This document shows, one piece after another, positions 1-40,556 of a stretch of 40,556 nt of DNA. Under the pieces are notes generated by a model, which was not told the DNA's origin, made no database searches, and saw only the letters and a program-made list of their open reading frames with translations. Positions within the stretch are counted from its first letter, which is position 1. Each line of letters starts with the position of its first letter. This DNA comes from a virus, in IMG/VR virus record IMGVR_UViG_3300042691_017303, positions 1 to 40,556 of that record; one strand, 5' to 3'. Position numbers and translations under genes: made by a program.

Positions 1-2
1 GC

Positions 3-389
3 AAGAGCCAGATTCTCGCGTGCGTCCATCCGGGCGGCGGCTCGTCCTACGCGCTGTCGTATTCGATCCAGAAGATCATCGAGTCGCTGGACGGCGGCGA
101 AAAGCCCGCTGTCGGTCTTTACGGCCACTACCACAAACTCTGGGCGGGCAACATCCGCAACGTTTGGTGCCTCCAGACCGGCTGCACGGAAGACCAGACG
201 CCGTTCATGCGGAAGAAGAAGCTCGAAGCCCATGTCGGCGGCGCGATCGTCGAACTTGAGCAGGATCCCGAGACGGGCGCCATCGTCGGGTTCACGCCGA
301 AGCTCATCCGCTACTTCAACAAGGGCTACTACAACAACCGCTGGAACCACGGCGGCGGTGTGGAGCTGCCGGAGCGGGGTGTCGCATGA
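3..389 (+). CDS. Calcineurin-like metallophosphoesterase, C-terminal part (5' truncated by window edge)
   Basis: The frame is open from base 3 to a TGA at 387-389, and the start lies outside the window. The visible 128 residues contain a VHPGG motif near the beginning and LYGHYHK around residue 38. The second matches the GHxH metal-ligand motif that closes calcineurin-like phosphoesterase domains. Enzymes of this family hydrolyse phosphodiesters or phosphomonoesters with two metal ions, and phage members are often annotated as DNA repair exonuclease-like or protein phosphatase-like. Which substrate this one uses cannot be told. The stop overlaps the next gene by 4 bp (ATGA), so it probably sits in the same late operon as the lysis genes. 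Confidence 0.75.
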   Translation, partial: KSQILACVHPGGGSSYALSYSIQKIIESLDGGEKPAVGLYGHYHKLWAGNIRNVWCLQTGCTEDQTPFMRKKKLEAHVGGAIVELEQDPETGAIVGFTPKLIRYFNKGYYNNRWNHGGGVELPERGVA

Positions 390-589
390 CCCCTCGTCCC
401 GTCGGCGACGACTACGAGGATTGGGCCGAGTGCGCGCCGCATACCGGCTCGATGATGCACGGGACCGTTACGGACCTGCGCCACGCAGAACCCAAAGGCA
501 AGCCGTTCATCAAGCGGTACGGGCCCTTGGGCTTCGACATCACCCCCGGCCAGACTTTGCGCCGCAAACGGAGGAAGCGGAATGATTAA
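386..589 (+). CDS. Hypothetical protein, 67 aa
   Basis: A short basic-tailed protein starts at the ATGA overlap with the phosphoesterase stop and overlaps the endolysin start by 8 bp. It has no membrane segment and no motif I recognise. The last ten residues are very rich in Arg and Lys. Its place between a phosphoesterase and the endolysin, with overlaps at both ends, supports a real translated gene. It is too far from the terminase and too short to be convincing as a small terminase subunit. Function unknown. Confidence 0.6.
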   Translation: MTPRPVGDDYEDWAECAPHTGSMMHGTVTDLRHAEPKGKPFIKRYGPLGFDITPGQTLRRKRRKRND

Positions 590-1283
590 CCAGCGGGGCC
601 TTGCCCTCATCAAGGAGTTCGAGGGCTGCAAGCTTGTCGCCTACCTCGACACGCTGGCCAAGCCGCCCGTGTGGACGGTCGGCTACGGCCACACCAAGAC
701 GGCCTACAGCGGCTTGGTCATCACCCAAGAGCGAGCCAACCGGCTGCTCGCGGACGACGTGTGTGCTTTTGCGGTCGGCGTCTCGCGACTTTGCACGACA
801 CGGCCCAACGACAACCAGTTCGCAGCCATGACGAGCCTGGCCTACAACATCGGCCTCAAGGCGTTCGGCCGCTCGACGGTCTTGCGGATGCACAACGCAG
901 GGAAGTTCGCCGAGGCCGCGGCCGCGTTCGGCATGTGGAACAAGGCAGGCGGCGTCGTTCGCGCCGGCCTGACCCGGCGTCGCGCGGCCGAAGCCTCGCT
1001 CTACCTTACGCCGGTCACCGAGGCGGCGCAGACGACTCGCGCCACACCGGACACGAAAGACCCGGCCGCCAAGGTAGACGTCGGCAAGTGGGCGGCGGGC
1101 GCCGGCGCGTCGCTGGCCGTGGCGCAGCAGGCGGTGGCTCAAGTCTCGGAGATTTGGGACGGCCTCGCGCGCTTCGGCATCAGCCCGAACATCCTGCTCG
1201 GCGTCCTCGGCGCGGCCAGTATCGTGGCGATCGGCTACTTCGTCTGGGATGCGCGGCGCCGCCGCTCGGAAGGTGACCTGTGA
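582..1283 (+). CDS. Endolysin, GH24 lysozyme (T4/P21 type) with C-terminal membrane segment
   Basis: This enzyme should cleave the beta-1,4 bond between MurNAc and GlcNAc in peptidoglycan at the end of infection. The GH24 catalytic triad is visible as E14 (KEFEG), D23 (AYLD) and T32 (WTVGYGHT), with the usual spacing. The lysozyme domain fills about residues 1-145. A linker follows, then a hydrophobic stretch at about residues 202-221 ending in DARRRR, which reads as one membrane-spanning helix with a basic cytoplasmic end. There is no N-terminal SAR segment, so the C-terminal helix may tether the enzyme or take part in holin-like release; that is inference. It overlaps the preceding gene by 8 bp and the i-spanin gene by 4 bp (GTGA). 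No separate classical holin is obvious in the window. Confidence 0.92.
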   Translation: MINQRGLALIKEFEGCKLVAYLDTLAKPPVWTVGYGHTKTAYSGLVITQERANRLLADDVCAFAVGVSRLCTTRPNDNQFAAMTSLAYNIGLKAFGRSTVLRMHNAGKFAEAAAAFGMWNKAGGVVRAGLTRRRAAEASLYLTPVTEAAQTTRATPDTKDPAAKVDVGKWAAGAGASLAVAQQAVAQVSEIWDGLARFGISPNILLGVLGAASIVAIGYFVWDARRRRSEGDL

Positions 1284-1525
1284 GCGTCATCGCCTGGTTC
1301 ATGTCCTCGCGTCTCGGGCGCGGCCTCGCGCTTGTCGGCGGCGTTCTGCTCGCCATCGGCGCCGCTTTCCTGAAAGGCCGCTCGGCCGGAAAGCAGGCCG
1401 AGGTGACGAAGCAAAACGAGGCCAGTCTGGAAAACCTTCGCTCTCGGGAGACGACCAATGCGGAAGTTCAAGCTCGCCCTGCCGATGATCGCCGTCGCGA
1501 TCTTGGTAAGTGGGTGCGCGACTAG
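1280..1525 (+). CDS. Putative i-spanin (Rz-like inner-membrane protein)
   Basis: The 81-residue product starts at GTG 1280 in a GTGA overlap with the endolysin stop. It has one N-terminal membrane segment (about residues 12-29) followed by a charged, Glu/Arg/Lys-rich stretch suited to a periplasmic helix. The next gene, a lipoprotein, begins inside this gene at 1458 in another frame. An inner-membrane protein with one N-terminal helix, overlapped by a small lipoprotein directly after the endolysin, is the known layout of Rz/Rz1 spanins, which fuse inner and outer membranes in the last step of lysis. The assignment comes from architecture, not sequence identity. A single-helix holin is the main alternative. 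Confidence 0.68.
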   Translation: MSVIAWFMSSRLGRGLALVGGVLLAIGAAFLKGRSAGKQAEVTKQNEASLENLRSRETTNAEVQARPADDRRRDLGKWVRD

Positions 1526-1658
1526 AGTGGGCGGGGCCTGCGATGGCTGGTCGCCGATCCGCCCGACGCGCGCGGACACGCAGACGATGAGCGACCGTCT
1601 CGTCGAGCAGGTGCTCGCGCACAACGAGCACGGCGCCAAAGTGTGCGGCTGGAAATGA
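1458..1658 (+). CDS. Putative o-spanin (Rz1-like outer-membrane lipoprotein)
   Basis: The 66-residue product has a lipoprotein signal peptide: basic MRKFK, a hydrophobic core, and the lipobox VSGC, with Cys20 as the predicted lipidated residue. The mature part is about 47 residues and carries a WSPIRPTRADT stretch and the HNEHG motif, seen in many small lipoproteins of alphaproteobacterial phages. The gene begins inside the i-spanin gene (68 bp overlap) and runs past its end, an overlapping Rz/Rz1 arrangement. Its stop overlaps the start of a tiny downstream ORF (ATGA at 1655-1658). Role: the outer-membrane half of the spanin complex. Confidence 0.75.
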   Translation: MRKFKLALPMIAVAILVSGCATRVGGACDGWSPIRPTRADTQTMSDRLVEQVLAHNEHGAKVCGWK

Positions 1659-1726
1659 AACCGCTGACCTTCATCGCGTTCTTCCTTGCGGTGTGGGTCG
1701 CGCTTACCTACCTCGGAAAGCCCTGA
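1655..1726 (+). CDS. Tiny membrane peptide, 23 aa
   Basis: ATG at 1655 overlaps the o-spanin stop (ATGA) and the stop TGA at 1724-1726 overlaps the terminase start (TGATG). The product is almost entirely one hydrophobic helix (FIAFFLAVWVALTYL) followed by GKP. Overlap at both ends and a clean membrane helix make translation likely. Its position after the spanins suggests an accessory lysis or holin-like peptide, but that is a guess. Confidence 0.45.
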   Translation: MKPLTFIAFFLAVWVALTYLGKP

Positions 1727-3366
1727 TGCCTCTGCCCCAACACATCAACCCGGCCACCGGCAAGCGGTACGGCTTCGTGCCGCCGGAGAAGCGCGGCCGC
1801 GAGAAAGAGGAAGAAGCGAAGGCGCTCCAGCGGGAACTACAGCTTCTCGAACGCCGGAAGAAGATTCTCGACGCGCGCGACAGCCTGATGACGTTCACGA
1901 AGCTGACGATGCCGCACGTCGAGGATCCGAACGACATTGGCCGCTCTATGTACGAGCCCGCGGCCTTCCACCACGAAGTCGCCAAAGTGCTCGAACACGT
2001 CGTTCGCGCGGAAATCCCGCAGCTCATCTTCTGTATGCCGCCCCGGCACGGCAAAACCGAACTGGCCACCAAGCGCCTTGCCGCTTGGTACTCCGGCCTC
2101 AACCCGCACCACGACATCATCGTGGCGTCGGCGTCCGACCTGCTGGCCACCGACATGGGCGCCGACGTGCGCGCCATCATGCACTCGCCGGCGTTCAAGC
2201 AAATATTCCCCGAGCACAAGCTGCGGCGCGGTGGCAACGCCAAGGACAACATCCAGACCGACAAAGGCGGGCGCCTCATCTTCGCGGGCCGTGGCGGCAC
2301 CATCAACGGTCGCGGCGCCCATCTGCTTCTCGTGGACGACCTCTACAAGGACGCGCAGGAAGCGGCCTCCGAAACGATCCGCAATCAGACCTGGGATTGG
2401 TTCACGAAGGTCGCGCTCTACCGCCGCATGGGTAAGCGCCTGACCGTTCTGACGATGACGCGCTGGCACAGCGACGACATTATCGGCCGGCTCACCGACC
2501 CCGAGAACCCGCACTACAACGAGGCCGAAGCGAAGGCGTGGAAGATCATCCGCCTGCCCGGCCTTGCGGAAGACGACGATCCGCTCGGCCGTAAGCCCGG
2601 CGAAGCTCTGTGGCCCGAGCGGTACGACACGGAATACCATCGCGGCAACATGCGCCGCGACCCGCTCGGTTTCGCCGCGCTGACGCAGCAGCGGCCCACG
2701 GTGGCCGACGGCGTGCTGTTCCGGCGCGAGAACGTCCAGTTCTACAAACCGGCCGAGCTGCCGGAGGAGCTGCGCTACTACTGCGCCAGCGACCACGCCG
2801 TCGGCACGAACCAGCGCAACGACCCCTCCTGCTTCGTCAAGGTCGGCGTTGACAAGCAGAACAACATCTACGTCTTGGACTGCTTCTGGCAGAAGGTGCC
2901 GACCGACCGCGCCGTCGAAGCCATGCTGACGATGGCCTCGGGCGACAAGCGACCCCTGCTGTGGTGGGCGGAAAAGGGCCACATCTCCAAGTCCATCGGC
3001 CCGTTCCTCTACAAGCGGATGCAGGAGTCCGGCGTCTACATCAACCTCGTCGAAGTCACCCCGGCCAAGGACAAGGAACAGCGCGCGCAGTCGATCGCCG
3101 CCCGCGTGGCAATGGGCAAGGTCTTCTTCCCCCGCGATGCTTTCTGGACCGAGCGCGCGATCAACGAGATGCTGGCTTTCCCGAACGGGAACCATGACGA
3201 CTTCGTCGACGCTTTGGCGTATATTGGCCTCGGATTGCAAAGCCAGTTCGGCGCCTCGGTCAAGAAAAAGGTCGAGGAGCCGCGCTTTGGCACGCTCGGT
3301 TGGGTCAAACTGGCCGACAAATGGAAGGCCGAGCAGGATGATGCTCGGAGGCACGGAGGGTTCTGA
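1726..3366 (+). CDS. terL: Terminase large subunit (ATPase and nuclease)
   Basis: This motor protein drives DNA into the prohead and cuts the concatemer. The ATPase domain shows Walker A in MPPRHGKTE (about residues 104-112) and Walker B in LLLVDDLYKD (about 200-209). The RNase H-like nuclease domain shows an acidic residue in ASDHAVG (about D356) and the C-terminal acidic cluster NHDDFVDAL (about 489-497). The length (546 aa) is normal. I chose ATG 1726 over the in-frame GTG at 1693 because GGAAAG at 1715-1720 sits five bases upstream and the start overlaps the preceding stop. No gene with small-terminase features precedes it. The stop overlaps the portal start (TGATG). Confidence 0.95.
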   Translation: MPLPQHINPATGKRYGFVPPEKRGREKEEEAKALQRELQLLERRKKILDARDSLMTFTKLTMPHVEDPNDIGRSMYEPAAFHHEVAKVLEHVVRAEIPQLIFCMPPRHGKTELATKRLAAWYSGLNPHHDIIVASASDLLATDMGADVRAIMHSPAFKQIFPEHKLRRGGNAKDNIQTDKGGRLIFAGRGGTINGRGAHLLLVDDLYKDAQEAASETIRNQTWDWFTKVALYRRMGKRLTVLTMTRWHSDDIIGRLTDPENPHYNEAEAKAWKIIRLPGLAEDDDPLGRKPGEALWPERYDTEYHRGNMRRDPLGFAALTQQRPTVADGVLFRRENVQFYKPAELPEELRYYCASDHAVGTNQRNDPSCFVKVGVDKQNNIYVLDCFWQKVPTDRAVEAMLTMASGDKRPLLWWAEKGHISKSIGPFLYKRMQESGVYINLVEVTPAKDKEQRAQSIAARVAMGKVFFPRDAFWTERAINEMLAFPNGNHDDFVDALAYIGLGLQSQFGASVKKKVEEPRFGTLGWVKLADKWKAEQDDARRHGGF

Positions 3367-5618
3367 TGGCCGATACGATGAACTCCGAGGAAGTCGATAC
3401 GGGCGAGGACCAGGCCGCGCTCGCGTCCGCGCCGGCGCCCGCCGACGCCAAGGAGCAAGTGCCCGAGGACGTGCGTAAGCTCGTCGAGCGGATCCAGAAG
3501 ACCATCCGCTCGGACAAGAAGTACCACGAGAAGGCGTTCAAGCGGATGGAGCGCGACATGTTCGTCGCGACTCATGGCCGTGACCCCGACTGGCCCGCTG
3601 ACAACTACAAGGCCAACATCGCGGGCCGCCATGTCCGCATGAAGACGAACGCGCTCTACGCCAAGAACCCGAAGTTCGTCGCGCGCCGCAAGGAGCGGCT
3701 GGAATACAAGCTGTGGGACGGCGACCAGCAGCAGCTCTTGATGGCCATGCAGATGGTGCAGCAGGCCCAAGCGATGGCCGCAGTGCAGCCGCCGATGGTC
3801 GACCAGATGGGCAACCCGGTGCCGCCGCAGTTGCCGCCCGGCTTCGAGCAGGCCCAGGCCCTCATCCAAGACTTCCAGCAGGGCTACGCCCGCGAGCAGC
3901 AGCTCAAGAAGTTCGGCATCACGCTCGAAGTGCTGATGGCCAACGCCTCGCGCGAGCAGAACCCGCTCGACCTCAAGACGGCGATGAAGAAGTGCGTCCG
4001 CCGCGCGTCTACGACCGGCGTGGGCTACGTCGAAATCGGGTTCCAGCGCGAGACAGGCATGAAGCCGGAGACGGCGTCTTCGCTCAACGACGCCCGCACC
4101 CGCTTGGCGCACCTCGACCGACTGGCCAAGGAAGCGCAGGAAGGCGAAATCGACGAAATCAGCGCCGAAATGGCCGAGCTGAATCTGTCGATCCAGTCGC
4201 TCATGGCGGAGCCCGAAATCGTGCTGCGGGAGGGGTTGGTCTACGACTACCCGCTCTCCACGAAGGTCATCCCCGACCAGAACTGCAAGAGCCTCGTCGG
4301 CTTCGTCGGCGCCAGCCACATCGCCATCGAGCGCATCTACAGCGTGGACGAGGTGAAGGAAATCTTCGACGGCTGCGACGTGACGGGTGCTTTCACGCCC
4401 TACACGGCCGACGGCGTGCGGGGCGACGGCGTCAACCGCGACAACTTCGTGGCCGACGAAAACCAGGGCGAACTGGAACTGAGCGAGCGCGGCAAGCACA
4501 AGCAGCAATTCGTCTGCGTCTGGAAATACTACGACAAGCCCTCGGGCCTCGTGTACTGGGTGGCCGACGGCCACCCGAAGCCGCTCAAGGCACCGCAGAA
4601 GCCCGATGTGTTCGTGCCGGACTTCTGGTCCGTCTACGCGCTGACCTTCAACGACGTCGAGAACGAGAAGGAGCTGTTCCCGCCGTCCGACGTGACGTTG
4701 CTGCTCGACCAGCAGAAGGAAATCAACCGCAGCCGGCAGGGCCAGCGCGAGCACCGGCAGGCGGCGCGGCCGCGCTTCGCCTACGCCAACGGCACGCTCG
4801 ACGAGCAGCGCGATATCCCGTTGCTCAAGAAAGCCGAGCCGTTCTCCGCCATCGGCCTCAACCTCGCGCCCGGGCAGGACATCAACCAAGTCCTCAAGGC
4901 GATCGAGGTGCCGGGCGTCGATCCGAACCTCTACGAGACGAACCAGTATTTCACCGACATGCAGCTCACCGTCGGCACGTCGGCGGCCCGCCTCGGCGGG
5001 TTGGCGAAGGCCACGGCCACCGAGTCGGCGATCGCCGAGTCTTCGGCGACCGAGGACGACCAGAGCGGCATCGACGACCTCGACGCCTTCCTGACGTCGG
5101 TGGCCCGCGCGTCGAGCCAAATCCTGATGCGCGAGATGAGCCCCGAACAGGTGGCGCGGATCGTCGGGCCGGGCGCCGTGTGGCCCGGCATGATGGACCC
5201 GACCGACCCGCTCGCCATGACGCCTGCGTTCCCTGCGCTGGCCGACGAGGACATCGTCAACGAGGTGTGGCTGGAAATCGCCGCCGGCTCGTCGGGCAAG
5301 CCCAACCAGGCGGTCGAAATCCGTAACTGGAAGGAAATGCTGCCTTTCTTGCTCCAGATGGGCTCGATCCCGCCGACATGGCTGGCGCGCGAGACGATCC
5401 GCCGCCTCGACGACCGCATCGACCTCAACGAAGCCGTGGTGGCCGGTATCCCGGCCATCGTGGCGATGAATCGGATGGCGGGAGGCGCCGGCGGCCCTCC
5501 CGGCACCGGAAATGCGGAAACGGACCCGGCTTCGCAGGGCGACAAGGGCGGCGACAAGGCGCCCCCGCCCGGCGGGCCCTCGGGCACCGGCCCGGCCTTC
5601 GGCAGCAACCAAGTGTAG
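3366..5618 (+). CDS. Portal protein (P22-like length)
   Basis: The 750-residue protein follows the terminase directly, starting in a TGATG overlap with GGAGGG five bases upstream. Size and position fit the dodecameric portal of short-tailed phages, through which DNA enters and leaves the head. The N-terminus is acidic. A Gln/Met/Pro-rich segment lies around residues 118-178 and a helical segment around 240-280. A central stretch (IPDQNCKSLVG, about residues 302-312, and DVTLLLDQQKEINRSRQGQ, about 440-458) resembles the conserved core and stem region of large portals. The C-terminal 45 residues are Gly/Pro-rich and probably disordered. Family assignment rests on context plus general resemblance. 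Confidence 0.88.
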   Translation: MADTMNSEEVDTGEDQAALASAPAPADAKEQVPEDVRKLVERIQKTIRSDKKYHEKAFKRMERDMFVATHGRDPDWPADNYKANIAGRHVRMKTNALYAKNPKFVARRKERLEYKLWDGDQQQLLMAMQMVQQAQAMAAVQPPMVDQMGNPVPPQLPPGFEQAQALIQDFQQGYAREQQLKKFGITLEVLMANASREQNPLDLKTAMKKCVRRASTTGVGYVEIGFQRETGMKPETASSLNDARTRLAHLDRLAKEAQEGEIDEISAEMAELNLSIQSLMAEPEIVLREGLVYDYPLSTKVIPDQNCKSLVGFVGASHIAIERIYSVDEVKEIFDGCDVTGAFTPYTADGVRGDGVNRDNFVADENQGELELSERGKHKQQFVCVWKYYDKPSGLVYWVADGHPKPLKAPQKPDVFVPDFWSVYALTFNDVENEKELFPPSDVTLLLDQQKEINRSRQGQREHRQAARPRFAYANGTLDEQRDIPLLKKAEPFSAIGLNLAPGQDINQVLKAIEVPGVDPNLYETNQYFTDMQLTVGTSAARLGGLAKATATESAIAESSATEDDQSGIDDLDAFLTSVARASSQILMREMSPEQVARIVGPGAVWPGMMDPTDPLAMTPAFPALADEDIVNEVWLEIAAGSSGKPNQAVEIRNWKEMLPFLLQMGSIPPTWLARETIRRLDDRIDLNEAVVAGIPAIVAMNRMAGGAGGPPGTGNAETDPASQGDKGGDKAPPPGGPSGTGPAFGSNQV

Positions 5619-5623
5619 GCTGT

Positions 5624-5644
5624 TGTATTGTTTGACTTGATACA
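5624..5644. promoter_or_regulatory. Spaced dyad TGTAT-N11-ATACA before the scaffold gene
   Basis: The 70-bp gap between the portal and scaffold genes contains TGTAT at 5624-5628 and ATACA at 5640-5644, separated by 11 bases. The same arms with the same spacing recur at 25208-25228. TTGACT at 5632-5637 lies inside the dyad, but I see no good -10 hexamer 16-18 bases downstream. A protein-binding site controlling the head genes is possible; function is unproven. Confidence 0.35.
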
Positions 5645-5688
5645 TCGGCCGACACGGAGTAAATTTCGGCGAACCAAGAGGAGCACTC

Positions 5689-6711
5689 ATGGCTTTGGAC
5701 GATAAAGCGGGCTCGGAATCGTCTACCGAGCAGATGGTCGACAAGACCCTGGACGCCCCCGAGCAGGATACCGCCATCACCGATTTGAAGGCGGATCCGG
5801 CGAAGGAGAAAAGCGCGGACTCGTCCGACGCGCAAGGCGACAAGGACGCCAAGCCTCTGACCTCCATCGTCCGCGACGTCGTCGCGGCGAAGAAGGCTTC
5901 CGAGGCGAAGGCGGACACGGCCTCGCCAGCCGAAGGCCAGAACGAAGGTTCTGATTCCGAGAAGAAGGCCAAGGAACCGGACGACGAGAACTACTCGGAC
6001 GCTCCGTTCCACAAGCACCCCCGCTTCCAACACCTGTTCCGTCGGATGAAGTCCTACGAGCAGGATGCGACGCGCTACCGCAACGTCGAGACGTTCTTGC
6101 GGAACAATGCGTTGCAAAGCGAAGAAGCGGCGGACGCGCTCGTCATCGCGGGGCTCCTCAAGACCAACCCCGTCGAGGCGTGGAAGCGTCTGAAACCCGT
6201 CGTGCAGAATCTCTTGATCGCTGCCGGCGAGTTGGTGCCCGACGACTTGGCGCCGCGTGTGCAAGCGGGCGAGTTGACCCGCGAAGCAGCCATCGAAGTC
6301 GCCCGCGCGCGAGCGTCGGTCGGTTCGATGGAGCGCCAGCGTCAGTTCGAGGTGCAGCAGCAAGAGCGCTCCCGCATGGAATCCCATGCAAACGCTCTGA
6401 TGGGCGCCGCGGGCGATTGGGAGGCCGATCGACGGAAGAAGGATCCGAACTTCGAGGCCAAGGCAAAGCTGCTCCGGGCCGAAGTGCTCGACTTGCAGCG
6501 GACGGAAGGTGTTCCGAACACGCCGGAAGGCGTTCGGGGGCAGTTGGACAAGGCGTACAAGGCCGTCGTCCTGCCCACACCGGCCCCCGCTCCGCAAGCC
6601 AAGCGCCCGATCCCGGCCGGCAGCAACGCCTCGGGCAACCATGCGCCCGCTCCGACTTCGACCTTGGACGTGGTTCGAGCCACGCGGGCGAAGATGCGGG
6701 GTGCGGCGTAG
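5689..6711 (+). CDS. Scaffold-like protein upstream of the capsid gene
   Basis: The 340-residue, highly charged protein lies between the portal and major capsid genes, the usual place for a scaffolding protein that guides prohead assembly and then leaves. The first 105 residues are rich in Lys, Glu, Asp and Ala and look disordered. The middle (about 110-290) is helical with heptad-like stretches, including the Gln/Glu/Arg-rich RQRQFEVQQQERSRMES region at about 217-233. The C-terminal 50 residues are Pro/Ala-rich, followed by a basic end (RATRAKMRGAA) such as often contacts the capsid. AAGAGGAGC precedes ATG 5689. The assignment is from composition and position. Confidence 0.75.
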   Translation: MALDDKAGSESSTEQMVDKTLDAPEQDTAITDLKADPAKEKSADSSDAQGDKDAKPLTSIVRDVVAAKKASEAKADTASPAEGQNEGSDSEKKAKEPDDENYSDAPFHKHPRFQHLFRRMKSYEQDATRYRNVETFLRNNALQSEEAADALVIAGLLKTNPVEAWKRLKPVVQNLLIAAGELVPDDLAPRVQAGELTREAAIEVARARASVGSMERQRQFEVQQQERSRMESHANALMGAAGDWEADRRKKDPNFEAKAKLLRAEVLDLQRTEGVPNTPEGVRGQLDKAYKAVVLPTPAPAPQAKRPIPAGSNASGNHAPAPTSTLDVVRATRAKMRGAA

Positions 6712-6731
6712 CACTCTAGGGTCAGACCAAA

Positions 6732-7793
6732 ATGTCTTTCACCGCCGACGAAGTATCCAACATCAACAACGCCGTCCTCGAAAACTTCATCGACAAGGGG
6801 ACGGTGTTCAAGCAGTTCGTGGCCAACAAGCCGATGCTCGAAGCCTTCAATTCGGGCGCCGGTTCGTTCGCGGGCGGCAAGGACAACGTGTCGTTCGCCG
6901 TCAAGGCGGGCCAGGGCGGCGGTACGCTGTCCGGCTACACCCACGACGACTCGGTGTCCTACTACAACCCGACCGGCATTCGCCGTGCGCGGTTCCCGTG
7001 GCGCGAGCACCACATCGGCATCACGGTCACGCACACCGAGCTGAAGGTCGACGGCATCGACATCTCCGACGACAATTCGACGTCGGCGATGGACGGCCGC
7101 GAGGAGCAGGCTCTCGCGAACCTGCTGGAGGAGAAGGTCGACACGCTCGGCGAAGATTACGCCGTGTCGATGGACACCCTGCTCCACAACGACGGTACGT
7201 CGGACACGAAGGCGTTCGCCGGTATCCGCTCGATCATCCTCGACAACCCGGCCGCCGGCACGACCGGCACGATCGGTCGCGTCGCGAACCCGTGGTGGCG
7301 TAACCGCGCCCGCACCTCGGCTTCCGGCGGCACCATCACGTCGTCGGCGTCGAACGGCGGCGCGCTGATCGCGGTCCTCGAAACCGAGTACCGTCAGCTC
7401 TCGCGCTACAAGCAGGGCCAGACCCGCTGGAAGATGTTCTGCGGTTCGGACTTCATCGACGCCTACCTGCTCGAAATCCGCGCCAACGGCCGCTACTCCG
7501 AGACGGGCTTCCGCAAGGAAGGCGTCGTCGATGGCGGCATGACGCAGGCTTCGTTCAAGGGCATCGACCTGGTCTACGACCCGACGCTCGACACCCTCGG
7601 CCTCGCCAAGCGCTGCTACTGGCTCGACATGGGGCGCACCGGCCTCCGGATGCTCTACATGAACGGCCAGCGGATGAAGAAGCACAACCCGGCCCGCCCG
7701 TACGATCGTTACGTGATGTACAACGGCATCACGACGACCTGCGTGCTGATCGCCAAGCAGCTCAACACCTCGGGCGTCTACGACATCGCGTAA
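6732..7793 (+). CDS. Major capsid protein
   Basis: The 353-residue protein follows the scaffold gene and is the expected HK97-fold shell subunit. Visible features fit phage capsid proteins of this size: a short helical N-arm (ADEVSNINNAVLENF), a central long-helix region (REEQALANLLEEKVDTLGEDYA, about residues 119-140) and a later domain with a conserved aromatic run (NPWWRNRA). There is no N-terminal protease or delta domain, so assembly relies on the separate scaffold. A strong GC-rich hairpin follows the stop, which would allow high-level expression with partial termination. Confidence 0.9.
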   Translation: MSFTADEVSNINNAVLENFIDKGTVFKQFVANKPMLEAFNSGAGSFAGGKDNVSFAVKAGQGGGTLSGYTHDDSVSYYNPTGIRRARFPWREHHIGITVTHTELKVDGIDISDDNSTSAMDGREEQALANLLEEKVDTLGEDYAVSMDTLLHNDGTSDTKAFAGIRSIILDNPAAGTTGTIGRVANPWWRNRARTSASGGTITSSASNGGALIAVLETEYRQLSRYKQGQTRWKMFCGSDFIDAYLLEIRANGRYSETGFRKEGVVDGGMTQASFKGIDLVYDPTLDTLGLAKRCYWLDMGRTGLRMLYMNGQRMKKHNPARPYDRYVMYNGITTTCVLIAKQLNTSGVYDIA

Positions 7794-7800
7794 GACCCCG

Positions 7801-7837
7801 GCGCCGCCGCTCCTGATGGGGCGGCGGCGCTTGTGCT
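7801..7837 (+). terminator. Hairpin terminator after the capsid gene
   Basis: A perfect 10-bp GC stem (GCGCCGCCGC at 7801-7810 and its complement at 7821-7830) closes a 10-base loop and is followed by TTGTGCTT. The T tract is weak, so this is probably a partial terminator or an mRNA 3' end that protects the capsid message. Confidence 0.6.
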
Positions 7838-7864
7838 TCTCCAACCTCCCACAAGGACACCACC

Positions 7865-8533
7865 ATGCCCACCTTCACCTCCGACCAAAACCGCATCGTC
7901 GAGGGCATCCTCGCGGCGCAAGTCAACGCCTCGGGCGGCACCTTCACGGTGGCCTACCCGGCCGGCACCGGCCAGACCAGCTTCAACGCTGGCCTCGCCC
8001 CGGTCACGGGCTACATCCTGATCGGCGAGAACGACCGTTATGCCGGCGTCGGCCTGACGTTCGGCGCGTCGAACATCACCGTCACCAACAACTCGACGGT
8101 CAACTGGCTGGCGGGCTCGAAGTTTACGCTGAACCTCGACCAAGTCGACGGCACCGAAGTCGTGTTCGTGCAGATCCCGTTCTCGTCGCTCGTGCATATC
8201 GCCGCCAACGGCGACTGCGTGACCGACATGCGCTTGGGTCTCGACGGCACGATCGAATACGCCGAGTTCGTCTGCACGCAGGCCGTCACCACGGCCGCGC
8301 GCGCCGCCACGCTGAACTTCGAAATCGGCACGACCGACGTGACGGGCATGACCTGCGCGCTCACCTCGGCCAACCTCGCCACCCGTGGCGTCGTCGTCCC
8401 GTTCGCTCTGCCGACGGGCGCCAACCGCATCCGCCCGACCGACACGTTCTCGGTCGAAGCGGCTTCGGTGACGGCCTTCGCGGAAGGCGCGGGCTACATC
8501 AACATGCGCGTTCGCCTCCAGCCGAGCCTCTAA
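7865..8533 (+). CDS. Probable head decoration or minor capsid protein
   Basis: The 222-residue protein is rich in Thr, Ala, Val and Gly with alternating hydrophobic residues, suggesting an almost all-beta fold. It has no signal peptide or membrane segment. It stands as its own transcription unit between two hairpins, directly downstream of the major capsid gene, where phages usually keep decoration, cement or head-fibre proteins. CACAAGGACACCACC before ATG 7865 gives a moderate ribosome site. I do not recognise a named family, so the role is inferred from position and composition. Confidence 0.65.
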   Translation: MPTFTSDQNRIVEGILAAQVNASGGTFTVAYPAGTGQTSFNAGLAPVTGYILIGENDRYAGVGLTFGASNITVTNNSTVNWLAGSKFTLNLDQVDGTEVVFVQIPFSSLVHIAANGDCVTDMRLGLDGTIEYAEFVCTQAVTTAARAATLNFEIGTTDVTGMTCALTSANLATRGVVVPFALPTGANRIRPTDTFSVEAASVTAFAEGAGYINMRVRLQPSL

Positions 8534-8547
8534 CCTCGGCCAACTAC

Positions 8548-8580
8548 CCCGGGTGGCTTCGGCCACCCGGGTCTTTCTCC
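8548..8580 (+). terminator. Terminator with UUCG tetraloop
   Basis: CCCGGGTGGC (8548-8557) pairs perfectly with GCCACCCGGG (8562-8571) around the loop TTCG, giving a C(UUCG)G tetraloop, an exceptionally stable RNA hairpin. TCTTTCTCC follows. It lies 15 bases past the stop of the 222-residue structural gene. Confidence 0.72.
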
Positions 8581-8598
8581 TGAGCCCAAGAGGAACCC

Positions 8599-9060
8599 AT
8601 GCAAACTGCCAACGTCATGGTCGCGCTCGGTGGCGACACCGGCAACACCGTCCCGAAATACGGCGTCACGGCGGCCGAAATCGCCGTTCTGCGATCGATC
8701 CACGGCAACGAGGCCGTGTTCGACATCGAGCCCGTCGGCGAGGTCCAGCGCGGCCACCGCGACGAGCGCCAGCGTCTCGTCGAGGGCTACCGCTCCAAGG
8801 ATTCCGACGGCAAGTCGATCGTCGAGGGCTTGTTCCCCGGCGCCGCCGCCCGCGTCTTCGAGACGCTGGACGAGCTGGAACTGCCGGAGGAACTGTTCAA
8901 GACGACCGAGCGCATGAAGGCGGTCGCCGACGCGCCGGAAGCACCGGCCGAGAACGCGCCCAAGTCGAAGAAGGCCGCGGCCAAGAAGCTCGCGCCGAAG
9001 AAAGAGGACGCCGACCAGATCGAAGCCGAAGTGGCCAACGACGGCATCCAAGACCTGTAA
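8599..9060 (+). CDS. Hypothetical structural-module protein, 153 aa
   Basis: The first 100 residues look globular, opening with a Gly/Val-rich stretch and GVTAAEIAVLRSIHGNEAV. The last 50 are Lys/Ala/Glu-rich with runs such as KSKKAAAKKLAPKK and look disordered. Small proteins with this kind of N-terminus and a Lys-rich tail occur between the head and head-tail connector genes of many podoviruses, and their role is not settled. It starts after CCCAAGAGGAACCC and ends 10 bp before the adaptor gene. Virion or assembly factor is the likeliest role. Confidence 0.6.
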   Translation: MQTANVMVALGGDTGNTVPKYGVTAAEIAVLRSIHGNEAVFDIEPVGEVQRGHRDERQRLVEGYRSKDSDGKSIVEGLFPGAAARVFETLDELELPEELFKTTERMKAVADAPEAPAENAPKSKKAAAKKLAPKKEDADQIEAEVANDGIQDL

Positions 9061-9070
9061 GGAGTAAGCG

Positions 9071-9814
9071 ATGGCGCGCGGAGCAACCCTCGGCAAGCTA
9101 CTGACGCAGCTTCGGGCCGAAGCGCGCCTTTCGCTCAACGTCGCCCACAACTCGCAAGTCCGCGACACGCAAGTCGATGCGTTGCAGCGGACGCAGGAGT
9201 TCTTGTGGGAGGACTACAACTGGCCCCACTTGCGGGTAGACCGCTACCTCGACCTGCAAGCGGGCCAGCGCTTCTACGACCCGACGACGCTGAAAGACGT
9301 CAACGGCGTCGTGAAGAACGACATGCGGATCGACCGCATCGAGAAAATCTTCGTGATGGACGGCGGCGATTGGCGCCCCCTCAATCCGCAGATCGGCCGC
9401 GAGCAGTACATCCAGTTCCAGTCCGACCGCGACGAGCGTTCGTGGCCGGTGTCGCATTGGCGCGTCTACGAAGGCGAGCAGATCGAAGTCTGGCCGATTC
9501 CGACCGACAACGCCGACACGACGAGCCGCGAGGGCCAACTCAAGATCGTCGGCACTCGCAATCTGAATCCGCTCGTCGCCGACGGCGACGTTTGCGACCT
9601 CGACGACCGCCTCGTCGCCATGTTCGCCGCCGTCGAGTTCATCACCGACCCCGGCCTCGCCAAGTACAAGAACAACCTGGCCAACACCCGGCTCATCAAG
9701 CTGCGCGGCAACCTCGTCAAGGAGACGAAGTTCCGCATGTTCGGCATCGGAGAGCCCGAGAACGTGCGCCAGCTTCGCGGCCCGCCGACGGTCTATTACC
9801 GCAAGGATAGCTGA
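9071..9814 (+). CDS. Head-tail adaptor (tail tubular A / gp4-like)
   Basis: This 247-residue protein sits between the head genes and a 475-residue nozzle-like protein, as the T7 gp11 and P22 gp4 adaptors do. The N-terminal half is helical (LGKLLTQLRAEARLSL, then VDALQRTQEFLWEDYNWPHLR), a pattern typical of adaptors that dock on the portal ring. The second half has a beta-rich middle and a helical end. TAAGGAGTAAGCG gives a strong ribosome site before ATG 9071. The assignment is by position, size and general pattern. Confidence 0.75.
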   Translation: MARGATLGKLLTQLRAEARLSLNVAHNSQVRDTQVDALQRTQEFLWEDYNWPHLRVDRYLDLQAGQRFYDPTTLKDVNGVVKNDMRIDRIEKIFVMDGGDWRPLNPQIGREQYIQFQSDRDERSWPVSHWRVYEGEQIEVWPIPTDNADTTSREGQLKIVGTRNLNPLVADGDVCDLDDRLVAMFAAVEFITDPGLAKYKNNLANTRLIKLRGNLVKETKFRMFGIGEPENVRQLRGPPTVYYRKDS

Positions 9815-9816
9815 CG

Positions 9817-11244
9817 GTGGCGACGCTCTGGATCAAGGAGCTGATCGGCGGCCTCGACTCCCGGCGTCTCAACGAGACAACGGCCGGCGGTTTGCTCATC
9901 CGCGCCACCGACGGCCACATCACCCGAGGCGGCGAGTTCGAGAAGCGCGCCGCTTTCGTGCCTTTGCACGACGTCCCGACCTCGACCGTGGGCTTGTTCA
10001 ACACGATCGCCGGCCTGTTCGTGTTTGGCGCTGGCCCGACGCCGACGCTGCCCGTCGGCGTCAATTACCAGCGCCTCCAGCACCCGACCGACCCGGCGGC
10101 GACGCTGACGGCCGTGTTGTCGCGCGACCTGTACGCCGGGAAGATTTACGCGGTCGGCCAGTTCAGCGACGGATCCATCCACCACTTCTACGACGGCGTC
10201 CGTGTCGCGAGCGCGCCGGCGAACGCCCGCTTCGTCCGCACCATCGGCTCGCGCATGACGTCCGTTGCCGGGCCCAACGCCAACGGCACGGCGCTCAACA
10301 ACGCGACCGCGTGGGGGTCCGGCACGGGCTTCTTCACGATCGATATGTCGACGCAGGCATCGGGCGCCGAGGCGTTGACGTCGGTGGCCATCTACCAGAA
10401 CTTCGTCGCCTGGTTCGCCGAGCGGACGATCCAGATTTGGCGCATCGCGTCGGACCCGACGCAGAACGCGCAGCAGCAGGTGCTCTCCAACACCGGCACG
10501 GCCTCGCCGCGCGCGGTGACGGGCTTCGGCGACAACGACATCTTCTACCTCGACGAAAGCGGGCTGCGCTCGCTGCGGGCGCGTGACTCGTCGAATGCCG
10601 CGGCCACGTCCGACATCGGCGTTCCGGTGGACCCGCTCATCACGGCCAAGTTGGCCGCCTTGTCGGCCAACGACCGCCTCAAAATCCTCGGCCTCATCGA
10701 GCCCGGCGACGGCCGGTTCTGGCTCGTCATGCTCGACCAGGTTTTCGTCTTCTCGTTCTTCCCCGGCGCCAAGGTGTCGGCGTGGACGACGTACTCCCCG
10801 GCGTATTACGAAAACGGCGTCCGCATCCCGTTCTCGGTCGACGACGCCACCGTGTTCAACCGCAAGGTCTACGTCCGCACGGGCGGCAAGATTCTGGTCT
10901 ATGGCGGCACGGGCACGGCGCTGACCTACGACGCGACCGAGGCGGAAGCCTGGACACCGTACCTCGACGCCAACGCGCCGACCGTGCCGAAGCGCTTCGA
11001 GGGCGTGGACGCCGCCATGACTGGCAACTGGGAGTGCCGCCTCGCCTTCGACCCGAACGACATCGACGCCAGCGACAAGGTCGGCGTCATGTCCCGCACG
11101 ACATACCCGGGCGAGCGCGTCCCTGCCGTCGGGTTCAGCACCCATGTCAGCGCCCGCTTCAAGACGACCGGCTCGACGGCCGCCAAGCTGTCCAGCATCG
11201 TCATCACCTACGACACGGCGCGAGACGCACCCAATGCGGGTTGA
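9817..11244 (+). CDS. Tail nozzle / tail tubular B-like protein
   Basis: The 475-residue protein begins at GTG 9817, two bases after the adaptor stop. It opens with the WIKELIGGLDSRRLNETTAGG type of N-terminus and continues with many short beta repeats of the kind FNTIAGLFVFGAG, IYAVGQFSDGSIHHFYDG and NDIFYLDESGLRSLRA. This resembles the propeller-rich nozzle proteins of short-tailed phages (T7 gp12, P22 gp10), which extend the tail tube. The 3' end overlaps the next gene by 11 bp. Confidence 0.78.
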   Translation: MATLWIKELIGGLDSRRLNETTAGGLLIRATDGHITRGGEFEKRAAFVPLHDVPTSTVGLFNTIAGLFVFGAGPTPTLPVGVNYQRLQHPTDPAATLTAVLSRDLYAGKIYAVGQFSDGSIHHFYDGVRVASAPANARFVRTIGSRMTSVAGPNANGTALNNATAWGSGTGFFTIDMSTQASGAEALTSVAIYQNFVAWFAERTIQIWRIASDPTQNAQQQVLSNTGTASPRAVTGFGDNDIFYLDESGLRSLRARDSSNAAATSDIGVPVDPLITAKLAALSANDRLKILGLIEPGDGRFWLVMLDQVFVFSFFPGAKVSAWTTYSPAYYENGVRIPFSVDDATVFNRKVYVRTGGKILVYGGTGTALTYDATEAEAWTPYLDANAPTVPKRFEGVDAAMTGNWECRLAFDPNDIDASDKVGVMSRTTYPGERVPAVGFSTHVSARFKTTGSTAAKLSSIVITYDTARDAPNAG

Positions 11245-11731
11245 GGCGGCCAACAAAACAGACATCGAGTACGTGGCCCGGCGGATGCGGCCCGCCGACT
11301 ACGCCGAGTTCTCGGCGGTCTATGGGATCCGCGACCGCGACGCCCTTGTGGACAAATTGGTGGACACCTGGTCGAAGGTGTCGAGCCCGATCCTAGCCTC
11401 GATGCCCGACGAGCCCATCGCCGTCGGCGGCGTCTTCATCGGCCGGCAGGGGGTCGGGACGCTCTACATGGCGGCCACCGAGCGGCTTCCGGTCATCGGC
11501 CTGCCGCTGACCCGGTTCATCCGGCACCGGCTGCTGCCGCAGGTGCGAAGCGCCGGCGTCCATCGGATCGACTGCCTGTCCATCAGCACCCACCTCGACT
11601 CGCACCGCTGGCTGGAAAGCCTCGGCCTCGTCCGCGAGGCCGAACTGCGGGGTTTCGGGTGCTTCGGCGAAGATTTCGTGTCCTTCTCGTGGGTTAGCCA
11701 TGATGTTCGCAAGGTTGGCGATCGCGGATGA
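11234..11731 (+). CDS. GNAT-fold protein, T7 gp13/DUF2833-like
   Basis: The 165-residue protein starts at ATG 11234 inside the end of the nozzle gene. The N-terminus (VEAANKTDIEYVARRMRPADYAEF) and the C-terminal HLDSHRWLESLGLVREAELRGFG follow the pattern of the DUF2833/gp13 family: a D-I-x-x-V-A-x-x-M-R opening, then a late segment like the end of a GNAT acetyltransferase. In T7 gp13 is needed for proper virion assembly but is not a major virion component. A classic acetyl-CoA loop (Q/RxxGxG/A) is not clear, so catalysis is uncertain. It is followed by a second GNAT gene with a 32-bp overlap. Confidence 0.75.
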   Translation: MRVEAANKTDIEYVARRMRPADYAEFSAVYGIRDRDALVDKLVDTWSKVSSPILASMPDEPIAVGGVFIGRQGVGTLYMAATERLPVIGLPLTRFIRHRLLPQVRSAGVHRIDCLSISTHLDSHRWLESLGLVREAELRGFGCFGEDFVSFSWVSHDVRKVGDRG

Positions 11732-12152
11732 TAAGGCCGCCGTTCTCGCGCTGGCCCGGATGCAGGTGGAAGAAACGCTACCGCATCTGGCTTTTGACGC
11801 GGACATTTGCGGTGAAACATTCGATCTATACCTGGCTCGCGCGGAGCCTACGATCTTCGTCGTAGAGAGCGAGCGGGAAGTCGTCGGCTACCTCATGGCG
11901 CTGACGGCCAACTATGCAATGGCCGCTGGACTTTACGTCGTCCAGGAGGCACTATACGTCCGTCCCGATAAGCGCGGAACTCGGGCCGCCGCTCACTTGG
12001 TAAAAGCCTTCGTCCAGTGGGGCGAACGCATGAACGCCAAGGAAATCATCTTCGGCATTTCCAACGGGTTCCAGCCCGATAGGACCGCCAAGTTCTTCGA
12101 GAACGTGGCGGGGGCCAAGACGGTCGGGTTCTACCTCAAAAAGGTGCGGTGA
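11700..12152 (+). CDS. GNAT family acetyltransferase-like protein
   Basis: The 150-residue protein has the layout of a single GNAT domain. A helical N-terminus is followed by beta strands (TIFVVESEREVVGYLMALT), then the motif A region EALYVRPDKRGTRAAAHLVKAF with the R-G-x-x-A acetyl-CoA loop at about residue 90. The C-terminus resembles a strand pair ending in GFYLKKV. It would transfer an acetyl group from acetyl-CoA to an unknown amine. It lies inside the virion operon between a gp13-like protein and internal virion proteins, so it may modify a virion protein or assist assembly rather than act on metabolism. Confidence 0.78.
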   Translation: MMFARLAIADDKAAVLALARMQVEETLPHLAFDADICGETFDLYLARAEPTIFVVESEREVVGYLMALTANYAMAAGLYVVQEALYVRPDKRGTRAAAHLVKAFVQWGERMNAKEIIFGISNGFQPDRTAKFFENVAGAKTVGFYLKKVR

Positions 12153-12778
12153 TGGGTGGCGGTGGCAAAGGCGGTGGCGGTGGCGCTGCGGCAGCGGCTC
12201 GTGCGGACGAACAAGCGCGGCAAGAGCGCATCCGGCAAGGCACCGAGTCGATCAACCAGACGTTCGCGCAGTTCGACGACAATTTCTACAACAAGCGCCG
12301 CGAAGACGCGCTGTCGTACTTCAACCCGCAGTTCGACCAGCAGTACCAAGACGCGCGCAACGCGCTGGCCTTCTCGCTGGACAGCTCGGGCCTGACGAAC
12401 AGCTCGGTTCGCGCGCAGCGCGAGGAAGAGCTCCAGCGGCTCTACGACACCAACCGCCGTGCGGTGGCCGACCAGGCCCTCGGTCACGCCAACACGGCCC
12501 GCACCAACGTCGAGCGTGCGCGCGGCGACCTGATTTCGATGCTCAACGCCAGCGGCGACGCCGGCGGGGCGGCGAACAGCGCCATGTCGCGCGCGTCTGC
12601 TTTGGCGGCCCCCGACACCTACAGCCCGCTCGGCCAGTTGTTCTCGACGTTCACGAGCGCCCTCGGCCAGCAGGCCGGGTTGGAGCGCGCGTCGTCCCTG
12701 TCCGGCGGCCAGTTCGGCGGCCGGTACAACACTGGCCTGTTCGGCGTCCCGAAGACCTCCGTGACGGTGCAGAACTGA
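12152..12778 (+). CDS. Probable internal virion / ejection protein, 208 aa
   Basis: ATG 12152 overlaps the previous stop (TGATG); an in-frame GTG lies one codon upstream. The N-terminus is a Gly/Lys/Ala-rich tail. The body (about residues 25-190) is helical and Gln/Arg/Ala-rich (ADEQARQERIRQGTESIN), and the C-terminus is Gly-rich. Small helical proteins with a Gly-rich start, placed just before the larger internal virion proteins, are common in alphaproteobacterial podoviruses. It probably belongs to the set ejected into the cell to carry DNA across the envelope. No catalytic motif seen. Confidence 0.62.
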   Translation: MGGGGKGGGGGAAAAARADEQARQERIRQGTESINQTFAQFDDNFYNKRREDALSYFNPQFDQQYQDARNALAFSLDSSGLTNSSVRAQREEELQRLYDTNRRAVADQALGHANTARTNVERARGDLISMLNASGDAGGAANSAMSRASALAAPDTYSPLGQLFSTFTSALGQQAGLERASSLSGGQFGGRYNTGLFGVPKTSVTVQN

Positions 12779-13488
12779 TGTGCGATCCCTTAACCGTCGC
12801 CGGCGTAGCGATGAGCGCGGGCTCGATGCTGATGAATCAGCAGGCGGCCGCGCGCGTCCAGCGCGCCCAAAACGACGCGATGGAAGCCGAGCGCATCCGC
12901 CAGCGCGGCTTCGACGGCGAACGCGATCCGATCAACACGGGCGCGCGCCAGCGCTACGAGAATTTCGAGGGCCAGCGGCAGACCAAGTCGCAGGCCCTCG
13001 GCGACTACTTCGCCAATAACGTCGCTCCGGCGACCGGCCAGAGCGCCGCCCCGGCCGAGACGCCGACGACCGTCGGCGCTGGTGCTGGCAACGTCGTCGT
13101 CGATCAGCAGCTCGCCGACGCGATGCAGCGCGCCCGCGCTTACGGCACGCAGCAAGACCAGGCGCTCGGCAATCTGCGCGCCTTCGGCGACGTGCTCGGC
13201 GACATCTCGGTCAAGCAGGGCCGCGACGCCGGCCAGATCGACACCATCAACCGCTTCTCCAAGCGGTCGAGCGAACTCCTGCCGGGCGAACTCGAAGCGG
13301 CCAAGAGCAAGGGCGGCTCGGGCTTGTTCGGCGACATCCTCAACCTCGGCGGCCGCGTCGCCATCGGCGCCGGCCTTGCCGGTGTCGGGCCGTCGTGGGG
13401 TGGCCTGTTCGGGGGTGGCGGCGCCAGCGCCTACGGTCCCGGCATGGGCTATTTCCCCGGCGGCTCCGGCGCCGGTATGGGGGTCTAA
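12778..13488 (+). CDS. Internal virion protein (gp14-like position)
   Basis: The 236-residue protein starts in a TGATG overlap. It has the MCDPLTVAGVAMSAGSM N-terminus seen in many podoviral internal proteins, followed by a long Ala/Gln/Arg-rich helical part (residues about 20-80). A short membrane-like glycine-rich segment near residues 185-235 (RVAIGAGLAGVG, then GGGG runs) follows. T7 gp14 has the same place and a similar N-terminal hydrophobic plus helical pattern, and forms an outer-membrane channel on ejection. Function here is inferred from position and composition. Confidence 0.65.
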   Translation: MCDPLTVAGVAMSAGSMLMNQQAAARVQRAQNDAMEAERIRQRGFDGERDPINTGARQRYENFEGQRQTKSQALGDYFANNVAPATGQSAAPAETPTTVGAGAGNVVVDQQLADAMQRARAYGTQQDQALGNLRAFGDVLGDISVKQGRDAGQIDTINRFSKRSSELLPGELEAAKSKGGSGLFGDILNLGGRVAIGAGLAGVGPSWGGLFGGGGASAYGPGMGYFPGGSGAGMGV

Positions 13489-14931
13489 ATGTCGTCTCGT
13501 CGCAACCCGATGTTCGCCGGCGGCTTCAACGATCCGAGCTTCGCGCAAGCGGCGGCGTCGTTGGGCAGCTTGTTCGCGCCGCCGAGCGGCACCGACGCCG
13601 CGGGCTTTGCGAACGCGGCGAAGACGAAGTTGGAGACGCAAGGGCTGCAAACGCTGTTCGACCTCGCCGCCAAGGGCGACCTGCGCGCGATGGATCCGAT
13701 GAACTACGCGCTGCGTGGCAACGCCGGAAACACGTTCCAGGGTCACGGCATGACCCTCACCAACCAAGCCAACATCGCGCGCGGCAATCAGGACACGGAA
13801 CTTCTCCGCAGCATCGTGGCGCCCGTGGCGGCGGGCGCTTTCCGCGCGCCCCTGCCCGCCGCTGTCGGCGAACGTCTCGGCTTGTCGCCCGCCGAGATGG
13901 GCGCCGTTCAAGGCACGGTCACGGCCAACGAGGGCCAGCGCGTCATGCTGCCCGGCGGCGGCGGCACGTTCGAGGGCCGTCAGCGCCCGCTCAACGAATC
14001 CGAGTTTGCGGCGCAGCAGCTTGCGATCCGCGCAGGCGGCGGCGCACTCAACCCGGCCACCGAGGCGTATGTGGACCGCCAAGTTCCTTTGGAGGTTATC
14101 GCCGGGGCCGACGGGTCGCGATTCGTTCGCCGTCAAGACGCGGTCGGCCAAGCGCCCGGCGCCAAGCCGGGCACGAACCAGCAGACTCAGAACTACCGCG
14201 CGCCCAACGGCGTCGTCGGTACGGCCGTGCTTACGCCGCAAGGGTGGATCGACTCGCAGACGCGCCAGCCGTTGCCGCAAGGCGCGTTCACGTTCAACAC
14301 GACCGTCCAGGGCAACCAGCTCGACACGGGCGTCGTCCGCCCGACAGCGGCCAACAACACGGAAGGCAACAGCGGCGAGGCCAACCTCGTCGTGATGAAG
14401 CAGCTTGCAGACCAATACCGCGCGCTGCTTCGCGCCAACCCCGGCATCATCGGCATCCCCGGCACGGTGCGCGGCGCGGCCCAAGACCTCGTGGCGGTGG
14501 CCAGCGAGTTCCAGCAGGCGTTCGGCTCGCAGTTGTCGCCCGAGGCCAACGTCACGGCCGACCAAGTCCGTGCCGTTGCCAGCCGCGTCTCGCCGACCCG
14601 CGACCCCGCCATCCAGCAGGCGCGGCTCATGGTGTCCGACTTGGCCTACAAGTACGCGCAGGCGCAGAACCCCCGTGGCGAAGTGTCTCGCCAGGCTTTC
14701 GAGCGCGCGCTTGAGACGCTTACGGGCGGGATGCTCCGCAACAACCAGTCGGCGCTCGAAGCCCTCGACGGCATCGACCAGTTCATCGGCCGCGAAACGG
14801 AGCGCGTCCGCTCGCTTCGCAACCCCGGCTCGCTCACGCAAGGCGGCGCCCCGGCGCCTGCGGCCGCGCCCGGCCAACCCGTCGTCATCCAGACGCAGCG
14901 CGGCGCCGTCACGATCGAGCGGGTGCCGTAA
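13489..14931 (+). CDS. Internal virion / ejection protein, 480 aa
   Basis: This is the third gene of the ejection-protein block, starting where the previous gene stops (TAAATG). The sequence is Ala/Gln/Asn-rich, helical at both ends, with a repetitive Gly/Pro-rich middle around residues 210-300. The segment around 300-440 contains a conserved-looking helical part (LVVMKQLADQYRALLR, later SDLAYKYAQAQNPRGEVS) and ends with a Pro/Ala linker. I see no lytic transglycosylase motif. By size and place it would be the counterpart of T7 gp15. Confidence 0.62.
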   Translation: MSSRRNPMFAGGFNDPSFAQAAASLGSLFAPPSGTDAAGFANAAKTKLETQGLQTLFDLAAKGDLRAMDPMNYALRGNAGNTFQGHGMTLTNQANIARGNQDTELLRSIVAPVAAGAFRAPLPAAVGERLGLSPAEMGAVQGTVTANEGQRVMLPGGGGTFEGRQRPLNESEFAAQQLAIRAGGGALNPATEAYVDRQVPLEVIAGADGSRFVRRQDAVGQAPGAKPGTNQQTQNYRAPNGVVGTAVLTPQGWIDSQTRQPLPQGAFTFNTTVQGNQLDTGVVRPTAANNTEGNSGEANLVVMKQLADQYRALLRANPGIIGIPGTVRGAAQDLVAVASEFQQAFGSQLSPEANVTADQVRAVASRVSPTRDPAIQQARLMVSDLAYKYAQAQNPRGEVSRQAFERALETLTGGMLRNNQSALEALDGIDQFIGRETERVRSLRNPGSLTQGGAPAPAAAPGQPVVIQTQRGAVTIERVP

Positions 14932-17802
14932 ATGCAGAAGTACCGCGTCACGGGACCGGACGGCAGCACCTACGTCATCACCGCGCCGGACGACGCTGCG
15001 GCGGCCGAAGCCACGCAGCAGTTCTTCGGCGGCGCGTCTCAGGCGCCGGCGGCTGCCGCTGCGCCTGCTCCGGCAGCGCCCGCCGCGCCTACCACTCCGA
15101 CTCCGCCCTTCGGCGACCGCAACGCCGTGCAGCCGCCCCCGGCCGCCGCACCTCCGCCGCGTTCGTGGATGGACGCCATCACCAGCGGCATGACGCAAGG
15201 GTTGGTCGGCATCAACGAAGGTGCGGCCAACCTGCTTGGGTTGCCCGTCGACATCGTCAACAACGCGCCCCGCGCCGCCAACCTGCTCCCCGGCGTCAGC
15301 GGCGTCGGGCCTATCTCCGAGCGGCCGTTCGGCGGGTCCGACCAGCTTCGCGACTTGTTCATGGCGCCTTTCACGGCGTCGCGGATGGTGCGCGGTATGC
15401 CGACCGACGTGCCGGAGCCGCAAGGCGTGGTCGAGCGCGGCGTCCGCCGAGTCGGCCAAGAGTTCGGCGCGGCCACCGTTCCGGTCGCTGGCGTCATGGG
15501 CACCGCAGCCCGCATGACGCCGGAGATGGCGCGCAACGCCCCCGCCGTCGCGCGCTTCCTCGGGCTGGAGAAAGCCACGGTGAATCCGGGCCGCTACCTC
15601 GGCGACGAAGCGCTCATGGCGGGCGCTGCGGGCACGGGTGCCGCCGTTGGCCGCGAGACGGCCAACCAAGCGGGCTATGCGCCGGACAGCAATGCGGCCG
15701 CGATTTCGGACTTCCTCGGCGCCATCTTCGGCGTCGGCGGCATGGCGGCCGGGCGCTCGGTCGTCGGCCCCACCAGCAACGTCGTCGGCGCCATGACGGG
15801 CAACACTCGATTCGCCGACGGCGTCGTGCGCGACACTGTCGTCGATACGATCGCCAACGCCGCAGGCGTTCCGGCGCGCGGCGGCGTGATGAACACCGAC
15901 GACCTCGTTGCGGCGATCCGCCGGGGCGACCGCATCGGCGACAACATCCCCGGCTTTATCGAAAGCACGGCCGACCGGACGCAGAACCCGGGCCTCGCCG
16001 CGCTCGAATACTCGCGCCAGTCCGGCCCCAACTCCGGCATGTTCGCCGGCCGTCGTTCGCAGAACGCCGGGGCCGTCGATACCGCCATCGCGGCCAACGC
16101 CCCGCAAGGCAACCCGGGCGCGCTTCGCGGCGCTCTGGAAGCCGAGCGCGACAACCGCCTCGCCGAAGTGTCGGGCAACCGCGCCGCCGCCGAGGCCGAT
16201 GCGGAAGCCGCGACGCGCCCGCTCGCCGTGCCTCCGGGTTCGACGCCGGCGACGCGCGGCAACACGATCCGCACCGACATCGAGAACGCCGCGGCCTCGG
16301 CCGACGCGCGCACGCGCGCGGCCTACGAAGCCGCCAACACGGGCGAGAACCAAGTCGATCCGACCAACCTGACGGCGGCGCTCGACCAAGTCACCCAATC
16401 CCTGCCCGCCGCCAACCGCGACCTCGTGCCGCGCGCCATCATCGACGAAGTGGCCGCGCTCGGCCGCACCGAAGGCGACGCTGCCGCCGCGCCCGTCGCA
16501 CTCGACCAAGCCAACGCGCTCAAGACGCGCCTGCTCGCCGAGCAGCGCAAGGCGCAGGCCGCCGAGCGCCGTGACGGCACCGGCCCCGTGCAGTCCGGCG
16601 TACTCGGCCGGTATATCGACGCCGTCGAAGGCTTCATCCAGCGCAACGTCTCGCCCGACCAGGCGTCGGCGCTCGACACCGCCCGCACGCTGCGCCGCGA
16701 GCAGGCCGACAACTTTACGCGCCCGGGTACCCCGCTGGCCGACGCCACGGCTACGCGCCCCGGCGGCGAGTACCGGATGCGCGACGAGCGGGTGGCGAGC
16801 ACGTTCGTCGATCCGCAGAACATGCAGCGGCTCTTGGCGCAGGCAGACACGCCCGCGACGCGCCGCGCCATCCAAGAGGAAGTGCTGTCCAAGGCCGACG
16901 CCTCGTCGCCCGAGGGCCTGCGCCGCTTCATGGACGAATACGGCCAGCAAATCGACCGCTTCCCCGGCCTGCGCCAGACCGTCGAGCGCGCCTACGAGAC
17001 GCGCGCCGCCGAGACGATGGCCCGCGGCGCCGAAGGCGACCTCACCCGCGAACTCGGCGAGAAGGGCCGCAGCGTCGTTGCGCGTTATCTCCAGTACGGC
17101 GACGAGAACGCCGAGCGCGCCATGCGAATGGTCATGGCCAACAAAGATCCGTCTCGCGCCGCTGACGAGCTGCTGCGCTTCGTTGGCGACGACAAGGCTG
17201 CCGTCGAAGGTGCGCGCAAGACCTTCTGGCAGGTCATGGAAGCCGACACCCGCACCGGCCCCCGCACGATTCAGGGTGACCGGACGTGGAACGCCCGCGC
17301 GCTCGAAGCCTTCCTTGGCGACCCCGCCAAGCGGGCCGTTGCCGATCGCCTGTACCGCGACAACCCCGACCACCTCAAGAACCTGACGCAGATCGCCGAG
17401 GTTCTGAAAGGCGTCGATGTCCGCAACGCGGCCCGCGCGCCGAACACGTCGGGCACCGCGCAGGCACTCCAAGGCAACGTGCCGGTCGAGACGATCCAGT
17501 CGTCGTTGTTCGCCGTCGAGCGCGGCGTCGTCGGCCCCGTTTACGCCGCCACGCGCATCCTCGGCGTGTGGGCGCGGCGTGCGACCAGCAAGCAGCAGGT
17601 CGACGCCTTCAACAAGGCTCTGGACCGCGCCCTGCTCGACCCCGAGTGGGCGGCGCGGTTGCTGGAGCAGAACAACCCCGCCAACCGCGCCGCTCTGGCG
17701 CGTGGGGCTCGGGCGTGGCTCGGCAACCAGACGAGCACGCTCCTCGACATGCTGGACGACAACCCGGACAGCGAAACCAACCGCGCCATCATGGAGAAGT
17801 AA
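14932..17802 (+). CDS. Large internal virion / ejection protein, 956 aa
   Basis: This is the largest gene in the window and the last of the block of four. Residues 1-25 form a short beta-type opening (QKYRVTGPDGSTYVIT) and a Pro/Ala-rich linker follows to about residue 75. The body is mostly helical and very rich in Ala and Arg, with Gly-rich hydrophobic patches around residues 220-290 that could insert in a membrane. The small opening domain resembles one seen in other phage virion proteins, where it precedes a long helical tail. No transglycosylase signature (as in T7 gp16) was found by eye. Probably ejected with the genome. Confidence 0.65.
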   Translation: MQKYRVTGPDGSTYVITAPDDAAAAEATQQFFGGASQAPAAAAAPAPAAPAAPTTPTPPFGDRNAVQPPPAAAPPPRSWMDAITSGMTQGLVGINEGAANLLGLPVDIVNNAPRAANLLPGVSGVGPISERPFGGSDQLRDLFMAPFTASRMVRGMPTDVPEPQGVVERGVRRVGQEFGAATVPVAGVMGTAARMTPEMARNAPAVARFLGLEKATVNPGRYLGDEALMAGAAGTGAAVGRETANQAGYAPDSNAAAISDFLGAIFGVGGMAAGRSVVGPTSNVVGAMTGNTRFADGVVRDTVVDTIANAAGVPARGGVMNTDDLVAAIRRGDRIGDNIPGFIESTADRTQNPGLAALEYSRQSGPNSGMFAGRRSQNAGAVDTAIAANAPQGNPGALRGALEAERDNRLAEVSGNRAAAEADAEAATRPLAVPPGSTPATRGNTIRTDIENAAASADARTRAAYEAANTGENQVDPTNLTAALDQVTQSLPAANRDLVPRAIIDEVAALGRTEGDAAAAPVALDQANALKTRLLAEQRKAQAAERRDGTGPVQSGVLGRYIDAVEGFIQRNVSPDQASALDTARTLRREQADNFTRPGTPLADATATRPGGEYRMRDERVASTFVDPQNMQRLLAQADTPATRRAIQEEVLSKADASSPEGLRRFMDEYGQQIDRFPGLRQTVERAYETRAAETMARGAEGDLTRELGEKGRSVVARYLQYGDENAERAMRMVMANKDPSRAADELLRFVGDDKAAVEGARKTFWQVMEADTRTGPRTIQGDRTWNARALEAFLGDPAKRAVADRLYRDNPDHLKNLTQIAEVLKGVDVRNAARAPNTSGTAQALQGNVPVETIQSSLFAVERGVVGPVYAATRILGVWARRATSKQQVDAFNKALDRALLDPEWAARLLEQNNPANRAALARGARAWLGNQTSTLLDMLDDNPDSETNRAIMEK

Positions 17803-17805
17803 GCT

Positions 17806-18030
17806 ATGTCCTTCCAAGCCTCCCGCATCGTCGCCATCACCCCTGGCGCCACGGAACTCGCCAACGGCGGCGCCACGGGCGCCGTTCTCTGCACGGCCGA
17901 CGCCACGGCCCGCGTCATCGACGCCTTGGGTAACGACATTTCCGGCGTGCCCTTGCAGAAGGGCTACAACCCCGTCCGCATCCGGCAGCTCATCACTCTG
18001 TCGACCGGCAACGCCTTCGCGCTGTTCTAA
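17806..18030 (+). CDS. Small structural-module protein, 74 aa
   Basis: A short beta-rich protein begins three bases after the ejection-protein stop. The pattern TATARVIDALGNDISGVPLQKGYNP is typical of small single-domain virion or tail-tip proteins whose exact roles are unknown. Its stop overlaps the start of the next mini-gene (TAATG). No membrane segment or catalytic motif. Confidence 0.6.
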   Translation: MSFQASRIVAITPGATELANGGATGAVLCTADATARVIDALGNDISGVPLQKGYNPVRIRQLITLSTGNAFALF

Positions 18031-18173
18031 TGGCGAGCATCGGCATCTCCATCTCGACGGACGAATGGGCTGCGGTTCTTGCCGACCGTAGCGGTGGCGG
18101 CGGTCCCCCGCCGTTCGTCCCGTCGCTGGATTTCAGCGACGACCGCAACTCCATGTACTTGACGTTGTTCTAG
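18030..18173 (+). CDS. Small protein, 47 aa
   Basis: ATG at 18030 overlaps the previous stop (TAATG) and TAG ends it at 18171-18173, eleven bases before the next ATG. The product is short, with a Gly/Pro-rich middle (SGGGGPPPF) between two hydrophobic or aromatic ends, the second ending in MYLTLF. Coupled start and the absence of any other gene in the gap support it. It may be a tail-associated peptide; function unknown. Confidence 0.55.
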   Translation: MASIGISISTDEWAAVLADRSGGGGPPPFVPSLDFSDDRNSMYLTLF

Positions 18174-18183
18174 GAGCCGACCT

Positions 18184-19866
18184 ATGGCCGACAACCACCT
18201 CGTAAAAGACGGCAACGGCAACAATCTCACGCTCCGCTCGACGGACAACGCGGCCGTCTACACGCCGCACACCAACGCCAATCTGCGCGTGGCCGACGCC
18301 GACGTGAACAGCGGCAACCGCGTGCCGGTCGAAGGTCCGCTGACCGACACGCAGCTTCGGTTGTCAGCCGTTCCGGTGTCCGTCTCCGGCGTCGCCACGG
18401 CGGCCAACCAGACGACCGGCAACACGTCGCTGTCGAACATCGACACCAAGACCCCGGCGCTCGTCACGACGGTACCGGCCAACGATGCGTCCGCTCCGCC
18501 CGTGCGCCCCGTCGGGCAAGACGTGTGGAACGTCAGCTTCGCCGAAAGCGGCGCCTCGGTCCTGTCCTCGGATTTCACGGCGCCGATCGTCGGTACGGGC
18601 GTCACCTACAACCAGACTTCCAGCTCGCTCAACGTCGTCGCCGGCACATCGACCAACGCGGAGTTTCTGACGCGCTCAACGCGCGCTTGGCAAGGCGCGC
18701 TGCGGCTCAAGTTCGGCATCGTCGCGTCGGCCCGCATCGCCAACAACAACTTCGCCGTTTTGCTGGCCGATTTGGTCGGCGCCGGGCTGTCCTACACGAT
18801 CAACTCGGCGACGAGCGTGACGGTCACGGCCCCCGGCCACACGTTCACGACCACGAGCGTCGGCCAGTTCATCAATCTCGGCGGCATCACGGGTGCTGCG
18901 GGCGTGCCCGGCCGCTACGCCATCGCCTCGGTCGTGGCCGGAACGTCGATCACCTTCACGGTGGCCGGTTGGCCCGCGTCCGGTTCCGGCACGCTGACCT
19001 TGTTCGGCCACAGCTACGTCCGCAACCTGTTCACGGGCGTAACCGCGACCAACGTAGCCTTCGACGCGCAGCGGCGCGGGTGGGCGACGGGCGACACGAC
19101 GGCCACGATCAACACGACCGTTGCCCCCGGCACCGTCATCCACAACGAGCTGACGGGCCGCGAGTGCTTCTTGCACGATCAGCTTCGCGCCACGAGCACG
19201 ACGCCGACCGTCGCGACCCGCGCCAGCCGCGTCGAGAACATCCCCGACGACAACCTCAACCTTTACGTCTGGCTCTGGAACTTCAACGGCACGACGGCGC
19301 CCGCGTCGAGCACCACGTTTACGGTCGGGTTCGTCTCCGTCGAGAAGTTCGCCAACACCCCCGTCTACATCCAAGGCAACCGGGCCAACGGCGCCGCCAA
19401 CCCGCTGCCCGTGTCTGTGCAAGGCACGGCCACCGTCGCGGGCACGGTCACGGCCAACATCGGTACCGGCTCCATCGCCGCAGGCACCAACCTCATCGCC
19501 GACGTCGGCCACCAATACCGTGGCACCGTGACGGGCGCCGCGTCGGCTCTGCACATCGTCTCGGGAGCCTCGACCAACGCCGCCGTCGTCAAGGGCAGCC
19601 CCGGCAAGGTGTTCGGCTGGTCGCTGGCCAACACCAACGCCGCTTGGCGCTACGTCAAGCTGCACAACTCGACCACGCTGCCGACGGCGGGGGCGGGTGT
19701 CGTCCGCACGATCGCCATCCCGCCGAACGGGGTGAGCAACATCATGTTGGAGGGCGGCTTCGCCCTCGCCACCGGCATCGGACTTACGATCGTGACGGGG
19801 GCCGCGGACACCGACGCCACGGCGGTCGGCGCCAACGACGTCGTCGGCGAAATCTTCTTCGCGTAA
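18184..19866 (+). CDS. Beta-rich tail protein, possible receptor-binding protein
   Basis: The 560-residue protein is rich in Thr, Ala, Val, Asn and Gly, with an almost entirely beta pattern. Its N-terminal 100 residues are low-complexity Val/Thr/Ala repeats (VSVSGVATAANQTTG). The middle (about 110-390) reads as one or two beta sandwiches. The last 130 residues, from GTNLIADVGHQYRG to VVGEIFFA, resemble a compact beta domain found at the end of other phage structural proteins. It is the only large fibre-like protein in the window, so it may carry host recognition. No collagen-like repeats or chaperone domain. TAGGAGCCGACC precedes the ATG. Confidence 0.6.
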   Translation: MADNHLVKDGNGNNLTLRSTDNAAVYTPHTNANLRVADADVNSGNRVPVEGPLTDTQLRLSAVPVSVSGVATAANQTTGNTSLSNIDTKTPALVTTVPANDASAPPVRPVGQDVWNVSFAESGASVLSSDFTAPIVGTGVTYNQTSSSLNVVAGTSTNAEFLTRSTRAWQGALRLKFGIVASARIANNNFAVLLADLVGAGLSYTINSATSVTVTAPGHTFTTTSVGQFINLGGITGAAGVPGRYAIASVVAGTSITFTVAGWPASGSGTLTLFGHSYVRNLFTGVTATNVAFDAQRRGWATGDTTATINTTVAPGTVIHNELTGRECFLHDQLRATSTTPTVATRASRVENIPDDNLNLYVWLWNFNGTTAPASSTTFTVGFVSVEKFANTPVYIQGNRANGAANPLPVSVQGTATVAGTVTANIGTGSIAAGTNLIADVGHQYRGTVTGAASALHIVSGASTNAAVVKGSPGKVFGWSLANTNAAWRYVKLHNSTTLPTAGAGVVRTIAIPPNGVSNIMLEGGFALATGIGLTIVTGAADTDATAVGANDVVGEIFFA

Positions 19867-19876
19867 GGAGCGCGAC

Positions 19877-20137
19877 ATGGCCAAAATCCGCATGACCCAC
19901 ACCGTTTTCGTCGACTCGGTCCTTTATGCGAAGGACCAGGTCGTCGACTTCCCGCCTCCGCGCGACGTCGATGTCGTCGCGGCCGGCTACGGCGAGCCCG
20001 CCGACGACGCCAGCGTGTTCGTCGAGCACGGCAACCGTCTGGCCACCGAAGGCGGTGCGGAAGCTCCGCCGACGCCCGTGGCGGGCGAAACGCCGCCCAA
20101 GGTCGGCTTCTGGAAGTGGCTGCTCGGGGGAGGCTGA
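19877..20137 (+). CDS. Small hypothetical protein, 86 aa
   Basis: It starts after AAGGAGCGAC. The N-terminal half is a small beta-type domain (IRMTHTVFVDSVLYAKDQVVDF), followed by a Pro/Ala linker and a hydrophobic end FWKWLLGGG. Such short proteins occur near tail genes in many phages without known role. The Trp-rich C-terminus might anchor it to a partner or a membrane. Confidence 0.55.
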   Translation: MAKIRMTHTVFVDSVLYAKDQVVDFPPPRDVDVVAAGYGEPADDASVFVEHGNRLATEGGAEAPPTPVAGETPPKVGFWKWLLGGG

Positions 20138-20138
20138 C

Positions 20139-20390
20139 ATGGATCCGCGTCAGCCCATCCCGAGCCGTCCGCCCGTCGCTCCGGCCGAGCGCTGGAACCC
20201 GTTCGAGCAGTACGACCAGTTCCGGCGCCCCGGCATGTGGACGCCGCAGCAGGTGATGCCGAACTCTCAGCGCGCCGTGCCGATGCAGCCCGCACCCATG
20301 GTGCCGACGCAAGGCCCCGTCGGGCCGCAAGGCATGGCCAGCCCCGAGGCCATGTCGGCGCTGGCCATGTTGTTTGCGCCTCGGCGCTGA
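20139..20390 (+). CDS. Pro/Gln/Met-rich small protein, 83 aa
   Basis: ATG 20139 lies one base after the previous stop, with GGGGGAGGC upstream. The product is nearly all Pro, Gln, Met, Ala and Arg (PVAPAERWNPFEQYDQF, then PMQPAPMVPTQGPVGPQG) and looks disordered. Its end MSALAMLFAPRR is helical. A similar short helical end (LADLFQPDPEQERKRR) appears in the next protein, which suggests both may dock on the same structure. Function unknown. Confidence 0.5.
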   Translation: MDPRQPIPSRPPVAPAERWNPFEQYDQFRRPGMWTPQQVMPNSQRAVPMQPAPMVPTQGPVGPQGMASPEAMSALAMLFAPRR

Positions 20391-20391
20391 C

Positions 20392-20958
20392 GTGCCATAC
20401 GACAACCTCGACCCCCGCTTCGCCGATGCCGTGCGGCAGTTCCTCGCCGCTGCACCCGGCGGCGGAATCACGATCAACTCGGGCTACCGCACGCCCGAGC
20501 GGCAGGCGCAGCTTTGGGCCGGGGCTCTGGCCAAGTACGGCTCGCCCGAGGCCGCCCGCAAATGGGTGGCTCCGCCGGGGCGTTCGATGCACAACCACGG
20601 CGTTGCGGCCGACCTCGGCTACGCCTCGCCGGCGGTGCGGGATTGGGCACACACCAACGCGGCCAACTATGGGCTGGCCTTCCCGCTGCCGCACGAGAAT
20701 TGGCACATTGAGTTGGCCGGTGCGCGCGGTCAGCCGCGTCAAGAGGCCGCACCCGTGCAGGTGGCGGGAGCCGCCGCGCCGCCGCAACCGGCAACGGCCC
20801 CCGCGGGTCCTGCGGGCCCGGTCAACCCCGCCATGACCGCAGCCCTTGCGATGAGCGCCGCAGCACCGCTCGCAGACCTGTTCCAGCCGGATCCCGAACA
20901 GGAGAGGAAGCGTCGCGCTGACGAAGAACGGCGACGGCGCCTAGCGCTGTTCGGTTAA
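20392..20958 (+). CDS. M15-type peptidase (VanY/endolysin-like), probably virion-associated
   Basis: The 188-residue product from GTG 20392 has the zinc peptidase core of M15 enzymes: SGYRTPERQAQLW (residues 30-42), SMHNHGVAAD (H67 and D74 as metal ligands) and ENWHIE (E102 as catalytic base, H105 as third ligand). Such enzymes cut peptide bonds in peptidoglycan cross-links. After residue 110 comes a Pro/Ala linker and a charged helical tail ending in ERKRRADEERRRRLALFG. As the last gene of the virion operon it is probably a tail-tip or ejected lysin that opens the wall at entry; a second endolysin is the alternative. The last 14 codons are duplicated downstream (21005-21046). Confidence 0.85.
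   Translation: MPYDNLDPRFADAVRQFLAAAPGGGITINSGYRTPERQAQLWAGALAKYGSPEAARKWVAPPGRSMHNHGVAADLGYASPAVRDWAHTNAANYGLAFPLPHENWHIELAGARGQPRQEAAPVQVAGAAAPPQPATAPAGPAGPVNPAMTAALAMSAAAPLADLFQPDPEQERKRRADEERRRRLALFG
20917..20958. repeat. Direct repeat copy 1: last 14 codons of the M15 peptidase gene
   Basis: Forty-two bases, identical at 40 positions to 21005-21046. The two differences are CTG/TTG (both Leu) and TAA/TGA (both stop), so the encoded end ADEERRRRLALFG is unchanged. Confidence 0.9.
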
Positions 20959-20959
20959 G

Positions 20960-21046
20960 GCCCTTCGGAATCTCCTGAAAGGTATCCGAGGTTTCATAAC
21001 CGAAGCTGACGAAGAACGGCGACGGCGCCTAGCGTTGTTCGGTTGA
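20960..21046 (+). pseudogene. Remnant of a second C-terminus (no start codon), with direct repeat copy 2 at 21005-21046
   Basis: The frame leading into repeat copy 2 stays open back to a stop at 20942-20944 and reads a basic, amphipathic stretch (ALRNLLKGIRGFITE) joined to ADEERRRRLALFG and TGA. There is no ATG, GTG or TTG to start it. It looks like the tail of a relative of the peptidase gene left behind after recombination. Copy 2 also overlaps the 3' end of the minus-strand DUF551 gene. Confidence 0.55.
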
Positions 21047-21271
21047 CGGCGGCTCGGGCAGCGGCATCCAGTGCGTCGCGTTCTCCGTCGCCTCGGAATA
21101 CCACGGGTCATCATCGCAGTAGTGCATCTGCCAACCCGGCCGGTCGCGCTCCTGCCCGCCAAAGCAAGCCGACTCGGACCACCGGGCGTCGGTAACGAAC
21201 CCCCGCGCGGTGCAGATAAGCACGCGGGTTCCGTCCTTCGGCGCCGTATCGATCGGTTGCCAATCAGTCAT
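21029..21271 (-). CDS. DUF551 family protein, 80 aa
   Basis: The minus-strand product starts with TDWQPIDTAPKDGTRVLI and ends with THWMPLPEPP, the two hallmarks of DUF551, a small family frequent in phages and prophages with no known biochemical role. ATG at 21271 has AAAGGAG six bases upstream, so I prefer it to longer frames that would run through the attachment site. Its last codons fall in the duplicated 42-bp repeat. It lies on the far side of the attachment site from the integrase, so in a prophage it would sit at the opposite end. Confidence 0.8.
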   Translation of the reverse strand: MTDWQPIDTAPKDGTRVLICTARGFVTDARWSESACFGGQERDRPGWQMHYCDDDPWYSEATENATHWMPLPEPPSTEQR

Positions 21272-21302
21272 CTGAAACTCCTTTGCACCCAAAAGTGCGC
21301 CC

Positions 21303-21351
21303 AAAAAGCGTCTGTCGGCCCGTTGTCGGGCGCGGCCTCGCGGGCCGACAG
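21303..21351 (-). terminator. Minus-strand terminator beside the attachment site
   Basis: CTGTCGGCCCG (21312-21322) and its perfect complement (21341-21351) form an 11-bp stem with an 18-base loop. Read on the minus strand it is followed by ACGC and then TTTTT (21307-21303). It lies between the attachment site and the DUF551 gene and would stop transcripts coming from the integrase side, or from host DNA after integration. Confidence 0.65.
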
Positions 21352-21376
21352 TCGTTGAAATCCTTGGAGAATCCGG

Positions 21377-21426
21377 TGGTGGGCGCGACAGGGATTGAAC
21401 CTGTGACCCCTCCCGTGTGAAGGGAG
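21377..21426 (-). other. attP: Attachment site: 3' half of tRNA-Val(CAC)
   Basis: The minus strand contains, in order, a complete anticodon arm (CTCCC, loop TTCACAC with anticodon CAC, GGGAG), a 5-base variable loop, a T arm (ACAGG, TTCAATC, CCTGT), the acceptor 3' strand CGCGCCC, A73 and CCA. No D arm or 5' acceptor strand precedes it, so it is not a full tRNA gene. A tRNA 3' end next to an integrase gene is the standard core of a phage attachment site; on recombination it restores the host tRNA. Because phage genes lie on both sides, it is more likely attP than an attL or attR. Exact crossover limits cannot be seen. Confidence 0.82.
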
Positions 21427-21471
21427 TTTGCCGGTTTTGTAGGTTCCAAGGCATACAGGTTTATCAGTCGT

Positions 21472-21786
21472 TTACCTCGCTGTTGTCTGCCACGTAGCGT
21501 GAAGCGGCGGGTTCGGGAGCCCAAGATCGCCGGGCGCCATGAAGCCGTCCACGGCGAACGCGGACGGGTGGTAGAGGTCGAGCATGGACATTTTCGGCAT
21601 CTCCTCCCAATGCCCGATAGCGCGGCTCCCATACCACCGCTTCGCGCGCTCTACCGGAACGCGAATGAGGTGTTCGTTCTCCGCCGCAACCAGCCGCTCT
21701 CGCTCCTCGGCCAGTTCGTCGCGCGCCCGTTCTTCGGCATCGCGTTCGGCCTCGAACGGAATGACGATCCAGTCCAACAGGTTCAT
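21472..21786 (-). CDS. Hypothetical protein downstream of the integrase, 104 aa
   Basis: ATG at 21786 overlaps the integrase stop by 4 bp on the minus strand, so translation is coupled. The N-terminus (NLLDWIVIPFEAERDAEERARDELAEERERLVA) is a hydrophobic patch followed by a charged helix, and the rest is loosely structured with several Trp, Pro and Tyr. It ends 46 bp from the tRNA fragment. It could be a small recombination accessory such as an excisionase, but it has no clear winged-helix motif. Function unknown. Confidence 0.6.
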   Translation of the reverse strand: MNLLDWIVIPFEAERDAEERARDELAEERERLVAAENEHLIRVPVERAKRWYGSRAIGHWEEMPKMSMLDLYHPSAFAVDGFMAPGDLGLPNPPLHATWQTTAR

Positions 21787-22856
21787 TGTCCTGCTCCTTC
21801 CTGATAGACGGCGCGGAGTGCGCCGCCAGAAATAGCCCCGACGCTCTCGCGGAGGTCATCGGGGCAATGCTTCGCGTAAACGCGCTCCACCATCGTCAGC
21901 GTGTTGCCGAGGATTTTGGCGATCTTCCACAGCGACACGCCTTTGCGCGCCATGTGCGTCGCGGCCGTGTGGCGCAGAACGTGAGGACTCACCCCCTCGA
22001 CGCCTGCGGCGGTCGCAATACCCTTCACGATGCGCCAGACCTCGGCCTCGTTGTCGAGGACGTGGTCGTTGATGCGCTCGCGGTAGGCGCGCTCCAGCAC
22101 GGGCCGAAGGCTCGGGCTGATCGGCACCACGGCGCGGCGCTTCTTCGTGATGCGGCGGCCGGGGACGTTGAAGTCGATGACGCCGATGTCGAAGTCCACG
22201 CGGTCCCAGGTGAGCTGCCAGATGGCTTCCTTTCTGGCCCCCGTTTCGAGCGCGAGCCAGAGGAAGCGCTCGCCGCGCGAAAGGCGGTCGCCGACGCGCC
22301 GCTCTGCCGCCGCGTCGAGGAGCTTCTGAACCTCCTCCATGCGGAGCCAGCGGTCGCGAGGCGGGCCGTCGTCGGGCAGATCGAACGCCGGGATGTCGCG
22401 CGACGAGATGATCTTGCGCTTGGGATCGGCGCACCAGTTCCAGCACGCCCGCAGCACGTTGAGTTCGCGCCGGATGGTGCTGTCTTTCGACTTGCGGCCG
22501 ATGATGCCGGCGCGACGCTTCTCGATGTAGTCCTCGACCGTGTCGGACGACACCTCGGCCAACGTCAGGCCGCCGAAGTGCGGCCGCAGATTGGCCCACG
22601 AGAATTTGGCCGTGTCGGCGGCCATCGCCTTGACGTCCACATGCTTCGTCTCGTAGCGCGACCACAGCGTCGCGATCGTGTGCGTCTCGGCACCGTCGTC
22701 CTGCGCCACGCGCTCGTCGCCGAGGAGCCAGTTGGCAAGCGCCCGCTTGGCGACGGCCGGATCCTTCGTCTTCGTGCTGACGCGCTTGGATCGGCGGTTC
22801 TCGGTCCAGTGGATGTAGTAGAAGCCGTTCTCGGCTTGGATGAGTTCGGGCAGCAT
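21783..22856 (-). CDS. int: Tyrosine recombinase (phage integrase)
   Basis: This 357-residue enzyme integrates the phage at the adjacent tRNA-type site. The N-terminal arm-binding and core-binding region covers about residues 1-165. The catalytic domain shows R208 (ETGARKEA), K239 or nearby in the beta hairpin (RRITKKRRAVVP), H292 and R295 (HVLRHTAATH), and the nucleophile Y327 (VERVYAKH). The usual second His of the LGH box is Asn318 here (ILGNTL). I chose ATG 22856, which forms a TGATG overlap with the preceding minus gene, rather than 22943. It is transcribed in the repressor operon. Confidence 0.95.
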   Translation of the reverse strand: MLPELIQAENGFYYIHWTENRRSKRVSTKTKDPAVAKRALANWLLGDERVAQDDGAETHTIATLWSRYETKHVDVKAMAADTAKFSWANLRPHFGGLTLAEVSSDTVEDYIEKRRAGIIGRKSKDSTIRRELNVLRACWNWCADPKRKIISSRDIPAFDLPDDGPPRDRWLRMEEVQKLLDAAAERRVGDRLSRGERFLWLALETGARKEAIWQLTWDRVDFDIGVIDFNVPGRRITKKRRAVVPISPSLRPVLERAYRERINDHVLDNEAEVWRIVKGIATAAGVEGVSPHVLRHTAATHMARKGVSLWKIAKILGNTLTMVERVYAKHCPDDLRESVGAISGGALRAVYQEGAGQ

Positions 22857-23095
22857 CAGAGCGACCCTCGCATGTCGGGGCGCCACTCGGCGACGATGTC
22901 GTCGCGCGGGTCGTTGAAGATGCTGTTGCCGTTCTCGTCCCACACCTCGACCATAAGGCGGGGCGAGCGCTCGTTATCTGCGTAGAAGCAGAACTCCCCC
23001 ATGTCCCGGTCCAGATGCACGGGGCCGACGACATGGCCGGAGCGCTGATAGTACGTTCCGTGCTCGCGCAGCTTGATCGGCATTCGCTTATCCAT
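22856..23095 (-). CDS. Hypothetical protein between repressor and integrase, 79 aa
   Basis: ATG 23095 is preferred over an upstream ATG at 23107 because GGAG sits six bases before it. The stop overlaps the integrase start. The product is acidic to neutral with several aromatic residues (HGTYYQRSGHVVGPVHL, EFCFYADNERS) and reads as a small beta-rich domain without known motif. Position between repressor and integrase suggests a lysogeny-associated role, but nothing in the sequence says which. Confidence 0.6.
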   Translation of the reverse strand: MDKRMPIKLREHGTYYQRSGHVVGPVHLDRDMGEFCFYADNERSPRLMVEVWDENGNSIFNDPRDDIVAEWRPDMRGSL

Positions 23096-23096
23096 C

Positions 23097-23525
23097 TCAG
23101 ACTCCATCCTGTTCCAGAAGTTCAGCGATCTTGGTGGCGGTCGTGAACGACACCAAGCGGTTGACCCGCAGCCACGCCTTGCCGGGCGCGGCGGTGGAAG
23201 ACTTCATCTCGAAAGACGGCGCATCCTCGTCGATGGCCGACTCGACGTGGTTCGGCAACAGCGCCTCGGGTTCGATGTTCAACGTCTTGGCGAGAGCCTG
23301 GACGTTGGCGGGCGTCGGCATGGCGACGCCGCGGATGTAGGTGCTGATGCGGTCGCGCGGCAAACCCGACTGCCGGGCCAACTCGGATTGATGCCAGCCC
23401 TTCGCCAGCATCAGGTTGTAGAGGCGACGACCAAATTCCTGCTTCGACAGGTACTTGGGCCGCAGACCAGCCGGTGTAGGCGTATCGCCGCCTATGGCAA
23501 CGTGCGTGCGATTTTTACGAACCAT
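23097..23525 (-). CDS. XRE-type HTH repressor (CI-like)
   Basis: The 142-residue protein has a helix-turn-helix domain of the XRE/HTH_3 type at about residues 30-87 (EFGRRLYNLMLAKGWHQSEL, with ARQSGLPRDRISTYIRG as the recognition region). A basic N-terminal arm precedes it and a short C-terminal part of about 50 residues follows. There is no LexA-type S24 peptidase domain, so RecA-driven self-cleavage is unlikely. It is transcribed divergently from a Cro-like gene across an intergenic region with two facing GTGACATACA sequences, the expected layout of a lysis-lysogeny switch. It heads the operon with the integrase. Confidence 0.88.
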   Translation of the reverse strand: MVRKNRTHVAIGGDTPTPAGLRPKYLSKQEFGRRLYNLMLAKGWHQSELARQSGLPRDRISTYIRGVAMPTPANVQALAKTLNIEPEALLPNHVESAIDEDAPSFEMKSSTAAPGKAWLRVNRLVSFTTATKIAELLEQDGV

Positions 23526-23554
23526 CTCTCGTGTTCTCCAGCGACAGTATTGGC

Positions 23555-23583
23555 TTTGTATGTCACTTCCGGGGAGTAGTCAA
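23555..23583 (-). promoter_or_regulatory. Repressor promoter (minus strand)
   Basis: On the minus strand TTGACT (23583-23578) and TACAAA (23560-23555) are separated by 17 bases, so transcription would begin about 30 bases before the repressor ATG. The -10 overlaps the TGTATGTCAC element, so the protein bound there would control this promoter. Confidence 0.6.
23557..23566 (-). promoter_or_regulatory. Putative operator, GTGACATACA on the minus strand
   Basis: TGTATGTCAC on the plus strand is the exact complement of GTGACATACA at 23612-23621. The pair faces each other across 45 bases in the divergent promoter region. Likely binding sites of the HTH repressor or the Cro-like protein. Confidence 0.55.
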
Positions 23584-23605
23584 GGGCTTTGTTTCGCGAA
23601 ATCGG

Positions 23606-23634
23606 TTGACGGTGACATACACCGCCGCTATTTT
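23606..23634 (+). promoter_or_regulatory. Early promoter upstream of the Cro-like gene
   Basis: TTGACG (23606-23611), 17-base spacer, TATTTT (23629-23634): the best sigma70-like promoter in the window. The spacer contains GTGACATACA. Transcription would run into the Cro-like gene and the early operon. Confidence 0.68.
23612..23621 (+). promoter_or_regulatory. Putative operator, GTGACATACA
   Basis: The element lies within GGTGACATACACC (23611-23623), a short dyad (GGTG, five bases, CACC), between the -35 and -10 of the early promoter. A bound protein would block that promoter. Confidence 0.55.
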
Positions 23635-23671
23635 ACGCGACACTCCCTTGACGCCCGGCAAGGAGCCACCC

Positions 23672-23902
23672 GTGTTCGATTACGGTAAGTTTCTAGCAAC
23701 CAATTTTCAAAGTCCCGCCAAGCTCTCGTCTTTTCTAAGAGCCTTCGGCGTACAACCTCCTTCCGACGAGGTCGTGCGGAAGTGGTTCCAGCGAAAGACC
23801 GTACCGGCCGACTGGTTCGCCGTGCTGCTCGTCTATCTTGAGCTAGATCAAGGCGGTCCCGTTTCTCTGACAATCTACCTCTGCGGAGAAGGGAATGGCT
23901 GA
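23672..23902 (+). CDS. Cro-like HTH protein, 76 aa
   Basis: GTG 23672 has AAGGAG six bases upstream; longer in-frame starts would overlap the promoter. The product contains SPAKLSSFLRAFGVQ followed by PSDEVVRKWFQRKTVPADWF, a pattern of two helices with a recognition helix, like small Cro/HTH proteins. It is the first gene of the rightward operon facing the repressor, the classical Cro position. It probably lowers repressor transcription or early transcription. The call combines motif and location. It overlaps the next gene by 8 bp. Confidence 0.65.
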   Translation: MFDYGKFLATNFQSPAKLSSFLRAFGVQPPSDEVVRKWFQRKTVPADWFAVLLVYLELDQGGPVSLTIYLCGEGNG

Positions 23903-24116
23903 CCAAACCACGATGAAGCTGCGTGAATACCGGATGTTCTGGGAAAACGCCAAGAAGCTGCGGACCTTGCGGCGCGAGGGACTTCGCTGCCCGGCGCGCG
24001 ACCACGCGGCAGACGAATTGGAAGTGCTGCGCGAATACACAGATTCGCCGCTCTTGAAGCCGCGGATCGACGACGCGCTGGCCGCTAAGGAGGCACCGTG
24101 CGGATTGTCGGCGTAG
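23895..24116 (+). CDS. Hypothetical early protein, 73 aa
   Basis: The start overlaps the Cro-like gene and the end overlaps the resolvase gene by 19 bp. The product is charged and mostly helical (KLREYRMFWENAKKLRTLRR, then DHAADELEVLREY) with two Cys. No family recognised. The dense overlaps at both ends suggest it is translated as part of the early chain. Confidence 0.55.
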   Translation: MADQTTMKLREYRMFWENAKKLRTLRREGLRCPARDHAADELEVLREYTDSPLLKPRIDDALAAKEAPCGLSA

Positions 24117-24586
24117 ACCCCGGCGCTTCGGGCGCTCTTGCCGTGCTGGACGAGGGCCTGTTGAAGACTGTGTCCGATATGCCGGTCTTGAAGATCCGTC
24201 GCGGCAAGACCGACAAGCCCGAGGTCGATGGCTACGCTTTGTCTGGCCTTTTCCGTCAGTGGAAACCCGACATCGTCGTCATCGAGCAGGTGGGCGGCAT
24301 ACCGGGCCAGTCGGCCCCCGCAGCGTTCAACTTCGGCCGATCGGCCGGCGCCGTCGAGTACACGGCCAAAGCGCTGTCGCTGCGAGTCGAGATGGTAGCG
24401 CCCGTGACGTGGAAGAAGGCGTTGCGGTGCAACGAAGGAAAGGATGGGGCGCGCGCGCTGGCGTCTCGTCTGTGGCCCGCCCAGGCCGGATTGTTCGCTC
24501 GCGTCAAAGACGACGGGCGGGCTGAGAGCGCACTTGTGGCCGAATGGGGCCGACGTAACTTTGGAGGAGCCAATGTCTTTGAGTAA
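24098..24586 (+). CDS. RuvC-like Holliday junction resolvase / RNase H-fold nuclease
   Basis: The 162-residue product starts at GTG 24098 with GGAGG just upstream. It has the RuvC signature: VDPGASGALAVLD with D7, IVVIEQV with E63, and a C-terminal acidic pair in KDDGRAESALVAEW (D138/D139 and E143). Enzymes of this fold cut branched DNA such as Holliday junctions, and phages use them to clear branches before packaging or in recombination. It sits in the early operon next to nucleotide and DNA-metabolism genes. It overlaps the next gene by 14 bp. Confidence 0.85.
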   Translation: MRIVGVDPGASGALAVLDEGLLKTVSDMPVLKIRRGKTDKPEVDGYALSGLFRQWKPDIVVIEQVGGIPGQSAPAAFNFGRSAGAVEYTAKALSLRVEMVAPVTWKKALRCNEGKDGARALASRLWPAQAGLFARVKDDGRAESALVAEWGRRNFGGANVFE

Positions 24587-25196
24587 ACCTTTGGAAGTCG
24601 GGAAGTGCTACGTCCTGCGTAATGGCAAAACAGTGGGGCCGATCACCCGAAGCCACTACTATGACGGCCTTTTAGAGTGGGTCGGGTTGGATGGCGCGCA
24701 GTTCTTGTGGGACTGCTTCGGCGCAACCGTAAACCCCCACAATCCGGATTGCGACATCGTCGCCGAGGTCGCCGACATCGGTTTCTCGTCGGTTCGTATC
24801 GTCGGGACACCGCCCGTCGATCCGTACATCAACGCGCCGACGGGCGAAGCGTCCAAGTCCGGCGACGAGCCGAAAAAGGCGCGGCTCGACCTCGTGCCGT
24901 TCGCGGCCGTGGAGCAGATCGCGGAAGTCCTGACGTTCGGCGCCAAGAAGTACGGTGACAACAACTGGGCGCGCGGCGCCCGATGGGGTCGATACTTCGC
25001 CGCGATGATGCGGCATATGTGGGCTTGGTGGCGCGGCCAAGAAAACGATCCGGAAACCGGGAAGTCTCATCTGGCCCACGCCGGATGTTGCTTGCTGTTT
25101 CTGATGGAATACCAGCGCAACGGGTGGGGTTCGGACGACCGCTTTGTCGGTCCGGACGGCGAAGTCTTCAAGAAGACCGACGGCGAAGGAAAATAG
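24573..25196 (+). CDS. dATP/dGTP diphosphohydrolase-domain protein (DUF5664/MazZ-type)
   Basis: ATG 24573 has GGAGGAG before it. Residues 1-70 form a small N-terminal domain (EVGKCYVLRNGKTVGPITR) found in front of other phage proteins. From about residue 100 to 185 comes an all-helical domain (ARLDLVPFAAVEQIAEVLTF, GAKKYGDNNWARG, YFAAMMRHMWAWWRGQEND, then SHLAHAGCCLLFLMEY) that matches the dGTP_diPhyd_N family (formerly DUF5664), related to MazG. Characterised members (MazZ) convert dATP or dGTP to monophosphates. In phages with 2-aminoadenine DNA they feed PurZ; no PurZ is seen in this window. Role here: shaping the purine dNTP pool. Confidence 0.8.
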   Translation: MSLSKPLEVGKCYVLRNGKTVGPITRSHYYDGLLEWVGLDGAQFLWDCFGATVNPHNPDCDIVAEVADIGFSSVRIVGTPPVDPYINAPTGEASKSGDEPKKARLDLVPFAAVEQIAEVLTFGAKKYGDNNWARGARWGRYFAAMMRHMWAWWRGQENDPETGKSHLAHAGCCLLFLMEYQRNGWGSDDRFVGPDGEVFKKTDGEGK

Positions 25197-25198
25197 TC

Positions 25199-25228
25199 TT
25201 GACGGGCTGTATGTCTTGATGGCATACA
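25199..25228 (+). promoter_or_regulatory. Promoter with embedded dyad upstream of the helicase gene
   Basis: TTGACG (25199-25204) and CATACA (25223-25228) are 18 bases apart in the 56-bp gap before the helicase gene. Overlapping them is a perfect 8-bp inverted repeat, GCTGTATG (25206-25213) and CATACAGC (25223-25230), which includes TGTAT-N11-ATACA (25208-25228), the same spaced dyad as before the scaffold gene. A regulated promoter for the replication genes is the simplest reading. Confidence 0.5.
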
Positions 25229-25252
25229 GCGTCCTCAACCTCGGAGACGCTG

Positions 25253-26536
25253 GTGAACACGCCGTACCCGCATCAAATCGAAGGCGCCCGTTTTCTCGCC
25301 GCTAGGAAATCCGCACTACTGGCGGATGAGCAGCGTGTTGGGAAAACGGGCGCAGCGATCATGGCGTGCGATTACGTGCTGGCCCGACGCATCCTCGTCG
25401 TCACCACGGCCTCTGGCCGCCCCAACTGGAAGCGCGAGTTCGGCGAGTGGTCGAACATGGACCGCAGCGTCGGCGTCATCTACGGCTCGTCTGGCTCGGC
25501 CCTGAACACCGACGTGGTCATTGTCGGGTGGGACAGCCTTGCGGCGCTGGCTCCGCAGCTCGCCGCGCAAGCCTGGGACGTCGTCATTTTCGACGAATCC
25601 CACTACGCCAAAAACCCCGAGGCCAAGCGCACCGTCGCCGCGTTCCACAGCGGCCTCAAGGCGCGCAACGTCTGGTGTCTTAGCGGAACCCCAATGGCCA
25701 ACTCTCCGGCCGACCTTTACCCGATGCTTGGGGCCCTAGCCCCCGAGCGCGTCACCGGGCTCACCTACGACGCCTTCGTCGACCGCTACTGCACTTGGTA
25801 TCCGAAGCGTCTGCGCTTCAACACCATCCGCGTCATCACGGGCGGCAAGAACCTCGACGAACTGCGCCAGCGCCTCGACGGCTTCTGGCTGCGCCGCACG
25901 CAGCAGGACGTCGGCATCACCAAGCCGGTGTTCGCTCTCCACAGCCTCCACGTCCACGGGCTCCCCAAGGAGCTGCGGGACAACGAGGATGCTCAGTCCA
26001 TCTTGGACGCGGCCGAGGTCGGAGAAACCAAGAACTTGGAGATGCACTTGGGGCCGCTGCGCCGCATCACCGGCCAGTTGAAGTCCGGTGCGGCCGCGAA
26101 GGCGGTGGCCGAGGAACTGGACAACGGCCTCGACAAGATCGTGCTGATGGCTTGGCACACGGACGTCATCGACGCCCTCAAGACGCTGCTCAAGCCGTAT
26201 GGTGTTGTCGGCATTGACGGCCGCACGCCCGCGACTGCCAGACAGGCCGCCGTCGATGAGTTCCAGCGAGGCGCTGCGCGCGTGTTCGTCGGCCAAATCC
26301 AAGCCGCCGGCGAAGGCATAGACCTCTCGGCCGCGTGCGAGCTGATGTTCGTCGAGTACAGTTTTGTGCCGAAGGATTTGGCGCAGGCGGCCCTCCGTAT
26401 CACCAATCACCTACAGAAGCGGCAACCGCGGGTCCGCGTCTGTGCGCTCGAAGGCTCGATCGACGAGTCCTTCGCGCGAATCCTCACCCGCAAAGTCTCG
26501 ACCATCAAACAAGTCCTTGAAAGGAGCCAAACGTGA
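25253..26536 (+). CDS. SNF2/superfamily 2 helicase
   Basis: The 427-residue product starts at GTG 25253 with GGAG six bases before it. Helicase motifs are in order: motif I ADEQRVGKTGAA (GKT around 30-32; the usual ADEMGLGKT has diverged), motif II DESHYAKN (about 113), motif III LSGTPMAN (about 144), and a C-terminal RecA-like half with QIQAAGEGIDLSAA and AALRITNHLQKRQP (motif VI, with Asn-His replacing the usual Arg-x-Gly). Length fits the short phage SNF2-type proteins found beside DUF2800 and DUF2815. It probably remodels replication or recombination intermediates. GTGA overlap with the next gene. Confidence 0.9.
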   Translation: MNTPYPHQIEGARFLAARKSALLADEQRVGKTGAAIMACDYVLARRILVVTTASGRPNWKREFGEWSNMDRSVGVIYGSSGSALNTDVVIVGWDSLAALAPQLAAQAWDVVIFDESHYAKNPEAKRTVAAFHSGLKARNVWCLSGTPMANSPADLYPMLGALAPERVTGLTYDAFVDRYCTWYPKRLRFNTIRVITGGKNLDELRQRLDGFWLRRTQQDVGITKPVFALHSLHVHGLPKELRDNEDAQSILDAAEVGETKNLEMHLGPLRRITGQLKSGAAAKAVAEELDNGLDKIVLMAWHTDVIDALKTLLKPYGVVGIDGRTPATARQAAVDEFQRGAARVFVGQIQAAGEGIDLSAACELMFVEYSFVPKDLAQAALRITNHLQKRQPRVRVCALEGSIDESFARILTRKVSTIKQVLERSQT

Positions 26537-27018
26537 TCGAAGTTCGTATGACCTTCTCCTCGGTCGAGGAGATGCTGGCCAAACTGGGCGGCACGGCCCC
26601 CGCCGCCGTGGCGCCCGCCCCGACCCCCGCCCCCGTGGCCGAACCTGCGCCCGCCCCGGCCGCCCCCGCCGAGAAGCCCAAGAAGCCGAAGGCTGCGAAG
26701 GTCGAAGTGACCGTCGAGCCCGCCCCGGCGCCTGCGCCCGCTGAGGCCGCGCAGGACAAGAAGGACGAAGCGCCCAAGGCGACGACCCCCGCCAAGGACG
26801 TGACGATCGACGACGTCCGTAACACGATGGGCCTCTACGTCAAGAAGTACGGGATGCCTGCGGCGCAGGCCGACGGCCCCGCGCTCTTGGCCAAGATGTT
26901 CGGCGAAGGCTGCAAGAAGATCAGCGACATCCCGAACACGCCGGAGATGTACGGCAAAGCCATCGCCGCCATCGAGGAGATGATCGCGAAGAACCCGAAC
27001 AACCGGACGGCCGTCTGA
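26533..27018 (+). CDS. Ala/Pro-rich linker protein with C-terminal helical domain, 161 aa
   Basis: It begins at GTG 26533 (GTGA overlap). Residues 1-20 form a short domain (EVRMTFSSVEEMLAKLGG). Residues 21-95 are an Ala/Pro/Lys-rich linker with repeated PAPAP. The last 65 form a helical module (VTIDDVRNTMGLYVKKYG, then EMYGKAIAAIEEMI). The two small ordered ends joined by a long linker suggest a tether. It is wedged between the helicase and the DUF2800 nuclease, so it may connect replication or recombination partners. No catalytic motif, no family recognised. Confidence 0.6.
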   Translation: MIEVRMTFSSVEEMLAKLGGTAPAAVAPAPTPAPVAEPAPAPAAPAEKPKKPKAAKVEVTVEPAPAPAPAEAAQDKKDEAPKATTPAKDVTIDDVRNTMGLYVKKYGMPAAQADGPALLAKMFGEGCKKISDIPNTPEMYGKAIAAIEEMIAKNPNNRTAV

Positions 27019-28283
27019 TGGGACTCCACGCAACCTGGTCGGCGTCGGCCTCGGCTCGCCTGTGGGCGTGCCCGGGTTCGCTGGCGCTGTCTGCCAAGGT
27101 GCCGCCGCAGCCCTCCGGGGCTGCGGCGCAGTGGGGCACGGCATGCCACACCGTCTCGGAAGACTGCCTCCGCAACGGCCGGGAGCCCGAGGAGTGGATC
27201 GGGCGCACGGTCGATGTCGGCGACGGCAAAGTCGAGTGCGACGAGGAGATGGCGGATACCGCCAAGGTCTATGTCGACTATGTCCGCGAGCGCCGAGGCG
27301 GCGTCGACAACACAGGCGACTACGTCAACCCGCTTTTCATCGAACAACGCTTCAACCTCGCCGCACTTACCCCGCCGTTCGACGCTGGCGGAACCGGCGA
27401 CGCCGTCATCCACCTAGCCGCCGAAAAGCTGCTCGAAATCGTCGACCTCAAGGGCGGCCGGGGTGTCGTCGTCGAGGCCGAAGGCAACAAGCAGATGCGG
27501 ACCTACGCCCTCGGCGCCATGCTGGCCTTCCCCAAGCTGGACGTCGATGCGGTCAAGGTCACGATCGTCCAGCCTCGCGCGCCACACAAAGACGGCCGGA
27601 TCCGCTCCGAGGAGTTCCACGTCGCCGACCTGATGGAATGGACGGCCGACTTGTTGGCCGCCATGCGCGAGTCGAAGGCCGCAGAGGAGCGCTACGCCAC
27701 CATCAAGGGCGATCTGTCCCGCGAGGAGTGGGGTGCCGCCTACCTCTCGACGGGCGAGCACTGCACCTTCTGCCCCGCCCGGGCGATCTGCCCGGCGCAG
27801 GAGAAGGCCGCTCTGGACGCTGCGGGTGTCTTCTTTAACGACCGCGACGAGCCGACACTCCGCAACACGCCAGACGAACTGGACCCGACGCGCTTGGCCA
27901 AGGTGCTCGACATGGCCGACATGATCGAGTCCTGGCTCAACGCCTGCCGGGCGCTGGCGCACACGCTGGCCGAAGGCGGGACCGACATCCCCGGCTATCA
28001 GCTCGTCGAGAAGATCGGCCGTCGCAAGTGGACGGACGAAGACATGGTGGTGGCCGGGTTGACCGCCGCCGGCATGGGTGTGGACGACCTCTACGAGCGC
28101 AAGCTCAAGAGCCCAAGCCAAGTCGAGAAGACCTTGGGATCGAAGCGCAAAAAGAAACTCGCTTCGACCCTTGAGGCGCTGACCGAGAAGCCCATCACCG
28201 GGCTCAACTTGGTTCGCGCCGACAAGACGTCGCGCCCTGCCGTGGTGGCCGGGCCGACGAAGTTCCTCTCCGTGATCGATTGA
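27018..28283 (+). CDS. DUF2800 Cas4/RecB-like PD-(D/E)XK nuclease
   Basis: The 421-residue protein begins in a TGATG overlap. It shows the layout of DUF2800 and Cas4/AddB-type nucleases: ATWSASASARLWACPGSLAL with Cys18; a core with GTGDAVIH followed by EIVDLKGG, supplying the D...D-x-K catalytic set; and a C-terminal cysteine triad in CTFCPARAICP (about 248, 251, 257). The four Cys would hold a 4Fe-4S cluster. Enzymes of this class are 5'-3' or end-processing exonucleases in recombination. It precedes the DUF2815 gene, its usual partner, in what looks like a phage recombination set. Confidence 0.88.
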   Translation: MGLHATWSASASARLWACPGSLALSAKVPPQPSGAAAQWGTACHTVSEDCLRNGREPEEWIGRTVDVGDGKVECDEEMADTAKVYVDYVRERRGGVDNTGDYVNPLFIEQRFNLAALTPPFDAGGTGDAVIHLAAEKLLEIVDLKGGRGVVVEAEGNKQMRTYALGAMLAFPKLDVDAVKVTIVQPRAPHKDGRIRSEEFHVADLMEWTADLLAAMRESKAAEERYATIKGDLSREEWGAAYLSTGEHCTFCPARAICPAQEKAALDAAGVFFNDRDEPTLRNTPDELDPTRLAKVLDMADMIESWLNACRALAHTLAEGGTDIPGYQLVEKIGRRKWTDEDMVVAGLTAAGMGVDDLYERKLKSPSQVEKTLGSKRKKKLASTLEALTEKPITGLNLVRADKTSRPAVVAGPTKFLSVID

Positions 28284-28294
28284 AAGGAAAGCCT

Positions 28295-28915
28295 ATGGCC
28301 AACGCACGCTCCGAAGACTTCGTCATCAAGAACGTCCGACTCAGCTACCCGAACCTCTACAAGCCGCAAGTCAAGGACGACGGCAAGAAGCAGTTCAACG
28401 CGACTCTGCTGTTCCCCAAGACGGCCGCCGACACGGTCGCCGCGCTCAAGAAGGCGGTCGGCGAAGTCGTCGTCAAGCAGTGGGGCGACAAGGGCCTGCC
28501 GCGCTTGCAGCAGGGCCTCATCAAGAACCCCGTGCTCGACGGCGACGGCCCGCAGGGCCTCAACAAGAAGTCGGGTGCGCGCCACGGCGGCTACGAGGGC
28601 TGCTGGTTCATCCGGGCCAGCGCCAACGAAGACCGGCCGCCGCGCCTCTACACCCGCTCCCTGACGATCGCCGGGCCCGACGACATCTACGCCGGCTGCT
28701 ACGTCAACGCGGTCATCAACGCCTTCGCCTGGAGCAATCCGAAGAACGGCGACGGCGTGTCGTTCGGCCTGACCTACGTGCAGTTCGCGGCTCCGGGCGA
28801 GCGCCTGGGTGGCGGCGCCCCGCCGGTCGAGTCGCTGCTGGAGAAGATCGCGGACGAGGGTGCGGCTCCTGCGGCGACGCAGGGTGGCGCCGGCGCTGGC
28901 GGGTTCTTCTCGTGA
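28295..28915 (+). CDS. DUF2815 single-stranded DNA-binding-like protein
   Basis: ATG 28295 has AAAGGAAA upstream and is preferred over TTG 28280. The 206-residue product has the DUF2815 pattern: DFVIKNVRLSYPNLYKP at the start, NATLLFPK, KNPVLDGDG, a long beta-rich OB-fold-like middle, and VNAVINAFAWSNPKNGDGVSF. The end is flexible (GGAGAGGFFS), ending in aromatic residues as SSB tails often do. DUF2815 proteins are described as single-stranded DNA-binding and lie next to DUF2800, SNF2 helicase and family A polymerase genes in many phages, as they do here. The stop overlaps the GapR-like gene (GTGA). Confidence 0.85.
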   Translation: MANARSEDFVIKNVRLSYPNLYKPQVKDDGKKQFNATLLFPKTAADTVAALKKAVGEVVVKQWGDKGLPRLQQGLIKNPVLDGDGPQGLNKKSGARHGGYEGCWFIRASANEDRPPRLYTRSLTIAGPDDIYAGCYVNAVINAFAWSNPKNGDGVSFGLTYVQFAAPGERLGGGAPPVESLLEKIADEGAAPAATQGGAGAGGFFS

Positions 28916-29187
28916 CTGCGGGCCCGGGTCACAACTCGGCGGGAGGGATCGCAGCCGACAAGCTGCGGTCCTTCATCGAGCGCATCGAGCGGCTGGAAAC
29001 CGAGAAGGCCGACCTCGGTGCCGACATCCGCGAGGTCTACGCCGAAGCCAAGGGCAACGGCTTCGATACGAAGATCATGCGGAAGATCGTGGCGCTGCGG
29101 AAGATGGAGGAGGCCGACCGGCGAGAGCAAGACGAGCTGGTCAACCTCTACCGCCGCGCCCTCGGCATCGAGAGCGTGCTCGACTGA
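28912..29187 (+). CDS. GapR/DUF2312-like DNA-binding protein, 91 aa
   Basis: GTG 28912 overlaps the previous stop. The product opens with GHNSAGGIAADKLRSFIERI and continues through ADIREVYAEAKGNGFDTK to LRKMEEADRREQDELVNLYR. This is the whole DUF2312 domain, almost to the length of chromosomal GapR, a nucleoid-associated protein of Alphaproteobacteria that binds overtwisted, AT-rich DNA and works with gyrase at replication forks. The coiled-coil and the KGNGFD/LRKI helix-turn are intact. A phage-borne copy placed after an SSB-like gene and before nucleotide and polymerase genes suggests a role in phage replication. It overlaps the next gene by one base. Confidence 0.88.
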   Translation: MTAGPGHNSAGGIAADKLRSFIERIERLETEKADLGADIREVYAEAKGNGFDTKIMRKIVALRKMEEADRREQDELVNLYRRALGIESVLD

Positions 29188-29351
29188 TGGGCCAGAAGAC
29201 CGTGATGGGGCCTGTCGTCATCGGCGGCAGGCTTGAGTTCAACGGCTTCGTCGTCGCGCGGCTGACCGGCAGCTTGGACAAGGAGGTCAAGTGGGCCTTC
29301 GAGGACTGGCTGGCCGAAGCCGCGCGACGGATGAAGCAGAAGGGAGCCTGA
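29187..29351 (+). CDS. Small protein, 54 aa
   Basis: ATG 29187 overlaps the GapR-like stop (TGATG) and TGA ends it one base before the HD gene. The product is a short beta-helix pattern (VIGGRLEFNGFVVARLTG, then EVKWAFEDWLAEAARRM), which could be a small domain with one amphipathic helix. The tight coupling supports translation. No family recognised. Confidence 0.6.
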   Translation: MGQKTVMGPVVIGGRLEFNGFVVARLTGSLDKEVKWAFEDWLAEAARRMKQKGA

Positions 29352-29352
29352 T

Positions 29353-29868
29353 ATGTCTTGGATTCAGACCGCCAGCGGCCGTCAATTTTGGCCGTTGCGC
29401 CCGTCCGCCGAGGACGTGGACCTCGAAGACATCGCCCACGCGCTCGCGATGAAGTGCCGCTACAGCGGGCACACGCAGCAGTTCTACAGCGTGGCCGAAC
29501 ATTCGGTCTACGTGTCCCGGTACTGCTCACAGGCCGTCGCGTTGTGGGGGCTACTCCACGACGCCAGTGAGGCTTACCTGCCCGACGTTTCTCGGCCTAT
29601 CAAGCCGCACCTGACGGGCTTCGCCGACATCGAAGCGGGCGTCATGCGGGCCATGTGCCACAAGTTCGGTCTGCCGCACGCCGAACCCGCCGAGGTCAAG
29701 GCGATCGACACGCGGATCCTGCTCAACGAGAAGGCCGTGCTGATGCCGCACACGCCGGCCGACTGGGGCATCGAGGCCGAGCCGCTGCCCGGCCTGCGGA
29801 TCGAGTGCTGGACGCCGACCGAAGCCAAGACGCAGTTCTTGCGTCGTTTCAAGGAGCTTGTGGGATGA
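29353..29868 (+). CDS. HD-domain phosphohydrolase (YfdR-like)
   Basis: The 171-residue protein has the HD signature: CRYSGHTQQFYSVAEHS with H40 and H50, then LLHDASEAYLPDV with H69 and D70, and AIDTRILL with D119. The overall pattern matches YfdR-type proteins of E. coli prophages and related phage phosphohydrolases, which remove phosphates from nucleotides. DatZ, the dATP triphosphohydrolase of 2-aminoadenine phages, is also a small HD enzyme, so dATP is a possible substrate, but I cannot tell from sequence alone. Together with the dATP/dGTP diphosphohydrolase-type gene it suggests control of the purine pool. It overlaps the next gene by 4 bp. Confidence 0.82.
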   Translation: MSWIQTASGRQFWPLRPSAEDVDLEDIAHALAMKCRYSGHTQQFYSVAEHSVYVSRYCSQAVALWGLLHDASEAYLPDVSRPIKPHLTGFADIEAGVMRAMCHKFGLPHAEPAEVKAIDTRILLNEKAVLMPHTPADWGIEAEPLPGLRIECWTPTEAKTQFLRRFKELVG

Positions 29869-30098
29869 GGCCATCCGCTGTGCTGCGCGCATCGCCGCAG
29901 CTAACCGTCAAACAGCGCCGCGAGATCGCCGCCGTACTCGACGAGACAGAGGCGGCGTTGGTTGAGTGCTTTCGTGCTATGAAGCCGTATGCCAAAGTTG
30001 CGATTGTCGGGGACTACCCGCCAATTAAATCCGCGCTTACGATCGCCGCAGAGAAAGTTTTAGCCGCGCTCACCAAGCTGCGGGGCGAAGCGCCGTGA
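29865..30098 (+). CDS. Hypothetical protein, 77 aa
   Basis: It starts in an ATGA overlap with the HD gene and ends in a GTGA overlap with the next gene. The product is mostly helical (TVKQRREIAAVLDETEAALV, then ALTIAAEKVLAALTKLR). Base composition in its second half is a little more AT-rich than its neighbours. No motif recognised. Confidence 0.55.
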   Translation: MRPSAVLRASPQLTVKQRREIAAVLDETEAALVECFRAMKPYAKVAIVGDYPPIKSALTIAAEKVLAALTKLRGEAP

Positions 30099-30367
30099 CC
30101 CCGCAAGACGAAGCCGCGCTCGCCGATGCCGCGCAAGGCGTTGCTGCGCTGCGCGAGGCCGCCGCCCGCGGCCTTCTGCTCAACAACCTGTTCCAATGCG
30201 ACAAGGGCCGCTTCCACGCCGCCTTCAAACGCCGCAACGGCGACAGCTACGACTACTTCCCGTTTGCTCAGGCCGATACGGCCTCCGAGGCGTTGCGGGC
30301 GGCGTTGGCTTTGGCGGCAGACAAACCCGCCGTGGCCTACGACGGCGAAGGGAGCGTTTTGGACTGA
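30095..30367 (+). CDS. Hypothetical protein, 90 aa
   Basis: Starts at GTG 30095. Residues 1-30 are helical and Ala-rich, and the second half is a small alpha/beta pattern (RFHAAFKRRNGDSYDYFPF, then EALRAALALAADKP) that looks like a compact domain. The last ten codons, ending DGEGSVLD, are repeated at 30528-30558 just before the methyltransferase gene, and only one synonymous base differs. Its stop overlaps the start of a 14-residue ORF (TGATGA). Function unknown. Confidence 0.55.
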   Translation: MTPQDEAALADAAQGVAALREAAARGLLLNNLFQCDKGRFHAAFKRRNGDSYDYFPFAQADTASEALRAALALAADKPAVAYDGEGSVLD

Positions 30368-30369
30368 TG
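30339..30369. repeat. Direct repeat copy 1: gene tail encoding DGEGSVLD
   Basis: Thirty-one bases matching 30528-30558 except GAC/GAT (both Asp). Both copies keep the same reading frame and end in TGATG, the start overlap of the next gene. Confidence 0.9.
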
Positions 30370-30411
30370 AAGTACGGACCCGATAAACTCTCAGAAGGAG
30401 ACAGAGTATGA
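30367..30411 (+). CDS. Possible leader peptide, 14 aa
   Basis: ATG 30367 overlaps the preceding stop and the TGA at 30409-30411 overlaps the start of a membrane peptide. The peptide reads MKYGPDKLSEGDRV. It may simply couple translation between neighbours. Confidence 0.3.
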   Translation: MKYGPDKLSEGDRV

Positions 30412-30488
30412 CCGCTAACTGGCTGTACCTCGCAGGTTCTACATGCTTCGCCCTCGGAACAATCATCAACATGCTGTCCGCACGATGA
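30408..30488 (+). CDS. Small membrane peptide, 26 aa
   Basis: ATG 30408 has AAGGAG nine bases upstream. The peptide contains one hydrophobic helix (NWLYLAGSTCFALGTIINML). Short single-helix proteins of this NWLY...G...F type recur in phage genomes without known role. It lies inside the segment bounded by two direct repeats. Stop overlaps the next mini-ORF (ATGA). Confidence 0.5.
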   Translation: MTANWLYLAGSTCFALGTIINMLSAR

Positions 30489-30556
30489 GCGCGTTACCTA
30501 CAGAGCGGAATAAACATCGTGCGGAGAACGACGGCGAAGGGAGCGTTTTGGATTGA
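30485..30556 (+). CDS. Mini-ORF ending in the duplicated tail DGEGSVLD, 23 aa
   Basis: ATG 30485 overlaps the previous stop (ATGA). The reading frame runs [15 protein letters not shown] and then into repeat copy 2 (DGEGSVLD), so the duplicated gene tail is still in frame. It looks like a gene whose middle was lost or a fusion made by recombination. The stop overlaps the methyltransferase start (TGATG). Confidence 0.35.
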
Positions 30557-30558
30557 TG
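30528..30558. repeat. Direct repeat copy 2: gene tail encoding DGEGSVLD
   Basis: Matches 30339-30369 at 30 of 31 positions; the copies are 189 bases apart and bracket the three mini-ORFs. Confidence 0.9.
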
Positions 30559-31626
30559 CCCGTAGACATCCTTCAAGGCGACGTTTTCTCTTGCTTGGAT
30601 ACGCTGCCGTCAAACCACGTCCACACGATCGTCACGAGCCCTCCTTACTGGGGCCTGCGCGACTACGGCGTCGTCGGCCAGATCGGCATGGAGCCGACCC
30701 CGCAGGAGCACGTCGAGACAATGGTGCGCCTCTGCCGCGAGCTGCGGCGCGTGCTGCGTCCTGACGGGCTGCTCTGGATGAACTACGGCGATATGTGGGC
30801 GTCGAGCGTCAACGGCCGTAGCGCCTCCGACACGAAGGCCGCCGGCAACGACGACCGCACGTTCCGCGACAAGCCGTTCTCGACGGTCGTGGGCGGCCTC
30901 AAGGCGAAAGACCTCGTGGGTATGCCGTGGCGAATCGCTCTCGCTCTCCAGGCCGACGGTTGGTGGTTGCGAGACTGCGTCATCTGGCACAAGCCCAACC
31001 CCATGCCGTCGAGCGTCAAAAGCCGCTGCACCCCGGCCTACGAGTATGTTTTCATGCTGGCGAAGTCGGAGAAATACTACTTCGACCACGCGGCCATCAA
31101 GGAGCCCATAGCGGAGTCGAGCAAGAAGCGCTACGCGCAAGCCACGATCGACACGCAACAGGGCGGCTTCAAGCAGGACCAGTACGAGAGCGGCATTGCG
31201 GGGGCCCGCGTCCGCTCCCGGCGTCCTAACGAAATTATCAAGTCTCTGGCCGCTGACGGCCAAGAGATGCGCGCCAAGCGGAACGTCTGGACGATTCCGA
31301 CGCAGCCCGTGAAAGAGGCGCACTTCGCCACGTTCCCCGAGCGCCTTGTCGAGCCGTGTATCCTTGCCGGGGCGCCTTCTGGCGGCACGGTCCTTGACCC
31401 GTTCTTCGGCTCGGGGACGACGGGCGTGGTGGCGCAGCGGCTCGGCCGCAATTGCATCGGGATCGAACTAAATCCCGCGTACATCGAGATTGCGCGGGCG
31501 CGGCTGGCTGCTTTGGCGGCCGACACAACAAACTCGAAAGGAGGTGATCGATATGGCGAAGAAGGGAAAAGGCGGTCGCAAGTGCTAGCGCACGAAAGCG
31601 ACGAGAGCGGCGGGGTGTTCGGATGA
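30556..31626 (+). CDS. DNA methyltransferase, beta class (TSPPY)
   Basis: The 356-residue product starts at ATG 30556. It carries motif [14 protein letters not shown] near residue 27 and, close to the end, motif [11 protein letters not shown] with the following strand [14 protein letters not shown] (about 280-310). This order (catalytic motif first, SAM-binding motif last) is the beta class of amino-methyltransferases, which make N4-methylcytosine or N6-methyladenine. The TSPPY form does not decide between them. A 70-residue insert around 90-220 probably holds the target-recognition region. No partner restriction gene is next to it, so it probably acts as an orphan protecting phage DNA. The last 35 residues lie outside the core and contain a strong internal ribosome site. 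Confidence 0.9.
31538..31549 (+). promoter_or_regulatory. Exceptionally strong ribosome binding site inside the methyltransferase gene
   Basis: AAGGAGGTGATC is the exact 12-base complement of the 3' tail of bacterial 16S rRNA. The next start codon, ATG 31553, is eight bases after GGAGG. The site lies in the last 90 bases of the methyltransferase gene, 74 bases before the HNH gene. Confidence 0.7.
31553..31588 (+). CDS. 11-residue basic ORF behind a perfect Shine-Dalgarno
   Basis: ATG 31553 to TAG 31588 encodes [11 protein letters not shown], out of frame with the methyltransferase. The ribosome site before it is far stronger than for any neighbour. It may be a real mini-gene or a device to load ribosomes for the HNH and polymerase genes. 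Short Lys/Gly-rich peptides ending in Cys occur in other phages, with no known role. Confidence 0.4.
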
Positions 31627-32153
31627 GCACCCTGCCGCGAGTCGAGGTCTGGAAGCCCGTTGTCGGCTTCGAGGGCTTGTACGAAATCAGCGATCAAGGG
31701 CGGGTGCGGTCGCTTGACCGGATCGTTTACGTTATCCGGGCCGACGGAGAGGTAAGCGAGAGGTTCTACCGTGGGCGCGTACTGCGGCCAGGGCCTCGCC
31801 CGAGCGGCCACCTCACCGTTGTAATCGGCGGGGCCACCCATAACGTCCACACCCTTGTCCTAACTGCGTTCACCGGTCCGCGCCCGTTCCCCGACGCGCA
31901 AGCGCGTCACCTAAACGGCGACGAGAAAGATAATCGGGTGGAGAACTTGTGTTGGTCTACGCGCGCCGAAAACACGCGGGACCGCAAGTGGCATCGCAGC
32001 AGCGTCGTTTACCGACTGTCGCCGGCTCAAGCCGCGCAGATCAAAGAGCGCATCCAAAACGGGGAGACGCATAAGCGCTTAGCTATCGAGTTCGGCGTCG
32101 CCAGATCGACCATCACGGCAATCAACGCGGGGAGGTTCCATGTCGATGTCTGA
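31623..32153 (+). CDS. HNH homing endonuclease with NUMOD4 and HTH domains
   Basis: The 176-residue protein has NUMOD4 at residues about 8-60 ([20 protein letters not shown]). An HNH nuclease core follows at about 75-125 ([14 protein letters not shown], then [18 protein letters not shown]), with conserved His, Asn and Asp/Glu residues. A C-terminal helix-turn-helix at about 135-170 ([13 protein letters not shown], then [15 protein letters not shown]) completes the DNA-binding part. Such free-standing endonucleases cut homologous loci that lack them and copy themselves in. It overlaps the methyltransferase stop (ATGA) and the polymerase start (14 bp), and sits just before polA, a common target gene of homing elements. 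Confidence 0.9.
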
Positions 32154-34290
32154 GTTCCTGTTCTTGGACATCGAATCCCGCTCTGCGGTCGACCTCCGCA
32201 AGACCGGCGCGCATGTCTACTTTGAGAGCGACACGACCGACGTCTGGCTCGCGTGCTACGCCTTCGACGACGAAGAAGTGCAGACGTGGTGGCCGGGTGA
32301 GCCGTGCCCGCCGCGCATCGCCGAGCACATCCGCGCCGGCGGCATGGTGTCGGGCTGGAACGTGGCCGGGTTCGAGATGCTTGGCTGGAACGCCCTGCTC
32401 GGCCCCAAATACGGCTGGCCGATTCCGCGCGTCGAGCAGTACGACGACACGGCCGCGATGGCCGCTGCGATGGCTCTGCCGCGCGATTTGGCCGGGGCCT
32501 CGGCCGCTCTCGGCCTGCCGGTGCAGAAGGACATGGAGGGCCGATCGGTCATGCTCCGCATGGCCAAACCCCGCAAGCCGCGCCGTGGCGAGCCCGACGG
32601 CCTCTACTGGCACGACGCCGACAAGGAATCGCTCCAGCGTCTCGCCGCCTACTGCAAAATCGACGTAGAGACGGAGCGCCTGGCCCGCCGTCGCCTCGTA
32701 CCGCTGTCCGAACTCGAACGCCGCATCTGGCTCCTCGACGCCAAGATCAACAACCGCGGCGTCCTCCTCGACCTGCCGCTTGTCCGCGCGATGAAGCAAA
32801 TCGTCGAACAGGCGCAGACCCGCCTCGACCGGGAGATGACGCTGGCGACAGGCGGCTACGTCACGGCGGCCACGCAAGTCGGCGCGCTGACGAATTGGCT
32901 GCAAGACAACTACGTGCCAGCCGAGAGCTTGGCCAAGTCGTCGATCAAGGAACTGCTCAACCTCGAAGACCTCCCCACCAACTGCCGCAAAGCGTTGGAG
33001 CTGCGGCAAGAGGGGGCGAAATCGAGCACGGCCAAATTGGAGGCCGCGGAGCAGGTGGCGTGCAAAGACGGCCGGGCGCGCGGGATGCTTCTGTACCACG
33101 GCACCTCTACGGGCCGTTGGGCTGGAAAATTGCTCCAGTTGCAAAATTTTCCACGCGGAACGGGGGTAATTAAGGACCCCGAAAAGGCCGTGCCGGATAT
33201 GATGCGCGGCGATGCCGAGTGGGTTTCTTTCCTCTATGGCCCGCCGCTTTCGGCTGTATCGGATTGCCTGCGTTCGATCATCCGCGCCGCACCAGGCCAC
33301 GACCTCATCAGCGCCGACTTCTCTGCGATCGAAGGCCGCGTGACGGCTTGGCTGGCCGAGGAGCAGTGGGAACTCGACGCCTACCGGGCCAATGACGAAG
33401 GCCGCGGGCCCGGCCTCTACGAGATTGCGGCCGCTGACATCTTCAACGTGCCAGTGGCGACCATCACCAAGAAGGATCCCCGAAGGCAGGTCGGCAAGGT
33501 CGCGGTTCTTGCCCTCGGCTTTGCCGGCGGTGTGCGCGCCTTCTACTCGATGGCCAAGAACTACCCCGACGTCGACATGGCCGCCGCCTACGGGCCGCTC
33601 AAAGACGCCGTGGCGGCCGACACGTTCGAGAAGGCGGCAGAGCGCTACGCCGAGTGCTTGGCCCGCAAGGACCAAGGCGCCGATCAGATGCCGCGAGAGG
33701 CGTGGATCGCGTCGGAACTCACCAAGGTCATGTGGCGCGCGAAGCACCCCAAGACCGTCGCGCTGTGGAAGGCGCTGGAGGTTGCGGCCTTCGAGGCCGT
33801 CGAGAATCCGGGCCATGTCCGCGTCGTCAACGGCAAGGTCGCGTTCCTCGTCCGCATGGGGTTCCTCTGGTGCCGGCTCCCGAGCGGCCGTTGCCTTGCC
33901 TACGCCAGCCCCAAGATCGGCGACGTGGAAGTGCCGTGGGCCGACAAGACGAAGCCGCCGTCAGAGCGGGAGAAACGCAAGGCCGTTACCGCTCTTGGCG
34001 TCAACTCTGTCACGAGAAGATTTGAGAGATACACAATGTACTCGGGCTTATACACCGAGAACTGTGTACAAGCGATTGCGCGCGACATCATGGCGAACGC
34101 CATGCTGAAAGCCGAGGACGCCGGGTATCCAATCGTTATGACGGTCCACGACGAGCTGGTGGCCGAGGTTCGCAAAGACTTCGGAACCGTCAAAGAATTT
34201 GAACGACTTATCTGTGACTTGCCCATGTGGGCCGCTGGTCTTCCGCTTACTTCCGGCGGCTATCGCGCGGAGCGTTTTAAAAAGGATTGA
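32140..34290 (+). CDS. polA: Family A DNA polymerase with 3'-5' exonuclease domain
   Basis: This 716-residue protein is the replicative polymerase candidate. An N-terminal DnaQ-like domain shows FLDIES (D10, E12), a mid Asp in EQYDDTAAM and YCKIDVETE (about 172). The polymerase domain shows motif A LISADFSAIEGRV (about D393), motif B RRQVGKVAVLALGFAGG (about 448) and motif C MTVHDELVAE (about 668). In motif B the usual aromatic FGxxYG is replaced by LGFAGG, a form seen in phage polymerases of this length. ATG 32140 has GGAGG six bases upstream and lies inside the HNH gene. Two AT-richer stretches with inverted repeats occur in its coding sequence. Confidence 0.94.
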   Translation: MSMSEFLFLDIESRSAVDLRKTGAHVYFESDTTDVWLACYAFDDEEVQTWWPGEPCPPRIAEHIRAGGMVSGWNVAGFEMLGWNALLGPKYGWPIPRVEQYDDTAAMAAAMALPRDLAGASAALGLPVQKDMEGRSVMLRMAKPRKPRRGEPDGLYWHDADKESLQRLAAYCKIDVETERLARRRLVPLSELERRIWLLDAKINNRGVLLDLPLVRAMKQIVEQAQTRLDREMTLATGGYVTAATQVGALTNWLQDNYVPAESLAKSSIKELLNLEDLPTNCRKALELRQEGAKSSTAKLEAAEQVACKDGRARGMLLYHGTSTGRWAGKLLQLQNFPRGTGVIKDPEKAVPDMMRGDAEWVSFLYGPPLSAVSDCLRSIIRAAPGHDLISADFSAIEGRVTAWLAEEQWELDAYRANDEGRGPGLYEIAAADIFNVPVATITKKDPRRQVGKVAVLALGFAGGVRAFYSMAKNYPDVDMAAAYGPLKDAVAADTFEKAAERYAECLARKDQGADQMPREAWIASELTKVMWRAKHPKTVALWKALEVAAFEAVENPGHVRVVNGKVAFLVRMGFLWCRLPSGRCLAYASPKIGDVEVPWADKTKPPSEREKRKAVTALGVNSVTRRFERYTMYSGLYTENCVQAIARDIMANAMLKAEDAGYPIVMTVHDELVAEVRKDFGTVKEFERLICDLPMWAAGLPLTSGGYRAERFKKD
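33123..33180. repeat. Inverted repeats within the polymerase gene
   Basis: TGGAAAATT (33123-33131) and AATTTTCCA (33145-33153) are a perfect 9-bp inverted repeat with a 13-base spacer. Just downstream GGGGT (33163-33167) and ACCCC (33176-33180) form another. The stretch is strikingly AT-rich for this gene and encodes LLQLQNFPRGTGVI near the polymerase core. Confidence 0.6.
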
Positions 34291-34315
34291 CGCCCTCGAA
34301 TACTTGTGACATACA
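34287..34315 (+). promoter_or_regulatory. Promoter with GTGACATACA for the small-gene cluster
   Basis: TTGACG (34287-34292), 17-base spacer, CATACA (34310-34315), overlapping the end of the polymerase gene. The -10 lies within GTGACATACA (34306-34315), identical to the putative operators in the repressor/Cro region 10.7 kb away. This suggests that the phage repressor also controls this cluster. Confidence 0.58.
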
Positions 34316-34320
34316 CGGTT

Positions 34321-34342
34321 TTGCAGGAGCCCAAACCTGCAA
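34321..34342 (+). promoter_or_regulatory. Leader hairpin before the RHH gene
   Basis: TTGCAGG (34321-34327) pairs with CCTGCAA (34336-34342) around an 8-base loop, directly followed by GGAG of the ribosome site. It would lie at the very 5' end of the transcript from the promoter at 34287-34315. It may protect the mRNA or hold the ribosome site open or closed. Confidence 0.5.
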
Positions 34343-34354
34343 GGAGTAGTACCA

Positions 34355-34528
34355 GTGAAGGACGAGAAGATCATCACCACGATGCGGCTTCCCAAGTCGC
34401 TGCTCAAGGCGCTCTCGACGAAAGCGGCGGCGGAAGGCCGTTCGCGCAGCAACTATGTCGAGCATGTGCTGCGGCGCGACGTCGGCAAGGCCGCGCTCAA
34501 AAAGGAGAGAGGGAATGTCCTCGACTAA
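34355..34528 (+). CDS. Ribbon-helix-helix (Arc/CopG-like) regulator, 57 aa
   Basis: GTG 34355 follows AAGGAG by eight bases. The product reads ITTMRLPKSLLKALSTKAAA and then GRSRSNYVEHVLRRD, a textbook RHH fold: a beta strand, a helix, a Gly/Arg turn with Ser, and a second helix. RHH proteins such as Arc and Mnt dimerise and bind operators through the strand. It is the first gene after a promoter, so it may autoregulate and control the run of small genes behind it. The end overlaps the next gene by 14 bp. Confidence 0.78.
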   Translation: MKDEKIITTMRLPKSLLKALSTKAAAEGRSRSNYVEHVLRRDVGKAALKKERGNVLD

Positions 34529-34706
34529 ATCTCGCTTCCACGCCCGTATCGTCTTTCTCGACGGAACGGTGCGAGAGTTCGATTTCGACACATCCACCTC
34601 GATTCGAGGCATCGACGGAGAAATGCTTAGCTTCTCGCAGTCGAACGCCCGCATTCTTGTCAACCCCGCCGCCGTCCAGACGATCGACTGGACCGACAAT
34701 GACTGA
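34515..34706 (+). CDS. Small hypothetical protein, 63 aa
   Basis: ATG 34515 overlaps the RHH gene and has AAAGGAGAGAGG upstream. The product looks like one small beta domain (RFHARIVFLDGTVREFDFD, then SFSQSNARILVNPAAVQTID) without motif. It overlaps the next gene by 8 bp, so it is part of the coupled run. Confidence 0.55.
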   Translation: MSSTKSRFHARIVFLDGTVREFDFDTSTSIRGIDGEMLSFSQSNARILVNPAAVQTIDWTDND

Positions 34707-34926
34707 CCTCGACGGACTCCGTGCCCGCTTTCCGGAACTCGGCTTCTCCGTCTACGGCATGGAGCCTGGTCAGCCGTTGACGTTGGAGGTTTTCACGCCA
34801 GACGGCACCATCCACTCCGTCACGCGCGCTACGTTGGCCGAGTGCGTGGGTGCGATGTTCCCGGCGCCGGCGTCGGAGCAAGAGCCCGCGGTGGCCCCGG
34901 CCAAAGAGGAGGACGTGTTCGCATGA
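34699..34926 (+). CDS. Small hypothetical protein, 75 aa
   Basis: ATG 34699 overlaps the previous gene. The product has a short alpha/beta pattern (LDGLRARFPELGFSVYGMEP, then LTLEVFTPDGTIHSVTRA) followed by a Pro/Ala/Glu-rich tail. It ends in an ATGA overlap with the next gene. No family recognised. Confidence 0.55.
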   Translation: MTDLDGLRARFPELGFSVYGMEPGQPLTLEVFTPDGTIHSVTRATLAECVGAMFPAPASEQEPAVAPAKEEDVFA

Positions 34927-35096
34927 CCTGGGTGCTCCTGCTCTGGCTAGCGTCCGCGCCGGACGTTCTCACGCCGATCGCCCAATACGCCACGCTGCGT
35001 GAATGCGCGGCGGCCCGACGCGCCGAGGTGACCGCGAACCTCGCCGCCGGCGCGCGGGGCGGAATCCGCTACGAATGCATGAAGGAGGGAGAGTGA
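34923..35096 (+). CDS. Small exported protein with two Cys, 57 aa
   Basis: Hydrophobic N-terminus (MTWVLLLWLASAPDVLTP) followed by two cysteines 24 residues apart, a layout that fits a secreted or membrane-anchored peptide with one disulfide. A second gene at 37285-37518 has the same plan. Overlaps both neighbours (ATGA at the start, TGATG at the end). Function unknown; the envelope is the likely place of action. Confidence 0.55.
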   Translation: MTWVLLLWLASAPDVLTPIAQYATLRECAAARRAEVTANLAAGARGGIRYECMKEGE

Positions 35097-35716
35097 TGAC
35101 CGACCGACTAACGCCGGGGATGCTGCGTGACCTTGGTACCCAAATTTCAAACGCAGAGCACATGGGGCAGACGCCTTGCTCTTGGTTTTTTGCCGAGGCA
35201 TTGCGCCGCGAAGAAGCAGCCCGCCGCGAGGCGGAGGCCGACAAGATCGACGGCTTGGAAAGCGACCTCTCGTTTGCGAAGCAGCGTTGCAACGAAATTG
35301 CCGCCGAACGCGACGCGCTCAAGGCCCGCGCCGAGGCGGCAGAAAAGCGCACGCGCGATTTGGAGCGAGAGGTCGAAGGTAGTTACGAAGAATTGAACAG
35401 CATCGACCCGGACCTAAACCGCGCACTGGAGCGCGCCGAGCGCGCCGAGGCCGAGAACGCGCGGCTGCGCGAATTGGCTGAAGCCTTGGCAAACGCCGCT
35501 GACGATGTAGGTGTCCAACATTTTGATACTGACACCATTCCGGGGTACGTCGGGACTATGCAAGCGGCAACACTGGCTGTGCGAGCCGCGCTCGCGCCGG
35601 TCGAGGCGAAGCACACGACGGGGCCGGAAACCTATGACGATGCGCTCGAAAGGCTCGCCGCGAAAAGCGGGCGCTCGCGCGTGCCCGACGACTACGACAG
35701 CGACAACGAAGGTTGA
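35096..35716 (+). CDS. Coiled-coil protein, 206 aa
   Basis: ATG 35096 overlaps the previous stop with GAAGGAGGG upstream. Residues about 35-135 form a long Ala/Glu/Arg/Lys-rich coiled coil (REEAARREAEADKIDGLESD, RDALKARAEAAEKRTRDLER), followed by a small region with HFDTDTIPGYVG and an acidic tail ending DDYDSDNEG. Many phages carry such coiled-coil early proteins without assigned role. No membrane segment. Confidence 0.6.
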   Translation: MTDRLTPGMLRDLGTQISNAEHMGQTPCSWFFAEALRREEAARREAEADKIDGLESDLSFAKQRCNEIAAERDALKARAEAAEKRTRDLEREVEGSYEELNSIDPDLNRALERAERAEAENARLRELAEALANAADDVGVQHFDTDTIPGYVGTMQAATLAVRAALAPVEAKHTTGPETYDDALERLAAKSGRSRVPDDYDSDNEG

Positions 35717-35727
35717 TGGAGGCGACG

Positions 35728-36057
35728 ATGGCCGATGAATTGAACGCGGAAACCTTGCTCGATGCTGTGGAAACCGCTTTTCGGGCGTGGCTCAAGAGGC
35801 CGACATCCGCCACAGCGGAGGACTGGCGATCCGCTCGCGCCGATCTTTTCCGCGCCTGGAACCGCCGCGCGACGACGGAGCCGGGCGTGCCGGACGCTGG
35901 TGCATTGGCAGACGAGGCCGAGGATTGGTGCAGCGGTGCGTTCCCCGAACACGCCGGGTTCAACGTGCATGTCCGCTCCGCAGCTATCGCCGGATATATG
36001 TCGGGACACCGCGCCGCCATCGCCGCCCTGCGCGCAGCCAACAAGGGAGAGGGATGA
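35728..36057 (+). CDS. Hypothetical protein, 109 aa
   Basis: ATG 35728 has GGAGG five bases upstream; ATG 35716 is the alternative. The product is helical (DAVETAFRAWLKRPTSATAE, then HVRSAAIAGYMSGHRAAIAALRAA) with a single Cys. The end overlaps the next gene by 4 bp. No family recognised. Confidence 0.55.
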   Translation: MADELNAETLLDAVETAFRAWLKRPTSATAEDWRSARADLFRAWNRRATTEPGVPDAGALADEAEDWCSGAFPEHAGFNVHVRSAAIAGYMSGHRAAIAALRAANKGEG

Positions 36058-36323
36058 TGGGTAAGACAGCCGAGCGGCTGCTGGACGAGTACGACGAGGC
36101 TCAGACCTACGGGCCGAACATCGAAATGATCGATAAAAAGCGCCGCGCCGTCCTTGCTGCGATGAAACGCGCCAACCGCCTGACCAAAGCCGAGCGGGCC
36201 GTCGTGAAGGCATCGGTTGAAATGCTCGCCGCTGAGGGAGACTTGAAGCGCTTCGAGGGGAAATACCAAGCCTGGAAAAGCGCCGTCCGCAACCTCGAAC
36301 GCGCGAAAGGCGGTGCGCGATGA
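36054..36323 (+). CDS. Helical basic protein, 89 aa
   Basis: Starts at ATGATG 36054/36057 over the previous stop. The product is strongly helical and basic (EMIDKKRRAVLAAMKRANRL, KAERAVVKASVEMLAAEGDL) and could bind nucleic acid or a partner. ATGA overlap with the next gene. No motif recognised. Confidence 0.55.
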   Translation: MMGKTAERLLDEYDEAQTYGPNIEMIDKKRRAVLAAMKRANRLTKAERAVVKASVEMLAAEGDLKRFEGKYQAWKSAVRNLERAKGGAR

Positions 36324-36691
36324 CCGACGCAGGAACCAGACCGGCTTATTGGAAGCCGCCAATCACCGAAGAAAACCGCAAACCGCACGGCTGCCTTAAT
36401 TGTGAGGCTGCGGGCGTGATTGCCGTCACTTTCCCGCCAAATGGCGTCATCGCCGTAGGCTTCGGCATGGCAGCACTGATGCGCGACAATCGCTGCGTTT
36501 ATGACGAACCGCGAATCGAGGACGCCAAAGACGAGGACTACATGACCGGCGCGCAAGCCGAGGCCATGGCCGCCAAAGACCCGGACCACGACTGGCGCAT
36601 CGTCATACACGGCCCACTGTCCGGTCGAACCTACCAGCGCCAGGGCGCCGAAAACTGGGTGCTTATCGAACAGAACGAGGGCTTCGCATGA
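36320..36691 (+). CDS. Hypothetical protein with CxxC, 123 aa
   Basis: The N-terminal part contains HGCLNCEA, a CxxC-type pair, and a Gly/Val-rich stretch (GVIAVTFPPNGVIAVGFGMA). The second half is acidic with YMTGAQAEAMAAKDPDHDWRI and ends EQNEGFA. The single CxxC plus a lone later Cys is not enough to call a zinc finger. Overlaps both neighbours by 4 bp. Confidence 0.55.
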   Translation: MTDAGTRPAYWKPPITEENRKPHGCLNCEAAGVIAVTFPPNGVIAVGFGMAALMRDNRCVYDEPRIEDAKDEDYMTGAQAEAMAAKDPDHDWRIVIHGPLSGRTYQRQGAENWVLIEQNEGFA

Positions 36692-36930
36692 CCTGGAAGC
36701 CCGAGGATATCGTCGTCAGCGACGCGGAGGTCGAGGCGCATATCAAGTCTGTGCATGGCGACAGCTTCATCCCCTCGCAGTCCTTTATCGAGCGGACGCG
36801 CCGCTCCTTGCAAGAGCGCATCGCCGCCCGGATGCCGCCACAAATGCATTGCCCGCCGTCTCCCTTCCACCCGGAACGAATTGCGAGCCACAACGCCGCG
36901 CTCGACGCCGTGGCACGGGGGCGGGGATGA
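36688..36930 (+). CDS. Hypothetical protein, 80 aa
   Basis: ATGA overlap with the previous gene and again with the following membrane peptide. Charged, mixed helical product (VSDAEVEAHIKSVHGDSF, then FIERTRRSLQERIAARM). No family recognised. Confidence 0.52.
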   Translation: MTWKPEDIVVSDAEVEAHIKSVHGDSFIPSQSFIERTRRSLQERIAARMPPQMHCPPSPFHPERIASHNAALDAVARGRG

Positions 36931-37010
36931 AGTACTGGGGACCACTTTTATCTCTCGCGCTTAGTGCTTTCGCTTTGGGGCTTTCAGTAGGAGGGCTTGT
37001 TTTCCGATGA
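36927..37010 (+). CDS. Small membrane peptide, 27 aa
   Basis: ATG 36927 overlaps the previous stop (ATGA) and TGA 37008-37010 overlaps the next start (ATGA). The product is a single hydrophobic helix (LLSLALSAFALGLSVGGLVF). Overlap at both ends supports translation. Role unknown. Confidence 0.5.
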   Translation: MKYWGPLLSLALSAFALGLSVGGLVFR

Positions 37011-37288
37011 CCGACAAGCTGCGCGACGAGTTGGCCCGGCTTATGGCCGAAGCGTATGTCACGGGTAACACGCATGATTGGCCGGAATGGCACACCGACG
37101 CGGAAGCCGTCATTCTCTACATCCTGAAACGCGAGGCCCGCGCCCGCGCCGAGGCGCTGGAGAGGGCGGCGATGGAGGCGCTTCGGTCTTGCCCTCCGCG
37201 CTTCGAAAGCGATCTAATGCGGCTTGGCTACCTATCGGCGGGAAACGATATTGCCGCCGCGATCCGGGCGCTGAAGGACAAGCCGTGA
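37007..37288 (+). CDS. Hypothetical protein, 93 aa
   Basis: Product is helical and charged: KLRDELARLMAEAYVTGN, then AVILYILKREARARAEALER and a Cys-Pro-Pro turn, ending with a typical AAAIRALKDKP. Small phage proteins of this general look (two helices, conserved Trp-Pro, C-terminal AIRAL) are common in Rhizobiales phages, but no role is assigned. GTGA overlap with the next gene. Confidence 0.55.
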   Translation: MTDKLRDELARLMAEAYVTGNTHDWPEWHTDAEAVILYILKREARARAEALERAAMEALRSCPPRFESDLMRLGYLSAGNDIAAAIRALKDKP

Positions 37289-37518
37289 CCCTCGCCCTTG
37301 TCACGATCGTCGTCTGGACAGTGGGCGGCGGGCTCTACCCGCGCGAAACACGCTGGTCCTCGCTGACGTGCAACGAGATTTGGGTCAACGCAGAGGAAAG
37401 ACTCGCGATCTATGGCGGTGGCCAGATCGAGATGGCTTGCGAGGAGTTCAAGCCGCTGCATGAGTCGGACTTAGACCTGCCGGCCTTAGGTCCGGCGCAA
37501 CTGGGAGGAGATGAGTGA
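37285..37518 (+). CDS. Small exported protein with two Cys, 77 aa
   Basis: GTG 37285 (GTGA). Hydrophobic N-terminus TLALVTIVVWTVGGG, then two cysteines 23 residues apart, and an acidic tail. The design matches the gene at 34923-35096, so the two may be distant paralogues. Probably acts at the membrane or in the periplasm. Confidence 0.55.
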   Translation: MTLALVTIVVWTVGGGLYPRETRWSSLTCNEIWVNAEERLAIYGGGQIEMACEEFKPLHESDLDLPALGPAQLGGDE

Positions 37519-37519
37519 T

Positions 37520-37741
37520 ATGGCGACAGACAAACCCGAAAACCCGCCCGCGTTTCCGAACCAAGGCAAGATCGATTACCGGGAAAACGGCATGGACCTT
37601 CGCGACTGGTTCGCGGGCGGGGCTATGCGGGGGTTTTGCTCGACCCTAGTCGGGCAAGATGACGCGCCAAAGTATGCGGTACTGGCTCGGGACGCCTACG
37701 CCATGGCCGATGCGATGCTCGCGGAACGGAGCCGCAAATGA
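37520..37741 (+). CDS. Small phage protein (NPPAFP...LRDWFAG type), 73 aa
   Basis: ATG 37520 is nine bases after GGAGGAG; ATG 37511 is too close to that site. The product has ENPPAFPNQGKIDYRENGMD and LRDWFAGGAM, followed by a helical AVLARDAYAMADAMLAER. Proteins with this NPPAFP plus LRD(Y/W)FA pattern are widespread in phages and prophages with no known activity. Overlaps the next gene by 4 bp. Confidence 0.65.
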   Translation: MATDKPENPPAFPNQGKIDYRENGMDLRDWFAGGAMRGFCSTLVGQDDAPKYAVLARDAYAMADAMLAERSRK

Positions 37742-38094
37742 CCACCCCGAAGATCCAAGCCCAACTTCGCAGGCTGCGCGTGTTCAACGCCGCCAAAGCC
37801 TTCATGCAACTGCACAACCGGGCGCCTGACGTGCCGGAACTGGAGGACTTTCTGCCAGGCGTGCAGCGGCATTCTATCCGCTACCACCTGCACGAACTCG
37901 ACGGCGCCGCGGGCTTGCCTTTCGCCACCGTCACCGGGCGCACAAGCGCCATCGTTCGACGCGACGCCGGCGACTACACCGGGGGCGACATCAGCCATGT
38001 CCCTTCCGCCGACGAGTTCATGCGCGAGCTGCCGAACGGCCACGTCCGCCTCGGCGTGACCCGCAAAGAATTGTTCGGAAGCATAGACTTGTAG
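37738..38094 (+). CDS. Hypothetical protein with possible winged-helix-like domain, 118 aa
   Basis: The first 60 residues (QAQLRRLRVFNAAKAFMQLH, then PELEDFLPGVQRHSIRYHLH) fit a helix-turn-helix or winged-helix pattern with a recognition helix RHSIRYHLHEL. The rest is beta-like and charged. A DNA-binding role is plausible but not certain. Ends 70 bp before the primase-helicase gene, in a gap where I see no convincing promoter. Confidence 0.5.
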   Translation: MTTPKIQAQLRRLRVFNAAKAFMQLHNRAPDVPELEDFLPGVQRHSIRYHLHELDGAAGLPFATVTGRTSAIVRRDAGDYTGGDISHVPSADEFMRELPNGHVRLGVTRKELFGSIDL

Positions 38095-38164
38095 GTTTTG
38101 GCTTTCGCACCCGGCATACGTTGCGATACGCTCACCAGCCTTTGTCTTTCGAGCGAGCCCAAGA

Positions 38165-40273
38165 ATGACAAGCGAAAACCCCTTCCTGCGCTTCTGGAGC
38201 GCAGGCTACAAGCGTCTCGTCCCCATCGTCCCGCCGGGTGCAGCACCCTCTCCCAACAGCACTTTTGCGCGTAGGCCCAAGGCCATAGGCAAGGCGCCGG
38301 GCGTGAAGAACGCCAACGGCCAGTGGCACGGTTTCGACTGGCTCAACCACGAAACCACGGCCGACGATTTGGCCCGCTGGCACCTCATGGGCGCCGGCGT
38401 GGGGATCCGCACAGGCGGCCAACTTGTCGCCATCGACATCGACACGACCAACCCTCAACTCGTGGAGCGCATCGTTGCATCGGCTGAATCCACTCTGGGA
38501 AACGCACCTGTTCGCGTCGGGCGGGCCCCAAAGCTGCTTCTGCTCTATGCTCTCGGAGCACGCGCAGCAGCCAGTGAAGATGAAGGCGTGCCGTATCGCC
38601 GAGTGCTGTTTGAGGATGGAACCTATTGCGAGAAGGGTGCAGAACCCCGCGTCGAACTCCTCGCCGAAGGCCGCCAATTCGTAGCCCACGGCGTCCACCC
38701 GTCCACGGGCAAGCCCTACGCCTGGCCCAACGGCCTGTGGAGCGTCGACAAGCTGACGCGCGTGACGCCCGCGGCGCTGGATAGCTTCTTCGACGCGATC
38801 GCATCCTACCTGCCCGCAGCCGCATCTCACGTCGATGCGACACCTACCACCCGAGCCCTCGTCGACCAGGCAGCGCTTCAAGGACGCCTCGAAGACGTGC
38901 GGATGGCCGTTGCCGCCCTGCCCAACACAACCGCAGCGTTCCCGACCTATGGCGATTACGTGCGCGTAGGCTATGCCATCAAAGGCGCCACGCAGGACGA
39001 CCCTGCAACCGGCCTTGATCTGTTCCAGCAATGGGCCGCCAAGTGGGAAGGCGGAAACGACCCCGAGGTCGTGGCTGCCGACTGGCGCAGGATGAAGCCG
39101 CCCTACGCCTTGGGCGCTCAGTACCTCTACGACCTCGCCGAGCGCCACGCTGGCCGGGGTAGCTTCGATCGGGCTGCGACCCTGCTGACTGCCGAGCCGA
39201 GCGATATCGGTATGCCGACATCGGCGCCCGCCAAGCCGCGCTACGTCCACATGAGCATGGCCGAACGCGCGGCCGTGGCCGATACCGACGCCGTCAAGCC
39301 GCTGGTGCACGGGCTCCTCGACCAAGGCGCCATGACTGTCCTCTACGGCGAATCGAACTCCGGCAAGACGTTCGTGGCCCTCGACATCTGCCACCACATC
39401 GCCTCTGGTACACCCTACAACGGCCTCCCCGTCACCCAGGGCGCCGTAGCCTACATCGTGGCCGAAGGCGGCCGGGGTATCGCCAAGCGTATCAAGGCGC
39501 TGCGCCTAGCGCGCCCGGAGCACGCCGACGCGCCGCTCTACACGATCGTCAGCCCCGTCAACATGCTCGACCCCAACGCCGACCTCGTGCCGCTGACCGA
39601 GCACCTCATCAAACACCTGCCGCAGCGGCCCGTCCTCGTCGTATTCGACACCCTCTCCCGCGCAATGGCCGGCGGCGACGAGAACTCCTCCACCGACATG
39701 GGCGCGCTCGTGAAGAACGGCGACCTTCTCCGCAACGCCACTCAGGCGCATCAGCTCTGGATCCACCATTCCGGTAAGGACAGAGCCCGCGGCGCCCGAG
39801 GCCACTCCCTGCTCCGAGCCGCCACCGACACGGAAATCGAAGTGGCCGACAACACGATCGTCGCGACGAAGCAGCGCGACATCGAAACCCGGTTCAAGTC
39901 TGGCTTCGTGCTTGAGCCCGTCTCTGGCTCTGAGTCGGCCATCGTGCGGCTGACGGGCGAGGCTGACGTCAGCGCGGAGGACTTCCCCGAGCCGGCGACG
40001 CGCGTGCCGACGCGCAAAGAGGAAGAGGTTCTGAGGGCGATGCGCGAGGTCGCGGCGACCAACGTGGGCGGCACTGGCGCCGTCAACGTCGGCCGCTTGC
40101 TGTCCTATATGCGGGATAGTTTAGAGGCGGACATGGACAAAAAGTCCTTGGACAACTACTTGCGCGCTCTTTTGGCCAAGCGCCTCGTCCGGAAGCCTGT
40201 TCGGGGCTATTACGAGGAAGTTTTGGTGTCTGAGAAAGTCCATAACGAAGTCCACGATGACTTTATGTCGTGA
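38165..40273 (+). CDS. Primase-polymerase / RecA-like helicase fusion
   Basis: The 702-residue protein begins with a prim-pol domain (residues about 10-210) showing GVGIRTGGQLVAIDIDT with the DxD metal pair near residues 90-92. A PriCT-type linker follows at about 255-310 (YVRVGYAIKGATQDDPATGL, ending WRRMKPPYALG). The RecA-like ATPase (AAA_25/RepA type) has Walker A YGESNSGKTFVA (about 395-402), Walker B VLVVFDTLSRAMAGGDEN (about 490) and IHHSGKDRARGARG (about 532-545). The end (about 610-702) looks like a winged-helix region. This combination both primes and unwinds DNA, so it is the likely replication initiator or helicase. Its 3' end carries the first repeats of the downstream origin-like array. 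Confidence 0.9.
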   Translation: MTSENPFLRFWSAGYKRLVPIVPPGAAPSPNSTFARRPKAIGKAPGVKNANGQWHGFDWLNHETTADDLARWHLMGAGVGIRTGGQLVAIDIDTTNPQLVERIVASAESTLGNAPVRVGRAPKLLLLYALGARAAASEDEGVPYRRVLFEDGTYCEKGAEPRVELLAEGRQFVAHGVHPSTGKPYAWPNGLWSVDKLTRVTPAALDSFFDAIASYLPAAASHVDATPTTRALVDQAALQGRLEDVRMAVAALPNTTAAFPTYGDYVRVGYAIKGATQDDPATGLDLFQQWAAKWEGGNDPEVVAADWRRMKPPYALGAQYLYDLAERHAGRGSFDRAATLLTAEPSDIGMPTSAPAKPRYVHMSMAERAAVADTDAVKPLVHGLLDQGAMTVLYGESNSGKTFVALDICHHIASGTPYNGLPVTQGAVAYIVAEGGRGIAKRIKALRLARPEHADAPLYTIVSPVNMLDPNADLVPLTEHLIKHLPQRPVLVVFDTLSRAMAGGDENSSTDMGALVKNGDLLRNATQAHQLWIHHSGKDRARGARGHSLLRAATDTEIEVADNTIVATKQRDIETRFKSGFVLEPVSGSESAIVRLTGEADVSAEDFPEPATRVPTRKEEEVLRAMREVAATNVGGTGAVNVGRLLSYMRDSLEADMDKKSLDNYLRALLAKRLVRKPVRGYYEEVLVSEKVHNEVHDDFMS

Positions 40274-40425
40274 TTTCAGCGGTTTGTTGAAGTCCAGAAA
40301 AAGTCCATGAGAAGTCCATGACATACAAATGCGGTTTTCGGACTTGTGAGACGAAGTCCAGTCCAGTCCATGTCCCCCTATAAGGGACATGGACTATGGA
40401 CTTCTCAGTCAGTCGAAATGGACTT
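40236..40425. repeat. Iteron-like array of AAGTCCA(T): candidate replication origin or operator cluster
   Basis: AAGTCCA occurs on the plus strand at 40236, 40248, 40290, 40301, 40312 and 40354, with further GTCCA at 40361 and 40366. On the minus strand AGTCCAT (seen as ATGGACT) occurs at 40389, and the full AAGTCCAT (ATGGACTT) at 40396 and 40418. Start-to-start distances of the six direct full copies are 12, 42, 11, 11 and 42 bases, all close to whole helical turns, so bound proteins would line up on one face. The array is not translated except for its first two copies at the end of the primase-helicase gene. Confidence 0.72.
40365..40395. repeat. Perfect 12-bp inverted repeat (hairpin) inside the array
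   Basis: AGTCCATGTCCC (40365-40376) and its exact complement (40384-40395) flank the AT-rich loop CCTATAA. The arms carry the array motif. It could extrude as a cruciform, serve as a priming or binding site, or act as a terminator, although no T tract follows on the plus strand. Confidence 0.75.
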
Positions 40426-40528
40426 TTCGACCCCTGGCGCAGTTGCAGACAAGATGTCCAGCCCCGTTACCCAGGCCAACTTGGACGACGCAACCCGGCC
40501 ACCGACCACGGGCTGCGGTTCGGCGTGA
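40418..40528 (+). CDS. Doubtful small ORF after the array, 36 aa
   Basis: ATG 40418 opens within the last inverted iteron and runs to TGA 40526-40528 with no ribosome site. Product is Thr/Pro/Ala-rich with no motif. The remaining bases to 40556 hold GTGACGG-type triplets and no gene I can support. Confidence 0.2.
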   Translation: MDFSTPGAVADKMSSPVTQANLDDATRPPTTGCGSA

Positions 40529-40556
40529 CGGTTTGAAGGCGTGACGGCGGGACGGT

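Follow-up and report, generated by a model that had tools for sequence, protein, structure and literature searches.

In phage lambda, the host helicase DnaB is loaded by P. The lambda origin is a phage iteron origin tied to a replication gene, with the iterons lying inside that gene (PMC11447400). Other initiators recognize repeats behind their own gene. The Rep proteins of SaPIs and the Cch2 protein of SCC elements recognize repeats located 3' of the genes that encode them, which for Cch2 has been shown with the isolated C-terminal domain (PMC7581432). The SaPI/PICI origin lies directly 3' of the gene for its SF3 initiator-helicase and consists of two sets of short repeats around a centre that is simply AT-rich, and PICI rep-ori segments drive plasmid replication (PMC6092414). 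A primase is sometimes fused to Rep in these elements (PMC6092414; PMC7581432). Cch2 of SCCmec, a 3'-5' helicase of another family, binds only three direct repeats. In the RSF1010 (IncQ) plasmid, oriV contains iterons together with hairpins for priming (PMC4234260), and the helicase, primase and iteron binder are three separate proteins (RepA, RepB' and RepC). The Prim-Pol protein ORF904 of pRN1 has an SF3 helicase and an essential stem-loop just downstream of its gene. The sequence of stem-loops of this type varies whilst their structure is kept, and it is on the stem-loop rather than on iterons that the authors rely for the pRN1 type (PMC4234260).

We have analyzed here a whole viral record of 40,556 bp (the window), in which a repeat array built around a hairpin is found at the end of a primase-helicase gene (Table 1). 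We think it likely that this array is the phage's self-loading replication origin, and we infer that it is bound by the C-terminal domain of the primase-helicase encoded upstream, with the palindrome in its centre as the point of opening. Since the first ORF (window 1-389) is open at the 5' end, we are probably dealing with a fragment. The record encodes a terminase large subunit, a major head protein and an endolysin, and thus does not qualify as a phage satellite. The region before the primase-helicase gene (window 25253-34290) codes for an SNF2 helicase, a DUF2800 protein, an Enc34-like single-stranded DNA-binding protein, a methyltransferase, an HNH nuclease and a family A polymerase, and the gene order ahead of the primase-helicase is partly common to Rhizobium phage N65.

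With the SaPI/PICI origin the site shares its place directly 3' of the initiator-helicase gene, which the array occupies in the window and in relatives alike, its two repeat sets around a central region (direct copies to the left of the hairpin, inverted copies to the right) and the fusion of the helicase to a primase, here of Prim-Pol type. The counterpart of the repeat-recognizing C-terminal domain is in our case a predicted winged helix that covaries with the repeat, without binding data. The differences are that the helicase has a RecA fold of RepA/AAA_25 type instead of being an SF3 enzyme, that the centre is a CCTTTAGG-like palindrome, albeit within an AT-richer stretch, and that the window is no satellite but comes from a phage that carries a terminase and a capsid gene of its own. 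SCCmec Cch2 provides a further precedent, in which direct repeats behind a helicase gene are bound by the C-terminal domain of its product. RSF1010 has a helicase of the same RepA family and a similar combination of iterons and hairpins; in the window, however, a single chain, in which the binder domain is predicted, takes the place of the three proteins, and the site lies behind the helicase gene. Like pRN1, the window has a stem-loop close behind the gene of a Prim-Pol protein. What appears to be new, judged from sequence, is the SaPI-like layout with a non-SaPI helicase, together with a shared central core.

Table 1. Coordinates of the primase-helicase gene and of the elements of the repeat array in the window.
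Feature	Position	Strand	Basis or detail
Primase-helicase gene, 702 aa	38165..40273	+	Pfam, profile match, AlphaFold2, Foldseek
C-terminal winged-helix domain (predicted; proposed repeat reader)	40013..40219	+	AlphaFold2, Foldseek
Direct AAGTCCA copies	40236, 40248, 40290, 40301, 40312, 40354 (span 40236..40360)	+	
Single-stranded fold-back of direct and inverted copies around the hairpin	40298..40427		Fold prediction
Partial copies AGTCCA, leading into the hairpin	40360 and 40365 (40360..40370)	+	
Perfect 12-bp hairpin AGTCCATGTCCC-CCTATAA-GGGACATGGACT	40365..40395		Arms 40365-40376 / 40384-40395
Central core CCTATAAGG, corresponding in the window to the CCTTTAGG-like core of other arrays	40377..40385		
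Inverted copies	TGGACT 40390 (partial), TGGACTT 40397 and 40419 (40390..40425)	-	

The primase-helicase is composed of a Prim-Pol domain (residues 12-190), a PriCT-2 domain (250-325), an AAA_25/RepA-type helicase domain (367-540) and a predicted C-terminal winged helix (617-685). The helicase part matches RSF1010 RepA (1g8y) in a profile comparison (E=4e-17) and has it as the first-ranked Foldseek hit, although there are no hexamer data. Its AAA_25 assignment and RecA fold set it apart from the SF3 (AAA+) enzymes. The C-terminus was modelled by AlphaFold2 as helix-helix-helix-strand-strand with a pLDDT of about 75-90, and the best PDB folds for it are winged-helix domains, such as those of Rpa2, the MCM C-terminus and BlaI, none of them at E<0.001.

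Within 40236-40425 AAGTCCA is present as eight exact 7-mers, six direct and two inverted, and five of these are also copies of the exact 8-mer AAGTCCAT. A partial copy beyond those listed in Table 1 (GGACTT) is found at 40340. No 7-mer exceeded four copies in 2000 dinucleotide shuffles of the region, for which the mean maximum was 2.0. Searching the remainder of the record, as the original prediction had suggested, revealed no second cluster, just three single copies of AAGTCCA (2989, 11927 and 22192). The direct copies follow one another at intervals of 12, 42, 11, 11 and 42 bp, which places them at 0, 1.14, 5.14, 6.19, 7.24 and 11.24 turns of 10.5 bp and thus roughly on one face of the helix. 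With a GC of 0.45, the array stretch contains more AT than the window as a whole (0.66), though its centre is a GC-flanked TA palindrome. The hairpin, whose arms are built from one direct and one inverted partial repeat, is longer than any other perfect hairpin (loop 3-12) of the window, and the region 40274-40440 has a predicted folding energy of -36.8 kcal/mol (z=-7.3) that no shuffle matched. The original prediction of direct copies followed by inverted ones around a hairpin is borne out by the positions and strands of the copies, whilst several of its details require adjustment. The repeats are real, but the nine copies of an 8-base motif that it described are in fact the exact copies counted above plus partials. 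The spacing values and, roughly, the one-face phasing hold, but the order of the intervals is the one given here. The hairpin is indeed perfect and 12 bp long, but its loop is not purely AT. Finally, the array directly follows the gene only for the most part, since the first two direct copies (40236 and 40248) lie inside its 3' end (stop at 40273).

We found no close relatives of the window, the best identity being 44-47%, and it was therefore the position of the array rather than its sequence that we tested in related phages. Since searches with the single protein gave few close matches, IMG/VR was scanned with an alignment of the window protein and its relatives. Among the first loci inspected, the densest 7-mer cluster was at the end of the helicase gene in five lineages besides the window, each with its own repeat core; in the nearest relative, this position is occupied by 10 copies of another repeat. 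A locus from Azospirillum brasilense p4 was an exception, with a dense CGGAACG array (11451-11750) about 3.3 kb beyond the primase gene. We scored an array as present where, in the interval from -50 to +250 relative to the helicase stop, some 7-mer was found five or more times. A first set of relatives, together with the window, formed 39 clusters at 70% identity over the last 300 aa. By this criterion an array was present in 27 of them, compared to 2 of 226 other ORFs from these loci (p=2e-25). The criterion was then kept unchanged for two further scans, which yielded a held-out set of 67 clusters, all less than 60% identical to anything used before, and here 42 clusters had an array, compared to a single one of the 216 control ORFs (p=2e-31). 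As caveats, the controls are mechanical ORFs, and their 3' windows are often inside neighbouring genes, whereas the helicase windows are mostly intergenic. About one third of the helicase clusters lack an array by the same criterion, amongst them sampled actinophages, a Vibrio phage and IME_EC2. Of ten annotated phages added later, seven lacked an array and three had one (Roseobacter CRP-823, Escherichia PaulFeyerabend and Enterobacter phiEap-2); the first set had already included Rhizobium phage RHph_N65. The original prediction proposed a search for the motif in related phages as a check, and at the distance of the relatives available it is an array behind the helicase gene that recurs, with letters that differ by lineage.

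The layout of 28 arrays was compared. The median distance from the stop codon is 9 bp for the start of the first copy and 147 bp for the end of the last, neighbouring copies on the same strand are mostly spaced by 9-12 bp (62 of 118), and the arrays are AT-richer than their own loci (GC 0.511 vs 0.589, p=9e-6). A search for triples of AAGTCCA separated by gaps of 3-5 bases returned 78 viral stretches, most of which are regular tandems, commonly with a 12-bp period, and only one of them sits behind a primase-helicase in a blastp check. In that 111-kb viral contig (L174:1190-1500), AAGTCCA is present in both orientations right behind a primase-helicase that we judged by eye to be D5/SF3-like. 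The C-terminus of this protein is unrelated to that of the window protein, despite the same core repeat.

Iteron similarity follows the similarity of the C-terminal 80-140 aa when the helicase core is controlled for (partial Mantel r 0.24-0.28, p=0.0002-0.0005), and no such relationship was detected in the reverse analysis of the helicase core with the C-terminus controlled for (r -0.02 to -0.07, p>0.6). The signal is carried by related pairs: it weakens to p=0.02 after thinning of clusters above 0.35 similarity and is gone at 0.20. On this statistical evidence, and in the absence of binding data, the repeat, which differs by lineage, appears to track the C-terminal winged-helix domain rather than the helicase core.

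Many arrays also have, between their direct and inverted copies, a small GC-flanked and TA-centred palindrome, CCTTTAGG or a variant thereof. We tested for this core with the pattern CCT[AT]3-5GG. The pattern occurs in 13 of 30 first-set arrays, compared to 10 of 239 control windows (p=1.6e-8) and at most 6 in 200 shuffles, and in 21 of 42 held-out arrays, compared to 9 of 216 control windows (p=9e-13). The held-out result carries more weight because the core had been noticed in the first set before being tested there. Where a repeat is found on both sides of a core, the two are in opposite orientation in 29 of 31 cases (one mismatch allowed), and the distance from core to repeat is most often 3-4 bp on the left and 0-4 bp on the right. 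On the coding strand the core reads CCTTTAGG in 13 cases and CCTAAAGG in 5 (TTTA vs TAAA, p=0.096), a possible hint of direction that we do not claim. Similar palindromes lie behind the helicase gene in two clusters that fall below the repeat criterion (L033:6525-6536, CCCCTATAGGGG; L092:5130-5141, ATCCCTAGGGAT). No description of CCCTTTAGGG as a known origin element was found in the literature among the matches listed, and, within the reach of our searches of the open-licence literature, the core common to these arrays is undescribed.

The original prediction held that the site looks like an iteron origin or a multi-site operator. An operator or autoregulatory site, through which the primase-helicase or a small regulator would control the early operon or the next gene without any start of replication, has in its favour that phased repeats are also seen in multi-site operators, that the array adjoins the end of the gene, and that in Roseobacter phage CRP-823 the next gene has the same direction. 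We nevertheless regard it as improbable and as the weaker half of that prediction: the motif is clustered near no other gene of the record, no sigma-70-like promoter was found at the array, and, from lineage to lineage, the site stays with the helicase gene and varies along with that protein's C-terminal domain. Partition, packaging or recombination sites can be repeat arrays too, but that the array serves another phage protein in one of these roles is rather less credible still, since it is not near the terminase gene (1693-3366) and its repeats track the helicase's own C-terminus. It is very unlikely that the hairpin is a transcription terminator and the repeats incidental. A strong GC-flanked hairpin right behind a gene would fit such a role, but the hairpin in the window has no T run after it and gave no terminator match, and repeats in both orientations would be left unexplained. 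Across lineages, just 2 of the 23 core hairpins whose arms measure 5 or more have a T run after them, and the core hairpins are thus not ordinary terminators.

Each of these readings explains less than a self-loading origin does. It is the iteron-origin half of the original prediction that fits the comparisons, with the layout recurring behind the gene in relatives, the repeat tracking the C-terminal domain and the hairpin having a recurring core, although origin function itself has not been shown. The cumulative GC skew of the window gives no indication of an origin at the array, nor is there a clear one in Rhizobium phage N65, and this measure is not decisive.

The mechanism that we propose for this origin is inferred throughout, without bench data on binding, melting at the core, the two rings, priming or origin function. 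The primase-helicase would bind the AAGTCCA repeats via its predicted C-terminal winged helix, with about one copy for each turn of the DNA and from a single side of it. Two facing sets of helicase subunits would be recruited, one by the direct repeats to the left and the other by the inverted repeats to the right; facing hexamers are known at viral origins from SV40 LTag and papilloma E1 (PMC3401641). Between the two sets the TA-centred palindrome CCTATAAGG may melt or be extruded as a hairpin. The core opened in this way would offer single strands on which the RepA-type ring could close, and a place for priming by the fused Prim-Pol domain.

On balance, and with considerable reserve, we favour the wider view that tailed phages have, in their RepA-type (SF4) primase-helicases, a large class of initiators that load themselves at an origin right behind the gene. 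This origin would be three-part, with lineage-specific iterons, read by a fast-changing C-terminal winged helix, surrounding a cross-lineage CCTTTAGG-type palindrome that is the site of opening or priming. If this is true, the origin could be found by a simple rule in a large proportion of the tailed phages that have a RepA-type helicase. The rule would cover cultured phages of Escherichia, Enterobacter, Rhizobium and Roseobacter, the origins of which would be testable at once. It would also mean that the SaPI-like layout exists with an unrelated helicase fold, and that the variable part of the origin, the iteron and its C-terminal reader, can be separated from the part that is kept, the core, which would suggest the core as the opening or priming site.
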